Positions 1 to 64,000 of a DNA stretch of 64,000 nt are shown here, piece by piece. The DNA is taken from positions 2,925,501 to 2,989,500 of the forward strand of contig NZ_JAJJMP010000001.1 of NCBI RefSeq assembly GCF_020905415.1, read 5' to 3'. Origin of the DNA: Myroides oncorhynchi. Lineage in GTDB: Bacteria > Bacteroidota > Bacteroidia > Flavobacteriales > Flavobacteriaceae. The position numbers and the translations under genes are program-made. Under the pieces are notes generated by a model, which worked only from the letters and a program-made list of their open reading frames with translations, searched no databases and was not told the origin of the DNA. Every line of letters starts with the position of its first letter. Position 1 is the stretch's first letter.

Positions 1-1
1 T

Positions 2-229
2 TTTGATGGAGAAAGAAATTGGACATTTTCATTTGGACCAATTAAATATCAGGACTTGCATTTGTATTTAAAGGGGAGTCCGCTAAGACAATTATTAGAT
101 GTTATATATGATTACTGCCTACCTGTTACTGTTACAGTAAATCAGGAGTTTATAACACATAGAAACGAAAATTCATTTAAGATAGAGAATAACAACAATA
201 GTTTATTGGGATATTCAACCTATCTATGA
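2..229 (+). CDS. tssG: TssG, T6SS baseplate protein (3' end only)
   Basis: The window opens inside this reading frame; 75 residues and the stop are visible. The tail ends in LLGYSTYL, which matches the conserved end of TssG proteins (usually LGxxTxL). TssG is a wedge component of the T6SS baseplate in the cytoplasm, working with TssE, TssF and TssK. Its stop codon overlaps the next start by 4 bases (ATGA), as expected for tightly coupled baseplate genes. The identification rests on the tail motif and the position before tssN and tssK; the N-terminal part lies outside the window. Confidence 0.75.
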   Translation, partial: FDGERNWTFSFGPIKYQDLHLYLKGSPLRQLLDVIYDYCLPVTVTVNQEFITHRNENSFKIENNNNSLLGYSTYL

Positions 230-1134
230 TTAAAAAAGAAATAGTTATGGATATAGAATTAGTAAAAGCCTTTTTTTTAAAGCATTTGCTTTTACCCACT
301 ATAATAATAGTGCTTGTTTTAATAGTAGTATTTCTTAAAAAGAAATTATCATTTATAAAACCTAAAGTTGTAATACTCTACACCCTTATTAGTGGGCTTG
401 TATTGGCTCTACCTGGTTTTTTAGGATTCTCAGGCAATAGCTTTAATCCCTATTGGTATATAATGGCAAGTATTATCTATTTTTTATTGGGTATTTTTAA
501 TGTAAACCAACTTTTAAAAAGATTTCAAAATAAGGATGCAGCTAAATGGCTAGTGATCACTTTTGAGGTAGTAATAACTCTTATTTGTATGTTATTTGGA
601 GCGTGGTTATTTGCGTATATTTTTGATTGGTTAAGTCCATTTAAAGGATATGCTTTTATCTCGGCAACAAGCATAATAGTCTATATTATTCCTCTTCTTT
701 TTTATTATACCTATGTTGAGTTTTTAAATATTCCTTTTAGTATTTATAAAACATGGACCTATGAAAAAAACAAACAGTCAGTTGATTTTGAAGGAATTGA
801 CTTTAATAAGTTAATGGTTATCAATATAGAACTTACAAAGAATATTACCGATGGAAATAGGTTTAGAATTAAAGCAAAAACCCTTTCCTCAGGTGTAAGT
901 TTTGGAGATTGGTTTCACAAGGTTTTAGACGATTATAATTATAAGAATGGTACTTCTATGATTGAGCTATACAATTTAAACAGGGAATCTTATTCATGGG
1001 TATTTTATGTAAAAAAATCCATATTTCATTTTAGAAGGTACATCGATTTTGACCTTGATATCACTGAAAATAATATAAAAGAAAATGATGTAATTGTTTG
1101 TAAAAGAGTTGCTGAATTCAAACAAGAAATATAA
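226..1134 (+). CDS. tssN: TssN, Bacteroidota-specific T6SS membrane protein
   Basis: A 302-residue protein with about five hydrophobic segments in its first 180 residues (around 14-36, 48-70, 76-96, 108-132 and 140-165), followed by a soluble, charged C-terminal domain of about 120 residues. This fits TssN, which belongs to the subtype-iii T6SS of Bacteroidota and is thought to take part in the membrane complex that replaces TssJLM. It overlaps the tssG stop by 4 bases and is followed by tssK after 8 bases. An alternative start is Met8 (position 247), which follows an A/G-rich stretch and may be the better initiation site. The call relies on topology plus synteny. Confidence 0.75.
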   Translation: MIKKEIVMDIELVKAFFLKHLLLPTIIIVLVLIVVFLKKKLSFIKPKVVILYTLISGLVLALPGFLGFSGNSFNPYWYIMASIIYFLLGIFNVNQLLKRFQNKDAAKWLVITFEVVITLICMLFGAWLFAYIFDWLSPFKGYAFISATSIIVYIIPLLFYYTYVEFLNIPFSIYKTWTYEKNKQSVDFEGIDFNKLMVINIELTKNITDGNRFRIKAKTLSSGVSFGDWFHKVLDDYNYKNGTSMIELYNLNRESYSWVFYVKKSIFHFRRYIDFDLDITENNIKENDVIVCKRVAEFKQEI

Positions 1135-1142
1135 TAATTGCT

Positions 1143-2294
1143 ATGATAAATCCAATAAAACATAATGCTGTCAACTGGGTTGATGGTATGAAGATTTCGC
1201 AGAGACACTTTGATGCACACACCAATTTTACTCTTGATAGTTTAAGAGATGTGAGTTCTTTGTATATCAATAATTTCAATTACGGATTACTACCTATTTC
1301 TGATAAGGGACAGGATAAAGGAATTTTCGAGGTTTTTAATACCCTAACAGGAGATGTTCAACTTGTGATCAAGCAGTGTAGTGCTGTAACTCCAGCTGGT
1401 TTTAGAATTGAACTTTCGAATTTTTCAACTAATTTAAAGTCCTTAACACCGCAGGCATCTGATGAGTTACAAGAACAAAAGGAAGATTACTATTTAATTA
1501 TATCGGTTAATCCTTTTGATAAAATTCCTCATGGAGATGTTGATTTAGAAGAGACTCCACCTAGGCATCCATATACAAAACCAAGTTATCACATTGAGCT
1601 AATGCCTGTGTCTTCTTTTGATTCTGGCGCTGCCACTAGTGGTGGAAATTATATTATAATAGGTAAGGCAACTGTTCAGGGAAGTAGCATTCAAGCAGAC
1701 ACAAGCTTTATTCCTCCTTGTACAAGTGTACTGAGTCATCCACTGCTTTTAAATTATTACAACACTGTGGCTAAGACAATGGCAACACTTCAACAGTATG
1801 CTATTAAAATTATTCAAAAAAATATAAATACTAGTCAAAACACAAAGCTTGCATTTAATGTAAAACTACTTTGTCAGGCGATGGTTAATCATATAGGTAA
1901 TATTTATTTCCAGTTTAGAAATGTAGTGCCTCATATGGCTCCGATATACCTTATAGAATGCTTTTCTCAATTGGCAATTCATCTTTACAATACAACTCAA
2001 TCTATTTCATCATTAGAATTAGAAGAGATGTTAAATTATGTAAGTGAATGGAGTGAGGTGGCTCCACATACTTTTTTAAATCAGTTATCTGCCGTAGCAG
2101 AGATTAATTATCAACATACTGATTGTGGAGCGCACTTAAAAGAAGTACAACTTCTTTTGGTTAGTCTAGAGAAGATATTTTTAAAATTAAGTGAACTTGA
2201 TTATATCGGTCAACGCAAAGAAAATATCATTGTTAATGAACTTGATGTAACTCCAGTGGCTAAAACTAATCGCGGTTGGAGTGTACTGGATTAA
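1143..2294 (+). CDS. tssK: TssK, T6SS baseplate-membrane complex linker
   Basis: A 383-residue protein. Near the N terminus it carries VNWVDGMKISQRHFDAH, the typical TssK opening (W-x-x-G-M-x-x-x-x-x-H-F). TssK forms trimers that bind the TssF/TssG wedges and connect the baseplate to the inner-membrane complex in the cytoplasm. The length is slightly below that of proteobacterial TssK (about 440) but usual for Bacteroidota. It lies between tssN and tssB with short gaps of 8 and 12 bases, so the genes are very probably co-transcribed. Confidence 0.9.
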   Translation: MINPIKHNAVNWVDGMKISQRHFDAHTNFTLDSLRDVSSLYINNFNYGLLPISDKGQDKGIFEVFNTLTGDVQLVIKQCSAVTPAGFRIELSNFSTNLKSLTPQASDELQEQKEDYYLIISVNPFDKIPHGDVDLEETPPRHPYTKPSYHIELMPVSSFDSGAATSGGNYIIIGKATVQGSSIQADTSFIPPCTSVLSHPLLLNYYNTVAKTMATLQQYAIKIIQKNINTSQNTKLAFNVKLLCQAMVNHIGNIYFQFRNVVPHMAPIYLIECFSQLAIHLYNTTQSISSLELEEMLNYVSEWSEVAPHTFLNQLSAVAEINYQHTDCGAHLKEVQLLLVSLEKIFLKLSELDYIGQRKENIIVNELDVTPVAKTNRGWSVLD

Positions 2295-2306
2295 AAATAA
2301 AAGAGC

Positions 2307-2966
2307 ATGAGTTTTTATGATAAGTTAAAAAAGGCAGTTAAGTCTATTAGTCAGCCGGTGAGTTCAGTGATTGTCTCCAGAAATAATGCTTGGAATGAAT
2401 TAAAACTCAAGACAACAAGAAATAAACAAGCAGATGTATCTGTTGATAAAATAAATAAAAAGGTTTCAGAAATAAAAATAGAAGAAAATAATATTAATCA
2501 TTTAAATAAAAAGAAGAAAATGGCAGTGTTTAATTATGGTGTTGGCGGTAACGAAGTTAAAGTAGACGCTAACGAGGCAATCCAAGAGATTCAAGGAAAC
2601 AAAAGTTTATTAGTGGCACAATTAACCACTGATGAGGCAATTAGCCCTGAGATTGTGATGGGATTAAAAACGGTAGAAGATGTGTTTAACTATTACTCAC
2701 CAAGTATAGAAGTTGAGCATGAGACTCATGATGGTCAAACTGTAAAAGAAGAGTTTGCTTTTAAAAACTTAGGTGATTTTACTCCTAAAAATATGGTTGA
2801 AAACTCAGAATTTTTAAAAGGATTAAAGCTTGACGAGGAGCAGTACAATAAAATTGTTAGACAACTTAGAGTAAATAAAGTTCTTCGTAAAATGTTTGAA
2901 GATAATCAGGCTAAACAAGAGTTTGCAGATACTTTAAGAGCTATTGCAAAAGAATTAGAAAAATAA
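2307..2966 (+). CDS. tssB: TssB, T6SS contractile sheath small subunit, with N-terminal extension
   Basis: Residues 72-219 form a normal-sized TssB (148 residues) beginning MAVFNYGVGGNEVKVD; the PEIVMGLKTVEDVF and LRVNKVLRKMFED segments are typical. TssB pairs with TssC to build the contractile sheath. The open frame starts 71 codons earlier, directly behind tssK, and encodes a lysine-rich, partly amphipathic leader (MSFYDKLKKAVKSI at the start) that TssB proteins normally lack. The ATG at 2520 follows an AAAAAGAAGAAA stretch that may serve as a ribosome site, so the standard subunit may start there. Whether the long form is made cannot be decided from the sequence. It is followed by tssC after 16 bases. 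Confidence 0.88.
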   Translation: MSFYDKLKKAVKSISQPVSSVIVSRNNAWNELKLKTTRNKQADVSVDKINKKVSEIKIEENNINHLNKKKKMAVFNYGVGGNEVKVDANEAIQEIQGNKSLLVAQLTTDEAISPEIVMGLKTVEDVFNYYSPSIEVEHETHDGQTVKEEFAFKNLGDFTPKNMVENSEFLKGLKLDEEQYNKIVRQLRVNKVLRKMFEDNQAKQEFADTLRAIAKELEK

Positions 2967-2982
2967 TATAAAAAACTGAATA

Positions 2983-4335
2983 ATGGCAAAGTTAAATCAA
3001 GATACACAGGCTACACAAGAGCAACAAAAGGTAGCAGGTAAACAACAAAAAAGTGTTGCTTTAGAAAAATTAGGAGGATTTGGATTTGTTGAGGCAGTTG
3101 TTGATGGAATGGCAAATATGAATCCTGATAGAAAAGCTCGTAAACAAATCTTCTTAACAGATTCAAGCAAGAAAGATGAACGTACCGATTTGCTTAAAAA
3201 CATTAATCTTTGGTTAGAGCTTTTAGAGTCTTCTAAATCAGCAGATCAGCTGATTGATGTATGTAAACAAAAATCTGTTCAAGCTGTTAGTAGTTTAAAA
3301 AGTAATTTAAAAAACTCTTTAGATCAGTCTCGTGAGTTAGAAGTTTCTTATCGTACAATGGCTCAGTTCTATAAAAATACAGAACTAGACAAGGTTGATA
3401 ATGTTCATGTTATCAATGCTACTATGGAACAGATCACAGATTTAGATAATCCAATATTTATAGATCATATCGCAGAGGAATTTAAACTTTACTATGACCG
3501 TTTAGATTTAAGAGATAACTATTCATTGTTGTCTATTCCAGGATATATGGGATCTAATAAAGTAGTTGATAAATGGGCCAAAATATGTAATGAGAATAAG
3601 GTTATGCTTGTAACGGATTTTGCCAATTTAGATAAACCAGATGATGTTGTTGATTTATTCCATTCAGCAAACTTAACAGGAGGAGAGGTGCACAAGAGTA
3701 ATGTTATTATGACATGTAACTGGTTAGTTGGTCGTGGTAAAGCAGAAGAGGTAGGAGAGGAAGAAGATGTATTTATTGCCCCTTCTACTTCTTTAACTGG
3801 AAAGATTCACAAGACATTGATGTCTCAAGTGGCTGCAGGAAAAAAACACGGAGGAATTAACGAGGTTGATGCCGTTAAATTTGAGCTTAAAAAGAGTGAG
3901 ATTTCTCAACTTGAGAAAATGGGACTTGTACCAATGGTAAATGAGTATGGTAAAATCATGGCATTCTCGGCTAAGACTTTATTTAGTGGAGATAACATTG
4001 GTCTTCAAACGTATTCTGTTGTTCGTGTGTTTGATTATGTAACTAAAGTATTGTTAGACTTCTTAAACAGAAGAGCTTTTGAGAATTGGAATGCTAAAAA
4101 TGAAGATGATTTAAGAAGACAAATCGTTATGTTTTTAGATGGTATCAAAGGAGCAGATAAATTAATTGAGAAATTCAAAATTGTTCGTTTTGAACAAGAT
4201 AGAAATCAAAAAGATCGCGTTTGGCTTGATATTCGTTTAACTCCATATTTCCCAGCTAAGAGTTTTGTTATAAAACTAGATGGACACAAAGGAGATGATG
4301 GAAATGATTGGGAAGCTGAATACGTACAAGAATAA
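2983..4335 (+). CDS. tssC: TssC, T6SS contractile sheath large subunit
   Basis: A 450-residue protein in the usual size range for the large sheath subunit. Typical features are the N-terminal LGGFGFVEAVVDGMANMNPDRKA segment and the C-terminal RQIVMFLDGIKGADK and DIRLTPYFPAKSFVIKL segments. With TssB it forms the tube-like sheath whose contraction drives the Hcp/VgrG needle out of the cell. It starts 16 bases after tssB and is followed by a strong hairpin terminator, so the tssG-N-K-B-C run probably ends here. Confidence 0.93.
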   Translation: MAKLNQDTQATQEQQKVAGKQQKSVALEKLGGFGFVEAVVDGMANMNPDRKARKQIFLTDSSKKDERTDLLKNINLWLELLESSKSADQLIDVCKQKSVQAVSSLKSNLKNSLDQSRELEVSYRTMAQFYKNTELDKVDNVHVINATMEQITDLDNPIFIDHIAEEFKLYYDRLDLRDNYSLLSIPGYMGSNKVVDKWAKICNENKVMLVTDFANLDKPDDVVDLFHSANLTGGEVHKSNVIMTCNWLVGRGKAEEVGEEEDVFIAPSTSLTGKIHKTLMSQVAAGKKHGGINEVDAVKFELKKSEISQLEKMGLVPMVNEYGKIMAFSAKTLFSGDNIGLQTYSVVRVFDYVTKVLLDFLNRRAFENWNAKNEDDLRRQIVMFLDGIKGADKLIEKFKIVRFEQDRNQKDRVWLDIRLTPYFPAKSFVIKLDGHKGDDGNDWEAEYVQE

Positions 4336-4339
4336 TTAA

Positions 4340-4388
4340 GGTAGATAACCAGTGGTTTTTATTAAAAAACTACTGGTTTACCTTTTAA
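4340..4388 (+). terminator. Rho-independent terminator after tssC
   Basis: Long hairpin with arms GGTA..ATAACCAGT-GTTTTT and AAAAAC-ACTGGTT-TACC around an ATT loop, followed by TTTT. The stem is about 17 base pairs with one or two mismatches. It separates the sheath genes from the lipoprotein and hcp genes. Confidence 0.75.
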
Positions 4389-4451
4389 AAAAGATATGGT
4401 TTTAAAGAGTCTTAATATTATTGTTTAACAACAAAGTTAATATTTGTTTTT

Positions 4452-4964
4452 ATGATTAGTCTAAATATTGGCTTTAAAGAATTACTTGTGGTTTTAATAG
4501 TTATTGGCAGTTTCACTAGTTGTAAAAAAACTGATCCTATAAATGAGGATAGTTCCTCTAAATACTATAAGGTTAATTTATTTCCAGAGCAAACAAAACA
4601 GGAGTCTAGTTCGCAAATTTCCTTAGAAAAAGCTATTGAACTTAGCGATAAAGTAGTTGTTTCAAATAAAATTGTATTGGTTGATATATCTTCTAAAGAT
4701 AGATCAGTGAAAGAGTTTTATTTATACAAGGTTTATAATGCAAAGACAATTAAAGGGAACAAGGATTATAATGCAAAACAAAAATCAAAGGACACAACAA
4801 CCACAAGTTTTTACTTCTACAGTGATAAACTCTTAAGTTTTAATCAAGCAAGTAAAGATTCTGTATATGTTTTTTTAAAATCAAATAAGGATAAAAAGAT
4901 TATAACAAGAAACCACAAAATAGATTACAAATGGCTATTAGAAAGCGGGATTATACCTTTATAG
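4452..4964 (+). CDS. T6SS-locus lipoprotein of unknown function
   Basis: A 170-residue protein with an N-terminal hydrophobic segment (about 10-22) ending in a lipobox-like GSFTSC, Cys24 being the likely lipidated residue. The mature part is lysine- and serine-rich without a domain I recognise. It lies alone between the tssC terminator and the hcp promoter, so a T6SS role (for example envelope anchoring, as TssJ does in Proteobacteria) is only a positional inference. It is not TssJ by sequence as far as I can tell. Confidence 0.6.
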   Translation: MISLNIGFKELLVVLIVIGSFTSCKKTDPINEDSSSKYYKVNLFPEQTKQESSSQISLEKAIELSDKVVVSNKIVLVDISSKDRSVKEFYLYKVYNAKTIKGNKDYNAKQKSKDTTTTSFYFYSDKLLSFNQASKDSVYVFLKSNKDKKIITRNHKIDYKWLLESGIIPL

Positions 4965-5049
4965 TATATTTTAACATTTCCTTTACGGTAGAATCCCCCT
5001 ATTTTTTCAAAAAGTTATCAAAAAGTTTTTCTTTAGACAATTTTGTTTC

Positions 5050-5057
5050 TAGGTTTG
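5050..5057 (+). promoter_or_regulatory. Bacteroidota -7 promoter box upstream of hcp
   Basis: TAGGTTTG matches the Bacteroidota -7 consensus TAnnTTTG and ends 30 bases before the hcp start. A clean -33 TTG element is not visible. A separate strong promoter for hcp fits its abundance as the secreted tube protein. Confidence 0.5.
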
Positions 5058-5087
5058 AAGTAAATAATAATTAAATAAAATTAAGTT

Positions 5088-5495
5088 ATGGCACAGAACA
5101 ATTCAAGAGCAGTGTTAAAATTCAATGGCGGAGAAGCGCAAAAAGTGTTAAATCTTAAATACGGAGTATCTCGTACAGTAGACGTATCAGGTCGTGTAGC
5201 ATCAGACCCATCTAATGCGCTTATTACAATTACTGTAGAGGCTACAGATAAGTCAGATATCTTAGAGAGCTTACTAAATGGAAAGTACAAACCAACAACA
5301 GGTGAGGTTACATTTAACAAATCACATGAAGAGGGTACTTTAATTACTTTAAAGTGGTCAAATGGATATGTGATTCAACATCATGTAGATTTCGATGCAA
5401 TTAACTCAAACAGTATGTATGTTACTTTTGTTATTAGTGCAGAGCAAATCGATTATGGAAACTCAGTTTACCAAGGAACTTGGCCAGGAGCATAA
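5088..5495 (+). CDS. tssD: TssD (Hcp), T6SS inner tube protein
   Basis: A 135-residue protein of the Bacteroidota Hcp family. It has the MAQNNSRAVLKFNGGEAQKV start, alternating beta-strand pattern, and a tail ending VTFVISAEQIDYGNS. Hexameric rings of Hcp stack into the tube that is expelled through the sheath and can carry effectors. It has its own likely promoter and terminator-like hairpin, so it appears to be a single-gene unit that can be expressed at high level. Confidence 0.9.
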   Translation: MAQNNSRAVLKFNGGEAQKVLNLKYGVSRTVDVSGRVASDPSNALITITVEATDKSDILESLLNGKYKPTTGEVTFNKSHEEGTLITLKWSNGYVIQHHVDFDAINSNSMYVTFVISAEQIDYGNSVYQGTWPGA

Positions 5496-5507
5496 TTAAG
5501 GTAAACT

Positions 5508-5528
5508 AGAGTTTTAGACTCTGTTTTT
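5508..5528 (+). terminator. Weak terminator-like hairpin after hcp
   Basis: AGAGT-TTTAG-ACTCT followed by G and TTTTT, 12 bases after the hcp stop. The stem is short, so some read-through into vgrG is likely. Confidence 0.4.
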
Positions 5529-5717
5529 ATATAACCCAGATTAAGTATTAATCTAATTCTACAAGACAGTTCTATTAAGGTATACTTACTTTATAAAATC
5601 GCTTTGTTTATTGGCCTTAATACTTTCTCTGGGTTTATTTTTAACTAGTATCTCTACTGGCTAAAGGTAAGACCTTAACTATTTATTATTTAATTACAAG
5701 AAAAAGAAAATATTGCT

Positions 5718-7946
5718 ATGAAAGAGAATTTTAAAGGTGTCCCTGGCCAAAGTAGAGGAATCATTGGTGATCAATCACAAGAATCTCTAGGTGAAAAAAC
5801 GACACAAGACCTAGAAAATATAGTAGAGAATCAGGCTTTAAGTCACGCTCAAAATTTAGTGGCAGGTATGGAAAAACGCGCTGCCGAGCAAATGGCCAAA
5901 GCAAAAGAAATGGCCAGTTATGCCACAGAGGCTTACAAGACCACAAACGATTTGGCTAATAAGGCAGTGGCATATAAGGATCAAGGTAATCAAATAAGAA
6001 ATACTTTAGCTCCGGGGAAAGAGAATTTAAGTCAAAATAGCACAATATCCACAGACACAGCAGAGGTAAGTAATGCTCAAGCTATTTCTGATCACACCAT
6101 CTTTGGGGTTAATCATTTAGTTGATCTAAAGATTGTAGTTGAGGGAACTGAGCTTAAAAACTTTAGAAATTTTCAGTTAAATCAAACACTAAAAGGACAT
6201 CATGAATTTGTACTTTCTTTGAGTCATGATGCCCTAGGAGAACAGGAAACCTACCAAATGGAGAAAGTTCAAGAACTTTTAGGTAAGCGAATCTTAGTGA
6301 TGATTAACTTTAAAAACATAAAGGAAAAACCAGAGCGAGATTTTGTTGGAGTAATTACAGAGGTTAGTTTCGAACAAGCTCATGGAAGCAGAGGATATAT
6401 TACTTTAAGAGGATTTAGTCCAACTATCCTTTTGGATGCTGCTCCACATATTCAAAGTTTTGGAGGCAGTAGTCCTGTTCCATTAAATACTGTGGTTAAT
6501 CAAATTTTAGAGCAAGGTTATACTCAAGGAGGTAAATATAATTTTGTTATAAAGTCTTCTAAAAATTACAACCTTTCTTATACCTGTCAGTATAACGAGA
6601 CACATTATAATTTTTTGGCTCGTATGGCCGAGGCCTATGCAGAGCAGTTTTATTACGATGGACAAACTCTATATTTTGGAGATTTACCCGACCCAGAAGA
6701 ACCAATACAATTAGTCTATGGAAGAGATGTAGAGAATATACAAGTTCGCATGATGGCTCAACATGTCAATAGACAACTCTACGGATACAATAGTTTAAAC
6801 AATGAAAAACTAAGTGCCGCTGGAGATACTAAACTTCAACCCAAAGGAACTTTAGCGAAGGCTGCCTACCAAAAATCTGAAAGTATTTTCACGGCACCTT
6901 CTCTTCAACAAGCCTCTTTAAAGGCTTCAACTAATCAAGATGTTACTCAAGCTCAAAAAGGAGTAATAGGAAGCATCGGTATGAATGTATTTGTAAGCTC
7001 TGGTATGACAACAGTACCATTTCTATACCCAGGATGTATTGTTGAGCTTAGCATGGTTAATTCAGAGGATAAGCAAAGTAATTTTTTTACAAAGCTTATG
7101 ATAACCAGCGTAATTCATGGGGTGGATACCCTAGGTAATTATAAAGGGCATTTTGAGGCCGTGGATGCAGAGACTGGATTTATACCTCGTATAGGTTATA
7201 AAAATCCTCTTGTGGAGCAACAAATAGCCACAGTGGTTAACAATACAGATCCTCAAAATAAGGGACGTGTACAGGTTAGATTTGATTGGCAAAACTCAAA
7301 TTTAAACTCAGAGTTTATCCGTGTTATGACTCCCGATGCAGGAAGTAGTGACAAGGTTGGCTCTAACAGAGGGTTTATGGCCATCCCAGAGGTAGGGGAT
7401 CAAGTTATGGTTGGGTTTACAGCTAATCATCCAGATAGACCCTATGTAATGGGAGGGCTCTTTCATGGACAAACCGGAGCTGGAGGAGGATCTGGAAATA
7501 ATATAAAAAGTTTAAGTAGTAAAAGTGGACACATTGTGGAGTTAAATGATGGCGGAGGAATTACAATAAGAGACAAGGATCAAAACTCTGTTTTTTTAAG
7601 TGGTGATGGACATATCAATGTAGATAGTAAGGAAACCATTACATTAACCTGTGGAAAGAGTATGATAAGTATGGATAAGGAAGGAAATATACTAGTTAAA
7701 GGAAAAAGTGTAACTACAATAGGTAGCGCGGATGCTAATATGGTCTCTGGAGCTATGGAAGGGGAAGGTGAGTCTGCTTCTTTAAATGGATCGGGTATTA
7801 GCGTTACACCAGACGCTGTAGGAATCGATGCAAAAGATATGGTTGGAGTATCTGGTAAAAATGGAATTGGTTTAGAATCTGCAGAAATAGTTTCTGTATC
7901 AAGTGGAGAAACTCATCTACAAGGTAGTAAAATAAATATTAATTAG
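5718..7946 (+). CDS. vgrG: TssI (VgrG), T6SS spike protein with helical N-terminal extension
   Basis: A 742-residue VgrG. The gp27-like part starts near residue 130 (VNHLVDLKIVVEG); the gp5-like OB fold lies around 500-585 (NKGRVQVRFDW, GDQVMVGF, YVMGGLFHG); the C-terminal needle is rich in short beta repeats (DGHINVDSKETITLTCG, DKEGNILVKG). VgrG trimers form the puncturing tip on the Hcp tube and carry PAAR proteins and effectors. The first ~128 residues are unusual: mostly helical and rich in Ala, Glu and Lys (about 30-100), then a polar linker. The next gene begins 3 bases after the stop, so the spike and the following loading or effector genes are coupled. Confidence 0.92.
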   Translation: MKENFKGVPGQSRGIIGDQSQESLGEKTTQDLENIVENQALSHAQNLVAGMEKRAAEQMAKAKEMASYATEAYKTTNDLANKAVAYKDQGNQIRNTLAPGKENLSQNSTISTDTAEVSNAQAISDHTIFGVNHLVDLKIVVEGTELKNFRNFQLNQTLKGHHEFVLSLSHDALGEQETYQMEKVQELLGKRILVMINFKNIKEKPERDFVGVITEVSFEQAHGSRGYITLRGFSPTILLDAAPHIQSFGGSSPVPLNTVVNQILEQGYTQGGKYNFVIKSSKNYNLSYTCQYNETHYNFLARMAEAYAEQFYYDGQTLYFGDLPDPEEPIQLVYGRDVENIQVRMMAQHVNRQLYGYNSLNNEKLSAAGDTKLQPKGTLAKAAYQKSESIFTAPSLQQASLKASTNQDVTQAQKGVIGSIGMNVFVSSGMTTVPFLYPGCIVELSMVNSEDKQSNFFTKLMITSVIHGVDTLGNYKGHFEAVDAETGFIPRIGYKNPLVEQQIATVVNNTDPQNKGRVQVRFDWQNSNLNSEFIRVMTPDAGSSDKVGSNRGFMAIPEVGDQVMVGFTANHPDRPYVMGGLFHGQTGAGGGSGNNIKSLSSKSGHIVELNDGGGITIRDKDQNSVFLSGDGHINVDSKETITLTCGKSMISMDKEGNILVKGKSVTTIGSADANMVSGAMEGEGESASLNGSGISVTPDAVGIDAKDMVGVSGKNGIGLESAEIVSVSSGETHLQGSKININ

Positions 7947-7949
7947 AGA

Positions 7950-9308
7950 ATGGAAGACAATGCTATTATGCAACGGGTATACATGCTTGGTGAGGCTTGG
8001 CAAAGTGAAATAGACCGTTATCCAGACAAACGTATCCTCTCATGGGTGGCAACTACTTTAGTTGAGTTTAGAACTATTAAAGGTTTTACACTGTTTCAGA
8101 CCTCACTGGAAAAGACTTTTATAGATAAGGTAATACTGTATGAACAGCCCTTTGATACAGATGATTTTAAAAACTATAGTTATACCATCTTAGAACAATT
8201 AAAACAGTATGTACAGGTATGGAATAACACACCAGAGCTTATAGAGCAGACACAAGGGCTTATTAAGTGGGATTATCAGATAAATAATATTCAGGATTAT
8301 AAACTATCTGATTTTATAAATGCTCTAGAATCTTTTAGTAATATATTAAATACAGATGGGCAGAGATTAATCTTAGCGATTTACCCTCAGAATATCAGTA
8401 ACTATAAAGCAATGGCCCAGGGAATAGAAGAGTTGTTAAAGCTTGCAATACCAGATAATCTTCGATTTATGCTCTATGACAACTATGAGCTGATGATGTT
8501 TAAATCACTAGAGAAAAATTATCCTAAAGTATTTGGGTACTTAGAGGTAGATTTAGACATGGCCGGAGCAATGGATGATATCTTAGAACAAGCAAAATCA
8601 AACGCAACAGAACAGGCCGCTAAGGATAGTATTTCTTTTCAACAGTCATTACTTAATTTAAATCAAGCTATCAGTATAGCAGATGAGTCTAGTATAAAGG
8701 TATATACTAGAGATTGTCTTGGCTATACGATTAAGTATAAGTGGTATCATTTACAGGCGATGGTCTACTACTTCTTACACACTTACTACAGCTCTGTAGA
8801 TAACAGTGTGTTAGCAGTAGATTATATTAACAAGGCGATAGAGATGGCAGATAGGGCGTGTGAATCTGGAGTAGAATCTGCAAATCAGCTAAAAGTACAA
8901 TACCGAATAGGTAAGGGAAACTATTATTTTGTACAAAAAAAATTTAAAGAAGCTACAGAAGTATATAAGCAGTGTATTGATATTATTGAGAAAGAGATTA
9001 AGCACTTTGACCCACTAGTACGCATTGGTATTTTACAAATGTTAGGCAATGCTTTAAAAAAGGCAGAAGGTAAAAAACAAGCAAGAGAAATATTCGAACA
9101 AGGGTGGGAGATTCTATGTAGTTATGATGATGAGTTTTTAAAAGACAATCTGATGGTAAAATACTATGCTAGAGACTTTATAGAGGTGATCAGTTCTGAG
9201 AAATACAATTTTTATCACAAGCAGTTTACTAGACTTTGGACGGATAAATGGGAAAGGGAATTAAAAGAACAGGCAAAGAGTAAGAATATTGAACTAGAAA
9301 TATTATAG
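7950..9308 (+). CDS. TPR-repeat protein, possible T6SS effector-loading factor
   Basis: A 452-residue soluble protein. Helical repeats resembling tetratricopeptide repeats are visible in the second half, about 260-400 (for example SVLAVDYINKAIEMADRA and FKEATEVYKQCIDIIEKE). No signal peptide. It starts 3 bases after vgrG and is followed 2 bases later by a small membrane protein and then by the Rhs effector. That position is typical for adaptors that load effectors onto VgrG, but I recognise no named adaptor family, so the role is inference. Confidence 0.6.
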   Translation: MEDNAIMQRVYMLGEAWQSEIDRYPDKRILSWVATTLVEFRTIKGFTLFQTSLEKTFIDKVILYEQPFDTDDFKNYSYTILEQLKQYVQVWNNTPELIEQTQGLIKWDYQINNIQDYKLSDFINALESFSNILNTDGQRLILAIYPQNISNYKAMAQGIEELLKLAIPDNLRFMLYDNYELMMFKSLEKNYPKVFGYLEVDLDMAGAMDDILEQAKSNATEQAAKDSISFQQSLLNLNQAISIADESSIKVYTRDCLGYTIKYKWYHLQAMVYYFLHTYYSSVDNSVLAVDYINKAIEMADRACESGVESANQLKVQYRIGKGNYYFVQKKFKEATEVYKQCIDIIEKEIKHFDPLVRIGILQMLGNALKKAEGKKQAREIFEQGWEILCSYDDEFLKDNLMVKYYARDFIEVISSEKYNFYHKQFTRLWTDKWERELKEQAKSKNIELEIL

Positions 9309-9310
9309 AA

Positions 9311-9643
9311 ATGAAAGGTAAAACACAGTTAATCGTATTAGCACTATGTGTGTTAGTTACTCTAGGAATTACATTTTTTGATTTTAAGTCTAGTCAAAAT
9401 GACTTGACACAGAAATTAGAGGGTTATCAAGAGACTACTGCAATGGTTAAAAAAGTACATGCACTCACAGTTACTAGATATGGAAGTAAGCAACCTACTT
9501 ATGATCTTAGAGTAAGACTTAATGATAGTACGGAGGTGACTATGTATAAACGAAAATTAGATGCAAAATTAACAGAGGGAAGTACTGTTAATATTCTATA
9601 CAATCCTGCATCTCCACATGACAATATTTACTTAAGAAAATAA
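9311..9643 (+). CDS. Small membrane protein, DUF3592-like
   Basis: A 110-residue protein with one N-terminal membrane segment (about 6-25) and a soluble part that looks like the DUF3592 fold: TAMVKKVHALTVTRYGSKQ, a YDLRVRLNDSTEVT strand pair, and a closing GSTVNILYNPASPHDNIYL. Function unknown. It begins 2 bases after the TPR gene, so it is translated with it, and lies just before the Rhs effector. It may help delivery or protect the producer, but nothing in the sequence proves this. Confidence 0.55.
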   Translation: MKGKTQLIVLALCVLVTLGITFFDFKSSQNDLTQKLEGYQETTAMVKKVHALTVTRYGSKQPTYDLRVRLNDSTEVTMYKRKLDAKLTEGSTVNILYNPASPHDNIYLRK

Positions 9644-9686
9644 AATATGTAGTTGGAAAAAAAAATAAAAAAGCGAAGAAAAAGAA

Positions 9687-12600
9687 ATGGCAATATTAAT
9701 AAAAGCAAACCGTCCTGAGCTTGCCGCGCCTGTAGACCCACAGTTAGCAGCGAAGCATTTTGACATTATTGGAGGACTAGATTTTCACGTCCTAAAGGTA
9801 CCGTGGCCTGTTACTCCTTGTCCTATAACACCTTTCTCTGCAGTGGTATTTGATCCAATGGATTATATACATTGTACAATACCTGCTATGCCATCCTATA
9901 CAAGTGAAGGTGGATTTAGTTTAGGTGCTGCACCAATGGGAGGAACAGTAAAAATTAATGGATTTTACAGAGCAGCTACTAATAGCTCCCTAGTAGGATT
10001 ACCTAGTGTACCTCCAGTTCCAGGTAAATTTGCTAAGCTAGCCAAGATAGGTAAAGCACTTAATCTACTTCATTTTGCTATCCCTCATCCTTTATTTTTG
10101 TTACCTAAGTTTTTTCACCCTCATGAAGGGCAGATTTCACATGGTAGTAAGACCGTGATTACACAAGGAGAGAATCAGAGTGCTCAGTTCTGTAGGGCCT
10201 ATTCGTGTCAAGATGTTGGTAAAGTGCTGTTTAATAATCCCACGGGAGGTTTTTATTTGAATTATCTAACTACAGTATTAGTGATACTACCTATGGGTAA
10301 TCCTGTGCTTGTAGGAGGTGTAAAGGAAGAAAAGGAGCAAAGTTGGGCAGACTTAGTGAATGCTTTAATGTTTATGGGGCTTAGTAAAGCAGCAGGCTTC
10401 TTAGGAAAAAAAGCATTAAAGATAACAGGAAAACTTCTTACCAAAACCTTAAGTAAAATAGAGGGGAAATTTCCTAAGTTTAAGAAGTTCAGAGATGCAG
10501 TACAGCCTACAATATGTAAGTATTTAGGAGAACCTGTAGATGCCGCTAGTGGTCATATGACTAGTTATATTGCTGGTTTTGAATTACCAGGCGTAATTCC
10601 ATTTAAATGGGAGGCTAACTACTATAGTGACAGTGAATATGAAGGGCCGCTGGGCAAGAGTATTTATCACAGTTATGACATGAGTCTTCAAATAGAACAA
10701 GAGGATCAGTGTGTGATTATGAGTGATACAGCAGGTCGTCCTGTTGTCTTTCCGATGTTAAAACCAGGCGAGCGTTTCTTTAATCCAAAAGAAAAATACG
10801 AGTTACATTGCGATGAGAATGGCAAGTATTATGTATCAGATAAGGAAGGACTGTATTACTACTTCGAGGCTAATTCTTCTATTGCTCCAAGTATCCGACA
10901 GCTAAGTAAAATTGTCAATAGAGATGGGGCATCTATTGTATTTACATATTCAAAAGATGGGCATCTTTTAGAGATACGCGATAGTATGTACCGGGTGATT
11001 AAGGTTAGTACAGACAATAAAGGATGTATTGAGTCTATGAGTATAGATCATCCCGATCTAGTAGATGTTAGTTTTACCCCAGTAAGGTATCAGTATGATA
11101 ATAGGGGGCGTATGACGCGTTTTTACGATGCTCAGAATAGCTACAATGAACTTAGTTGGGAAAGACATCTAATAAAAAGTAGAAAATTTAACAACGGAGT
11201 TGTATTTAGTTTTGAATACGACAAACAAGATAGATGTACTGCGGCTGTTAACTCAGCAGGACTATTTAGTTATTATTTTGCCTATTATAAGGGGTATACA
11301 GAAGTAACCAATAGTATTGGTTCAATAAGCACGTATTATCATAAAAAAGGCATAGTTAATAGGATTGTAAATAGCTTATCCGCTGAGCAGTTATTTGTTT
11401 ATGATGACGCAGATAACTTATTAGTACAGGTAAATGAACAAGGCATCTCCACTAGCTATGTGTATGATGAGCGTTCTAATGTGGTAAGTATAGAGCAGTC
11501 CTCTAGAGGAAAGGTATCTTTAGAGTATAACGATTTAGATCAACCTATAGTAATAAAGCTTCCCACTGGTATTGTTTGGTTATATGAATATAATCAAACA
11601 GGTAAACTAATTAAGAAGACTAATCCTTTAGGTAAACAGGTGCTTTACCACTATATGGAAGATGGTCAGATAGCTGGAGTCAGAAATGTACTTGGACAAG
11701 ACACCTATTTTAATTATCACAAGGGTGAATTAGTCAGAATTATATTACCCAATGGAGGGAGTATTAACTACCAATATGACAGGTTAGGTCGATGTACAGA
11801 GATACAGAGTCCTACAGGGGCGCAGTATTTTAGAGAATATGATTTACTGGGTCAAGTAATCAAGGTTAGTAATCAAGGTGGCGAGGCTACAGAGATTAAG
11901 TATGACAGTATGGGTAATGCTGTGGTTGTTAAGGATGCTAAGAGATATGTATCTATGGAGTACAACTTCTTTGGAGATGTAACCGTGCGTAGTGAAAACA
12001 AATCACAAGTTCGTTTTACCTATGACTTAGAGGGTAACCTTACACAGGTATTAAACGAGAACTACGAGAGCTATATCTTTGATCTAGACTCAGAGGGTAA
12101 TGTTATAAAAGAAACGGGCTTTGATGGTATTGTACATCGCTATGAGCGTGACCACACAGGCAGAGTTAGACAGAAGATCAAGGCTAATGGACATATAGAT
12201 ACTTACTCATATAACAGCGCAGGTAACCTGACAACTATCTTACATCAAGCAGATCAGAGTTATCAGGAATTTGACTATGACATCACAGGAGCACTAATCA
12301 AGGCAAATAACAAAGATGCTAAGGTTAGCTTTAGATATGATGTGATGGGCAATCTTGTAGAAGAGAAAAGCAATGATCACTGGATCCGAAATGAGTATAA
12401 CGATTATGGTCAGCGCACTAAGACCACTAGTAGCCTAGGAGCAGATATAGATCTTAGTTATGATCCATTAAAGGGACTGCTAGACAAGCTAGAGGTTAAT
12501 GGATGGTCTAGTAGCTATGAGTACAACTACTTAGGACAGGAAATTAATAGAGCCTTTTCTGGAGGAATTGCCCAGGAGAGTAGTTATGATAAGTTTGGCA

Positions 12601-13898
12601 GGCTGATTCGTCAGGATATCAAAGGCAAGCATGGTAAGAATCAGCGCCAGAGACAGTACCTTTGGCATGGAGATACCCTTGCGGGTATAAAGGATAGTGT
12701 TACAGGTGAGAAACGCTTTAACCATGATATCTATGGCAATCTCTCAGAGGTAATCTATGGAGATGGCAGTGTAGAATACAGACCCTTTGACTTAGTTGGG
12801 AATCTCTACCAGAGCAAACAGATGAAAGACCGCAAGTATGAGAAAGGTGGACGTCTTATTAGCAAGGGAAATACGAAGTATAAGTATGATAAGCTGGGTA
12901 ATCTGATAGAAAAACAACTCTCTAGAGGAGAGATTTGGCAATACCAATGGGATGAATCAGGTATGCTAAGTGAGGTAATACGCCCTGATGGGCATAGCGT
13001 ATGCTTTGCTTATGACGCCCTAGGTAGACGACTGTATAAGCGATATAAGAAGACTACTACACATTATGTATGGGATGGGAATGTACCACTTCATGAGTAT
13101 AAAAACTTCGATGCTCGAGAGGCTACAGCAGATGAGATTATCACTTGGGTATTTGAAGAGGGCAACTTCGCTCCTATGGCTAAGATCAAGGGAGATAAGC
13201 GATACAGTATTGTGACAGATCACCTTGGTACTCCTATACTAGGCTATAGTGATAGTGGAGATAAAGTGTGGGAACGAGAGTTGGACTCATTCGGAAAAGC
13301 GAGAATGAGTATTGGAGATGAAGGATTTTGTAATTATCTTTATCAAGGTCAGACACTGGATAGAGAGACTGGACTGGCGTATAACCGTTTTAGGTATTAC
13401 AGTCCTGAGGATGGGAATTATATCAGTCAAGACCCGATAGGTCTAGCAGGTGGTAATCCAACACTATATGGATATGTGGGGGATAGTAGTTTATGGATTG
13501 ATCCGTTTGGATTAGCGGCTTGTCATGATAGTGGAAAAGCAGGAGAAAAAGCTGCAAGAAAACAGTTGACAGCAGAAGGATATACAATATTAGGTGAGCA
13601 AGTAACAATGAAAGTTAATGGGAAAAATATAAGAGCAGATTTTGTTGCCATAGATCCTAGTGGAAATATACATGTATTTGAAGCCAAAAATGGAAGTGGA
13701 GGACTAACTACAAATCAAGGAAATGCAGGAGTGTATAATATGAATACTCCATCGAATCCAAATGGAGGAAATATTGATGTGAGCAAAGGTACTCAAGCAC
13801 AACTTGAAGTAAACACTAATAATAGACCTCGTGTTGGTAATAAAACAGATGTTAAATCGGCTACTTTTCATGTGTTAAAATATAATGAGTCTTATTAA
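9687..13898 (+). CDS. PAAR-like/Rhs polymorphic T6SS effector with PD-(D/E)XK-like nuclease tip
   Basis: A 1403-residue effector. Residues about 25-215 form a PAAR-like N-terminal domain ([32 protein letters not shown]) that would sit on the VgrG tip. Residues about 280-1277 are the Rhs/YD-repeat shell, closing with the conserved [39 protein letters not shown] motif where Rhs proteins cut off their toxin. The variable tip is 1278-1403; [19 protein letters not shown] gives Asp1318, Glu1332 and Lys1334, the D..ExK pattern of PD-(D/E)XK nucleases, so it probably cleaves DNA or RNA in the target cell. An immunity-like gene follows after 10 bases. The shell is nearly identical to the copy at 15.3-18.3 kb. 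Confidence 0.9.
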   Translation: [1403 protein letters not shown]

Positions 13899-13908
13899 TT
13901 ATTAAAAA

Positions 13909-14589
13909 ATGGAAGAACGACGTAGGTTATTTTATAATAAACTAAGTGAGAATCTAAAGCAAATAGATTTTTCTGCTAAAAGTTTAAAATCAAAAGTTAC
14001 AAAGGGAAAATTAGAACTTTGGTTTGATGATGGGATGTATGTTTTAATAGATATAACAACTTTAGTAACTCATCATAAAAAGGGAGAATTTGGGGTGGAT
14101 TTTGGAATAAATATTTACTCAGGTAAAATATTTAAATTGCTACATGAGTTAAAGTTATTTAATGAATATCCTATATATAATAGGGAAAGATTTTATGTAG
14201 CTACTCATCATAATTTTGTCCCAAAACATGAAAATGATGGACTTTACAATTTTTATTTAGATGTTGATATTGAAACAGAAGTAAAAAAAATAGTTACACA
14301 TCTAAAGCAGTATGCTTTGCCAATTGTTTATGGTTTTCAAGAGAATTATGAATATTTATTAAATATATATGATAAACCTATAATTGGAATTTATGCAGGA
14401 TTAAGTAATCCTTTTTATATCGGAATTATTTTATGTATATTAAATGGGACAGAAGATAGAATGGATGACATTATTAGTTATGCTCGTGGTGAGCATGCTA
14501 GTAGATATACAGATTTTGTTGAAAAAGACTATCAATTAGGTGTAATGAAAGTGAAAGAGGCATTGATGAAGTCTATTGATAAAAAATAA
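13909..14589 (+). CDS. Probable immunity protein for the Rhs nuclease tip
   Basis: A 226-residue soluble protein starting 10 bases after the Rhs stop. It has no signal peptide and no domain I can name with confidence; the first half is rich in beta strands and aromatic residues (WFDDGMYVLIDITTLV, FYVATHHNFVPKHENDG). The call rests on position: in Rhs modules the gene directly behind the toxin tip normally encodes the matching cytoplasmic antidote. Base composition drops to more AT-rich than the Rhs shell, as is usual for tip-immunity cassettes. Confidence 0.6.
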   Translation: MEERRRLFYNKLSENLKQIDFSAKSLKSKVTKGKLELWFDDGMYVLIDITTLVTHHKKGEFGVDFGINIYSGKIFKLLHELKLFNEYPIYNRERFYVATHHNFVPKHENDGLYNFYLDVDIETEVKKIVTHLKQYALPIVYGFQENYEYLLNIYDKPIIGIYAGLSNPFYIGIILCILNGTEDRMDDIISYARGEHASRYTDFVEKDYQLGVMKVKEALMKSIDKK

Positions 14590-14598
14590 AGAAGATAT

Positions 14599-15261
14599 AT
14601 GGCAAAAGTTCTAAAAGAAAGTATTGAATATTTAAAATTATTATTAGAATCTTCCAAAGCACCTGAAAGAAGAAAAGCTGCTAAATTGATGGGAGAGTTT
14701 GAAGTAGTTGACCTTGGTGATTCATTATATCAAGCATATCTGAAAGAAAGTAAGAATTTAAAAGCTTGGGAAACACAGTGTATAATGATAAAAGCAATAG
14801 GTAAAATTAAGTATAAAAACGTTTTACCTCATTTAGAGAGTATTCTAGAAGAAAACCAGGTAGATGATATGATTACGCATGAAGTAGCTTTAGCATATGT
14901 GAGAATTAATAGAAAATCTATTAAAGATATTTCTCCAATATTGAAATTATTAAAAGAAGGTAATTTATCTGTTCTTTCAGGAGCTTTAGCAGTATTGGCG
15001 TTTGACGATATTATTCCTGAAAAAGAAGATATGTATACACTTATTGATGCAGTTAATTTAAAAAAATCTCTTATAAAAGAACAGCATGAGGTTGGAAGTT
15101 TTGATCCAAGGGAGTATTTGTTATCTGCAATGTCTAAGTGGGATAGAAAAGATCCTAAAATTATTAATTTTATAGAAGAATGTTCTAAAGATGAGTATTT
15201 AGGAAAAAGACATAATCTAATTGAAAAAGTTAGAAAAGGTAAGAAAGTATATTCTGAGTAA
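14599..15261 (+). CDS. HEAT-repeat-like immunity protein
   Basis: A 220-residue all-helical protein with HEAT-like repeats (for example ERRKAAKLMGEF, WETQCIMIKAIGKIKY, NVLPHLESILEE, LSVLSGALAVLAFDD). HEAT-type proteins of this size occur repeatedly as immunity proteins next to polymorphic toxins. It starts 9 bases after the previous immunity-like gene and ends just before a strong terminator. It may be a second antidote for the same tip, or one left behind from a tip that has been lost; no toxin of its own is present. Confidence 0.6.
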   Translation: MAKVLKESIEYLKLLLESSKAPERRKAAKLMGEFEVVDLGDSLYQAYLKESKNLKAWETQCIMIKAIGKIKYKNVLPHLESILEENQVDDMITHEVALAYVRINRKSIKDISPILKLLKEGNLSVLSGALAVLAFDDIIPEKEDMYTLIDAVNLKKSLIKEQHEVGSFDPREYLLSAMSKWDRKDPKIINFIEECSKDEYLGKRHNLIEKVRKGKKVYSE

Positions 15262-15285
15262 GGTGAAGAATGGATTAATTACATA

Positions 15286-15324
15286 ACAAAAGACTTAACT
15301 ATTACAGTTAAGTCTTTTGTTTTA
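15286..15324 (+). terminator. Strong terminator closing the Rhs-immunity unit
   Basis: Perfect 15-base-pair stem ACAAAAGACTTAACT / AGTTAAGTCTTTTGT around ATTAC, followed by TTTTAT. It lies just before the headless second Rhs copy, so transcription from the main effector gene should stop before it. Confidence 0.85.
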
Positions 15325-15327
15325 TAT

Positions 15328-18300
15328 ATGCGATACAATAAATCAGACCCTAGTGGTCATATGACTAGTTATATTGCTGGTTTTGAATTACCAGGAGTAA
15401 TCCCATTTAAAGGGGAGGCTAATTACTATAGTGACAGTGAATATGAAGGGCCGCTGGGCAAGAGTATTTATCACAGTTATGACATGAGTCTTCAAATAGA
15501 ACAAGAGGATCAGTGTGTGATTATGAGTGATACAGCAGGTCGTCCTGTTGTCTTTCCGATGTTAAAACCAGGCGAGCGTTTCTTTAATCCAAAAGAAAAA
15601 TACGAGTTACATTGCGATGAGAATGGCAAGTATTATGTATCAGATAAGGAAGGACTGTATTACTACTTTGAGGCTAACTCTTCTATTGTCCCAAGTATCC
15701 GACAGCTAAGTAAAATTGTCAATAGAGATGGGGCATCTATTGTATTTACATATTCAAAAGACGGGCATCTTTTAGAGATACGCGATAGTATGTACCGGGT
15801 GATTAAGGTTAGTACAGACAATAAAGGATGTATTGAGTCTATGAGTATAGATCATCCCGATCTAGTAGATGTTAGTTTTACCCCAGTAAGGTATCAGTAT
15901 GATAATAGGGGGCGTATGACGCGTTTTTATGATGCTCAGAATATTTACAATGAACTTAGTTGGGAAAGACATCTAATAAAAAGTAGAAAATTTAACAACG
16001 GAGTTGTATTTAGTTTTGAATACGACAAACAAGATAGATGTACTGCGGCTGTTAACTCAGCAGGACTATTTAGTTATTATTTTGCCTATTATAAGGGGTA
16101 TACAGAAGTAACCAATAGTATTGGTTCAATAAGCACGTATTATCATAAAAAAGGCATAGTTAATAGGATTGTAAATAGCTTATCCGCTGAGCAGTTATTT
16201 GTTTATGATGACGCAGATAACTTATTAGTACAGGTAAATGAACAAGGCATCTCCACTAGCTATGTGTATGATGAGCGTTCTAATGTGGTAAGTATAGAGC
16301 AGTCCTCTAGAGGAAAGGTATCTTTAGAGTATAATGATTTAGATCAACCTATAGAAATAAAGCTTCCCACTGGTATTGTTTGGTTATATGAATATAATCA
16401 AACAGGTAAACTAATTAAGAAGACAAATCCTTTAGGTAAACAGGTGCTTTACCACTATATGGAAGATGGTCAGATAGCTGGAGTCAGAAATGTACTTGGA
16501 CAAGACACCTACTTTAATTATCACAAGGGTGAATTAGTCAGAATTATATTACCCAATGGAGGGAGTATTAACTACCACTATGACAAGTTAGGTCGATGTA
16601 CAGAGATACAGAGTCCTACAGGGGGGCAGTATTTTAGGGAATATGATTTACTGGGTCAAGTAATCAAGGTTAGTGATCAAGGTGGCGAGGCTACAGAGAT
16701 TAAGTATGACAGTATGGGTAATGCTGTGGTTGTTAAGGATGCTAAGAGATATGTATCTATGGAGTACAACTTCTTTGGAGATGTAACTGTGCGTAGTGAA
16801 AACAAATCACAAGTTCGTTTTACCTATGACTTAGAGGGTAACCTTACACAGGTATTAAACGAGAACTACGAGAGCTATATCTTTGATCTAGACTCAGAGG
16901 GTAATGTTATAAAAGAAACGGGCTTTGATGGTATTGTACATCGCTATGAGCGTGACCACACAGGCAGAGTTAGACAGAAGATCAAGGCTAATGGACATAT
17001 AGATACTTACTCATATAACAGCGCAGGTAACCTGACAACTATCTTACATCAAGCAGATCAGAGTTATCAGGAGTTTGACTATGACATCACAGGAGCGCTA
17101 ATCAAGGCAAATAACAAGGATGCTAAGGTTAGCTTTAGCTATGATGTGATGGGTAATCTTGTAGAAGAGAAAAGCAATAATCACTGGATTCGTAATGAGT
17201 ATAACGACTACGGTCAGCGCACTAAGACCACTAGTAGTCTAGGAGCAGATATAGATCTTAGTTATGATCCATTAAAGGGACTGCTAGACAAGCTAGAGGT
17301 TAATGGATGGTCTAGTAGCTATGAGTACAACTACTTAGGACAGGAAATTAATAGAGCCTTTTCTGGAGGAATTGCCCAGGAGAGTAGTTATGATAAGTTT
17401 GGCAGGCTGATTCGTCAGGATATCAAAGGCAAGCAAGGCAAGTCACAGCGTCATAGACAGTACCTATGGCATGGAGATACCCTAGCAGGTATAAAGGATA
17501 GTGTTACAGGTGAGAAACGCTTTAACCACGATATCTATGGCAATCTCTCAGAGGTAATCTATGGAGATGGCAGTGTAGAATACAGACCCTTTGACTTAGT
17601 AGGGAATCTCTACCAGAGTAAACAGATGAAAGACCGAAAGTATGAGAAAGGTGGACGTCTTATTAGCAAGGGAAATACGAAGTATAAGTATGATAAGCTG
17701 GGTAATCTGATAGAAAAACAACTCTCTAGAGGGGAGAGTTGGCAATACCAATGGGATGAATCAGGTATGCTAAGTGAGGTGATACGCCCTGATGGGGATA
17801 GCGTAGAGTTCGCTTATGACGCCCTAGGTAGACGACTGTATAAGCGATATAAGAAGACTACTACACATTATGTATGGGATGGGAATGTACCACTTCATGA
17901 GTATAAAAACTTCGATGCTCGAGAGGCTACAGCAGATGAGATTATCACTTGGGTATTTGAAGAGGGCAACTTCGCTCCTATGGCTAAGATCAAGGGAGAT
18001 AAGCGATACAGTATTGTGACAGATCACCTTGGTACTCCTATACTAGGCTATAGTGATAGCGGAGATAAAGTGTGGGAGCGTGAATTAGACTCGTTTGGAA
18101 AAGCGAGAATGAGTATTGGAGATGAAGGATTTTGTAATTACCTTTATCAAGGTCAGACACTGGATAGAGAGACAGGGCTAGCGTATAATCGTTTTAGGTA
18201 TTATGACCCTGATGATGGGAATTATATCAGTCAAGACCCGATAGGTCTTGCTGGTGGTAATCCTACATTGTATGGGTATGTGCATGATCCGAGTAGTTGG

Positions 18301-18699
18301 TTGGATGTGTTTGGGTTGGCATGTACTAATACTATTGACCCGCATGGTAATTCAAAAAACAGTAAGAATGATCAACATGGATATGTGATTTTTAACGAAA
18401 AAACAGGAGATATTTTAGAATATGGTATTAGTGGTCAAAAGTTAAATCTCAATGGATCATCTCCAAGAGTAAAACAAAAAATACGAACAAAATATGGCAA
18501 TAATCCAGATATAAAAGGAAAAGTACTAAGAGAAAAAATAAAAGGAAGTTCAGGAAAAACAAATAAAACAGCTAGACAAAATGCTCTTAACTGGGAACAA
18601 GGAAAAGTAAATTCATACAGTCATTCAAAGCAAAAACAAGGTTTGTCAAATGTTCCAAGTGGTCCTCCAAATCAGATTAAACCAATTCCAGAAATGTAA
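15328..18699 (+). CDS. Orphan Rhs copy lacking the PAAR domain, with GIY-YIG/URI-like tip
   Basis: An open frame of 1123 residues that matches the first Rhs protein from its [15 protein letters not shown] segment onward, with only scattered substitutions. It has no PAAR-like part: the first seven or so residues are chance codons behind a terminator hairpin, and there is no credible ribosome site, so it is probably silent as it stands. The tip (999-1123) differs from the first copy: [20 protein letters not shown] plus a later [12 protein letters not shown] segment resembles URI/GIY-YIG-type toxin nucleases; this family call is moderate. An immunity-like gene follows after 4 bases. It looks like a displaced tip that recombination in the shared core could bring back. 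Confidence 0.8.
   Translation: [1123 protein letters not shown]
15347..18281 (+). repeat. Direct repeat of the Rhs core (second copy)
   Basis: This stretch repeats 10543-13477 at a constant offset of 4804 bases, with only scattered point differences and no indel at the points I compared. The similarity starts at CTAGTGGTCATATGACTAG and stops in the GNPTLYGYV codons, exactly before the toxin tip. A third, shorter copy lies at 19572-20071 (offset 8711). Confidence 0.9.
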
Positions 18700-18703
18700 A
18701 AAG

Positions 18704-19510
18704 ATGAAAACAAAAATTTATATTCAGCCTTATCTGTCATCAGATATAGATAATAGTCTTGTTAATGAAATCTTAAATAAAAATAACTACAATGTCGTTA
18801 GACTAATTAATTTGTATTTGTTAGAATTAAAGTTGAAAAAAACATACAAAATTAATTGCTATTTGCATAATAAAGAAATAGAGACAACAGTAGAGACAAC
18901 AGGTAATGTGTTAAATATTAACAGCTCTTATGTAAAAAAACCTGATTGTATTGAAGAAATAATTGATTTCTATTGTGATATATTAGTTTTTTTAGAATTA
19001 GATATAAATATTGATGTTATAAAAAAATATGTTAAAGAATCTATAGGTAGAAAAAAAATAGTGTTTTCTAAAATAAAAAAGAATAGGTTTTATTCTTACG
19101 AGATGTTTTTTACTTTCAAAGGAATTGATAAATTGTTAATAGGAGTAAATATTTATAATCAACAAGGCCATTTTCTAAGAGAAATAGCTTTTATGACTAC
19201 ACCTTTAGGTGTTATTATTTATGATATAATTGATAATAATATAAAAAAAACTAGTTGGTTTGACAATGAACACATTAAAATACTAAAACCTAATAACGTT
19301 GATTATTGGTTAATAAATATAAATGGGCAAGTGGATTTTTTTTATGAAAGAGCTGAGTCTGGTGATGCTCATGGCCAATATGATTTAGCACTTATGTATA
19401 AGGAAGGTAGAGGAGTCTTGAAAAATTTAGATTTGTATAATTTTTGGATAAATGAATCTGCAAAACAAGATTATAAAAAGGCTTTGGAATTAATTAATAG
19501 ATTTATATAA
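18704..19510 (+). CDS. Probable immunity protein of the orphan tip, with C-terminal Sel1-like repeat
   Basis: A 268-residue protein read from the ATG at 18704, which follows the orphan Rhs stop by 4 bases; the frame is open 18 codons further upstream but that part overlaps the toxin tip. The C-terminal end (ESGDAHGQYDLALMYKEGRG) is a Sel1-like repeat; the rest is unrecognised and very AT-rich. The position directly behind the tip makes it the likely antidote to the GIY-YIG/URI-like toxin. A terminator follows 21 bases later. Confidence 0.6.
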   Translation: MKTKIYIQPYLSSDIDNSLVNEILNKNNYNVVRLINLYLLELKLKKTYKINCYLHNKEIETTVETTGNVLNINSSYVKKPDCIEEIIDFYCDILVFLELDINIDVIKKYVKESIGRKKIVFSKIKKNRFYSYEMFFTFKGIDKLLIGVNIYNQQGHFLREIAFMTTPLGVIIYDIIDNNIKKTSWFDNEHIKILKPNNVDYWLININGQVDFFYERAESGDAHGQYDLALMYKEGRGVLKNLDLYNFWINESAKQDYKKALELINRFI

Positions 19511-19531
19511 ATAATTTAGAGTAATAAAGAA

Positions 19532-19567
19532 GAAGAGGATATTTACTATAGGTATCCTCTTTTTTTA
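19532..19567 (+). terminator. Terminator after the orphan Rhs/immunity cassette
   Basis: Stem AGAGGATA / TATCCTCT with an 11-base loop followed by a run of T. Confidence 0.75.
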
Positions 19568-19571
19568 TCAA

Positions 19572-20071
19572 ACTTCGAGGGAGACTCTCCTATCGACTAT
19601 AGTATTATGTAGCTAAGTAAGATTGTCAATAGAGATGGGGCATCTATTGTATTTATCTATTCAAAAGACGGCCATCTTTTAGAGATACGCGATAGTATGT
19701 ACCGCGTGATTAAGGTTAGTACAGACAATAAAGGATGTATTGAGTCTATGAGTATGGATCACCCCGATCTAGTAGATGTTAGTTTTACCCCAGTAAGGTA
19801 TCAGTATGATAATAGGGGGCGTATGACACGTTTTTACGATGCTCAGAATATTTACAATGAACTTAGCTGGGAAAGACATCTAATAAAAAGTAGAAAATTT
19901 AACAACGGAGTTGTATTTAGTTTTGAATACGACAAACAAGATAGATGTACTGCGGCTGTTAACTCAGCAGGACTATTTAGTTATTATTTTGCCTATTATA
20001 AGGGGTATACAGAAGTAACCAATAGTATTGGTTCAATAAGCACATATTATCATAAAAAAGGTATAGTTAAT
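19572..20071 (+). pseudogene. Third Rhs core remnant, no tip
   Basis: About 500 bases repeating 10861-11360 of the first Rhs gene. The first 40 bases are degraded and contain an in-frame TAG; the rest is nearly identical. Similarity stops abruptly at 20071 and is followed directly by the minus-strand phosphoribosyltransferase gene. A 140-residue frame survives from an internal Met at 19697 but ends in unrelated codons. It marks the edge of the Rhs cassette array or an insertion or deletion breakpoint. Confidence 0.85.
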
Positions 20072-20115
20072 CACTTAAATATCAATATATTTTGTTTTTT
20101 GTCGTGTACTTTAGA

Positions 20116-20729
20116 TTAATCACATAAAGTTCTTGCTATAAACATCCCCCTTATATTATAATCTGGATTGATGTCTAACAGAATATTTTTTACTGCTTTA
20201 TATTGAGCACCAGAAGTAATCACATCATCAAAAATAATTATATTATTCTTCAATATAGGAATTAATTTTTTATCATATTTAATTATATTCTGATGAAACT
20301 CTACTGATCTATTATTAACATTTTGATTAGTATGAGAAGGTTCTCTTGTTTCCTCAATAAAAAAAATATCAACAACTACATCAGAAAGTCCTGCATGTTC
20401 TAGAATCTGTAATAATCTATCATCATATAATGGATCGCTTTTAGATTTTGAAGGAGGTATAACTACAATTGACCAATTTGCTTTAACTACCTTAACATTT
20501 AAAGCTGTACTCATCGATTTTCCTAAAAACTTTATACTCCTTTTTTTATGATTTACATATGGATCATTAATAGGTTTCTTAATATTTAAGATATGACTAT
20601 TATAGTGAACTCCTTTACCTCCACAATATTTTAAAGCATAGACACACTTATCACTTTTATCTAAAAATTGCTTGGACGTTCTCCTAGTGGATTACCATCT
20701 ATTTCTATAAACCTTGCAAAACTATTCAT
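20116..20729 (-). CDS. ShosT-like phosphoribosyltransferase, frameshifted near its 5' end
   Basis: Type I phosphoribosyltransferase. The PRPP-binding motif IIIFDDVITSGA lies near the C terminus, with WSIVVIPPS further up. Paired with the DprA-like gene it matches the ShosTA toxin-antitoxin/anti-phage architecture, in which the PRTase is the toxic partner. The best start is the ATG at 20729, which overlaps the DprA gene by 8 bases, but that frame stops after 22 codons at 20661. The rest continues in the -1 frame without a start until a Met at 20514 (132 residues), yet stays open up to the break. A single base change near 20674, or a -1 slip on TTTTT at 20667-20663 just before the TAG, would give a protein of about 204 residues. 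Confidence 0.65.
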
Positions 20730-21627
20730 GAGTACTTAAATTTTGCATTATATCACCAAAATCATTTACTCTAGTAGCACCTAATTTTTCAAACTTACTT
20801 GGCCATGAAATAGCAGTATTCTCAAAACAACTCTGGAGAATGAATAGCTTTCTTCCTTGTTCAAGTGCTGCTTTTGCTTGAATTAAAGTGCCAGAAGTAT
20901 CACTCGCTTCTACAATTATAGTAGCTTCAGAAATTGCTGACATTGTCTTATTTCGCTCTGGAAAAAACAGTCTATTACCACGATATGTTTGTTCGGAATA
21001 TCTTAGAAAAGGGACTTGACTTACTAATAAGAAGTTTTTAGCTATATATTTTTGTAATTCTTCATTCTTCTTTGGGTAATATTCATCTAAAGGAGTACCT
21101 ATCACAGCAATAGTATTACCATTATTTTCTATTGCAGTTTGATGAGCTACTGTATCTATTCCTTCTGCTAATCCTGATATAATGGTAAATCCATTTTTTA
21201 TTAAAAGACGTGCTAATTTACTTGCTCTTCTTAGTCCTTCCTCTGATGGTTTTCTTGATCCTACAATAGCTATAGATCTACTGTTTATTAAATCAATACA
21301 TCCTTGATAATAAAGTACTTCTATAGGTTCTTTAGCATCTTTCAATTTTTGTGGATAATCAAAAGACTTACTTAAGATAAAATCAAAATCAAAACTTGAT
21401 TCTTTATAAAATCGTTTTTTCAATCTATCTTTTGCCTCTAAAACAAATTCTTCTGAAATTAATTCAGAAGGTAATACATTCTTATTAATCAACATTGCTG
21501 CTAATTTCTGATAATTAATACTTCGATCCTTTGACCATATTGCTTCATATGCTGCCATTTCTTCAAATGGTGAATAAGTATTAACAAAATCCATTTCTTT
21601 TCCGTGATCAATAAAAGCAATCTCCAT
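20722..21627 (-). CDS. DprA/Smf-like protein, ShosA-like antitoxin
   Basis: A 301-residue DprA-family Rossmann protein: AIVGSRKPSEEG (120-130), SGLAEGIDTVAHQTA (151-165), AVIGTPLDEYYP, FFPERNKTMS (221-230) and VEASDTSGTLIQA (239-251) are the standard nucleotide/ssDNA-binding motifs. Housekeeping DprA loads RecA during transformation, but here the N-terminal ~90 residues are unusual and the gene overlaps a phosphoribosyltransferase by 8 bases. That pair is the signature of ShosTA, where the DprA-like protein neutralises the toxin. It could instead be a duplicated competence gene; the overlapping PRTase makes that less likely. Confidence 0.75.
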   Translation of the reverse strand: MEIAFIDHGKEMDFVNTYSPFEEMAAYEAIWSKDRSINYQKLAAMLINKNVLPSELISEEFVLEAKDRLKKRFYKESSFDFDFILSKSFDYPQKLKDAKEPIEVLYYQGCIDLINSRSIAIVGSRKPSEEGLRRASKLARLLIKNGFTIISGLAEGIDTVAHQTAIENNGNTIAVIGTPLDEYYPKKNEELQKYIAKNFLLVSQVPFLRYSEQTYRGNRLFFPERNKTMSAISEATIIVEASDTSGTLIQAKAALEQGRKLFILQSCFENTAISWPSKFEKLGATRVNDFGDIMQNLSTHE

Positions 21628-21798
21628 AAAACATTTTTTTTATACTAATGCAAGTTAAACCAATTATTAAACTCCACAAATAAAAACAATATTAGATATA
21701 TCAACTCAAAATGTACATCTATACTTATTTATCCATTAAATCAATTTTCTTCTCTTTTTTATGCCTTTTTTTAAATGTTTAGGAGGCTATTGATTGCT

Positions 21799-22269
21799 TT
21801 AAAATAAATCATCCTTTATTAGTTTTGCTCCACCTAAACTAGCAGCATGTTTTATAGCTTTAATTATTTTTTGTACAACCACCTCAGGGGTATTTGGAAG
21901 AAGAATTAACTCAATAAAGGTTTCTTTCTTTTTCTGTTCTTCTAACTTATCTGTTGTTGCATTTACATATTGTTGACTATAACTATTTCCTGTAATAACA
22001 ATAGAAATAAAATTGCTGCTAGAATTATAAGATACTGACCTAATGTCTTGAAGATTTATAACTGCAATACTAACAGGGGGATAACCTAATAAGTTATAAT
22101 ATCCAACCGTCTTTTTTATTGTTTGATCTACACACTTTGTTGGCTCATTTTTACTCAACGAATAATTTAACACATTTACTTGAATGTATTCCATCGTTTC
22201 TTCAAGGGTTTGTGCTTTTATAGTAAATGTTGTTACTATAAATAGAAAAATTGTAAATAGTTTTCTCAT
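21799..22269 (-). CDS. Secreted/periplasmic protein of unknown function
   Basis: A 156-residue protein with a clear signal peptide (MRKLFTIFLFIVTTFTIKAQ, cleavage probably after KAQ). The mature part has beta-strand patterns (SVSYNSSSNFISIVITG) and an amphipathic C-terminal helix. I do not recognise a family. It lies 110 bases downstream of the outer-membrane protein at 22380-23762 on the same strand, so the two may be expressed together. Confidence 0.6.
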   Translation of the reverse strand: MRKLFTIFLFIVTTFTIKAQTLEETMEYIQVNVLNYSLSKNEPTKCVDQTIKKTVGYYNLLGYPPVSIAVINLQDIRSVSYNSSSNFISIVITGNSYSQQYVNATTDKLEEQKKKETFIELILLPNTPEVVVQKIIKAIKHAASLGGAKLIKDDLF

Positions 22270-22379
22270 AACTGTTTTGTTTAATTAGTATTTTTCTTTT
22301 TTAAATAGGCTTGTTTGTAAATGAAAAGGCTCATTAAACTCCTAATAGATTTATAACTTGATAAATTTTAATGATTTTT

Positions 22380-23762
22380 TTAGAAATCTAATGCTTTAGC
22401 TAAGCCAACTTGAAGCTGGAAAAAATCTTGTTTTCTGTCATTAAAAATGAGATAGTTTGTAAAGCGTAAGAATATCTTATCTCTAGATTCTTTCTTTGAG
22501 GATTTATAAAAAATCTCTCCACTTACTGGTAGCATTTTATGATGAATATTTTCAAAATACTCATTATCATTGAGCTTTAACCACATATACTTTATATTAA
22601 GTGTAGCACCGAAATTGTCCACTATCATAGATTTGAGACTGGCATCTAAATATTTTATATGGTTAATTGCCTCTGTATTTTCTGCATTAACCACAAGGTT
22701 GGTTGAGGTAAACATATAACCAAAATTTAGTTCAGCAATGTTTGATGGTCTCCAATGCCAACGCAAAATTGAAAGATTACCTCCAATGGCTATATTGTGT
22801 GTTCTAAATATTTCTACGGGGTTTATTTTTTGATTACTTGTAATAGTATTGTCAAACTTACTATCTACTCGATTGTAGTTGAAATAAGGCTCAATCCAAG
22901 AAAATAGATACCCGAATTTTTCCTTTATGTTTTTTCTGTGTATGAAAAATTTAGCTTTGGTTTCAAAATTTACAAGTGCATTGGGTTGATCTGCTAATAG
23001 CCCTAAAAGATCGGAATATGCCGTAAAACTAACGATGCTATTCAAATTGTTATCTTTTTTGAGTAGTTTTTTATTTAAAGATGTATCTATATTGCTAAGA
23101 GAAAACCTCCCATCATCTGGTAGATATCCAAACCTTCTGTCTGTATCGAAAATCACGACATTTTTTAATAGTACAAATTTTTGGTTATCAGAATCATACA
23201 GCTTGTCATCTGATCTAGAGTCAAGATAAAGTAGTGCTATAGGAGCAGTTCTATTGCTATAGGTTGTACCATCATTAAGGTAAACCTTGATAAACTCCAG
23301 TATTCCTTCTCTAATATCAAATTTTATGCTGTCTATTTTTATAATTTCTTGTTCAAACTTCTTGTTAGTGCTTTTAATTTCTACTTGTAATGCAGAGTAA
23401 GATTTATTTTCTTTCTTCTGTTTTTGCATCAAGTCCAGATAGAGTTTAGTGAGTTGGGTATTTATATTTTCTTTCTCTTTAGGATTAATACTATTTTTAA
23501 GTTCAGATGTAAGTGCGTTATCAAAAACAATCGTTGTTTCTCTAATTCTTATTTCTCCAATTATAGTCTTTGAGTCTTGTTGATTCACAATTTTTCTAAC
23601 TACTTCGATTATCTCTTGTTTCTGTGTTTTTACAGGGACATCGGAATTTAGGGTAATACCTAAACCTATTACTTTAATCTGATTATCGGTGTAAATTGTA
23701 TTTTTTTGCCCCCAAACTACTCCCGTCCAAAGTAGAAGCAGCATTAGTAATTTTGCCTTCAT
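22380..23762 (-). CDS. Probable outer-membrane beta-barrel protein, unknown function
   Basis: A 460-residue protein with a signal peptide (MKAKLLMLLLLWTGVVWGQ). The C-terminal ~200 residues alternate polar and hydrophobic residues and end in a terminal phenylalanine (LQVGLAKALDF), typical of outer-membrane barrels. The N-terminal ~180 residues are lysine/glutamate-rich and probably periplasmic. No named family is recognised. Confidence 0.6.
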   Translation of the reverse strand: MKAKLLMLLLLWTGVVWGQKNTIYTDNQIKVIGLGITLNSDVPVKTQKQEIIEVVRKIVNQQDSKTIIGEIRIRETTIVFDNALTSELKNSINPKEKENINTQLTKLYLDLMQKQKKENKSYSALQVEIKSTNKKFEQEIIKIDSIKFDIREGILEFIKVYLNDGTTYSNRTAPIALLYLDSRSDDKLYDSDNQKFVLLKNVVIFDTDRRFGYLPDDGRFSLSNIDTSLNKKLLKKDNNLNSIVSFTAYSDLLGLLADQPNALVNFETKAKFFIHRKNIKEKFGYLFSWIEPYFNYNRVDSKFDNTITSNQKINPVEIFRTHNIAIGGNLSILRWHWRPSNIAELNFGYMFTSTNLVVNAENTEAINHIKYLDASLKSMIVDNFGATLNIKYMWLKLNDNEYFENIHHKMLPVSGEIFYKSSKKESRDKIFLRFTNYLIFNDRKQDFFQLQVGLAKALDF

Positions 23763-24158
23763 GGTTTATTTATTTTAAAAGTTAAAATGCTTCTTTTTCT
23801 CTTTGGACAAAAAGTCTAAGGCTTTAGAAATCCTTTTGTTTTTGTTGTAGGTATGATACTTTATTTATTGGTTTGGTTTAAAGTGTATGTATAGCACTCC
23901 CTTTTTAGAGTATAGAGGTAGTTTTTTTACTTTCATATGGTAAATTGGAATACTTCTTAGGGTTATTGAATCGTTTAAGTTAAATACTTCTGTGGCTTGT
24001 TATGCCAAATCGTTATTACCAAAAAGACAAGTGTTGTAACTACCAAGTTTTTATTGTTTTTAGAGCTTCATTATTCAAAAGGAAATCAAGAATTTATATC
24101 TGATTAAAAACATGGACCCTTATTTATACGATAACAGAGTTAGTAAAATAATTGGTTG
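23763..24158. other. Intergenic, no gene seen
   Basis: About 400 AT-rich bases between two minus-strand genes for exported proteins. No open frame, hairpin terminator or clear promoter box could be supported. Confidence 0.5.
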
Positions 24159-24614
24159 TTATTTGAAACATTCTAACGATATATAAACTGATTCACTATT
24201 AGCAGGATTATATCTATCGTTTTTGTATTCAGCAATCATGGTCTTGCGGTTTGTATCTGCTTTGTCATAGGATTCAAATAATTTAATATCTGCAAAATGA
24301 TGGTTGATATTATAACCTACCAGTTTGAGTCCGTAATCATACTCCACTCTTAATTTACTTTTTACAATAGATCTGACGGGTGTGATCTCGTAGGTTCCTC
24401 TTTCTAGATTGGATAAAGACACTTGATAATCTTTGCAAAACTTTACTTCAAATATGTTAGAGATAATTAATCGATTTACTTTATCTGAAGCTATAGTTTC
24501 CGATTTTTCTTTTGCACTAACATATCCATAAAAGGTTTGTGCTTTTAAGTTTTGTGTCCCTAGCAATAGAATCATACCGAAAATACCTACTAGTTTTGTT
24601 GTTTGTGTGTTCAT
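24159..24614 (-). CDS. Exported protein of unknown function
   Basis: A 151-residue protein with a signal peptide (hydrophobic 8-20, cleavage probably after NLKAQ). The mature part contains two Cys residues (FCKDYQ and a C-terminal ECFK) and beta-strand patterns. It is divergently transcribed from the PAS-LuxR regulator with a promoter box of its own 26 bases upstream, so that regulator may control it. Confidence 0.6.
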   Translation of the reverse strand: MNTQTTKLVGIFGMILLLGTQNLKAQTFYGYVSAKEKSETIASDKVNRLIISNIFEVKFCKDYQVSLSNLERGTYEITPVRSIVKSKLRVEYDYGLKLVGYNINHHFADIKLFESYDKADTNRKTMIAEYKNDRYNPANSESVYISLECFK

Positions 24615-24640
24615 TCTTTTATATGTTAAAATTATATTAA

Positions 24641-24648
24641 CAAAGGTA
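24641..24648 (-). promoter_or_regulatory. -7 promoter box for the gene ending at 24159
   Basis: On the minus strand the sequence reads TACCTTTG, an exact TAnnTTTG match, 26 bases before the start codon. Confidence 0.5.
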
Positions 24649-24655
24649 TTTTTTA

Positions 24656-24663
24656 TATTTTTG
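24656..24663 (+). promoter_or_regulatory. -7 promoter box for the PAS-LuxR regulator
   Basis: TATTTTTG matches TAnnTTTG and lies 29 bases before the TTG start (59 before the ATG). It is only 7 bases from the opposite-facing box, so the two promoters must compete or be co-regulated. Confidence 0.45.
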
Positions 24664-24692
24664 ATATAAAATAGCTACATCTAGCTATAGCC

Positions 24693-25481
24693 TTGAAAAC
24701 AAAAACCTTAGTTTCACTATTGATGGATAATAGAATAGATAAATTACGCGATATTTGGGATGATATTCCCAGGGGCTTAACCGAGTCAATCGATCTTTTT
24801 GAACAAGATCTGATTAATCGTTATATGGATGTATTTCACTTTGGTGATTATTTTTATTTAATTTTCAATACTCTAAAAGCAGAAGTAGAGTATGTAAGTC
24901 CCAATATTAAAAAAGTACTGGGATATAATGCAGATGCGTTTTTCCTAGAACAGATAATTAGTAATATTCACCCTGAGGATTTACCTTATTTTTATCATTA
25001 CGAACAAAGTGCGGTTCGCTTTTTCATGGGACTGTCTCAAGAACTAATCTTTAAATATAAATTTGCTTATGATTATCGATTTAAAACGCAAGATGGAAGT
25101 TATAAGCGCATTCAACAACAAATCGTACCTCTTTTTTATTTTCCTGAGGGTGGTGCGCGCACATTGGGCATTTTCACCGATCTAACGCATTTAAATATAA
25201 CGGGAATTCCTAAATTATCTTTTATTGGTATGCAAGATGCTCCTTCTTACTACAATGTCCATTTAACACAAGAGTTCACTATTGCAAACAAACTCTTTAC
25301 TGCCAAAGAACAGGAAATACTACATTATATGGTACAAGGCAAAAAAAGTGAAGAAATTGCCTTGCTATTAGAGCGAAGTATTTTTACAATCCGCAACCAC
25401 CGCAAGAATATCTTGCAAAAATCAGGCTGTATGAATTTACAAGAATTGCTAGTTAAATCAATCCGAGAAGGTTGGGTGTAA
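24693..25481 (+). CDS. PAS-domain LuxR-family transcription regulator
   Basis: A 262-residue protein. A PAS-like sensor domain spans about 45-160 (FHFGDYFYLIFNTLKAEVEYVSPNIKKVLGYNADAF, IHPEDLPYF, YRFKTQDGSYKRI). The C-terminal 65 residues are a LuxR/GerE helix-turn-helix (FTAKEQEILHYMVQGKKSEEIA, then SIFTIRNHRKNILQKSG). No signal peptide or membrane segment, so it acts in the cytoplasm and senses an internal signal. The frame starts with TTG at 24693; an ATG at 24723 (residue 11) is an equally good start. Confidence 0.8.
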   Translation: MKTKTLVSLLMDNRIDKLRDIWDDIPRGLTESIDLFEQDLINRYMDVFHFGDYFYLIFNTLKAEVEYVSPNIKKVLGYNADAFFLEQIISNIHPEDLPYFYHYEQSAVRFFMGLSQELIFKYKFAYDYRFKTQDGSYKRIQQQIVPLFYFPEGGARTLGIFTDLTHLNITGIPKLSFIGMQDAPSYYNVHLTQEFTIANKLFTAKEQEILHYMVQGKKSEEIALLLERSIFTIRNHRKNILQKSGCMNLQELLVKSIREGWV

Positions 25482-25663
25482 AGTATTTTGTTGGTTAAAA
25501 GTTACAAGTTACAAGGAGTACTGCTGGGAAGAGTGAATTTCAACTAGTATATTAAAATAAATGCAGTATGTGTAGGGATATAACCATCATAGTTTGGTCT
25601 TGTAAAACAATAAAGGCAATAAGTAAACGTCGGGGTTATTAATCTTCCATAAAAAGGGGGTAA

Positions 25664-25701
25664 AGAAAAAGCCAAGAATAAAAATTATCTTGGCTTTTTC
25701 T
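25664..25701. terminator. Bidirectional terminator between luxR-type gene and small secreted protein
   Basis: Perfect 14-base stem AGAAAAAGCCAAGA / TCTTGGCTTTTTCT with T-runs on either strand. The same AAAGCCAAGA..TCTTGGCTTT hairpin follows the two related genes at 31.8 and 32.6 kb. Confidence 0.8.
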
Positions 25702-25705
25702 ATTT

Positions 25706-26017
25706 CTAAGGTCTTATTAATATACCTGGGTTTTTTTCACTTTTATCTAAAAGGGTAACACCATCAGGAAAAACACCATATTGACATAAGTACTCTGTAA
25801 TAACTTTAGCGGATACATCAGCATATCGTTTACAAGCTTCAACAGTATATTCAAATCTATTAATAGCATCTTCAGAACCTTCACAAGGCTGTACAATCCT
25901 AAGTGCACATAAAGGTTCTTTTTCAGGAGGAGGTCCAATAGGAGGACCAACTGTTGATTCTTGAGCAAAAGCTCCAATGGAGAAAAGAACTACAAGAATA
26001 GTTAATAAATTTTTCAT
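25706..26017 (-). CDS. Small Cys-containing secreted protein (copy 1 of 3)
   Basis: A 103-residue protein with a signal peptide (MKNLLTILVVLFSIGAFAQ), a proline-rich GPPIGPPPEKEP linker and a compact helical domain with four cysteines (CALRIVQPC, EACKRY, YLCQYG), which probably form disulfides in the periplasm or outside the cell. I recognise no family. Two relatives, one with a stop codon, lie on the other side of the phytase operon; leader and terminator are copied with the gene. Confidence 0.65.
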   Translation of the reverse strand: MKNLLTILVVLFSIGAFAQESTVGPPIGPPPEKEPLCALRIVQPCEGSEDAINRFEYTVEACKRYADVSAKVITEYLCQYGVFPDGVTLLDKSEKNPGILIRP

Positions 26018-26679
26018 GATAATGTTTTATTGGTTAAGTATAAATATAATAAATTAACTTAATATTATTATAATAAATAAACTCAAATATTTAGTTTATT
26101 TATTAAATAAGATAAATTATTAAGCAATTGAGTATTTAAGTTCAAACTAAATATTAATCTATGTTTTAAGTGATTTATGAGCCTTGGTCTAGGGATTCTT
26201 TAACCTTATTTAATTTTAAATAAAACTGGCTAGAATAAAAAAAAAGTTATTTGGCTGGTAACTAGTTTTTTATGGGTATAAGAGAAGATTAATTAAAAGT
26301 AATCACAAAGTTAATTCTTTTAAGACTTAGGCCATAATAGAGTGGGGGTGTTATTGGATAAAAAAACGTATACAAATGTATTTCTGTGGTATAATTAGTT
26401 TTTACTTGTCTGGGTAAGACAGACCTATTTTGAGACAATCTTACTTAACAATTTCTTAATTTTTATAAATGTAATTAATCCCCAATAAACTAGAAACTAT
26501 TGTGATAAATGGAGTTGTTGTATGTGTGATTTTATGATGTTTATTGTTTTTTTTAATACTTATTTGTGTAATATATGTATTAAATGTTTTGATTTAAGTA
26601 TTTGTAATGGTAATGATATAGCAACATTCTGCTAAGGGGTTGATCTTAATTTAGCCTAAAATCAATTGACATTATAATT
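26018..26679. other. Divergent intergenic region upstream of the TonB-dependent receptor operon
   Basis: About 660 very AT-rich bases that must hold the promoters for the small secreted protein (minus) and the receptor operon (plus). No exact TAnnTTTG box at a fitting distance was found and no gene could be supported. The first ~60 bases upstream of the minus gene (AAATATAATAAATTAACTT core) recur upstream of copy 3 near 32.9 kb. Confidence 0.4.
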
Positions 26680-29517
26680 ATGAAATTAAAGTACTTATTA
26701 TTCTTATTTGCTATTTGTTTAACCTGGACTACCTATGGGCAAAACACTAGTAAAAAAACTGGTATACTATCTGGTCGTGTTATCGATAAAACAGATAGAA
26801 GCTCATTACCTGGAGCAGCAGTCTTATTAGATAAAGGCAAGCAATATACTGTTAGTAATACAAATGGTTATTATGAGTTTTTAAATATTCCTGCAGGAGA
26901 GTATACTTTATCTGTAAGTTATATAGGATATGGAGATATTGAAAAACAAATAGAAGTTATAGCGGGTCAAAATACAGTTTTGAATCTTGATCTGTCTACT
27001 GATGTAGAAACATTGGAAGGTATTGTGGTGATAGGAGAGCGTTTAAAAGGACAGGCAAAAGCCCTTAATCAACAGATGAATAATGTAAATGTTAGTAATG
27101 TTATATCTGCAGATCAAGTAGGGCGTTTTCCTGATTCTAATATTGGTGATGCCTTAAAGCGTGTGCCTGGTATTACCATGCAAAACGATCAAGGAGAAGC
27201 TCGTAATATCGTTATTCGTGGATTAGCACCTAGTTTAAACTCTGTGACATTAAATGGAGACCGTATTCCCTCTGCCGAGGGAGATAATAGAAATGTACAG
27301 ATGGACCTTATTCCATCAGATATGATTTCTTCCATTAAGGTCAACAAGACATTAACACCCGATATGGATGCAGACGCCATTGGTGGATCTGTTGATTTGA
27401 TTACGCGCGCTTCACCTTATGGGGAGCGTATATCGGCTACATTAGCAGGAGGTTTTAATCCCATTAGAGACAAGGGGAACTATGTGGGTAGTTTTGTGTA
27501 TGGTAATCGCTTTTTAGACTCTAAGTTTGGGATGATTCTAAGTGGTTCATACAATAATAACAATTTCGGGTCTGATAATGTTGAGGCAGTCTGGTCTAAG
27601 GATAAACACGGCAATGTATATTTAGGTGAGTATGACATCAGAAAGTATGATGTACAACGTGTTCGTCGTAGTTTCTCAGCAGCGTTTGATTATAAAATTA
27701 ATGAGAATCACACTATTTATGCAAGCGCGATATACAACTGGAGAGACGATAGAGAGAATCGCTACCGCGTTCGCTACAGGGGGATTAAACCCATCTATGA
27801 TACTCAGGACAATATAACTGGTTTTACAGGAGATATTAGAAGAGAAACTAAAGCAGGAGTAGATAACAATAGAAACAAGAACACAAGACTAGAGGATCAA
27901 AGAATTCAGAACTATTCATTAAGTGGTATTCACCTATGGTCTAGTAATCTGGATATGGATTGGTCAGTTAATTATTCTCAGGCATCGGAGGACCGTCCTG
28001 GAGAGCGTTATCTTGACTTTCAAAATAAAAAAGTATCAATGACCCAGTATATTTCCGATGGTAGATTCCCAATGGTGATCTCTGGTGAGGATACGGCTGA
28101 TAACTTTAGTTTTAGAAAGCTTTCTGAGAATGATAACTTCACTAAGGATAGTGAATTTGGTGCCAAGTTAAACTTCAGAATTCCTTTGTCTGTTATTGAG
28201 CATCAAAAAGGAAGACTAAGATTTGGAGCAAGACTAAGATTAAAGGACAAAAAAAGAGATAATATGTTCTATGAGTTTACTCCCTTGCCAGGTAATGCTA
28301 TAGGTAACTTAGATATGGTGGCTAATAATTACTATAACGGTAATGATTTTCAACCAGGAAGCAAGTATGTACCAGGATATTTTGCATCAAACCAATACTT
28401 AGGATCCTTAGACTTACACAATTCAGGATTGTTTAAAAAAGATGCTGTTCCAGAGGAATACCTAGCATTGAATTTTAAAGCAAAAGAGAATATCTATGCT
28501 GGATATATTCGTTGGGATCAAGATTTTAATGAGAACCTTTCCATGATAGTTGGTGCCCGTATAGAACACACAAGTATTGATTATACAGGAAATCACATTG
28601 TAGATCAGAGTGATCTAAAGGGAACAGTAAGCAATACCAATAGTTATACAAATATACTTCCTAGTATTACTTTTAAGTATCAAACAGCTACAGATTGGAT
28701 CTACAGAGCCGCATTTACTACTGCTTTAGCTAGGCCAGATTATTACGCATTAGCTCCTTATATCAACGTTGCTTCTCAAGACAATAGTATAGCGGCTGGT
28801 AATGCGGATCTAAAAGTGACTTATGCTTATAACTTTGATTTAATGGTAGAGAAGTATTTTAAATCTGTAGGTATGTTCTCGGCTGGAGTATTCTATAAAA
28901 ACTTGAATGATTTTATCTATACTTATAGATCGGATTCTTTCACTAAAGATGCTTTTAATGGTTTATTCCCAGATCAAGTAAATCCGATAAAAGATGGTGA
29001 GAATTGGAAGTTCATGCAACAGCGCAATGGAGATCAAGTAAACTTATATGGCCTAGAGGTAGCCTTTCAAAGACAGTTAGACTTCTTACCAGGTAAGTTT
29101 TTAAAGGGATTGGGAATATATGTGAATTATACCTATACACATTCCAAGGCTAAGGGGATTGCCAATGCTGATGGACAAATCAGGGAGAATATGGAGTTAC
29201 CAGGTTCGGCCCCACATATGTTTAACGGATCATTATCTTGGGAGAATGACCGCTTCTCAGCGCGTATTTCTATGAATTATACCTCGGACTACCTAGATGC
29301 ATTAGGAGGTAGTAGTTTTGAAGATAGTTTTTATGATAAACAATTGTTTTTAGATGCAAATGCTTCTTATAAAATAACAAAATATTTACGCGTATTTGCA
29401 GAGGCAAATAACCTTACGAATCAACCATTGAGATACTATCAAGGTGTTAGCTCTTATGTGAAACAAATGGAATATTACCAGCCTAAATTCACATTAGGAC
29501 TTAAGTTTGATTTTTAA
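26680..29517 (+). CDS. TonB-dependent outer-membrane receptor
   Basis: A 945-residue receptor. Order: signal peptide (1-20), a carboxypeptidase-regulatory-like domain (about 27-112, LSGRVIDKTDRSSLPGAAV), the plug (about 140-250, VGRFPDSNIGDALKRVPGI, RNIVIRGLAPSLNSVTLNG), then a 22-strand barrel ending in aromatic LGLKFDF. It imports a large substrate using TonB energy. The two following genes encode a phosphatase and a phytase, so phytate or another organophosphate is the probable ligand; that is inferred from context. A hairpin between this gene and the next probably lowers downstream transcript levels. Confidence 0.88.
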   Translation: MKLKYLLFLFAICLTWTTYGQNTSKKTGILSGRVIDKTDRSSLPGAAVLLDKGKQYTVSNTNGYYEFLNIPAGEYTLSVSYIGYGDIEKQIEVIAGQNTVLNLDLSTDVETLEGIVVIGERLKGQAKALNQQMNNVNVSNVISADQVGRFPDSNIGDALKRVPGITMQNDQGEARNIVIRGLAPSLNSVTLNGDRIPSAEGDNRNVQMDLIPSDMISSIKVNKTLTPDMDADAIGGSVDLITRASPYGERISATLAGGFNPIRDKGNYVGSFVYGNRFLDSKFGMILSGSYNNNNFGSDNVEAVWSKDKHGNVYLGEYDIRKYDVQRVRRSFSAAFDYKINENHTIYASAIYNWRDDRENRYRVRYRGIKPIYDTQDNITGFTGDIRRETKAGVDNNRNKNTRLEDQRIQNYSLSGIHLWSSNLDMDWSVNYSQASEDRPGERYLDFQNKKVSMTQYISDGRFPMVISGEDTADNFSFRKLSENDNFTKDSEFGAKLNFRIPLSVIEHQKGRLRFGARLRLKDKKRDNMFYEFTPLPGNAIGNLDMVANNYYNGNDFQPGSKYVPGYFASNQYLGSLDLHNSGLFKKDAVPEEYLALNFKAKENIYAGYIRWDQDFNENLSMIVGARIEHTSIDYTGNHIVDQSDLKGTVSNTNSYTNILPSITFKYQTATDWIYRAAFTTALARPDYYALAPYINVASQDNSIAAGNADLKVTYAYNFDLMVEKYFKSVGMFSAGVFYKNLNDFIYTYRSDSFTKDAFNGLFPDQVNPIKDGENWKFMQQRNGDQVNLYGLEVAFQRQLDFLPGKFLKGLGIYVNYTYTHSKAKGIANADGQIRENMELPGSAPHMFNGSLSWENDRFSARISMNYTSDYLDALGGSSFEDSFYDKQLFLDANASYKITKYLRVFAEANNLTNQPLRYYQGVSSYVKQMEYYQPKFTLGLKFDF

Positions 29518-29545
29518 AGAGAATAATACAACATAACACAACCAT

Positions 29546-29583
29546 ATCATACAGTGAAATAGGATTTCGCTGTATGATTTTTA
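29546..29583 (+). terminator. Hairpin between receptor and phosphatase genes (partial terminator)
   Basis: A 15-base stem ATCATACAGTGAAAT / ATTTCGCTGTATGAT (one G-T pair) with a 3-base loop, followed by TTTTTAT. It lies inside a probable operon, so it may act as an attenuator or stabilise the receptor mRNA end. Confidence 0.65.
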
Positions 29584-29598
29584 TAATTTAAAGACCAT

Positions 29599-30591
29599 AT
29601 GAAAAAAATAATATTAGTAGTATCTCTGTTTACTTACTGCTTAAATATGCTGGGACAGACTGCTTTTGAAAAACAGAAAGCCACAGGTTATTCAGGTAGC
29701 GATATTCCAGGTTTAGTATATAAAGATAATAGCTTTAATTTTGTTGTATTAGGAGATTTTGGTAGAGTAGGGGACTATTATCAGAAAAACGTAGCAAGAG
29801 AGCTAGGCAATGCTATGGTAGTTATAGATGGAGAGTTTGTGGTTAGTGTAGGAGATAACTTTTATCCCAACGGAGTGGGCAGTACACAGGATTATCACTG
29901 GATATCCTCTTATGAGAGTATTTACACTAATCCATCTTTATATGCCAATTGGTATGTAGCCTTAGGCAATCACGATTATCAGGGTAGTGTACAAGCCCAG
30001 ATAGATTACTCAAATGTAAGTAGACGATGGAATATGCCTGATCGCTATTATAGTAAAGTCTTTACCTTAGATAACAAGCAAAAAGTTTTACTGGTGGTTA
30101 TAGATACGAATCCTTTTATAGATAGTTATCACAAAAGTGATAAGTACAGCGATTTGACTGTGCAAGATACACAAAAGCAGTTAAACTGGATAGAACAGAC
30201 CTTAGGCCAAGCTGACCCATCTATCAAGTGGAAAATAGTGGTGGGGCATCATCCTATGTATAGTGGTGGTAAACGCAAAAACAGTAAAGATACTACCGGC
30301 TTTGAGCAGAAGTTCTCAAATCTGTTTGACAAGTATAAAGTAGATGCATATATCTGTGGTCATGAGCATGATTTGCAAATTATAAAGCCAAAAGATAGAT
30401 ATACTACACAGTTTTTATCCGGAGCAGCTAGTGAGGTACGCGCCTCGGGAACGATGCAACACACCATATTTGCTGCTGCAGAACCTGGTTTTATGACCTT
30501 CAGTATTATTGATAATGAGTTAAATGTTCAGGTGGTTAAGGCAAACAATGATAATGCAGAGGTTTTATATACACATACAATTAAAAAATAA
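29599..30591 (+). CDS. Exported metallophosphatase (purple/tartrate-resistant acid phosphatase type)
   Basis: A 330-residue calcineurin-like phosphoesterase with a signal peptide (about 1-20). Metal ligands appear in the family order: VVLGDFG, VSVGDNFYPNG, ALGNHDYQG, VVGHHPMYSGG and YICGHEHDLQ. The spacing of GDFG...GDNFY...GNHDY resembles mammalian type-5 acid phosphatase. It would release phosphate from organic esters in the periplasm. The phytase gene follows after 5 bases, so the two enzymes work in one operon. Confidence 0.85.
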   Translation: MKKIILVVSLFTYCLNMLGQTAFEKQKATGYSGSDIPGLVYKDNSFNFVVLGDFGRVGDYYQKNVARELGNAMVVIDGEFVVSVGDNFYPNGVGSTQDYHWISSYESIYTNPSLYANWYVALGNHDYQGSVQAQIDYSNVSRRWNMPDRYYSKVFTLDNKQKVLLVVIDTNPFIDSYHKSDKYSDLTVQDTQKQLNWIEQTLGQADPSIKWKIVVGHHPMYSGGKRKNSKDTTGFEQKFSNLFDKYKVDAYICGHEHDLQIIKPKDRYTTQFLSGAASEVRASGTMQHTIFAAAEPGFMTFSIIDNELNVQVVKANNDNAEVLYTHTIKK

Positions 30592-30596
30592 AACAA

Positions 30597-31667
30597 ATGA
30601 AATATAGCTATTTATGCTCTTTGGCAAGTATATTATTACTTCTGGGTTGTAAAGATAAACTAGCGCCGGTTTGTAGCGATGCTATAAAACCATTGCTAAG
30701 TACAGAGCAAACAGAGTTTGATACCGATGATCCTGCCATATGGATTAATAAGGCAGATTCTGCTAAGAGCTTAATAATCGGTACGGATAAAGAAAACGGG
30801 GGTGGAATCTATGCTTTTGATCTTCAAGGGAAAATAGTTAATAAGTTTACAGGTATGGCTCGTCCTAATAATGTAGATATAGCTTATGATTTTCCTTATA
30901 AAGGTGGTTTAATTGACATAGCTGTTGTAACAGAGAGAAACAAAGGTGTTATACGCATCTTTAAACTACCAGAGTTAATACCTATAGATAATGGTGGAGT
31001 AAAAGTATTTCAAACACAGACTAAAAAGTATTATAATCAACCTATGGGAATAGCATTATATGAAAAACAGACTTCTCAAATCAAAGTATTCTATGCTATA
31101 GTAGGGCGTAAAAGTGGTCCTTCTGAAAATTACTTATGGCAGTATGAGTTAAGCGCTGATGCTAAGGGTAATATCACCGGAAAACTGGTTCGTAAGTTTG
31201 GTAGCTATAGTGGAAACAAAGAGATAGAAGCTATTGCTGTGGATAATGAGCTTGGATATGTATACTACTCAGATGAAACAGCAGGAGTGCGTAAATATTA
31301 TGCTGATCCTGATAAAGGAAATAAGCAATTGGCTTTTTTTGCTCAGAAGGATGCAAAAAGAGATCACGAGGGAATCGCTATTTATAAAAAAGATAGTACC
31401 ACAGGATATATCATAGTATCTGATCAACAAGACAACTCTATATTGATCTATCCCAGACAAGGCGATACAGCTAATGTTAATCAACATACATTACTAGTAA
31501 AATTACCAGTCTCTGCTATTGAATGCGATGGGTTAGAGGCAAGCTCAGTAAGGCTAAATAACCAGTTTGAAAAAGGAATGTTAGTTATGATGAGCAATGG
31601 AAAGGTTTTTCAATATTACGATTGGAAAGTAATCCAAGAACAAATCAATAAAAAAATGGTTGACTAG
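30597..31667 (+). CDS. Beta-propeller phytase (3-phytase), lipoprotein
   Basis: A 356-residue protein of the beta-propeller phytase family: TDDPAIWINKADSAKSLIIG, DKENGGGIYAFDLQGK, RPNNVDIAYDF and later DHEGIAIYKK are characteristic, with acidic residues that bind calcium and phytate. The N terminus (LASILLLLGC) is a lipoprotein signal with Cys18 as the lipid anchor, placing it on the outer membrane. It removes phosphate from myo-inositol hexakisphosphate; the neighbouring acid phosphatase could finish lower inositol phosphates. A terminator follows. Confidence 0.88.
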   Translation: MKYSYLCSLASILLLLGCKDKLAPVCSDAIKPLLSTEQTEFDTDDPAIWINKADSAKSLIIGTDKENGGGIYAFDLQGKIVNKFTGMARPNNVDIAYDFPYKGGLIDIAVVTERNKGVIRIFKLPELIPIDNGGVKVFQTQTKKYYNQPMGIALYEKQTSQIKVFYAIVGRKSGPSENYLWQYELSADAKGNITGKLVRKFGSYSGNKEIEAIAVDNELGYVYYSDETAGVRKYYADPDKGNKQLAFFAQKDAKRDHEGIAIYKKDSTTGYIIVSDQQDNSILIYPRQGDTANVNQHTLLVKLPVSAIECDGLEASSVRLNNQFEKGMLVMMSNGKVFQYYDWKVIQEQINKKMVD

Positions 31668-31751
31668 ACTAGTCTAGGTTTATTTAAATTTAAAAGCAAA
31701 AGTCTTTTATAGTATAAAGTATCAATCTAAAGTATAAAAACAGATGAAAAT

Positions 31752-31783
31752 AAAAGCCAAGATAGAATTTATTCTTGGCTTTT
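31752..31783. terminator. Bidirectional terminator after the phytase gene
   Basis: Stem AAAAGCCAAGA / TCTTGGCTTTT with a 10-base loop; serves both the phytase operon and the broken small-protein gene on the minus strand. Confidence 0.8.
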
Positions 31784-31790
31784 ATCATTA

Positions 31791-32102
31791 CTAAGGAATT
31801 ACTAATATATCTGGGCTTTTTTCTCTTTTTTCTAAAAGAGTAACACCAGAAGGAAAATCTCCATATTCACATAAGTACTGCGTGATAACTTTAGGAGATA
31901 CATCAGCGTATCGTTTACAAGCTACCACAAAATACTCAATTTTATTGTTGGCATCTTCAGAACCTTCACAAGGTTGTACTCTTCTAAGTGTACATGAAGG
32001 ATCTGTTTCAGGAGGAGGCTAGGGAGGAGGTCCAACTGTTGATTCTTGAGCAAAAGCTCCAAGGGAGAAAAGAACTACAAGGGAAGTTAATAAATTTTTC
32101 AT
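31791..32102 (-). pseudogene. Small secreted protein copy 2, interrupted by a stop codon
   Basis: The minus strand reads MKNLLTSLVVLFSLGAFAQ, then ESTVGPPP, a TAG (around 32020), then PPPETDPSCTLRRVQPC and on to a normal end. The intact relatives have ATT-GGA where this copy has CCC-TAG. Length and cysteine positions are otherwise those of the intact copies, so the loss is recent. Confidence 0.8.
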
Positions 32103-32540
32103 AATAATGTTTTATTGGTTAATAGTAAATAAGTTAAAACAAGAATAGTTTTTTGTTATTTTTGGTTTGTAGCTGTAAATAATTACTCTAAGTATATATT
32201 AAAAAGCCAACAAAACTATTTTGTAATCTAAGTTGGATAATATAAAGTCTAATGAATTAGTTTGCATGCTAGACTATTTAATAACTAGTAAATGATATAG
32301 AATATTACCTAGATAAGATTGGTTAAAAAATAATAGAAAACATGTGTATAGAGTATTTGCTTTGGAATCCGTTTTTTTAAGACTTACTTCTAAGAGAGTT
32401 CTTTATATTATTTCTTATACAAGAGGTAATTAGTATTAAAGATATCTTTTAACAATCCTTGAAGATTAATAAGTAGTTATAGCTGTTTTTTAAAGCCTTG
32501 TTTTTACTTATTTTTTTCAGATTTGCAATAGTTTAGAATT
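32103..32540. other. Intergenic, no gene seen
   Basis: About 440 AT-rich bases between two copies of the small secreted protein gene. I see no open frame or structure in it that can be supported. Confidence 0.5.
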
Positions 32541-32570
32541 AAAGCCAAGAGTAAATACTTTCTTGGCTTT
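32541..32570 (-). terminator. Terminator of small secreted protein copy 3
   Basis: AAAGCCAAGA / TCTTGGCTTT hairpin, the same sequence as behind the other two copies. Confidence 0.7.
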
Positions 32571-32582
32571 AAAGTAAAATAA

Positions 32583-32891
32583 TTAAGGTATAAAAGGACC
32601 TATAAATTTTTGATGTTTTCTTTTTAATGTAACACCAGAAGGAAATTTACCATATTGACATAAATAAGCTGTAATAACTTGAGGATCTGCCTCAGCATAT
32701 CCTTTACAAGCTACAACAAGATACTCAATATTATTTTTGGCATCTTCAGACTCCTCACAAGGCTCTACGTACATAAGTGCACAGAAAGGTTCCTTTTCAG
32801 GAGGAGGTCCAATAGGAGGTCCAACTAATGATTCTTGAGCAAAAGACCCAATTGAGAAAAGAACTACAAGAGTAGTTAATAAATTTTTCAT
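32583..32891 (-). CDS. Small Cys-containing secreted protein (copy 3 of 3)
   Basis: A 102-residue relative of the protein at 25706-26017: signal peptide MKNLLTTLVVLFSIGSFAQ, the GPPIGPPPEKEP linker, then four cysteines in the same places (FCALMYVEPC, VACKGY, YLCQYG). The C-terminal tail differs. Function unknown. The tandem placement with the broken copy 2 suggests local duplication together with leader and terminator. Confidence 0.65.
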   Translation of the reverse strand: MKNLLTTLVVLFSIGSFAQESLVGPPIGPPPEKEPFCALMYVEPCEESEDAKNNIEYLVVACKGYAEADPQVITAYLCQYGKFPSGVTLKRKHQKFIGPFIP

Positions 32892-33246
32892 AATAATGGT
32901 TTATTGGTAATTGTAAATATAATAAATTAACTTAATATTAGTATAAAAAACAACTTTAAAGATTTGGTGTATTTGTTAAATGAGTTAAAATAGTAGTGAA
33001 ATCCTTGTGTTTTTATAGACTTAGCTCTTAGTTATAGATGGCGTAATTCCTTTTCGGCATGCAATTAATAAGGGATTTAATTGGTATAGTTAATTTGCTT
33101 AAACAAGCAAACGCCAAGTAGATTATCATTAATGTTGTTTTATTTTAAGCCATCTTAGAAAGTATCTTAGAGGTCTAATTGAAATAAAATATTTTCAAAA
33201 GGCTGGGTTGCGTTATAACTAGCAAAAATAAAAAAGAAGTAAAAAC
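32892..33246. other. Intergenic region between small secreted protein and rteC
   Basis: About 350 bases without a gene. It holds the copied leader of copy 3 (first ~60 bases) and a 7-base-pair hairpin TTTGCTT-AAAC-AAGCAAA at 33094-33111. Confidence 0.45.
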
Positions 33247-33281
33247 AAAGCCACTATAGAGTATTTTACTATAGTGGCTTT
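33247..33281 (-). terminator. Terminator of the rteC gene
   Basis: Perfect 13-base stem AAAGCCACTATAG / CTATAGTGGCTTT, followed on the minus strand by GTTTTTAC. It ends 41 bases downstream of the rteC stop. Confidence 0.8.
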
Positions 33282-33322
33282 GCTGTATTTGGCTAAAAAA
33301 AACTAGCTAATAAAAAAATGAT

Positions 33323-34168
33323 TCAGTACTCCTTGTCCATATAATTCTCTAGAGATTCTTTTAATCTATCAAGAAATATTGTCCTAGAATAACTTCTTGT
33401 TTTCATCCGGTGAAAAACATGATGAACATCTGAGAGAGGTATATTGAAATAATTTTGAAAAATGTATGCAATTTTGCGTATTTCTAAATCTCCTTGATTA
33501 ATAGACTTACTGGCATAAAGTGCGTAAATCAGCTCTACAATTGCCGTATTTGATTCTGACCAAACAATAGAGATATTGTTATTTGAATTATTTTCTATAC
33601 TTAGGGAGGTTATCTGGTTTATTCTTTTATTTAGATATTCATAGAGCATCTGATTTGATAAAAGCCTTGAGAGTTTGTAATCGTAGTAGTTTGAAAATAA
33701 TGGATCTATTTCAAAAGCGATACTATTTACTCCTTGTAAAATATCAATGTTTCCCCTTGTAAAATATTCGGCGTCTTTATCTGTTCTTTGACTTTTGTAA
33801 TATCTGAAAAAATCAGAGTTAGTATAGCAGTGTTTATACTCAGTTGTGAGTTGTTTTAACTTCTTTAAGTAGTATCCTTTTTGAATCTCTAAAGGTATTT
33901 TAAGACAATAAGATTCTATCCTGTATATATTGTTGTAATAGATTAACTTGGAAAGAACACTGGGTTTGAAGTGTTTGAAAAAGTGAATTTCTTGCTGTTC
34001 GCTTGAAAAACCTTCACTTGAAACCTTTTGTTTTAAACTGATTAAGATACCGTGTAAATACTCTGTCATGTGCTTGGCCTCACTAATTATAAGACCAGGG
34101 ATTAGCGTTAATTTTGATTCCTCTTTTAAGATTGAATCTTGAATTGCTTGAATACTGTTTTTGTTCAT
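33323..34168 (-). CDS. rteC: RteC-like conjugative transposon regulator
   Basis: A 281-residue protein with the RteC core EIHFFKHFKPSVLSKLIYYNNIYRIE near residues 80-105 and the family-typical C-terminal helical domain (WSESNTAIVELIYALYASKSINQGDLEIRKIA). In Bacteroides elements of the CTnDOT type RteC activates the excision operon. It is the leftmost clear element-type gene in the window, so it may mark the left part of the integrative element whose transfer genes appear from 49 kb. It is also common as an isolated remnant. Confidence 0.8.
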   Translation of the reverse strand: MNKNSIQAIQDSILKEESKLTLIPGLIISEAKHMTEYLHGILISLKQKVSSEGFSSEQQEIHFFKHFKPSVLSKLIYYNNIYRIESYCLKIPLEIQKGYYLKKLKQLTTEYKHCYTNSDFFRYYKSQRTDKDAEYFTRGNIDILQGVNSIAFEIDPLFSNYYDYKLSRLLSNQMLYEYLNKRINQITSLSIENNSNNNISIVWSESNTAIVELIYALYASKSINQGDLEIRKIAYIFQNYFNIPLSDVHHVFHRMKTRSYSRTIFLDRLKESLENYMDKEY

Positions 34169-34389
34169 AATTTACTGATTTAAAATTAATTGGTTATTGA
34201 AAAATTTAAAAGATGTAAATTGCTGAATTTTAGACATATAATTGTTAAAATACTCACCAAATGCGATTTTTAAGTATTTAAGGCTTAATTTGTAATGTTT
34301 TGTAAAACAATATAATATAGTTTGATGTGATAATATAACAAAAGTCTCCCCTTTGGATTTTCTTGTTATTCTTAAAAGTTATTTAAGTG

Positions 34390-35211
34390 ATGAGAGCAGA
34401 TTTAATTAAAGATTTAAGCGATGTTTTGGAACAGTGCTTTAATGAATTTATTAATAGATTAAACGGTAGAGTTGACCATAATCTTCAGAAAACCATCCTT
34501 GATCAAGGAGGTGTGGTCTTTGATAGAATCTTTTATTTTATGTGTATCAAGAAGTATTTTGGTTTAAGCCCTATGGTATATCAAAACCCAAACAATAGAT
34601 CATGTGTGGTTATAAGATATACAACAAATGGATGGGATTTATCAGGCTGTAATGACAAACAAGAGAGTTTAAAGATCAATTACAATTTAGTTATTCAGCA
34701 GCTAGGGGAGTTTAATAGCTTTAATGAACCAGGCCAAAAACAAGCAATATGCTTTTTAATAAGGCCCAAAAATAAAGTTATTATTCTCTCAGGGGTAAAG
34801 GTTAGTATTAGCCCCGATAGTCAAATTTTTTATATTTGGACTCTTTCTTTAAAAGTAAAACCAGTTGAGCTTGATAATATTGTGATTTGGAATAAGCAAA
34901 AACTCTTGTATAAAAAGTATTACCTTGAGTATGTAAGGCTAAAACACATAAACCCACATATTAGTTTAGAATCCTACTGCGATATCCTAAGGGTGCACCC
35001 CAGGACTTTTCAGCGCAATTTTAAAAGATATTTAGCGACCTCCTTTTATGACTATCATATTCAAACCAGACTTATAGAATCTGTTTTACTTCTTATGTTT
35101 TCTTCATACTCTGTCTCAGAAATAGCCTACAAGTGCGGCTATGAGAACTATAGAACCTTTTTAAGGGCATTTGGTAAAGACCAACCTTATAATCCCTTAG
35201 ATTATAGATAA
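34390..35211 (+). CDS. AraC-family transcription regulator
   Basis: A 273-residue protein read from the ATG at 34390 (an overlapping GTG at 34387 is the only alternative nearby). The C-terminal ~85 residues are an AraC-type double helix-turn-helix (LESYCDILRVHPRTFQRNFKRYL, then VSEIAYKCGYENYRTFLRAFGK). The N-terminal ~180 residues are an unrecognised sensing domain. It is divergent from rteC with about 220 bases between them. Confidence 0.75.
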   Translation: MRADLIKDLSDVLEQCFNEFINRLNGRVDHNLQKTILDQGGVVFDRIFYFMCIKKYFGLSPMVYQNPNNRSCVVIRYTTNGWDLSGCNDKQESLKINYNLVIQQLGEFNSFNEPGQKQAICFLIRPKNKVIILSGVKVSISPDSQIFYIWTLSLKVKPVELDNIVIWNKQKLLYKKYYLEYVRLKHINPHISLESYCDILRVHPRTFQRNFKRYLATSFYDYHIQTRLIESVLLLMFSSYSVSEIAYKCGYENYRTFLRAFGKDQPYNPLDYR

Positions 35212-35424
35212 AGGTCATTAAATGGCTTTAATTGTCTTTATAGTCTTTAATAATACGCATTTTAAAAATCCTTAAAGACTTTAATTAACAGGCGAGGTGT
35301 TTTTGAGTGATACTTGTTTTTGCGTGTATATACATATTAGATTCGCTAAAGTATAGCATTATGTAGTTTATTTTCTTTTCTTTTGCCAGATGTAACAATC
35401 ATGTGTTTTATCTTGTATGATTTA

Positions 35425-35437
35425 GTTTAGGCTAAAC
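35425..35437. promoter_or_regulatory. Palindrome upstream of second araC gene
   Basis: GTTTAG-G-CTAAAC, a perfect 13-base palindrome 25 bases before the next start codon, with CTTGT / ACAAG further out on either side. It could be an operator for autoregulation. Confidence 0.35.
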
Positions 35438-35462
35438 AAGAAAAACACCTCTACCCTTATTT

Positions 35463-36344
35463 ATGAATAAGCTACCACTGGAACCTTTTCTTCATCGGGC
35501 TAACAATAGCCTATATATTAATTGTAAGGATATAAGTAAATTAGTAGAAATTAGAGGACAAAGTCTGTTTCGACCCCATAAGTTAACCTTTTTCTGTATT
35601 CACCTTTTCCTTGAAGGAAGTGGGAGGTACTCTTTAGATTCTTCGGTTGTCAATATTGCGGCAAAAACAGTTTTAGTTGTATCAAAAAATCAAGTAGAAC
35701 AGTACCTTGAGCCTATAGATTATCAGTCAGAGGTTTTAATGTTTACCCAGGATTTTTTCTGTATAGACGAGCTTCATTTTCAGTTTTTCTACAACACCAA
35801 TCTCTTTAAGTTATGTGATAAGTTAGAGTCTATTGATATTAGTGATCAGTATCAAGAGTTAGTTATGCTTTTTAGCCTTATTAAAAAGGAGTTAAGCAAA
35901 AAGTTTTATCCCAAACAGCAGTATATTTTAAACAACTACCTTTTCAATACCCTATTGATCTTGGAAAACGCTATTGATCAGTCTACCACAGATCAGCTTA
36001 ATATTTCACATGAAAAAATAATAGTGTCTAACTTTAAGGCTTTAGTCAATAAAAAAATAGATAAGAGTATCACTGTTAGAATGTACGCTTGTGAATTGAA
36101 ATTAAGTGTACGCTCTTTAGAATATGCTTTTAAGAAAACAGATAACATAACTCCTTATGCTTGGATATCAGAGAGAATTGTTATGGAGATAAAAAGATTA
36201 CTGCTGTATAAAGATTTACATATAAATGAAATATCATTTACCCTTGGCTTTAAAGAGGCTAATCACTTAACAGTATTTTTTAAAAACAAAACAGGTCTGA
36301 CTCCCTTAGAATTTAGAAATGGGTTTAAGGATAGTGTGATTTAA
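35463..36344 (+). CDS. AraC-family transcription regulator
   Basis: A 293-residue protein with a cupin-like N-terminal half (FFCIHLFLEGSGRYSLDSSVVNIAAKTVLVVSKNQ) and a C-terminal AraC helix-turn-helix (SITVRMYACELKLSVRSLEYAFKKTDNITPYAWISER, then INEISFTLGFKEANHLTVFFKNKTGLTPLEFR). The helix-turn-helix is complete. Paired AraC genes beside rteC are frequent in Bacteroidota mobile elements, but the target genes are unknown. Confidence 0.78.
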   Translation: MNKLPLEPFLHRANNSLYINCKDISKLVEIRGQSLFRPHKLTFFCIHLFLEGSGRYSLDSSVVNIAAKTVLVVSKNQVEQYLEPIDYQSEVLMFTQDFFCIDELHFQFFYNTNLFKLCDKLESIDISDQYQELVMLFSLIKKELSKKFYPKQQYILNNYLFNTLLILENAIDQSTTDQLNISHEKIIVSNFKALVNKKIDKSITVRMYACELKLSVRSLEYAFKKTDNITPYAWISERIVMEIKRLLLYKDLHINEISFTLGFKEANHLTVFFKNKTGLTPLEFRNGFKDSVI

Positions 36345-36514
36345 TAACTTTTTTATTCGCACTTATATAAGTGTTGCCCCGCGAAACAGAAGTAGTTTTG
36401 TGCTATAGCTATAACCAAGAGATTTATTCTCTATAATGATTATCAGTGATAAGAATTACTGTCTTTTAGTTTTACAAGTTTTAAATTACGGTAAATCACT
36501 GTTAGTTGTTATTT

Positions 36515-36612
36515 TAATCTTCGTTGCTAGATTTAAAACAAGCAATATAGAACTCACACTTTAATTCATCTTTGTTACTAGATGTAAAACAGGTAATAAA
36601 AACTCACACTTT
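36515..36612 (+). repeat. Two tandem imperfect ~48-base direct repeats
   Basis: Copy 1 at 36515-36562 and copy 2 at 36565-36612 share CTAGAT-TAAAACA, AATA and AACTCACACTTT with few differences. The rest of the 800-base gap 36345-37145 contains a hairpin at 36659 and no gene that I can support. Confidence 0.65.
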
Positions 36613-36658
36613 TTTCAGTTAGTTTACGCATGAACTAATTCGCAACAATTAATGCATT

Positions 36659-36690
36659 GAAGGCCCCTTAAAAGGGGCTTTCAATATTTT
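36659..36690 (+). terminator. Terminator-like hairpin
   Basis: GAAGGCCCC-TTAAAA-GGGGCTTTC followed by AATATTTT. It lies 315 bases behind the araC gene, so either that transcript has a long 3' end or the hairpin serves an unseen RNA. Confidence 0.5.
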
Positions 36691-37145
36691 GCTAATCTAT
36701 GGTAGATTGTAAAATCTGAAAGACTGTATTTTATAAGAATTAAAAATATTGGTTTTACCAGTACAATTATGTATTTGTCCTTTTCTAGCACGATTTTGTC
36801 TTTTTGCTAAACACTTTTGTCCTTTTATGTCCTATGGGGTGATTTTAGAATTAGGAGCTTTGTAAAGTAGATAGGTAAAATAGTTAACAACTGATTATGA
36901 TCTACTTACGCCTTTTGTTTTCTAGTATTACAAGAACTTTTAATTGGTATAGCCTCGCGAGTTATAACAAATATATCCTTTGATTGATTTTAAAAGCTAA
37001 AACAGATCAACTCTAAACTTATAGCAGTCCTATTAACCCTAAAAACGAGATTACATCCTTAGAGTAAGTATTCTATTTACTCTAAATCTTAAAAAGCAAT
37101 AAGCCAAGGGGGCTAGTTGCTGGCAATTTAAACAAGTTTGAAATT

Positions 37146-37484
37146 ATGAGAAAAATTATTCAAAACCTACTTATGCCTTTTGCTATACTAGCAATGCTAA
37201 CAGTAGGTGCATTTACTATAAATGCTAGTGAAAAAACAGATAATGCTATCAAAGTAGAAGAGGTAGTAGATATTCAAGCTCAAGATCCTTATATAGGTGC
37301 GGAGTACTATCGTGTCGGAACTACTTGGGTTTTGTATACAAACACAAGTGATGGGCATTGTTCCTTAGATGGAGTGGGGGAGATTTGTACAAAAAACATC
37401 ACTGGGGTTGGAGTTAAAGAAATGTTTGGCGAGGATCAAGAAAGTGGAGAGAAACTAGTTCTAAGAAGAATAGTTTTAGAATAA
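37146..37484 (+). CDS. Small exported protein, DUF6520-like
   Basis: A 112-residue protein with an N-terminal hydrophobic segment (LLMPFAILAMLTVGAFTINA) and a short mature domain with two cysteines (GHCSLDGVGEIC). The pattern resembles the DUF6520 family of small Bacteroidota proteins; I am only moderately sure. Function unknown. A terminator follows 33 bases after the stop. Confidence 0.55.
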   Translation: MRKIIQNLLMPFAILAMLTVGAFTINASEKTDNAIKVEEVVDIQAQDPYIGAEYYRVGTTWVLYTNTSDGHCSLDGVGEICTKNITGVGVKEMFGEDQESGEKLVLRRIVLE

Positions 37485-37517
37485 AATTAATTATTAATAA
37501 CAAGCAAAAGAGTATTT

Positions 37518-37550
37518 AGTGGTCGGAAGAAATTCTGACCACTTTTTTTT
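37518..37550 (+). terminator. Terminator after the small exported protein
   Basis: AGTGGTC-GGAAGAAATTCT-GACCACT followed by eight T. Confidence 0.8.
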
Positions 37551-37552
37551 AC

Positions 37553-37612
37553 ATACTGAATTATAACCATAAAAAAAGTCGAAAGATTAATCCTGCGACT
37601 ATGACTGTTTTT
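37553..37612 (+). repeat. Direct repeat of 39600-39659
   Basis: About 60 bases (CTGAATTATA, then AAAAAGTCG-AAGATTAATC, then CGAC-ATGACT) recur 2047 bases downstream with roughly ten differences. This copy encodes the last residues of the broken MORN gene; the other lies downstream of the S9 peptidase gene and forms its terminator hairpin, so it seems to be a fragment of a second copy of the same gene end. Confidence 0.65.
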
Positions 37613-37910
37613 ATTTGTTCAAAACAAGCTTTTTCTTGTTCAATTTTACTTCTAATTTTATCATCTTGATAGTAAGTAAATCCATTTGCTAAAGAATCTC
37701 GTTTTGTTCTTATTTGTCCATTCTCATAATAAGATATAGTACTGTCTTCAATATCCATTTTTAAACTCAATCTCATATTTTTTATTCCCATTTGGATAAA
37801 AACTAGTTCCTAATATCTGATTGTCTTTTTCATATACATTTATAGCTCTTATGTATCTCCGGTTAGTATCATACTGATAATTTATAGGAGCTAGTAACTG
37901 TTCTTATAAA
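37561..37910 (-). pseudogene. Decayed MORN-repeat-type protein
   Basis: The minus strand encodes typical MORN-type phrases in two frames: upstream TSFYPNGNKKYEIEFKNGY and, after a frameshift near 37755, ISYYENGQIRTKRDSLANG and YYQDDKIRSK, ending in a short hydrophobic tail (GLIFRLFLWL). A 76-codon frame remains from 37791 but starts in the middle of a repeat. Such MORN-like proteins are common in Bacteroidota and often act as antitoxin-like partners, but this one is broken. Confidence 0.65.
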
Positions 37911-38297
37911 AGATAAGTAACTAATAGACAAACTTAATAAAAGATGAGTTTATCTAGTTTAATGGAACAATTACAACCTTATTCCCTTCTTGTTACAGCA
38001 AACGGATATACATAATAGCTCTTATTTGTTTTCCTAATCGCTCTATTGCCTCTCTTGTATATAGTTATTTAGATGTTTTTAAACTAGGTAAATTATTATA
38101 TTTTATATAAATTATCAAAATAAAAATATTTTATTTGTATTGTTGTGTATTTAAAATACATTATATTTATAAAATTTAATAAATTTGTCAATATTTATAA
38201 GGTATTGGGTCTTTTATAAAAGATACTCAAACTGGAGGTTCACTTTTATAGGAATATACAATACCTATAATTTTTAATCAATACATACAATTATAAT
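37911..38297. other. Intergenic, no gene seen
   Basis: About 390 AT-rich bases upstream of the retropepsin-like gene. No promoter box matching TAnnTTTG at a fitting distance and no gene could be supported. Confidence 0.4.
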
Positions 38298-39473
38298 ATG
38301 TTTTTTAATAACAGAACAAATCTAATAACTATAATAATCCTATTGTTCTCTTTTCATTTATTTGCTCAAAGAGGAATTTTTAAAAAAGGAACTATTACAC
38401 CTAATGCTTACAATGAAAACTTAAATTACACGGTAAAGGATGATCACATTTATGTGGATGTAATTATTGAGGATAAAACATATAAATTCATTGTAGATAC
38501 AGGTGCTCCAACATCAGTTACCTTTAATGTTAAAGGTGATTTTGACTTTATATATGAAGATGAGTTATATGATGCCTCTAATAATGTATCTAAAGTAAAA
38601 TTCATAAGTATTCCAAGTATTCGAATAGGAAACTTAGAATATAAAAACTTTGCTGCAGTACAAAGTGATATGGATGCGTTTAAATCACTTGGAGTAGATG
38701 GTCTTATAGGAGCAAATATGATTAGTAAAAGTTGTTGGGATTTTGATCTTGAGAACAATAGAATAACACTCTCAAATAATCTGAATAAGCAAGAAATAAA
38801 TTTATTTAATAGAGTTAAAGTTAAAAAAGCAGATTCAGGTACACCTACTCTAACAATGACTTATTTTAATGGTTTAAAAGAAAAAGATATCTTCTTTGAT
38901 ACAGGTTATAATGATTTCTTTTATCTAAGTGAAGATATGTTTGACACTTTAAATAAAAAAAATGTTTTCTCTAAAGTACTTACTGGCGAAGGGGTAATTA
39001 GTTATAGCGCTTTTGGACCAAGTATAGGAAAAACATATATAACTCCCTTAGAGATGAAAATAGGAAATTATGAGATTCCTGTATTTATAGCAGCTGTTGA
39101 CGTTGATGATACTAGTAACTTAGGAACCAAATGGCTTAAATATTATCGCACTATTTTATATAAAAACAACTTTTATTTTAAATCCTACAACAAGATTCTC
39201 CCTTCTACATATCAGGATATTGGAATAAAGGTAAAAATAAAAGAGAATGAACTAATTATCTCTTTTGTTTGGGACAGTCCTTCTATCAAAAATAAAAATC
39301 TAAAAGCAGGAGATAAAATCTTATCTGTAAATAACAAAGACATTAGTAGCATGTCTGAAGACGAATTGAAAGAAATACAACGTAATGCGTTTAAGGCAGA
39401 TAAAGTGCAAATTGAAGTTAATACAAAAGATAATTTTATGACATTATATAAAGAAATTATATTAGAGATATAA
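38298..39473 (+). CDS. Exported retropepsin-like aspartyl protease with PDZ domain
   Basis: A 391-residue protein with a signal peptide (LIIILLFSFHLFAQ-like segment, about 8-25). Two Asp-Thr-Gly motifs are present: FIVDTGAPTSV near residue 66 and DIFFDTGYNDFF near residue 200, giving both active-site aspartates in one chain. A C-terminal PDZ domain follows (about 310-385; LKAGDKILSVNNKDIS). It should cut peptides in the periplasm or at the outer membrane. It faces the SusCD-peptidase operon, which also handles peptides, so a shared task is possible but not shown. Confidence 0.8.
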   Translation: MFFNNRTNLITIIILLFSFHLFAQRGIFKKGTITPNAYNENLNYTVKDDHIYVDVIIEDKTYKFIVDTGAPTSVTFNVKGDFDFIYEDELYDASNNVSKVKFISIPSIRIGNLEYKNFAAVQSDMDAFKSLGVDGLIGANMISKSCWDFDLENNRITLSNNLNKQEINLFNRVKVKKADSGTPTLTMTYFNGLKEKDIFFDTGYNDFFYLSEDMFDTLNKKNVFSKVLTGEGVISYSAFGPSIGKTYITPLEMKIGNYEIPVFIAAVDVDDTSNLGTKWLKYYRTILYKNNFYFKSYNKILPSTYQDIGIKVKIKENELIISFVWDSPSIKNKNLKAGDKILSVNNKDISSMSEDELKEIQRNAFKADKVQIEVNTKDNFMTLYKEIILEI

Positions 39474-39619
39474 TCAATAGCGTGCAGTAAACTTATTGTC
39501 AATGGGACAGAATAATATTAGAGTCTTATGACTTCTTAAAATATGTCCTGTAGGAGACTCTATAGTCTTTAAACATATTTGTTGTGGGTAAAGATAATCA
39601 CATGCTGAATTATAGCTAT

Positions 39620-39647
39620 AAAAAAGTCGGAAGATTAATCTTCCGAC
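39620..39647 (-). terminator. Terminator of the SusCD-peptidase operon
   Basis: Perfect 10-base stem GTCGGAAGAT / ATCTTCCGAC, followed on the minus strand by TTTTT, 33 bases after the S9 peptidase stop. Confidence 0.8.
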
Positions 39648-39679
39648 CATGACTACTTTTAGTGTTTCGTTTTTATTTT

Positions 39680-42226
39680 TTACAAATCTTCAAGTCTACT
39701 GTAAGTATGTTTATTAGGGGTTAGTCCATCACTAATCCATTTTATTGTTTTATTATCTTTTAAATGATATTCAAACCAATCAAGGAGTCTTTTTTCAAAA
39801 TCCTGAGACTCTGTTGTTTGAGAGAGAGAAATAACATGGTCTACATTTTTATAAAATAATGCAATTACAGGTTTTTTATATTTTAAAAGTGCAAGAAAGA
39901 GTTTTTCTGTATTATCTGCATCGACCGCTTGGTCTTCTAGTCCTGTATACAACAACATAGGTGTTTTTATATTATGAGCGTGCTGTAAAGTCGAATTATT
40001 ATGATATTTATTAGGATTATCACTGTAACTATCTCTTAATTGCATTTGAACATTTTCACTCATTCCCCACCTTGGGACTTTTTTAAATTTGTCAAAACTG
40101 TATGTATTTGAAATAAGATCGTGTCCTCCAGCCCCAGAGACAATAGTTGTAAATCTGTTAGTCTGGGTTGCAATAAAACCGGATTTGTAACCTCCAAAGG
40201 AAAACCCTACAAGAGCTACTTTATCTTTATTAATAGATGGCTCTATACTTAAGACTTTATCAAGACCTTTGAGTGTGATATCTGCAGCAGATAGCCCTGG
40301 ACCTTCTTTTGACACATATGTATTTAATTTACAAACAAAATAACCTTTTTCATTAAAAAATGTAGAGTTTATCCTAGCATCATTCTTTGTTTCAGGGTTT
40401 ATAAAATGCTTGTCTAGATTTCCAAAATTATCATATACCTCTATTATCATGGGATATTGTTTTTTGGAATCAAAATCTTTAGGGTAGGTTAAAAAGCCAT
40501 TTAAAGTTTCACCGAATTTATCATTGAAATCAAATTTTGTTATCTTCCTCCAATTGTAGAGCTCACTAGCAATAGAATCTTGGTATAAAGTATTAGTTCT
40601 ATTATCTATTATTGTTTTAATACTTGGAGGTTGATTACTGTTCTCTTCTGTAAAAATAGCTGCCATATAGTTGTTAGAATAAACACTATTATCATGTACT
40701 TTAATTAAATTTTTGGAAGAGTATAATTTTTTTACAGAAGCACCCTTTAATGAGAAGAATTCAGTAAGATTTGGGCTAGAATTTGTAAATAACACTGGCT
40801 TGGAATCATCAAAATAAATACCGTTTTCTCTAAAATTATAGGCCCCTACGATGTTAATTGTATTGTTATTGGTCTTTAGATTAGTTAGCTTATCTATTTT
40901 ATGATTGTCAATGTTGAATCTAACAAAATCATTGTTTTGCTGAAAATATATTTTTTTAGAATCTTCTGACCATCTAGGAGATGTATTTGTAACTGAGCTA
41001 GAAGATGTATTAAGACTAATTGATCTTTTGCTACCCAAAGAATAAATGTTCCAAATATTATAGGTGGTAGTTGGATAGAGTATATGTTTATTGTCTTTTG
41101 ATACACTTAATAACCCCTCTCTACTAGTAAGAGATAATACTGTTTCTATTTCATTGTTTTGTAAATTTAATAACGAGAATTGGCGAATTTTGTTAGTACT
41201 CTGATACTCTTCATGTTCAAATGGATTATAGGTTAAAATATAATTAGGTATACCGATATTTAAGTAGAGTTTATTTCTATGACGATCTAACTGTTTTAAA
41301 TGAGCTGATAAGTTGTTATATACAAATGCTTTGTACTGTATCTGATGCTTTAGTTTAAAGTTACTAGGATATATATACTTAGTATTGCCATTCCAGATAT
41401 CAAGAAACTCACTTTCTGGTAAAGAAGTACTACTTAGAGTATTGTACTCAATATATAAATCATTGTTGGTAAAGAACTCTACTTTGAACTTCTTTAAGTT
41501 TCCTTGTTCTAATGCTATAGTCTTTGTTTGATTGGAATCTAAGTCAATCAATAATAGGGTATTGTCTTGATCTTTAATAACAAAGGCTGTTTGTTGCTTG
41601 TTCCATGCTAGGATAGAATTTAAATCTTGTTTTAAATGAGTTAATTTCTTTGCAACTAAAGTTGTAGTATTGATGTAGTACAGATCATTATTGTTATCAG
41701 AATAAATAATGTTTTTTCCATTGGAACTAACTATGTGATTCTTTACTTTTTGAAAAACTTTGATTTTATTTTTAGTCAGATTTTTATCTACTTGTATTAA
41801 GTTAAGATTGTTTGACTGATCTACTGTAATGACCATGTTTTTCGACGAAATAGTTGCATACCTAATAATGTTCTTTACATAGGTATTATTATTAGTATTG
41901 TCTAAGTCGTTAAATAAAAGTTTGTCATTTTCTTTGTAAACAATAATATTGTTATCAAGTAAATTAGTTATGTTAATTGTTTTTGATTTAAAATCCCTTA
42001 CCTGTTTTGTTTGTGTGTTTATAAAGAAGAAATCAATATCTATAGAAGCGTCATTATAAAACCGATTGACAAATAACCATTTCTTATCTTTTGACAATGT
42101 GTAAGGTATTGTGCTGTACCATAGAAAAGGTTGCTGAGTTGAGGTAGAAGGATCTTGAGCTAAGGCTTTAATGTTTAAAATAAAAAAGCTTAGAAGTATT
42201 AATATATAAGATTTTTTTGTTTTCAT
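39680..42226 (-). CDS. Exported S9-family (prolyl oligopeptidase type) peptidase
   Basis: An 848-residue protein with a signal peptide (about 1-23). The N-terminal ~540 residues are a beta-propeller-like region; the C-terminal alpha/beta-hydrolase domain has the nucleophile motif VGFSFGG (Ser676), GLEDQAVDADNT (Asp765 likely) and VDHVI (His797), so the triad is complete. It removes di- or oligopeptides in the periplasm. It is the last gene of the susC-susD-lipoprotein run (9-base spacing), which suggests it trims peptides brought in by SusCD. Confidence 0.85.
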   Translation of the reverse strand: MKTKKSYILILLSFFILNIKALAQDPSTSTQQPFLWYSTIPYTLSKDKKWLFVNRFYNDASIDIDFFFINTQTKQVRDFKSKTINITNLLDNNIIVYKENDKLLFNDLDNTNNNTYVKNIIRYATISSKNMVITVDQSNNLNLIQVDKNLTKNKIKVFQKVKNHIVSSNGKNIIYSDNNNDLYYINTTTLVAKKLTHLKQDLNSILAWNKQQTAFVIKDQDNTLLLIDLDSNQTKTIALEQGNLKKFKVEFFTNNDLYIEYNTLSSTSLPESEFLDIWNGNTKYIYPSNFKLKHQIQYKAFVYNNLSAHLKQLDRHRNKLYLNIGIPNYILTYNPFEHEEYQSTNKIRQFSLLNLQNNEIETVLSLTSREGLLSVSKDNKHILYPTTTYNIWNIYSLGSKRSISLNTSSSSVTNTSPRWSEDSKKIYFQQNNDFVRFNIDNHKIDKLTNLKTNNNTINIVGAYNFRENGIYFDDSKPVLFTNSSPNLTEFFSLKGASVKKLYSSKNLIKVHDNSVYSNNYMAAIFTEENSNQPPSIKTIIDNRTNTLYQDSIASELYNWRKITKFDFNDKFGETLNGFLTYPKDFDSKKQYPMIIEVYDNFGNLDKHFINPETKNDARINSTFFNEKGYFVCKLNTYVSKEGPGLSAADITLKGLDKVLSIEPSINKDKVALVGFSFGGYKSGFIATQTNRFTTIVSGAGGHDLISNTYSFDKFKKVPRWGMSENVQMQLRDSYSDNPNKYHNNSTLQHAHNIKTPMLLYTGLEDQAVDADNTEKLFLALLKYKKPVIALFYKNVDHVISLSQTTESQDFEKRLLDWFEYHLKDNKTIKWISDGLTPNKHTYSRLEDL

Positions 42227-42235
42227 TATAGTTAT

Positions 42236-42988
42236 TTATATGTTTAGAATTATGTTTGCAACAGTATCTTTTTCAGCAGAGAACCTTATTGAATTAGTGT
42301 AGGATAGAGGGTTTACAGCAATTTTTTTGTTTTGTGGAACTCTTAAAGAAAATTGCCCTATACTATCTGTTCTGTGAAAACTTCCAATACCATTTGTATT
42401 GACAGAGAATTCAGTTAAGATGATAATATCTTTTAAAGGTTGCTTTGTTTCTTTACTATACACTATCCCAGAAACAGTGATTAACTTATCAGTATTACCG
42501 CTGTTTTTAATGTGTTTTTGAAGATTATTGTAAACCCTTTCATTGTTTTTCTCTAAGTCTTTCATTTTTGGTAAATCTTGTTCAATTTCTATATTTAGTA
42601 TTTGATTCTGGGTAAGATTAGTATACGTGTAATTTGTGAAGTCTTTGTATAGATATTGATTTGGTATCAAAACAAGAGTATCTCCTTTGTTAATGGTTAT
42701 ATTATAGTATCCATCTTTTTTGATATAGACTCTTTGATTCTCTCCATATTCCTGATAATCTTTATCAAGCCATGTCCACTTGTTTGAGATATTCATAGTG
42801 GTGATTCCTAAAGGCGCAGTATTTGTACCTTTAACAGTAACGAATCCTTGTATGGTTATTGTTCCATCTAAGTTTTGATCAGTTACATTTGAAATTGTAG
42901 CAGTGGTAAGCTTATTGTCATTCATTGTCTTTTGACAAGAAAAAATAGTTAGTGATAAGATCACTAATAACGTGATTGTGTATTTCAT
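42236..42988 (-). CDS. Lipoprotein with carboxypeptidase-regulatory-like domains
   Basis: A 250-residue protein with a lipobox (LSLTIFSC, Cys18). Two Ig-like carboxypeptidase-regulatory-type stretches are visible: about 45-125 (GTITIQGFVTVKGTNTAPLG) and about 168-250 (LITVSGIVYSKETKQPLKD). It is probably surface-exposed and may help SusCD capture ligand. It lies 26 bases behind susD and 9 bases before the S9 peptidase. Confidence 0.65.
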   Translation of the reverse strand: MKYTITLLVILSLTIFSCQKTMNDNKLTTATISNVTDQNLDGTITIQGFVTVKGTNTAPLGITTMNISNKWTWLDKDYQEYGENQRVYIKKDGYYNITINKGDTLVLIPNQYLYKDFTNYTYTNLTQNQILNIEIEQDLPKMKDLEKNNERVYNNLQKHIKNSGNTDKLITVSGIVYSKETKQPLKDIIILTEFSVNTNGIGSFHRTDSIGQFSLRVPQNKKIAVNPLSYTNSIRFSAEKDTVANIILNI

Positions 42989-43014
42989 GGTTTATAAAAT
43001 TTTAAATTAGCTAT

Positions 43015-44394
43015 TTAGTATCCTGCGTTTTGCGGAAGTAAGTTTTTATTTATTTGTAATTGTCTCTCAGGAATTGGAAATAGGTTGTGATTGTCTTTCC
43101 AATTAGGTTTGTTCTTGTTTAGATCTCCAAGTCTGTTTGTTAACTTTAGATCAAAGAACCTTCTGCCATTCTCAGTAAAGAATTCTCGAGAAGATTCATC
43201 TAAATATTCTTTTATAAAAGAAGTTTGGTCCATTGAAGTGTTTAAACTATTTAAACCTCTTTTTTGTCTTATTTGATTTAGAATACTTGTAGCTTTATCA
43301 GTTTTGTTTTGTAAGGCTAAGGCAAGACTTAAGTTAAAGTAGGCTTCCTCTACTCGGTAGAATATAGATACTTCATCAGTGTTGTTGGCTGTGTTTTTGT
43401 ATTTAAAGATTTGGTGTAGTTCTCTATTATTTATAGTCGCCTTCTGTAGCCAGTTTTTATATCTTAAATCATTTGCAGCAAATAGTTTTAGTAAATTGTT
43501 ATCAGCCGCCACGGTATTGACGCCTATGGTTTTTATTTGATAAAGATTAGCTTCTTGGGTTACTGCTGTATTTAAATTAGGGCTTAACTGCCAAAGCGTA
43601 CTTTTTGCATCTTTTTTAAAGACTTTGTTAAGGTCATCTTCTAAACTATAATTTGAATTATCAATAATAGCTTTACTATATAGCTCAGCTTTATCATACT
43701 GTTTTTGAAGTAAATAATTATACGATAAAAGTAATTCAGCTACTGTTTTATTGATATAAAAACGCTGGTTACTTCTAGAAGTATAATCAAGGTTCTGATA
43801 TGCCAATAAAAGATCTTTCTCAATAAGTAATAATACTTCTTGATATGAGGTTTTGCCTATTGTTGTATTGTATTTATAATCAGTTGACACTGTATAAGGA
43901 ATATCCCCAAATAATTGAACTAAGGTCTGATAGTACAAAGCTCTTAATGTATAGGCCTCTGCAAGGAGTTGTGTTTTATCAGCTTGTTTAATGTAAGATG
44001 ATTCATTTAACCCATTAATAAAGTTGTTAATAGCATAGATATCAAAATAGGTATTATTCCACCATTGCGTTATTTCATGACTTGAAGCCTCAAGTGTATT
44101 TAGATAGTACATATTGGGTTTTGTGCCAATGAATTCAAGCTGATCTGTATAAAGACTTAAACTGTGATTAAGCCCTGGGTTACCTCTTGAAAATAAAGGA
44201 GTATCTCTTACTTTAGAGTAAAGCATAGAGAGAGCTGATTTTGTCGTTGCAATGTCTTTAAATACATCTTTTTGATTGATTTGATTGTTAGGGGGATCAA
44301 CATCAACAATATCATCACATGAGATAAATATTACACAGACTGAAATTATACATACAAAGAGTGAGGATGTTTTTAAAAAAAATATATTTTTCAT
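43015..44394 (-). CDS. SusD/RagB-family nutrient-binding lipoprotein
   Basis: A 459-residue lipoprotein (lipobox VCVIFISC, Cys26). The TPR-like helical part (EAYTLRALYYQTLVQLFGDIPY) and the C-terminal RREFFTENGRRFFDLKLTNRLGD-type and NLFPIPERQLQINKNLLPQNAGY-type segments are characteristic (here SSREFFTENGRRFFD). It forms the lid over the SusC barrel and binds the substrate outside the cell. The gene begins 12 bases after susC. Confidence 0.9.
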   Translation of the reverse strand: MKNIFFLKTSSLFVCIISVCVIFISCDDIVDVDPPNNQINQKDVFKDIATTKSALSMLYSKVRDTPLFSRGNPGLNHSLSLYTDQLEFIGTKPNMYYLNTLEASSHEITQWWNNTYFDIYAINNFINGLNESSYIKQADKTQLLAEAYTLRALYYQTLVQLFGDIPYTVSTDYKYNTTIGKTSYQEVLLLIEKDLLLAYQNLDYTSRSNQRFYINKTVAELLLSYNYLLQKQYDKAELYSKAIIDNSNYSLEDDLNKVFKKDAKSTLWQLSPNLNTAVTQEANLYQIKTIGVNTVAADNNLLKLFAANDLRYKNWLQKATINNRELHQIFKYKNTANNTDEVSIFYRVEEAYFNLSLALALQNKTDKATSILNQIRQKRGLNSLNTSMDQTSFIKEYLDESSREFFTENGRRFFDLKLTNRLGDLNKNKPNWKDNHNLFPIPERQLQINKNLLPQNAGY

Positions 44395-44406
44395 GATCTT
44401 GAAGTA

Positions 44407-47400
44407 TTAAAATGTTAGTTGCATACCAAAAGCATACGTTTTTAAAGGGGGCAAGAAACCAAAAGAAGTAAATTCAGGATCCATACCTTTGTATGAGGTT
44501 ATAGTCCATAGGTTTTGCCCTTGTATATATAATCTAAGTGATTCTATTTTGGCTTTTGGTATTTTTAGATTATAGGATACAGATAAGTTTTTTAGTTTTA
44601 TATAAGAAGCATTACTAATTGTGCTATCACTTTCTAAAAATATCATGGATTGGTTAAAAGCTGTAGTGTCATCATAACTGCTAAAAGAATATTTAGCATT
44701 AGGATTGGATACCGACCAGCGATTATCCATCTCTTGGGGGATATTTGTCATATAAGCTCCCGGTATAGAGTACAGTCTGTTTAAATTATAGTTGTTTTGG
44801 ATTTTAAAATAAAATAGAAAATCTAGACTGATATTTTTGTATGCTATTGAGTTTTGCAATCCTCCATACATTTTAGGATTCAAATCATTAACTGATTGTT
44901 TATCGGCTATATCTATTTTTCCATCTTGATTATAGTCATTAAATAAATAATACCCCGTATCAGGATCAACACCTTGGTATTGATATGTTTTAACAATGTT
45001 GATAGACTTTCCTATTATATAATTACTAGTCATAGTACTTTTATCAAGCCCTGGATATGATATCAATTTGTTTTTAGGAAAAGAGATATTAAAATTAGTT
45101 GACCACATCCAATCTTTATTACTAAAGTTGGTTGTATTGATTGTAAATTCCCATCCTGTGTTTCTAATTGTAGCAGGTGAATTAGAATTTATTAAATTAA
45201 AACCTGTTGTCGATGGAAGAGTCAGACCGATTAATTGATCAGTTGAGGTGTTGTTATAATATGCAATTGTAGGATTGATTCGACTTTTAAAAAGCTCTAA
45301 TTCGATAGCGGCTTCGAACTTTGTTGTTTTTTCCCATTTGTAATTAGGATTATAAAGAGCGGTTGGATAAAGTCCTATCTCATCATTATATTTAGTAGTC
45401 GATGTAGTATAGGTATCTAAATAAGCATAGTCCCCAATATTATCACTACCTGTTACTCCATAGCTCATACGAAGTTTTCCAAAATCAAGCCATTTTAGAT
45501 TCGCTAGTAATTTTTCTTTAGAGAATAACCACGCAGTACCAATGGCCCCGAAATTTCCAAAGCGATTTTCCTTTCCAAAACGACTAGAACCATCTCTTCT
45601 AGCTGTTATGTTTGCAATATATTTATTGTTATAGGTATAGTTTAGGCGGGTAAATAAAGAAGCATATTTATATTGAGTGTTTGAAACTAAAGATATAAAC
45701 CTTTCCTTGGCTGCACTTAGATTCTTGATAGAAGAATTAGTATTAAAATTTCGACCAAATAAGGCTTCTTGATTGTTTTGGTTTGATTGGAATGTTGATC
45801 CAACTAATATGTTTAATGAATGATTATTCCATGTTTTTAAATAATTTACTTGAGGTTCTATAATAAAAGATTTAAAGTTGTTCTTGCTATTTGAGGCCTC
45901 CGATACCTCACTTGTTAATCCTAATTGAGGATCGTTAGCTGTATGGGGAGTAAGTAACCATTCATTAAGGTTATTTGTAGTAAATCCCGTATTTAGTTTT
46001 AAGTAAGTATTGGGTAGTAGGTTATATGAAAGAGTACTATTTAATATAAGGGTTTCAATTTTATTTTCATATGTTACCTCTAATTGTGCAAGAGGGTTGT
46101 AGAATGTCCCATTTTGCCAATTCAAATCTCCATTTTCTTGTCGTAGTGAAGGAGCATTAGGAGCAAGAGTTAAGGAGTTGCTTGTAAAGTCAACATTTGG
46201 TAAGTTATTGCTTTGATAAGAATAGGAAGTACTGGCATTGAATTGCAATTTGTTGTCTTTGCTTCTATAATTGTAATTAAATAATAAAGAATTTCTTTTA
46301 TATCCTTTATCAGTAGGAAATACTGTAGTGGAGTTATTGTGTAGATAGTTTGTTGTAAAACTACTATATTCATTTCCAGCTGAGACTCCTAAAGAAATAT
46401 TCTTATCTATTGCAGTATCTCCAATAAGTTCTTTTTGCCAGTTAGTATACCTATTTCTATCCCAAGCGCCATTTAGATCAAAAGCATTGATTGGTAGGTC
46501 AGTGATTCCACTATTGACAAAAGCTTCTTCTCTCATTTGGAGATACTGTTTTGTATCCATCATATTTAAGAATTTAGCTACTTTGCTAAAAGCTGTTGTT
46601 GATGTGAATGTGAAATTTGTTTTGTCAGTTTTTCCTTTTTTAGTAGTAATAAGCACAACCCCGTTAGCTCCACGAGAACCATATATGGCTGTAGCATCTG
46701 CGTCCTTTAAAACCTCAATGCTTTCAATGTCTTTAGGATTAATTGCATTTAATGGCGAGATGCCTTCTTGCAATATACCTGAACTTAAGTTTCGAGAATC
46801 CATACCTAAAGGAGTTGAAATAAAAGGCACTCCATTTATTATGTATAATGGATTGTTTCTATTTGTTTTGTTTGTCCCCAAAAAGTTTCTTCCTCTAATT
46901 TCTATGTGCATTCCGCCTCCTGGTACACCGGTTTGTTGAGTAATATTAACTCCTGCCATTTTACCTTGTAAAGCTTGAAGAGGGTTTGAAACTGGCTGAA
47001 TTTCGATGTCTTTTGCTGTTACTCTTGAAATGCTTCCTGTGCGCTCGCGATCCTTTACAGAGTAGTAACCAGCGTTAAGTACTATTTCTGATAACATATC
47101 TTGATTCTGATCTAAAACTATATCGAATGTATTTTGTTTAGCTACAGAGATTTCTTTACTTGTATATCCAATATATGAGATAACGATAATGTCTTGTTTT
47201 GATACTTGTAGTATGAACTTACCATCCTGATCTGTGGTGGTTGCAAAATCAGAGTTTTTAATTTGAATGATAGCACCTATTAAAACACCATCTTTGTCTT
47301 TTACAACACCTGAAATAGTTTTATCCTGATAATCAAAAACCATTAGATCATCTTTATATACGGCATAGGTAGGATAGGTGAGTGACAAACTTAAAATCAA

Positions 47401-47442
47401 AGCTATCCTATAACCAGACTTGGTTAAAAATTGAGTTTTCAT
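44407..47442 (-). CDS. SusC/RagA-family TonB-dependent transporter
   Basis: A 1011-residue transporter: signal peptide, a carboxypeptidase-regulatory-like domain (about 40-115, [20 protein letters not shown]), a short [17 protein letters not shown] box, the plug ([67 protein letters not shown]) and a barrel ending in FGMQLTF. With SusD it forms an outer-membrane importer. Association with an S9 peptidase rather than glycosidases points to peptides. The promoter must lie in the long upstream region; I found no clear box. Confidence 0.9.
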   Translation of the reverse strand: [1011 protein letters not shown]

Positions 47443-48959
47443 AATATTTATAATTGATTAGATACATTAAGACTTTAAATCATTAAGATTCTTATTGCCG
47501 TAGTACTTTTAAGTAAGTCTTTGTATCAAGGGTTAGTTATTGGGTTATAATGTATTTGGTTGATAGAACTATCTCCTTTTGCTCTTGAGCACGTCTCCCA
47601 AAATGCAAAACAAGAGTAAGGAGATAGTCATGGACTTTTAACAGTCATAAAATCCCTTTATGATCTGTTTTGTTTGTTTGTGTTTGTTCTTGTACCTACT
47701 AATGGTCTTTTGCTTAACTAACCAACCTTAACAAATCAGTATTGTTGTATCAAACGGTTTATAAAAGACTATTAGTAAGTTTTCTTCATAAGTGATTGTG
47801 TTTTTAAAATTGATTAATTAATAGCAACAGTGGATTTTGTGATTAAACAATCTTGACTAATCAATGATTGTTTATTGCCTTTATAATCAGGTAAAAAGAT
47901 GTTTTATTTTGTGAATTTAAAGGCAATAGATGTCCTGTACGCATCCAAAAACTGTTTTTGGACATAGCGTAAAATGTATTTTGTTTGAGTAAACTATATG
48001 CTAATCCTTAGAGCTCGAACTAACTCTGTTTATGAAATTAAATGTTTAAAAAAACATCACTCTAAGGGTAGTTACACAAAGGTTGAATCATAGGCTAAAT
48101 GTGAGTTTAGTTAATAATTGTTTTGTTGTTGTAATAAAATGTAATAATTGAAAAAATCTCGAATAGAATTATTCGATAAGTCCATTAAGGATAAGGCGTT
48201 GTAAGTGTTCTGTATTAGAATACTAAACCAAATCTACCTTGTTTAAACCTTTATAGCCTAATTGGGAGACGGCTTTAAATAAAAGGTTTGTGTTATGTTT
48301 TAAAGCATAGAGTTTTTAATTCTAAGCTTTTAGTCTTCTTAGCCAGCCTAGTGATAAATCACTAGACTAGCCTTGTTTTGCAATCTTTTACTCAAGTTGT
48401 TTAGTGTAATGAAGTTTTCTTTTTGGAAAACAAGAAGAAAGGATTTACTTTTAGAGTGCGAATCATTAAAGAAAAAACCGTCTTACTTAAAACACTTGTG
48501 TTTTGAGCTAGGATGCAGTGCAATGAATCAAGGAAATGTTTTCTTTTTGCATTGCACTCATATATGAACAATTTAGAGTTTTAATCCTTTTACACACTCT
48601 TTTCTATTAAGAGTAGTGCTGAGGTATTAAAGCAAAAAATCGCTCATAAGAATATGTTTTAAAGTCGAGAGTGGTATGAGAAGTAAAAAAGGAGAGCTCC
48701 TACTGTACTAATCATAACACTTGATAAACGACCACTGTTACAATTTTCCAGTAAGGAGCCCTCCCTAAAACTTGCTAATATATAGCTTTTTTGTGAAAGG
48801 GCTTTTCTTACGGAGCTCGAAGTGGTCGTTACTCAAGATTCGAGACTTATAAAATATTATTCTATTGATGAAGTAGAATTCATATATCTACCTGTATCAG
48901 GTGTAAATATATTGAATTATTTCCTAATTACAAAAATTACGTAACAAAGAATTGTTGGT
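47443..48959. other. Long non-coding stretch between susC and the mobilization region
   Basis: About 1.5 kb without a gene that I can support; a 64-codon frame at 48373-48567 has no recognisable features. It contains a T/G-rich tract (TTTGTTTGTTTGTGTTTGTT near 47670), small hairpins such as CTAGTGAT-AA-ATCACTAG at 48348-48365, and the large inverted repeats listed separately near 48.7 kb. An element boundary, transfer origin or regulatory RNA could lie here. Confidence 0.45.
48691..48830. repeat. Nested inverted repeats (possible structured RNA or oriT-like site)
   Basis: Arms GGAGAGCTCCTACTG (48691-48705) and CAGTAAGGAGCCCTCC (48749-48764) pair with one mismatch and one bulge. The loop contains AACGACCACT (48727-48736), whose exact reverse complement AGTGGTCGTT occurs at 48821-48830, so two alternative or interleaved structures are possible. 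The site lies 130 bases before the XRE gene of the mobile element. Confidence 0.6.
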
Positions 48960-49418
48960 ATGCATAAAATAGATGATTATATAAAAATTAAAATGCAAGA
49001 AGAGGGGATTACAGAACCTATTCTAGCTCAAAAATCAGGACTTTCAACTGGACATATAAATAAACTTAAGAATGGAAATGTAGCTAAGTTAAGTGCTAGT
49101 ACTTTTTATAAATTGGTTACCGCATTTGATAGGGACTTTGTTTATGCTTCTGATATTGTGTTTCCAACTCTTAAAAATATAGAATTAAATAAATTACCAG
49201 AGGTAAAGAGAAACAAGTTTGGTACTCTTATGCTGGAGTTTGAAAAAGTTATAAATACTCCGAAAAATATAGCTATAATTACAGGAATTTCAGAGGAAAG
49301 AATATTTGAACTTTTCAATAGAAATGGAGGTTTGGAGGCTTATGAGTTGTTATTAATAGAAAAAGCAATTAAGAAGAAGGTCGGGGAACTTTTTATTTTG
49401 TATTTTAAAGATGAGTAG
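48960..49418 (+). CDS. XRE-family helix-turn-helix regulator
   Basis: A 152-residue protein with an N-terminal Cro/CI-type helix-turn-helix (residues about 5-65: IKIKMQEEGITEPILAQKSG, HINKLKNGNVAKLSASTFYKL). The C-terminal half also resembles a second, weaker helix-turn-helix-like domain (INTPKNIAIITGISEERIFEL). No toxin gene partners it. It stands at the head of the mobilization region and is a candidate repressor of it. Confidence 0.7.
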   Translation: MHKIDDYIKIKMQEEGITEPILAQKSGLSTGHINKLKNGNVAKLSASTFYKLVTAFDRDFVYASDIVFPTLKNIELNKLPEVKRNKFGTLMLEFEKVINTPKNIAIITGISEERIFELFNRNGGLEAYELLLIEKAIKKKVGELFILYFKDE

Positions 49419-49723
49419 CAATTTCCGTTAATATAAAGTTATTTGAAAACATTAATCTATTTGCCTAATACGTTATTTAAGTATTAGGTAAATAAAGCAT
49501 CCAACATTCTGTTACTAGACTTTGTGTTATTTGATATTTTCTATAACCTATTATGTTGTTACTATATTGATGATATTAGTGTTAATATCGAAATTCTATA
49601 GTCAGTTGAAAATTAGTAGATTGACAATAACAATACCAAACCAAGCCAAACACAACCTACAAATACCTTTATTATTTTACCCCTAGTATAATTACTAGTT
49701 TGTCTTATCTAAATTTTATAATC

Positions 49724-50155
49724 ATGAAAGACAACACTACTAGTAAAATAAAAACATCTCAAAAAGCATCTGCTATATATCGTGTTCATAGTGTGGGGCT
49801 TACAGAGCAAGAGCAGTTGGAATTTGAGAGAATTCTTGTTAAGTATAACATTAGAAATAAATCAAGATTTATAGCTTTATGTATTTTAAATAAAAAACTT
49901 AAAGCCGTTGTTATAGATAAGGTATCGCTTGACTATCATGCTGAACTAACTACTTTAATCAATCATTTTAAAGCTTTCGGGGTAAGCTACAATATCTTAG
50001 TAAACAAATATGATGTGTCAAAAGAGTCTGAAGAAGTATTCAAAGATATTTTGAAAACTACTCTAGAGCTTTCTAGACTCTGTAAGGAGATCATTAGCCT
50101 TACTTTAGCCTTTGAGAATAGAGTTTTATATAAAGCGGATGATTATGGTGGTTAG
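49724..50155 (+). CDS. mobA: MobA-like mobilization accessory protein
   Basis: A 143-residue protein read from the ATG at 49724. It has the pattern of Bacteroidota relaxosome accessory proteins: a basic N terminus, a ribbon-helix-helix-like part (HSVGLTEQEQLEFERILVKYNIRNKSRFIALCIL) and a helical tail (LTTLINHFKAFGVSYNILVN). It binds the transfer origin with the relaxase. The relaxase gene overlaps its 3' end, confirming a two-gene mob unit. Confidence 0.75.
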   Translation: MKDNTTSKIKTSQKASAIYRVHSVGLTEQEQLEFERILVKYNIRNKSRFIALCILNKKLKAVVIDKVSLDYHAELTTLINHFKAFGVSYNILVNKYDVSKESEEVFKDILKTTLELSRLCKEIISLTLAFENRVLYKADDYGG

Positions 50156-51428
50156 AATAGGCAAGAGTAGAGACATTATGAATACTTTAGTTTACAATCA
50201 GAACAAAGTTGATAACAAGAGTGCTTGTATATTAGGGGTTAATAAAGTAGCGATGCCATTGTATCAACCTGAAAACACGAGCAAGTATTTTTATAAATAT
50301 TTTCAGACCTATTTACTTAATAGTACAAACATAAACAACCCAGTTAGACATATATCTCTTAATCCTAATCCAGTAGATAAAATTGATGACCTTACGCTTT
50401 TAAATATAGCCAAGGCTTATATGAAAAAGGTAGGTTTTAAAAATCAACCCTATATTGTATATAAACACTTTGATCTTCAAAGGATTCATATTCATATAGT
50501 ATCGGTATCAGTTAATGAAAACGGATATCAGATTAATTATTACTTTGACTTTTTAAAAGCTCAAGATGCGTGTAAAGAAATTACCAAAGAGTTTAATTTA
50601 ACGCCATATAATATAAGACATAAAAAAGATAATGATTTAACCATTAAGGTTGTAGACTATAGAGAACCAAACCTTGTCCAGCAAATGTATAATGTTGTAG
50701 AGGTGTTAACTAAATATTATAATTTTGAAAATTTGAAGCAGTATAATGCTGTTTTAAATCTCTTTAAAGTGAAGGTTGCCTTGGGTAAAAATCAAGACCC
50801 AAGTTCTATTGTGTATTATGCTCTTGATTTGGATAACAATATAGCTAGTAATCCAATAAGTCCTAGTAGACTTTGTTTAAAAGTTGACATGGATTTTTTA
50901 AATGTACATTTTAAGAATTCTTCAACTAGCAGTGATCCGATTTTGGACAGTGAAGTAAAAAAACAAGTAGAGTCTTACTTTTTACAAAGCAAAGATTATA
51001 AACACTTTAATAAACTTCTAAAGAATCAAGGAATCAATTTAGTTTCAGATAATAAAAACAAATCTGATTTTTATTTTGTCAGTCATAAATACAAACGAGT
51101 ATTTACTTTCAAAGACTTAGATAAACGCTTATCTGAAAGATTATCAGATGATTTGTATAGTAATTTTTCAAACTCAAAGAAACAAAACAAAAAAGACCCA
51201 CTAAGTAAACTAATAGCTCAAAGGTATAATCAAATTAACGATAACTTTAATAATCTAGTGGTACATTCTAGTTTTGACTTTGTAGACAACTATTTTAATA
51301 TAAACAATAAAGCAGAATTTGTTTGCTTTTTTAATCATCTATTTAATGCTCCTGCAAATGATTTAGACCAAAAGCAGCTTGAGAGCCTTAAAAAAAGAAA
51401 GCGAAAAAAGAAGGGGTATAGAATTTAA
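50145..51428 (+). CDS. mobB: MobB-like relaxase/mobilization nuclease
   Basis: A relaxase of about 427 residues read from the ATG at 50145 (MVVRIGKSRD; ATG at 50139 is an alternative). VYNQNKV near the start, the RHISLNPNPVDK motif and the metal-binding QRIHIHIVSVSVN (three-His type) are those of Bacteroidota Mob relaxases. It nicks the transfer origin and leads the strand into the recipient. It overlaps mobA by 11 bases. The C-terminal 200 residues are Lys/Asn-rich and not recognised. Confidence 0.85.
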   Translation: MVVRIGKSRDIMNTLVYNQNKVDNKSACILGVNKVAMPLYQPENTSKYFYKYFQTYLLNSTNINNPVRHISLNPNPVDKIDDLTLLNIAKAYMKKVGFKNQPYIVYKHFDLQRIHIHIVSVSVNENGYQINYYFDFLKAQDACKEITKEFNLTPYNIRHKKDNDLTIKVVDYREPNLVQQMYNVVEVLTKYYNFENLKQYNAVLNLFKVKVALGKNQDPSSIVYYALDLDNNIASNPISPSRLCLKVDMDFLNVHFKNSSTSSDPILDSEVKKQVESYFLQSKDYKHFNKLLKNQGINLVSDNKNKSDFYFVSHKYKRVFTFKDLDKRLSERLSDDLYSNFSNSKKQNKKDPLSKLIAQRYNQINDNFNNLVVHSSFDFVDNYFNINNKAEFVCFFNHLFNAPANDLDQKQLESLKKRKRKKKGYRI

Positions 51429-51439
51429 TTAGTAAGACT

Positions 51440-51682
51440 ATGTTAGCAATGTTTTTGGGACTTTATTGGTTTTTGTACTTAACTGTGGCATACCTGTGGA
51501 ACTTTATTTGTTTAAAAGCAAAAAAACAAAGTAAAACAGCGCCTTGTATTGTTGGTCAAAGTAATACAAAACTCAACTATAAAAAGCTTAACAAAACAAG
51601 CAGACCCTCAGAGAGTTTAATTGATCTACTAAATCAATCAAAAGATGATTCAGCTAAAGAAATAGCCAAAAGACTCGGCTAG
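51440..51682 (+). CDS. Small membrane protein of the mob operon
   Basis: An 80-residue protein with one N-terminal membrane segment (about 3-24) and a polar tail (PSESLIDLLNQSKDDSAKEIAKRLG). It starts 11 bases after the relaxase, so it belongs to the same unit. Function unknown; small membrane proteins in this place often complete Bacteroidota mob operons. Confidence 0.55.
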   Translation: MLAMFLGLYWFLYLTVAYLWNFICLKAKKQSKTAPCIVGQSNTKLNYKKLNKTSRPSESLIDLLNQSKDDSAKEIAKRLG

Positions 51683-51729
51683 GGTAGGGCGCGTTTATTG
51701 TTTTTACAGTAGTAAAGAATTTTACTGGT

Positions 51730-51921
51730 TTACTCTTTTATTTTTCTTGATTTATATAGTAGTAGAAGTCCAATACTTCCGTTTAACAAACTAATACATA
51801 TTTCTTTAGTAGATTCACTAACATTACTTGTCTCACTATTATAAGAATACAATTGACTAATCAATATCATTAATGATACTGTTATAATGATGTAACCTAT
51901 AAGTCGCAATTTCTTTTTCAT
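51730..51921 (-). CDS. Small two-segment membrane protein
   Basis: A 63-residue frame on the minus strand with two hydrophobic stretches (about 7-24 and 43-56) separated by a Ser/Glu-rich loop and a Lys-rich end (YKSRKIKE). The membrane pattern and lysine tails suggest a real small gene, but no family is recognised and no promoter was found. Confidence 0.4.
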   Translation of the reverse strand: MKKKLRLIGYIIITVSLMILISQLYSYNSETSNVSESTKEICISLLNGSIGLLLLYKSRKIKE

Positions 51922-52118
51922 TTTAATTCTTATTCTTTTAATATTTAAAACGACTTGATCTATTATACTGATATTTATAAAAGATTAAAGAGGTTTTTAG
52001 TTACTGTTTTTATTTGAATACAAATATATGGTATAAATTAACATAATAAAACAATATTATACGAATGTTTTGTGTTATTATTGATGTGTAAATTATTAAA
52101 TATGTGCTAATAAAACAT

Positions 52119-52202
52119 CTCGGGGCAAGCCCACGAGGTATTTCGCAGTACGATGTAGTATTCTCTAAACTTTTCCTCCGAACCCCGAGGCAAGCCTCGG
52201 GG
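52119..52202. repeat. REP-like element with two GC-rich hairpins
   Basis: Left hairpin CTCGGGGC-AA-GCCC(A)CGAG at 52119-52137 and right hairpin CCCCGAGGC-AA-GCCTCGGGG (perfect, 9 base pairs) at 52183-52202, separated by 45 bases and facing each other. The local GC content stands out in an AT-rich region. This has the look of the repetitive palindromes mobilised by REP-associated tyrosine transposases in Flavobacteriia; no transposase gene is nearby. Confidence 0.65.
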
Positions 52203-52390
52203 AATTCTTTAGATTAAAAAGTAATTTGCATTATAAATCAATAGTTTATGTTAATTAGTAAATTACTTTTTAATAATACAAGAATTTTTAAGATTATCTC
52301 ATTAGTAAATGAGCTAGTAAAATAAGAATCTCATTAGTTAGTAAATCAAAACAGAGCACTTGTCCTAACTGCGAACTACCATCTTCAAAA

Positions 52391-53497
52391 TTACATAGTT
52401 TCTATATATGTTATAATATCTTTTATAAGTAGTTTTTTTATGGCAGAAATTAAGATTTCCATTGTTTCAAAATCAGGATGACTATTTTTAGCTGGAAGTT
52501 GTATGGATTTTTCCTTTACAACATTCCATCCACCTAATTTGTTTTTATATGAATAAATTGGTAAATCAGTTACTTTATTAATAGCTTGAACAGCAAATAA
52601 ATATTGATTAGGTGTCAAGTCATAGTCACTACCAATCCATTTAATTGCATAAGCATCAGATAAAACTGTAAATTCTTTTGATTGAAAGTACGCTCTATAT
52701 ACATCACTATTTGATGGAATAGAAATAACATTTTTTAGAATAGTCGCTTCCTCTTGAGGCACAAAGTAGTTTAGTCCTTGATTTTTAAAACTAGAAGTTA
52801 GACAAGGTAATGTAAATTTACCCGTTGCTTCCTTAGCTAATTCTTCCGCTTTATAAGGTAGTTTTTTAGTTTTTATCCTTTCAAATAAATTTTTAATTTT
52901 AAAAGTAGACCATTGAATGTTGCCATAATCTTCTAAAATATTTAGTTCTGCTTTGGTTAATTCGTAATTATTTAAATCTATAGCTTGTAAATAGTCTTGT
53001 AGAGTTTGGGTACGCTCTTGTTCTAAGCTAGCAATAAAATGTTCCATAAAATCAAAATCGATAACTCCGTTTTTCATTGGGAGCTTAATACTTACATGGT
53101 TAAAACTGCCAATTCTAAACTGCTTGCTATAATTAAATTGATTTTGAATTTTTTTATTTATTAAACTTGTAATAAAAAGTTTTACATTTTCAGACATCTT
53201 GTCCTTTTCAAATAATACTAATATGTTATCATCAGCAGAATAATTATAATTGCGATAAAATGAATTAGCAAACATATCAATGGTAATTGTTTTAGCGGGA
53301 AAAATTTCTTGATCAAAATTACCAATATATCCAGATACTCCTGTGTTTTCAAATCCTGCAGTGACTAAAGCACGATCACCACTAATTCTATTTTCTGCTG
53401 TTAATCTTTTTCCTCTTTTAATAGAAAATAATTCACTTAATAGAATATCAGGCCCCCACTCAACATTATCTAACTGTTTATTGAGCAGGGTATCTAC
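52391..53497 (-). CDS. DNA specificity (S) part of a BcgI-like restriction-modification system, no start codon of its own
   Basis: The frame encodes two target-recognition-like halves: IKRGKRLTAENRISGD..ALVTAGFENTG in the first and FERIKTKKLPYKAEELAKEATGKFTLPCLTSS in the second, as in type I/IIB specificity subunits. It picks the DNA sequence for the enzyme encoded just upstream. Taking the first in-frame Met (53275, 294 residues) would cut the first recognition domain in half; 74 further codons are open upstream, back to the end of the methylase gene, without ATG, GTG or TTG. It is therefore probably translated as a fusion (about 1048 residues) by a -1 shift at GGGAAAG, or the locus carries a frameshift mutation. 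Confidence 0.75.
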   Translation of the reverse strand, partial: VDTLLNKQLDNVEWGPDILLSELFSIKRGKRLTAENRISGDRALVTAGFENTGVSGYIGNFDQEIFPAKTITIDMFANSFYRNYNYSADDNILVLFEKDKMSENVKLFITSLINKKIQNQFNYSKQFRIGSFNHVSIKLPMKNGVIDFDFMEHFIASLEQERTQTLQDYLQAIDLNNYELTKAELNILEDYGNIQWSTFKIKNLFERIKTKKLPYKAEELAKEATGKFTLPCLTSSFKNQGLNYFVPQEEATILKNVISIPSNSDVYRAYFQSKEFTVLSDAYAIKWIGSDYDLTPNQYLFAVQAINKVTDLPIYSYKNKLGGWNVVKEKSIQLPAKNSHPDFETMEILISAIKKLLIKDIITYIETM

Positions 53498-55536
53498 TTT
53501 CCCAGCGTATAATTTTGGCCTTTAATTATACTAGAAACTTCCCAAGCTAGATAATCACTTATTGTTTTTTTAAATTCGGCAAGACTTGGTTGGGTATCTA
53601 TGGGTGCGGTTTGATTCCAATCAGCGCCGTTGTTTGGATCAATATGACCTTCATAATAATCATTATCTGCAATTAACTCTAATTTGTTCTTGCCAAAACG
53701 TACTAAGTTCACTATCTCCTGATAACGTTGTTTTGCATTATTAGTGTCTTTTAGATTGTTGCTTGATTTTTTGCGATTTGCTCGTGTGTAGCCATCATTA
53801 GAAAAGTCAATAAATTTTACTACTTCATCTTTGTGGTGTTGTTCACCGACTTTAAAAACATAAATATTAGTCTGCACACTTGACTTTCCAATGAATAAAT
53901 CTATGGGCATTTTTATACTTGCAATAAGAGTATGACTTTCTAAAATTTTGATATTATAATCTTTAGCTTTACCTGCGCCAGCAGAATTTTGGATAATAAT
54001 AGCAGCATATCCTTTATTCATCATTCCTAAAGCTTTTTCGACAAAATTCATTCCATTGCCATTAGCAGAATATGGAGGGTTTAGTATAAAAGCATCTGCT
54101 GGAAATAAACTATTAGTTTTTCCAAAACCATATTTACCATCAAAATTAGTTAATGAGTCTATGTTTAAAATGTTAGAGCTACCATCACCCATCATAATCA
54201 TATTCAAAATAGCTAACATATATACATTAGAGAGTAACTCTAATCCCAAGAGTTGCTCAGCTTTAATAGCAATTTCTTTTTGCTGGAGTTCTTGTGGTGA
54301 TTTAATTGTGTTTTTAGCATCAATTAACATTTCATTCATTGCCGCTACCAATAGTCCTGCTGACCCGGTTGCAAAATCCCAAACATACGAGTCTTTGTTT
54401 ACACGAGCTAATCTAACTAATAATGTAGCTACATAAGACGGAGTAAGTACCACATCATTTAATTTGTCTTGTGAAAAGCCTAACCAACCGTACATTTCGT
54501 TGAATAGTTTTCCTGTAAAATCTGTTGTTAAACCAATTTTGTAGTATATTCCTAAATCATCTACAATTTTAGAAAATACACGTCTTAATTGTGTTTCTCC
54601 ATTTTCTACTCTATTGATGTTTTCAGTAGTTAATGTGTTTTCTAACGTGCGAACAATTAAATCTTTTTTCTCTTTAGGTATTTGTTTTTCTTTTAAGAAG
54701 GCTTTTATTTTACGAACAATAATGTCTCCATCGCGGTTTCCTTCCTCATTAGATGATTTTAGATCATCTTTACCAAGTGGTTGTACTTTTCCCGGAATAC
54801 CTAAAGTTGCAATAATAGAAGCTGCAACAAGATAGACACGGTCATTTTCACCCAAACCTTTTTCGTTTTGGTAAATATCATTGTTTAATCGAACTAAGCT
54901 GGTGTCAATTTCTTTTTCTCGTTGTTCCTTAAGCTTGTCTAGTTCTTCTTGTGTTAACTTTAACGATTTTACTTGTTCTATAAAAACATCAAAGTTTTCT
55001 TTTTTCAAGAATGATAGGTCAGTGTATTCTGCAATTTTTTGACCAGCTCCTAAGTTGTCTTTAGAAACATAATAGACTCCTATTTGGTGAATAATTTTGC
55101 CAGAGATGTCTTTATGTCCCGTAACACCAATAGCGATAATATTGGTATAACTGGTATGATGTAGTATAGCATTTGCATAATGTACAGCACCATTTACAGC
55201 AAAACCATTTATGTTTTTTAAATTAGGTTCGTTTTTAACTGTACGATTTTCTACTTGTCTGTTTGCATCTAATTTTACTAATTTATCTTTATACCCTTTA
55301 TACTCAATAAGTATAGGGTAATGATTGTGATATTTATCTTGCAATAGAAGTTTTGTATCTGGTCTATTGGCTCCAGCACCTCCGTTTTTAGTAAAGTATT
55401 CTGATAAGGCTTTATCAATTTCAGAATTGATAGATTCTTGTTGTAATTTATAGGGTAGATTATATTTTTTTAGCCATCCATTTACAAGATCAGCTATATT
55501 TGGTTCGATAGATTGCACTGTTCTTTTCACAGCCAT
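53494..55536 (-). CDS. BcgI-like endonuclease-methyltransferase (RM subunit)
   Basis: A 680-residue protein. The N-terminal domain has Pro59-Asp60 and Glu78-Tyr79-Lys80 (PD-x17-EYK), a PD-(D/E)XK nuclease site. After a helical linker (about 190-330) comes an N6-adenine methyltransferase with motif I VWDFATGSAGLLVA (385-398) and motif IV NPPY (486-489). One chain that both cuts and methylates, paired with a separate specificity part, is the type IIB/BcgI plan. It protects the host, or the mobile element, from foreign DNA. Its stop codon sits at the suspected frameshift site into the specificity part. Confidence 0.85.
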   Translation of the reverse strand: MAVKRTVQSIEPNIADLVNGWLKKYNLPYKLQQESINSEIDKALSEYFTKNGGAGANRPDTKLLLQDKYHNHYPILIEYKGYKDKLVKLDANRQVENRTVKNEPNLKNINGFAVNGAVHYANAILHHTSYTNIIAIGVTGHKDISGKIIHQIGVYYVSKDNLGAGQKIAEYTDLSFLKKENFDVFIEQVKSLKLTQEELDKLKEQREKEIDTSLVRLNNDIYQNEKGLGENDRVYLVAASIIATLGIPGKVQPLGKDDLKSSNEEGNRDGDIIVRKIKAFLKEKQIPKEKKDLIVRTLENTLTTENINRVENGETQLRRVFSKIVDDLGIYYKIGLTTDFTGKLFNEMYGWLGFSQDKLNDVVLTPSYVATLLVRLARVNKDSYVWDFATGSAGLLVAAMNEMLIDAKNTIKSPQELQQKEIAIKAEQLLGLELLSNVYMLAILNMIMMGDGSSNILNIDSLTNFDGKYGFGKTNSLFPADAFILNPPYSANGNGMNFVEKALGMMNKGYAAIIIQNSAGAGKAKDYNIKILESHTLIASIKMPIDLFIGKSSVQTNIYVFKVGEQHHKDEVVKFIDFSNDGYTRANRKKSSNNLKDTNNAKQRYQEIVNLVRFGKNKLELIADNDYYEGHIDPNNGADWNQTAPIDTQPSLAEFKKTISDYLAWEVSSIIKGQNYTLGK
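53497..53503 (-). promoter_or_regulatory. Candidate -1 ribosomal frameshift heptamer (GGGAAAG)
   Basis: In the methylase frame the codons are CTG GGA AAG TAG, so G-GGA-AAG has the X-XXY-YYZ form and lies directly before the stop. A -1 slip reads GGG AAA GTA GAT and enters the specificity frame. A modest stem (CTCAA / TTGAG) starts about 11 bases downstream. Confidence 0.5.
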
Positions 55537-56076
55537 TGCTTTAAGCTTAAGTATTAAAAATGTAAAAATATTAAATCTTACTATAAGAAACTAAAAGAAA
55601 ATATCTTCAAGCTTACTTAGATGAATTCAAATATAAACTCAATAGGAGGCACTTTGGTGAATATCTCTTTGATAGGCTAATTATCGCTAGTATTACAGCT
55701 TTTGAATAAATACGGAGATACGTATTTATTTGTTGTGAATTATTTAATTCAAATGTATGACCAGACAAAACAATAGCGGAATTTTTTGATAACATCTTGA
55801 AAAAATAGCAGGATTCTACCGTCAGGGGAATATTTTAAAAAGTATATTTAGGACATTTGTATATGTGGTTATAATCAGACATTGTGAATCAGAGTGAAAT
55901 GCCTTATTAGTATCTAATTACCACAAAAAGCATCTGGTTTTCGAGTATTATTTTCAAAAAGAAGTGCAGTAGTGGCGTTTTGAGCAACAATGGTAAAAGC
56001 ATTTATCTTTATTGCTTAATCAATTGATTGTGATTTTTGCAAAGGATGATTTGTAGTGGTTGTACTTTTGCTTCTT
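55537..56076. other. Intergenic, with one perfect hairpin
   Basis: About 540 bases between the restriction gene and the DUF3853 gene. A perfect 10-base-pair inverted repeat AATAAATACG / CGTATTTATT with a 6-base loop lies at 55705-55730. A 60-codon minus-strand frame over it shows no protein features, and no gene is called. Confidence 0.5.
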
Positions 56077-56361
56077 TTAAAAGAGTTCTAATGCTAAATC
56101 AGTATCTATGATCTTTCTACCGTACTGCAAAATAGCACGATTGATTTTACTGTCTTTCTTTATTTTGTTAGCAGTAGAAATACTGTAACTAAATAATTTG
56201 GCTATGCCAGCAATACCATATATGTAACGTTTGGTAGGTGGTTCATTGGATTGCTTTTTTGAATGAATAGATTCATTCATCGCTATTTCCTTTAGTAAGT
56301 CTAATAGCTCTTGTCCTTTCATTTGCCAAACAAGCTTTTCTTTTAACTTGTTTAAATACAT
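56077..56361 (-). CDS. DUF3853-family protein (element-associated, HTH-like)
   Basis: A 94-residue protein with LVWQMKGQELLDLL near the start and YIYGIAGIAKLFSYSISTANKIKKDSKINRAILQYGR, the DUF3853 pattern: a small helix-turn-helix-like fold common in Bacteroidota integrative elements and thought to act like an excisionase or regulator. It is the only such gene between the restriction and PARIS-like loci and transcribed away from the latter. Confidence 0.7.
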   Translation of the reverse strand: MYLNKLKEKLVWQMKGQELLDLLKEIAMNESIHSKKQSNEPPTKRYIYGIAGIAKLFSYSISTANKIKKDSKINRAILQYGRKIIDTDLALELF

Positions 56362-56576
56362 CCTATAAAGTTTTTAGGTTGTACTATTGTTTAGTTACAG
56401 CATTGTATAACTACTTATCAAACTCTGTGAAGGTATGTGATAAATAGGAATGTGTTGTAAGTGAATGTTTTTGAGGATTTAAAATGTTTTAATTTGTAAC
56501 TTTAAACTTAAATAATAAAGTATATTATAGTTCCTTATTGGAAGATGTATTGCTTTATCTATTATTCAAAAAAGCG

Positions 56577-56584
56577 TAAATTTG
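56577..56584 (+). promoter_or_regulatory. -7 promoter box of the AAA-DUF4435 gene
   Basis: TAAATTTG is an exact TAnnTTTG match 35 bases before the start codon; a TTG lies 24 bases upstream of it (56550-56552), slightly far for a -33 element. Confidence 0.5.
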
Positions 56585-56619
56585 GATGAAGAATTACAAT
56601 AATTAATAAAAACTAAACA

Positions 56620-58500
56620 ATGAATTATTTATTAGATCAACTAATTAAAGATTCTGAATTACATAAAGATATTTTTCTAAAATTAGAATTTACAGAAAAA
56701 GATTTATCAGTGTTTGATAGAATAAAGAAAAGTGCTTTTGCTATTAAAGAACAAGTTTTAAGACCTGATATAAATGACTCATATATTGAGTTATATAGTA
56801 AAGAAATAGAGACTTTAATTAGTTTTTTACCTTTTAGAGGGGGAGAAGATTCTAGCTTTGTTGATTATCAAGATCCCCATTGGAAACAATCAAATAAAGA
56901 ATATTTTAATCATAGTATTAAACAACAATTAGATTCTATTTTACTAGAGTTAGAATTTCAGGTAGATTTATTTAATAAAATCGGTCAACTTGAGTCTAAT
57001 TTGGTTATTGTAGGAGCAAATGGTAGTGGAAAAACTTCATTAGCTGAAAAATTAAAAATAAATTTAAATTATAACGGAACTGTTGTTTCTGCTCAACGAA
57101 TATTAAGAATTCCAGAATTTCAGAGTGTTAGTAATAAACAAATAACTTTGGATAATCTGATTTCAAATCAAAGAGCAGATAAAAGATATAAAAATGAACA
57201 CAATTTTAGCAATATCTTAAACGAATTTGAAATTGTAATACAACACTTGCTAGCGGAAAATATCTCTCTTAGTACTGCTTTTAGATCACATTATACAGAG
57301 GAATATAACAAAGATAAAAACCTTCTCATCGAGCCAGTAACTACTAAATTAGATGAAACTATTGAAATATGGAATTCATTAATTAGTCATCGCATATTAA
57401 AATGCGAAGATGGTATGAATTTCAAAACTTTTGTAGTAGGAAATGAAAACTCTTATTTAAGTATTCAGATGAGTGAGGGTGAAAAGAATCTTCTTTATCT
57501 CATTATACAAGTCTTATTAGCTCCGAAAAATGGTTTTATTGTAATAGATGAACCTGAAATGTATTTACATAAAACAATTTTAAAAAAATTATGGGATAAA
57601 TTAGAAATAAGACGTGAAGATTGTTTATTTATATATTTAACTCATGATCTAGATTTTGCTACAAGTAGAAAAATTGCTAAGAAGATTTGGTTAAAATCGT
57701 ACAATCATCCTAATGCATGGGAGTTGGAAGTTATTAATTCAGAAGAAATTCCAGAAGCATTATTATTAGAAATACTAGGTAGTTCAGACAATATTCTTTT
57801 TTGTGAAGGGAAAAAGAATTCTATTGACGAAAAACTCTACTCAATGCTTTTTTCTAATTATACAATTATACCTGTTGGTTCTTGTTTCGATGTTATGAAT
57901 CATACAAAAGCGTTTAATAAATTACAAAATGTTACTACAAAGGCAATTGGAATAATTGATTCAGATCATCACTCAAGAGAAAGGCTTGATAAGCTAAAAG
58001 AAAATAGTATTTATAGTTTTTCCGTCTCAGAAATTGAGAATTTATTTTTGGATGAAGAGTTTTTAAGATGTATTTCAAATTTTGTTGGTATAGAGGAGAG
58101 CGCTGTAGTTTCGATAAAAGAAAGTATTCTAGATGATTTGAAAAGTAATATAGATTTACAAGTTTCAAATTATGTATCTACTAAAATCAATAATATTTTT
58201 AACGACTGCGACCTTAGTAAAGGTAATTCGTTAGATAAAATTAATGAAAATTACGAAAGTTTTAAAAACACCATTAATATAGAGGCTTTTTATGAAGAAA
58301 GAAAAAGGGATTTAGAAGAAATTTGTAATAATAATGATTATGAGAAAGCTATTTTAATCTATAATAATAAAGGACTTAAGAAGCACGTTGAGAAACATTT
58401 TAAAATAACTGAGTTTACATTAAGATGCTTCCTGTTTTTACAAAAGGAGCCTGAAAAAATAGATCTGTTTAGGAAATATTTCCCCATAGAGCTATTCTAA
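56620..58500 (+). CDS. Fused AAA ATPase-DUF4435 protein, PARIS (AriA-AriB)-like defence
   Basis: A 626-residue protein. Residues 1-370 are an ABC/SMC-type ATPase: Walker A GANGSGKTS (132-140), signature SEGEKN (285-290), Walker B FIVIDEPEMYLH (306-317) and switch His342 (YLTHD). Residues about 388-626 are a TOPRIM-like DUF4435 domain with ILFCEGKKNSID (Glu396) and GIIDSDHH (Asp447, Asp449). AAA plus DUF4435 is the make-up of PARIS, where AriA senses phage anti-defence proteins and AriB is the toxic effector; here both are in one chain. OLD-family nucleases are the main alternative. It has its own promoter and no partner gene. Confidence 0.75.
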   Translation: MNYLLDQLIKDSELHKDIFLKLEFTEKDLSVFDRIKKSAFAIKEQVLRPDINDSYIELYSKEIETLISFLPFRGGEDSSFVDYQDPHWKQSNKEYFNHSIKQQLDSILLELEFQVDLFNKIGQLESNLVIVGANGSGKTSLAEKLKINLNYNGTVVSAQRILRIPEFQSVSNKQITLDNLISNQRADKRYKNEHNFSNILNEFEIVIQHLLAENISLSTAFRSHYTEEYNKDKNLLIEPVTTKLDETIEIWNSLISHRILKCEDGMNFKTFVVGNENSYLSIQMSEGEKNLLYLIIQVLLAPKNGFIVIDEPEMYLHKTILKKLWDKLEIRREDCLFIYLTHDLDFATSRKIAKKIWLKSYNHPNAWELEVINSEEIPEALLLEILGSSDNILFCEGKKNSIDEKLYSMLFSNYTIIPVGSCFDVMNHTKAFNKLQNVTTKAIGIIDSDHHSRERLDKLKENSIYSFSVSEIENLFLDEEFLRCISNFVGIEESAVVSIKESILDDLKSNIDLQVSNYVSTKINNIFNDCDLSKGNSLDKINENYESFKNTINIEAFYEERKRDLEEICNNNDYEKAILIYNNKGLKKHVEKHFKITEFTLRCFLFLQKEPEKIDLFRKYFPIELF

Positions 58501-58603
58501 ATACTATCTGTAATAATTAATGGTTATTAGTTGATAAATGTAACAAATAACCATTAATATATTATATAAAAAAAATTACTTAACTCTCCTTATGTCCTAA
58601 GAC

Positions 58604-58850
58604 TTAATTGTCCATCACTTTTAAATTCAGCTCAGTACAAACAAATTTTATCAACTGATCTTTTATTTGTTTGTCTATTTTGTCATTCTAAGGTTTCAGT
58701 TCTTTAGCAAACTTGGTATAAGTGACATCATTCTGAGAATAGCATTTACCACTTCTTCTTATAGCCATAGCTAAAAGTACTATACTAAAATTACATCCAA
58801 TTTTTATGTCATCATATACTATCAAAGCACATTTATACAGCTAAATAAGC
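58604..58850 (-). pseudogene. Remnant of an unknown gene with internal stop
   Basis: The minus strand reads ALIVYDDIKIGCNFSIVLL, AMAIRRSGKCYSQNDVTY, TKFAKELKP, a TAG (58688 region), then NDKIDKQIKDQLIKFVC and TELNLKVMDN before a TAA at 58604. The continuing protein-like composition across the TAG suggests a decayed gene. No family is recognised and no start was found. The rest of the gap 58501-59184 has no other gene. Confidence 0.5.
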
Positions 58851-58938
58851 ATTTAACTTATTGATATATAATCAAGTAATATATGATAGGATTCAGAGAA
58901 TCTATACGTGTTTTTCTTTTTTTATCCATAAATCTTAT

Positions 58939-59110
58939 GCCAATTGGCTTACTAATCCAAATATTTTTCTTATACAAGTTAAGATTTTAAGCTTTTATAA
59001 ATCTTCTACTGTTTTTTTTCGCAGTAGCTAAAGTCTTGTAAGGGGAGTCTAGCCTAGGTTTTAGATAGAAAATTTATTTGATTTCTACTTTTTTGCTTTG
59101 CCAATTGGCA
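58939..59110. promoter_or_regulatory. Two identical palindromes upstream of the HTH gene (operator candidates)
   Basis: GCCAATTGGC occurs at 58939-58948 and again at 59100-59109, exactly 161 bases apart; the second extends to a 12-base palindrome TGCCAATTGGCA. A further palindrome GTTAGCTAAC lies about 35 bases before the HTH start. Repeated perfect palindromes ahead of a transfer-gene cluster suggest binding sites for a regulator. Confidence 0.45.
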
Positions 59111-59184
59111 ATCTTATCTTTTTAAGCTATTGAATTTTGTATGGTTAGCTAACAAGAGTATTAATCATATAAAATTCTAAAAAC

Positions 59185-59478
59185 ATGAATGTTAACCGCT
59201 CTGAGTTTCTTTCTTGGATGGAAAGAATTACAATTCGATTAGATAGTTTAAGACAAGGAATTGATAAGCTTCAACTTCAAACTCTAAATATTGATGGTGA
59301 AGAGCTTTTAGATAATCAGGATGTTCTTCAAATCTTAAAAGTAAGTTCTCGCTCTTTGCAAAGATTAAGATCCCAGAAGTTATTGCCTTACTATAAAGTA
59401 AGGGGAAAGATCTATTACAAACTATCAGATGTTCAACAGCTATTAAGAGATAGCTTTTCTAAACCTATCAAAGAGTGA
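59185..59478 (+). CDS. Helix-turn-helix protein, excisionase/MerR-like
   Basis: A 97-residue protein with a helical lead (WMERITIRLDSLRQGIDKLQ) and a winged helix (LLDNQDVLQILKVSSRSLQRLRSQKLLPYYKVRGKIYYKLSDVQQLL) typical of the HTH_17 proteins found in Bacteroidota conjugative elements. Such proteins act as excision factors or local regulators. It leads the DUF3945-topoisomerase gene set. Confidence 0.75.
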   Translation: MNVNRSEFLSWMERITIRLDSLRQGIDKLQLQTLNIDGEELLDNQDVLQILKVSSRSLQRLRSQKLLPYYKVRGKIYYKLSDVQQLLRDSFSKPIKE

Positions 59479-59577
59479 TTGACCTATTAAAGCCAAAGAT
59501 ATACCTAGAAGTGCCATTGTAAAGCAAATACAGGTGTTGAAATTAACTTTAAGTATTAATCAACAAAATTTTTTATT

Positions 59578-60873
59578 ATGGAAGCAAAAAAAAGTAATGA
59601 GTCAAAAAAAGATATTCTACTTGTAAATGACTCAAAGGACAACAAAATCAAAGCTGTACAAGGCTTAAGTAAGGAAGGTGATTTGCAAAGCAAACCAATT
59701 ACTAAAACAAACTTAGATTCCTTTTTAAAATTAGATCGATCAGGAGATTTCTTTTCTAATTTTTTCTCTAATTTCTTTTCTCAGTTAAAAAATCCCACTG
59801 AGTTTAGTTTTTTTAGAGTGCCAGAGGAATTAGCCACTAAATTGTCTAGGCAAATGCAAAAAGAGATCGATCAGAAAAAAGAGCTGAATCATGAGCTTTA
59901 CTTGTTTTACCAGGTTGATTCAAACAAGACTTCTAAGAGTGTTGATATTCAGCAACCGCAGTCCATTGTTACAAGTAAAGAATACAATCCCTATAAATAT
60001 GATATTAATGATATTAACTGGGAATCACTCTCAAGGCTTGGCTTATCAAAAGAAAAACTCGAAGAAATGGATTTGTTAGAACTCCTTTTAAAGGGATATA
60101 AAACAAAGGATTTAGTTATGGTAAATCTAGATCTTGGAGCAGCCGTATTTTCTTTAGATGCCAGACTTGGTCTAACACATAACAAAGATGGTCAGGTTGT
60201 TATGACTTTAGAAGGTGTTAAAAAGTATCCCAATCTAAATGTGCCTTTTCAAGGTCATGAATTTAGTAAGCTTGATAAGCACAACCTTTTAAAAACAGGT
60301 AATATGGGAAGGGTTGTTGAGCTTTTAGACCCTGAGACTAATCAGAAGATTCCATCGGTTGTCAGCGTAGATAAATTAACAAACAATATCGTTGTTACCA
60401 GCGTTGAGAAAATGCAAGTGCCTACACAGCTAAAAGGAGTAGACCTAACAGATCAGCAGTTAGATGGAATAAAACAAGGCAAGGCAGTACTGGTTCAGGG
60501 AATGAGTTCTGCTAAAGGTAATCCGTTTGACGCCGAAATTCAATACAACGCATCAAAAGGACACATTGAGTTTTTGTTTGATAAGGTCAACAAAGACAAA
60601 GCGGTTTCAAACCCCCAGGATTTGAAAGTCTTTAGAGGACAAACACTTAGTGATTCTCAATATAAACAGCTTTTAGAGGGAAAGACCGTACCTATTGAAG
60701 GGCTTATTGATAAGCGTGGTAATCCCTATAAGGGATACATTAATTATGACAAGGTAAATAACAGAACAAATTTTTCTTTTTATGACTCTACTAATTCAAA
60801 TGCTAATTCTCAAACTCACAAGGTAGAAGCAGGCGACACCCAAAGTAAAAAAACTGGTATAAGAATCTCATAA
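59578..60873 (+). CDS. DUF3945-domain conjugative element protein
   Basis: A 431-residue protein with DUF4099/DUF3945-type segments: INWESLSRLGLSKEKLEEM and LLKGYKTKDLV (about 140-185), FSLDARLGLTHNKDGQVV, then repeated GxxLxxxQ-x-L-x-x-G-K units (VDLTDQQLDGIKQGKAVLVQGM, QTLSDSQYKQLLEGKTVPIEGL, each followed by GNPF/GNPY). These proteins accompany topoisomerase genes in Bacteroidota integrative elements; their task is unknown. The next gene starts 10 bases after its stop. Confidence 0.75.
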   Translation: MEAKKSNESKKDILLVNDSKDNKIKAVQGLSKEGDLQSKPITKTNLDSFLKLDRSGDFFSNFFSNFFSQLKNPTEFSFFRVPEELATKLSRQMQKEIDQKKELNHELYLFYQVDSNKTSKSVDIQQPQSIVTSKEYNPYKYDINDINWESLSRLGLSKEKLEEMDLLELLLKGYKTKDLVMVNLDLGAAVFSLDARLGLTHNKDGQVVMTLEGVKKYPNLNVPFQGHEFSKLDKHNLLKTGNMGRVVELLDPETNQKIPSVVSVDKLTNNIVVTSVEKMQVPTQLKGVDLTDQQLDGIKQGKAVLVQGMSSAKGNPFDAEIQYNASKGHIEFLFDKVNKDKAVSNPQDLKVFRGQTLSDSQYKQLLEGKTVPIEGLIDKRGNPYKGYINYDKVNNRTNFSFYDSTNSNANSQTHKVEAGDTQSKKTGIRIS

Positions 60874-60883
60874 ATGTTTTGAT

Positions 60884-62902
60884 ATGAAACTTGTGATAAC
60901 AGAAACAGCAAGCGTGGCTAGGATTCTAGCCACGTTTTTTAATACTCATCAAAAAGAGTTTGGCTATTATAAATCAGACAAATACTTTGTAACATGGATG
61001 GATGATTGTAAGATTAAGTTGGAGCTTTTAGAGTCTTTAAAGAATCAAAATAAAGCAAACAGCCATGTACCCCTTGATTATAAACTCACTCTGGTAAATA
61101 AGAAAGAGCATAAAAGTAGTAATCCTATTGCTTTAAAAAAGCTTGATATAATAAGGCAATTAACTCAAAAGAGTAAAGAAGTTATAATTGCTACAATGCC
61201 TAGTGCTACAGCAGAGGCTAGCTTTAGATACCTTTTTGAATATTTACAGATAGACCTACCTTTTAAAAGACTTTGGCTTGAATCTTTATGTAATCAGTCT
61301 ATAACAAAGGCTATGTTAAATATAGACAGAAATAAAAATGATGACACTGTTTTTTATGCTCAAAAAAACAAGGAATTAATTTATAAACAATTAAATCAAT
61401 ATTATAGTAAAGTAGCCTTGAAATCTGAAGATAAGCTTTGTTTTGTTAATGCTGTTTTATTATCACTTATATGTCAAAACTACCTTGATACAAACCAAAG
61501 TAATCCAAAGACAACCTATAGGATAATGGTTAATTTAAGAAGTACTTCTAAAGACTATTATTGTTATTTTCCAAAGTTGTATCATAAAGAAAATTCAGCC
61601 CTAAAAGACTTGAAACTAATACAGAAAAACTCTAGGGTAAAAACTAAAAGTAAAAACATAGAATTTGTAAAAGAGCCAGCTGTTTTATTGTTTGATTTTT
61701 TAACTCTTACAATCAAAGCTCGTAGTGTTTATGGGTTTAGTTCCCTTAAAACTCTTAATATATTAATAAGGCTTTACAGGCAAAGATTTATTAGTTATCC
61801 TTTAACCTTAAATAAGTATTTACCCCAAAGCAGTAAAGATGGTATTTCTGGGGTTTTAAATGTTTTAAGAGATTATCCAAAGTTTAAAGAAACTCTACTT
61901 ACCTTAAAACTTGCCAAGCTTCATTACCGAGGTATTATTAAGGATGAGAATTTTCATACCCATGGTATATTAACCACTTTAAATATTCCACATAGTTTAA
62001 CTGTGGATGAAAAAGCGATATATGAATTAATAGCTCAAAGATGCATTGATACCTTTAGATTACAGCCTCAAATTAGAAAGGCAGTTTTAATTCTTGATAT
62101 AGAAAACCAGCCTTATGATTTATTGTTAGAGGCCTTTGAAAATAATCTCTCTAATAATAACTCTGTAAATACTGTAGATAGTATTGATGGGTTACTTCAA
62201 GTAGATTCTTTTCAAGTAGAATCAGCGAAGATAGTTAAGCAAACTAACCAGAGTGAGTCGCTTTTTACCTTTTCCAGTTTAATTCAAAAGATTCAAGATG
62301 ATTTTATAGCAAGCTTAAAACAAAATGGACTGTCCAAAGAAAGTTTCTACTTTTTTAAAGATGTGTTTGTAAAACTTGTTTTAGGGGTTGACACTTTACT
62401 GGAAAAAGGCTATGTTATATCTACCCCTAAGGGGCTTGTGACCACTGAAATGGGCTTAGACTATTACAAAAGACTAACAAGGTTTAACTTATCAAGTTCA
62501 AGTTATAAGGATCTTATAGATTTTGAGTTATTTTTTTTTAATTTAAAACAAGGTATTACTATAAGGCAAGAGTTTTATAGGCAAAGTCAAGATAAACTAA
62601 GATTTATACATCATAAGATAACTTATTTTACTGATCTAGATAACATATCTGATTTTGTTTGTTTGGCATGTAAAGACAAATTAGAACTTAGTTTTAAAAG
62701 ACTTGTTTGTCTAAACAAATCATGCCCTTGGAGAGTTGAAAGATTTGTATCTGGGGTTTATTTATCAGAATTTGACCTTGAGTTTCTACTTAAGTCAAAA
62801 CGATCAAAGTCTTGGTTTAGTTTTAAAGATCGCAAAGGTTATCCCTTTAAAGCATATTTGTTTTTTAATGAAAAACTACAGCTTTGTTACGAGTTTGTTT
62901 AA
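60884..62902 (+). CDS. Type IA topoisomerase (TopB)-like protein with lost catalytic residues
   Basis: A 672-residue relative of topoisomerase III. Recognisable parts are KLVITETASVARILATFF (usually EKPSVA; Glu7 kept), IIATMPSATAEASFRYLFEYL (101-121; usually D-x-D-x-E, both Asp gone), PFKRLWLESL, YGFSSLKTLNILIRLYRQRFISYPLTLNKYL (Tyr305 kept, the usual YPRT Arg replaced by Leu307) and a C-terminal Cys4 zinc ribbon (FVCLACKD, LVCLNKSCPW). Without the magnesium-binding acids and the arginine, strand cleavage is unlikely; it may only bind DNA. It probably shares a transcript with the DUF3945 gene. Confidence 0.75.
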   Translation: MKLVITETASVARILATFFNTHQKEFGYYKSDKYFVTWMDDCKIKLELLESLKNQNKANSHVPLDYKLTLVNKKEHKSSNPIALKKLDIIRQLTQKSKEVIIATMPSATAEASFRYLFEYLQIDLPFKRLWLESLCNQSITKAMLNIDRNKNDDTVFYAQKNKELIYKQLNQYYSKVALKSEDKLCFVNAVLLSLICQNYLDTNQSNPKTTYRIMVNLRSTSKDYYCYFPKLYHKENSALKDLKLIQKNSRVKTKSKNIEFVKEPAVLLFDFLTLTIKARSVYGFSSLKTLNILIRLYRQRFISYPLTLNKYLPQSSKDGISGVLNVLRDYPKFKETLLTLKLAKLHYRGIIKDENFHTHGILTTLNIPHSLTVDEKAIYELIAQRCIDTFRLQPQIRKAVLILDIENQPYDLLLEAFENNLSNNNSVNTVDSIDGLLQVDSFQVESAKIVKQTNQSESLFTFSSLIQKIQDDFIASLKQNGLSKESFYFFKDVFVKLVLGVDTLLEKGYVISTPKGLVTTEMGLDYYKRLTRFNLSSSSYKDLIDFELFFFNLKQGITIRQEFYRQSQDKLRFIHHKITYFTDLDNISDFVCLACKDKLELSFKRLVCLNKSCPWRVERFVSGVYLSEFDLEFLLKSKRSKSWFSFKDRKGYPFKAYLFFNEKLQLCYEFV

Positions 62903-62926
62903 TCATCCTTGCTTTATAAGACATAG

Positions 62927-62957
62927 ATAGCCTGTAAAACAACAGGCTATTTATGTT
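62927..62957. terminator. Terminator between topoisomerase-like gene and traG
   Basis: Stem ATAGCCTGT / ACAGGCTAT with a 6-base loop, followed by TTATGTTTT; sits between two converging genes. Confidence 0.65.
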
Positions 62958-62973
62958 TTGGTTATGAAAGAGT

Positions 62974-63999
62974 TTATTTTTTTTGATTTAATAGGTGCAC
63001 TAAATCAGGGTCATTCTCTATGCGTTTAATCTCACTTTTAATAAGAGTGTCAATGTCTTTTTTAATTTGATTGTAATTATCCTGTATTGCTTTATCAAGA
63101 TAATCCTTTTTTTTGTAATCAGTAAACGAGGTAAGGGTAGGGATGCTTTTGTACAAAGCCTCTTGCTTTTCTATCTCTTGAGTATCTACCACAATTTTAC
63201 TATGGAAGATTTTCTGATTAATCTGCTGATCAAAATTATCTGATACCGCCCCCACAAACATGCCTTGTGTAAGAGTAGATATTTTAGAACTGGGGATAAG
63301 CATGTCTAATTGAGTTGATATAGAACTTGAACGATCTTGGCGGTTTATAGAGATACTTTGACGTTTTTGAAGTATTTTTCCAAAGCGCTCAGAAAGTGCC
63401 TTGGCTGTATCTCCTACTACTTGACCAGAGAAAATATTTCCAACTGTATTTTGAATTACCTTGCTTTCTTTATCTCCATAGTCTCTTGTTAATTGGGAGA
63501 AATCCTGAAAACCTAAGCAAACTGCTACTTTATTACTTCGAGCAGTAGCAATAAGGTTATCAAGTCCTCTAAAGTATATGGTGGGAAGCTCATCAATGAT
63601 AACAGAGCTTTTTAGTTTACCTTTTTTGTTGATTAGCTTAACAATTCGCGAATTATAAAGCCCAAGAGCAGCCGAGTAGATATTTTGGCGATCAGGGTTG
63701 TTTCCCACACAAAGAATCTTCGGCTCATCTGGGTTGTTAATATCTAATGAGAAATCATCACCACTCATAACCCAGTAAAGTGAAGGTGATATCATGCGCG
63801 AAAGAGGGATTTTAGCTGAAGCAATTTGTCCTTGAAGTTGATCCTGAGCTCCGCCTTGCCATGCGTCCATAAACGGTGATAGGTAATTCTCTAAAGAATC
63901 ATATGAGGTTAGAATTGTAAATACGTCTTTGTATCTTTTGTTTAGCAGTTCTATGGCGTGAGGAAAGCTGCAGTATTTGCCATTTTTATAGATTTTTAA
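62974..63999 (-). CDS. traG: TraG/VirD4-type conjugation coupling protein (C-terminal part, runs off the window)
   Basis: Open on the minus strand to the window edge; 341 residues are visible. The frame continues well above the Met at 63870, so that Met is internal (IELLNKRYKDVFTIL and YLSPFMDAWQGG precede or span it). YWVMSGDDFSLDINNPDEPKIL, the Walker B strand SVIIDELPT and the ring-hinge LDNLIATARSNKVAVCLGFQDFSQL are typical of TraG coupling ATPases of Bacteroidota, which bring the relaxosome to the mating channel. The N-terminal Walker A and membrane helices lie outside the window. It converges on the topoisomerase-like gene. Confidence 0.88.
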   Translation of the reverse strand, partial: LKIYKNGKYCSFPHAIELLNKRYKDVFTILTSYDSLENYLSPFMDAWQGGAQDQLQGQIASAKIPLSRMISPSLYWVMSGDDFSLDINNPDEPKILCVGNNPDRQNIYSAALGLYNSRIVKLINKKGKLKSSVIIDELPTIYFRGLDNLIATARSNKVAVCLGFQDFSQLTRDYGDKESKVIQNTVGNIFSGQVVGDTAKALSERFGKILQKRQSISINRQDRSSSISTQLDMLIPSSKISTLTQGMFVGAVSDNFDQQINQKIFHSKIVVDTQEIEKQEALYKSIPTLTSFTDYKKKDYLDKAIQDNYNQIKKDIDTLIKSEIKRIENDPDLVHLLNQKK

Positions 64000-64000
64000 A

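Follow-up and report, generated by a model that had tools for sequence, protein, structure and literature searches.

We found that a BcgI-like restriction-modification (R-M) locus in a 64,000-nucleotide stretch of DNA from Myroides oncorhynchi (the window) very probably yields two products by programmed -1 ribosomal frameshifting: the RM protein and a 1048-residue RM-S fusion, which together would provide two catalytic domains per S. A first-pass annotation had already read the junction in this way, and the conserved heptamer, frame arrangement and hairpin support it. The slip site, its phase, the hairpin, the coding character of the S frame and their conservation all emerge from sequence comparison; from these we infer the frameshifting itself, its efficiency, the assembly of the subunits and ratio control as the selected function. 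The features of the locus are the following:

53494..55536, minus strand: RM gene, 680 aa, zero-frame product with a presumed PD-(D/E)XK-type nuclease and an N6-adenine methyltransferase
55297..55362, minus strand: probable nuclease motif P59-D60...E78-Y79-K80, with D60, E78 and K80 invariant
54070..54378, minus strand: presumed methyltransferase motifs DFATGSAG (387-394) and NPPY (486-489), from invariant columns and the N6_Mtase match
53503-53497, minus strand: slippery heptamer GGGAAAG, in phase G GGA AAG, from the sequence and homologue comparison
53496-53494, minus strand: zero-frame stop TAG, adjoining the heptamer on its 3' side, from the sequence
53454..53490, minus strand: presumed stimulatory hairpin, 12 bp closing a 13-nt loop, spaced 6 nt from the heptamer on its 3' side
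53490-53479 and 53465-53454, minus strand: the two hairpin arms
52391..53497, minus strand: portion of the fusion that encodes S, read in the -1 frame (368 codons beyond the slip and a stop codon), from PADLOC Specificity_II and a structural model; its layout is TRD1, helix 149-173, TRD2, helix 344-368 (369-residue numbering from 53500)
52393-52391, minus strand: S stop codon
52391..53275, minus strand: S as called from its first ATG, 294 aa (P0121), beginning inside TRD1

On the minus strand the end of RM reads ...AAT TAT ACG CTG GGA AAG TAG ATA CCC TGC..., confirming CTG GGA AAG TAG as the last codons of the RM frame. The heptamer follows the X XXY YYZ scheme in the right phase, and a -1 slip on G-GGA-AAG leads into the S frame, as had been proposed; the lengths of 1048 residues for the -1 product and 680 aa for zero-frame RM also agree with the earlier reading. 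The S frame contains no ATG, GTG or TTG before 53275, where its first ATG lies inside TRD1, so that a separate S gene with its own start, as in other BcgI-like R-M systems, is not present here. One detail had to be corrected: the TAA that opens the S frame lies at 53524-53522, some 20 nt ahead of the heptamer instead of about 50.

Both protein parts have the expected character. RM matches N6_Mtase and the PADLOC model REase_MTase_IIG (E=1.3e-241), and its chain combines nuclease and N6-adenine methylase domains. DFATGSAG and NPPY are presumably its methyltransferase motifs, and we take P59-D60...E78-Y79-K80 to be a PD-(D/E)XK motif. Since neither single-sequence nor profile searches gave a PDB relative of RM at E 0.001, folds were compared, and the RM model (mean pLDDT 68) matched BsaXI RM (8w2p_A, E=8.8e-9). 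The nuclease assignment rests on this fold match, on a VRR_NUC match to residues 30-88 that lies below its cut-off, and on the invariance of D60, E78 and K80 in a 30-sequence alignment. For S, the AlphaFold model (pLDDT 87) predicts two TRDs and two helical spacers and matches the folds of HsdS and BsaXI S. Methylase_S was detected in 53 of 68 aligned sequences; the window's own S has no such match, nor any other Pfam or NCBIfam domain at E 0.001.

The first-pass annotation had suggested aligning homologues, and in these the heptamer and the frame arrangement proved to be conserved. An in-phase heptamer occupies the same place in 80 of 82 RM loci, a set made up of the best 80 of 225 from a genome scan, one related genome and the window, with a tblastn match of at least 500 bits reaching the C-terminal part of RM; the two loci without it are in-frame fusions with only one TRD each. 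We then classified 164 distinct junctions, which remained from 176 loci once 9 duplicates, 2 loci that were cut off too early and 1 that was not homologous had been removed, and all of which have a tblastn match reaching the C-terminal part of RM. A -1 site is present in 126 (seven heptamers), a prfB-like +1 site in 4 (CTTTAGC or CTTTGAC behind AAGGA), an in-frame fusion in 16 and a normal S start codon in 10 (25-40% identity), while the remaining 8 are of other kinds or decayed. Of the 116 junctions with at least 60% identity, 101 carry a -1 heptamer. GGGAAAG (75) and GGGAAAA (38) dominate the 126 sites, followed by CCCAAAG (6), AAAAAAG (3), AAATTTT (2), AAAAAAA (1) and CCCTTTT (1). Thus, the slip sites change across homologues and the frame arrangement stays. 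Sequences labelled with about eight different phyla share this arrangement, as do 20 E. coli genomes with at least 99% identity.

The heptamer directly adjoins the stop codon (0 codons between them) in 101 of the 126 -1 junctions. Among GGGAAAR rows, which were picked for the heptamer, the slip glycine is GGA in 96/96, compared with 28% of all Gly codons in these genes, and the preceding codon is of ten kinds, every one ending in G. Right after the slip, the S frame encodes Leu in 95/95 and Trp in 95/95 rows, Trp being the selection criterion for these 95. By a rough classification, S spans at least 300 codons in 108 of the 130 shift-site loci and is short in 8 without a contig end or tract as the reason. 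Among 398 other ORFs of at least 150 codons, collected mechanically in six frames from the fetched loci, none ends in GGGAAAR plus stop; an XXXYYYZ heptamer stands immediately before the stop in 13, and an in-phase one is present among the final six codons in 37. When 395 genomes of the class were searched with a degenerate pattern for the whole cassette, 2 matched, one of them the genome of the window itself. Both matches are in RM genes, with no cassette in an unrelated gene among the 395 genomes and no match to the reversed pattern.

Downstream of the heptamer lies a conserved hairpin, a 3' structure at short spacing that was absent from the earlier observations. In the window its energy is -15.9 kcal/mol (z -3.5). 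It was compared in 95 of 104 rows; the 9 without the Trp codon at the fixed place were left out, two with disrupted S (L011, L039) and seven with a different layout (L013, L061, L100, L138, L140, L141, L144). All 11 hairpin pairs are formed in 80/95 loci, with 1004 of 1045 cells paired. Random synonymous codons gave full pairing in at most 6/95 (300 trials), and permuting the codons column by column between sequences that share the amino acid in at most 66/95 (1000 trials); the control statistics ignore the relatedness of the sequences. In one of the pairs, the only partner of C is G (CG 24, CA 0, TA 36, TG 29), indicating covariation. A search for known RNA families returned nothing above the gathering score, only two chance-level matches. 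Upstream Shine-Dalgarno-like sites are at best a weak candidate for a general stimulator: their enrichment is mild outside Bacteroidota (51%, compared with 33% in the null) and slight inside (39%, compared with 33%).

Could S instead be made as a separate subunit, by termination at the RM stop and reinitiation at a start codon further on or at a non-canonical one? Some relatives do so: ten of the 164 junctions, from distant BcgI-type relatives at 25-40% identity (L107, L108, L109 and others), have a start near the RM stop without a slip site, L110 has an ATGA overlap and four CCCAAAG loci a GTG overlap. Between the upstream stop and +60, 26 of 126 S frames contain an ATG (at +20 in 14 of 126), and 78 contain ATG, GTG or TTG. 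Therefore, the lack of a start codon noted earlier holds for the window and is not universal. On the other hand, 100 of the 126 have no ATG before +60 and 48 none of the three codons, and the first starts are scattered, with the commonest position, +20, present in 15. Reinitiation would also leave the wobble-fixed heptamers, the hairpin and the conserved residues before most starts unexplained, and we consider it improbable. Transcriptional slippage as the source of the fusion is more doubtful still. It could draw on A-rich sites in a few members (AAAAAAA in 1, AAAAAAG in 3) and on an A9 run near the junction of the in-frame locus L105. The dominant site, however, consists of just three G followed by three or four A, which is too short for polymerase slippage, and the strict codon phase and the codon-plus-stop design of the +1 members suit a ribosome.

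The plain alternatives named earlier were a recent mutation of a single base, phase variation and an assembly error. Some relatives do have G or GA tracts within S (23 of 130 shift-site loci), and G-tract phase variation of H. pylori S is published (PMC3936762). However, GGGAAAR is no repeat tract, the tracts mostly lie about 200 codons further on between the TRDs, and the arrangement recurs across phyla and E. coli genomes. Because homologues keep both the heptamer and the arrangement of the frames, mutation or assembly error is very unlikely; we rejected it on this ground and give these alternatives a probability close to nil. Homologues in one continuous frame, which had been expected to speak for such an error, do exist (16 of 164), but four of them have only one TRD, and of the remaining 12, 10 bear a repeat tract that separates the TRDs. 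On a quick-mode tree of 117 rows, in which many forks are open and L083 forms a long branch, in-frame fusion appeared repeatedly, with 5 changes, at least 3 of them forced.

Under programmed -1 frameshifting, most ribosomes on the RM gene would end at the TAG and release free RM (680 aa), and some, aided by the hairpin, would slip back one base on G-GGA-AAG and produce RM-S (1048 aa). Assembly of RM with RM-S would then provide the two TRDs of a single S with two catalytic domains, as in the (RM)2S of BcgI and BsaXI. Making both products probably serves to keep catalytic domains and TRDs equal in number, the ribosome probably setting the number of recognition parts made per cutting part. We lean slightly towards a wider model in which S is never free in a large R-M family, the slip rate sets the ratio of RM-S to RM and with it the number of active (RM)(RM-S) enzymes, and the junction devices are interchangeable ways of keeping one catalytic domain per TRD. 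Such devices would include different -1 heptamers, the prfB-like +1 site, an in-frame fusion that goes with the loss of one TRD, and a repeat that varies in phase and lies between the TRDs. That most in-frame fusions have a single TRD or an inter-TRD tract fits the subunit-ratio idea. Six in-frame loci carry both TRDs in one chain (L120, L122, L125, L127, L149, L164), L122 without a tract, so the rule of one catalytic domain per TRD has exceptions.

The junction resembles those of the bacterial -1 genes dnaX and lambda G-GT, with an X XXY YYZ heptamer, a nearby stop and a downstream hairpin, here 6 nt away. Four relatives share CTTT, stop and C with the +1 site of prfB (PMC12421855); at that Shine-Dalgarno-dependent site, Flavobacterium johnsoniae reportedly shifts poorly (PMC12421855). 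None of the genes dnaX, lambda G-GT and prfB encodes a restriction enzyme, whereas here the shift would add a DNA-recognition subunit. Like BcgI and BsaXI (Type IIB/IIG, (RM)2S), which belong to a class that cuts to either side of a bipartite site, the locus has RM before S, two TRDs per S and BsaXI-like folds, the S fold also matching Type I HsdS. Published descriptions give BcgI as a pair of proteins, RM and S (PMC3874165), and BsaXI as two reading frames (PMC11997821); the window's S differs in having no start near its beginning and being reached by a frame shift. The predicted fusion has the RM-TRD1-TRD2 order of the single-chain Type IIB enzymes AloI, CjeI and TstI, which are described as single chain only, whereas free RM is also predicted here. 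For AloI and CjeI, a review calls the 1RM:2TRD composition a mystery (PMC3874165). Ribosomal -1 slippage has been proposed for two R-M products in the NsoJS138I C-REase fusion, and no frameshift product appeared in E. coli (PMC3850674); as described there, this single system has the opposite design, an in-frame fusion whose slip would release C protein. An EcoKI M-S fusion, likewise a methylase fused to its own S, works, and some free M is thought responsible (PMC3510504); it differs in being man-made, Type I and without a frameshift signal. In the text available to us, our literature search, with the recoding survey of Sharma 2011 outside its scope, gave no report of frameshifting in the BcgI-like RM-S family, the accessible part of the GeneTack survey (PMC3711429) lists no R-M frameshift family, and that of PMC6456624 links frameshifting to rare arginine codons only.

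The H. pylori systems HP1471/HP1472 and JHP1364/JHP1365 (Hpy99XXII) also appear to belong to this RM family with its predicted frameshift, a likeness drawn from their published description and protein matches of the family. In a protein search, many H. pylori N-6 DNA methylases are 84-91% identical to that of L135. HP1472/JHP1365 has been described with a stop after RM and an S without a start codon, which the authors considered most likely an inactivation; JHP1364/1365 was active only after addition of a ribosome site and start codon and correction of the G tract (PMC3936762). The CCCAAAG sites in L134 and L135 suggest that frameshifting in H. pylori was perhaps missed.

If true, programmed frameshifting would be a third wiring of R-M subunits, beside separate genes and fixed fusions, and would add a large new class to the cellular genes that are recoded. 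Such frameshifting would account for the late S start calls in the BcgI-like family, where S cloned from the annotated start would be a truncated protein. It would also offer a possible answer to the mystery of the single-chain enzymes, and H. pylori systems dismissed as inactive may be active.

The junction between the RM gene (nuclease and N6-adenine methyltransferase) and the reading frame of the specificity part (S) is defined by four features:

55536-53494, minus strand: RM gene, 680 aa, 3' end CTG GGA AAG TAG
53503-53497, minus strand: slippery heptamer G-GGA-AAG, site of the -1 slip into the S frame
53524-53522, minus strand: TAA, upstream stop of the S frame
53275, minus strand: first ATG of the S frame, within the first recognition domain

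As the first-pass annotation had proposed, a -1 slip on the heptamer opens the S frame to 52391, and conceptual translation gives a product (...LGK-VDTLLNKQLDNVEWGPD...) of the 1048 residues it had stated. Its claim that this frame lacks a start codon up to a Met inside the first recognition domain also held, with no ATG, GTG or TTG in the S frame of the window upstream of 53275; the upstream TAA lies closer than the roughly 50 bases it had given. The genome (4.16 Mb in two contigs) carries one RM gene of this family. RM matched N6_Mtase and the PADLOC Type IIG model (E=1.3e-241), and its predicted structure, with a mean pLDDT of only 68, resembles the folds of BsaXI RM and of Type I HsdM. S matched the PADLOC Type II specificity model, and its predicted structure (pLDDT 87) contains two target recognition domains (TRDs) with a long helix after either one; it matched HsdS subunits and BsaXI S. 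Because of these sequence-model and fold matches, the system is classed by composition as a BcgI-like Type IIB/IIG enzyme.

The frameshift interpretation was supported by the conservation of the junction. In a set of 82 loci, comprising the best 80 of 225 relatives from a genome scan, one close relative from 150 related genomes and the window, an in-phase heptamer was found at the RM end in 80 (GGGAAAG in 50, GGGAAAA in 29, AAAAAAA in one). The stop of the RM (zero) frame immediately adjoins it in 76 of these, and follows one codon later in three and four codons later in one. The two loci without it, L025 and L035 (L-numbers denote RM loci of relatives), are in-frame fusions. L055 is recorded as a Campylobacteraceae bacterium; 397 genomes of its class, together with E. 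coli, plasmids, phages and viral contigs, supplied further loci. From the resulting 176 loci we classified the 164 distinct usable junctions.

Junction classes, in total and by identity to the window's RM
Class: total of 164; at >=60%; at 41-59%; at <=40%
-1 site: 126; 101; 17; 8
+1 site: 4; 2; 1; 1
In-frame fusion: 16; 9; 4; 3
S start codon, no shift site: 10; 0; 0; 10
Other: 8; 4; 3; 1

The class "other" comprises L011 and L039 (heptamer kept, S disrupted), L079 (heptamer kept, at a contig end), L124 (early break in S), L155 and L160 (no S visible), L161 (heptamer lost, S truncated) and L186 (start codon and a chance A-rich heptamer). All ten start-codon junctions fall at <=40% identity, yet the same band holds eight -1 sites and one +1 site, so shift sites would mark one part of a wider BcgI family. 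Taxonomic labels of the named -1 members are Bacteroidota, Pseudomonadota, Bacillota, Campylobacterota, Deferribacterota, Lentisphaerota, Cyanobacteriota or Melainabacteria, and Altimarinota, many from metagenome bins, so that individual assignments may err. The S frame is open for at least 300 codons in 108 of 130 shift-site loci; the remainder run off the end (4), meet a G or GA tract (10) or are otherwise shortened (8).

Selection was also visible at the nucleotide level. The slip Gly codon is GGA in 96/96 GGGAAAR rows, whereas GGA accounts for 28% of all Gly codons in those genes, and the ten different codons found ahead of it are all G-ended; since these rows were chosen by the heptamer itself, 80/82 loci is the fairer conservation figure. 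Among 398 other mechanical ORFs, none ended in GGGAAAR plus a stop and 13 in any heptamer plus a stop. A stem starts 6 nt 3' of the heptamer; the window's copy has 12 bp (-15.9 kcal/mol, z -3.5). In the 95 of 104 junction rows with the common layout, 1004/1045 cells were paired and all 11 positions in 80 loci, ignoring kinship of the rows, versus 371-544 cells when the partner was slid by 1-3 columns. Full pairing reached at most 66/95 when codons were permuted within columns with the protein fixed (1000 trials), and at most 6/95 with random synonymous codons (300 trials). Covariation links position 3 of the Leu codon to position 1 of the Glu/Lys codon opposite it (TA 36, TG 29, CG 24, CA 0, unpaired 6). 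In rows of other layouts, e.g. L144, facing arms are visible by eye. Taken together, a programmed, family-wide frameshift at the RM-S junction is very likely from these sequence comparisons.

TGA is scarce as zero-frame stop (5/126 -1 junctions). At most of the -1 sites a TGA would place a GTG or ATG in the S frame, so TGA may be avoided to prevent free S.

The shift device varies among relatives of this RM gene. In E. coli, 29 of 5426 genomes gave a match to a 281-bp junction query, 20 of them with a GGGAAAG TAA junction at least 99% identical; nine matched on the RM side only, with AAAAAAG in all three inspected (L143, L144, L145). E. coli thus has two different cassettes behind related RM genes, and the E. 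coli-type loci L100, L101, L143, L144 and L145 are close RM relatives with unlike cassettes (GGGAAAG or AAAAAAG). In L128, L136 and L150 (AAGGAYTTACTTTAGC) and in L166 (AAGGACTCACTTTGAC), S lies in the +1 frame, and AAGGA-N4-CTT-TAG/TGA-C replaces the -1 cassette. This resembles the prfB +1 site, described as an SD-like element, CTTT three nucleotides on, a stop and C (PMC12421855). Because L083, from the window's genus, has a very similar cassette and S start despite an RM merely 37% identical, it suggests that cassette and S move as one module.

Six loci (L132, L134, L135, L171-L173) carry CCCAAAG. Many H. pylori N-6 DNA methylases share 84-91% identity with the RM of L135, and all four inspected H. 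pylori RM proteins end in ...NQTPPK, as L135 does ahead of CCCAAAG. The pairs HP1471/HP1472 and JHP1364/JHP1365 had been described as inactive, with the stop after RM and the missing S start codon as the most likely cause; an added ribosome site and start codon with G tract correction activated JHP1364/1365, but not HP1471/1472 (PMC3936762). Both the HP1471 deletion and "ON" mutants are reported to have colonised mice poorly (PMC4209511), which suggests that S is produced in the native setting. In L134, L135, L171 and L173, reinitiation at the overlapping GTG may instead be the source of S.

Among the matches listed, searches of the open-access literature showed no account of a frameshift at the RM-S junction, and no paper combining frameshifting, programmed or otherwise, with BcgI or type IIB restriction-modification. 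The nearest precedent seen is the NsoJS138I C-REase fusion, for which -1 frameshifting was considered and no such product found in E. coli (PMC3850674). Because the annotated S starts fall well inside the S frame (about 69-75 nt past the RM stop in the E. coli records L142 and L145, inside TRD1 in the window's 294-aa P0121), at least these database proteins are truncated. The RM surroundings include:

50112-51428, plus strand: relaxase
56077-56361, minus strand: DUF3853 protein
56620-58500, plus strand: AAA ATPase with DUF4435, adjoining the RM system
60884-62902, plus strand: topoisomerase

The relaxase, DUF3853 protein and topoisomerase probably indicate a mobile element, and the ATPase is a possible second defence gene.

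By length estimates of TRD number, four of the 16 in-frame fusions (L025, L035, L105 and L113) retain a single TRD, and their fused part is free of G or GA tracts, though L105 carries an A9 run close to the junction. Six end after the first TRD (L123, L165, L177, L178, L180, L183), all at a G or GA tract except L178, and six read both TRDs (L120, L122, L125, L127, L149, L164), which in every case but L122 are separated by a G9 or GA tract. Because the tract of the ten loci that have one sits between TRD1 and TRD2, they could alternate between one and two TRDs by phase variation. The best 120 protein matches include five of 866-877 aa and none longer; the four inspected fuse RM to about one TRD. 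On the tree, the in-frame state (9 rows) requires five changes, at least three forced by starred branches. It is the pattern that a preference for one catalytic domain per TRD would produce. BcgI and BsaXI are described as (RM)2S (PMC3874165, PMC11997821), and the function of a man-made EcoKI M-S fusion was attributed to some free M (PMC3510504). We infer that the slip rate may be tuned to supply one catalytic domain per TRD.
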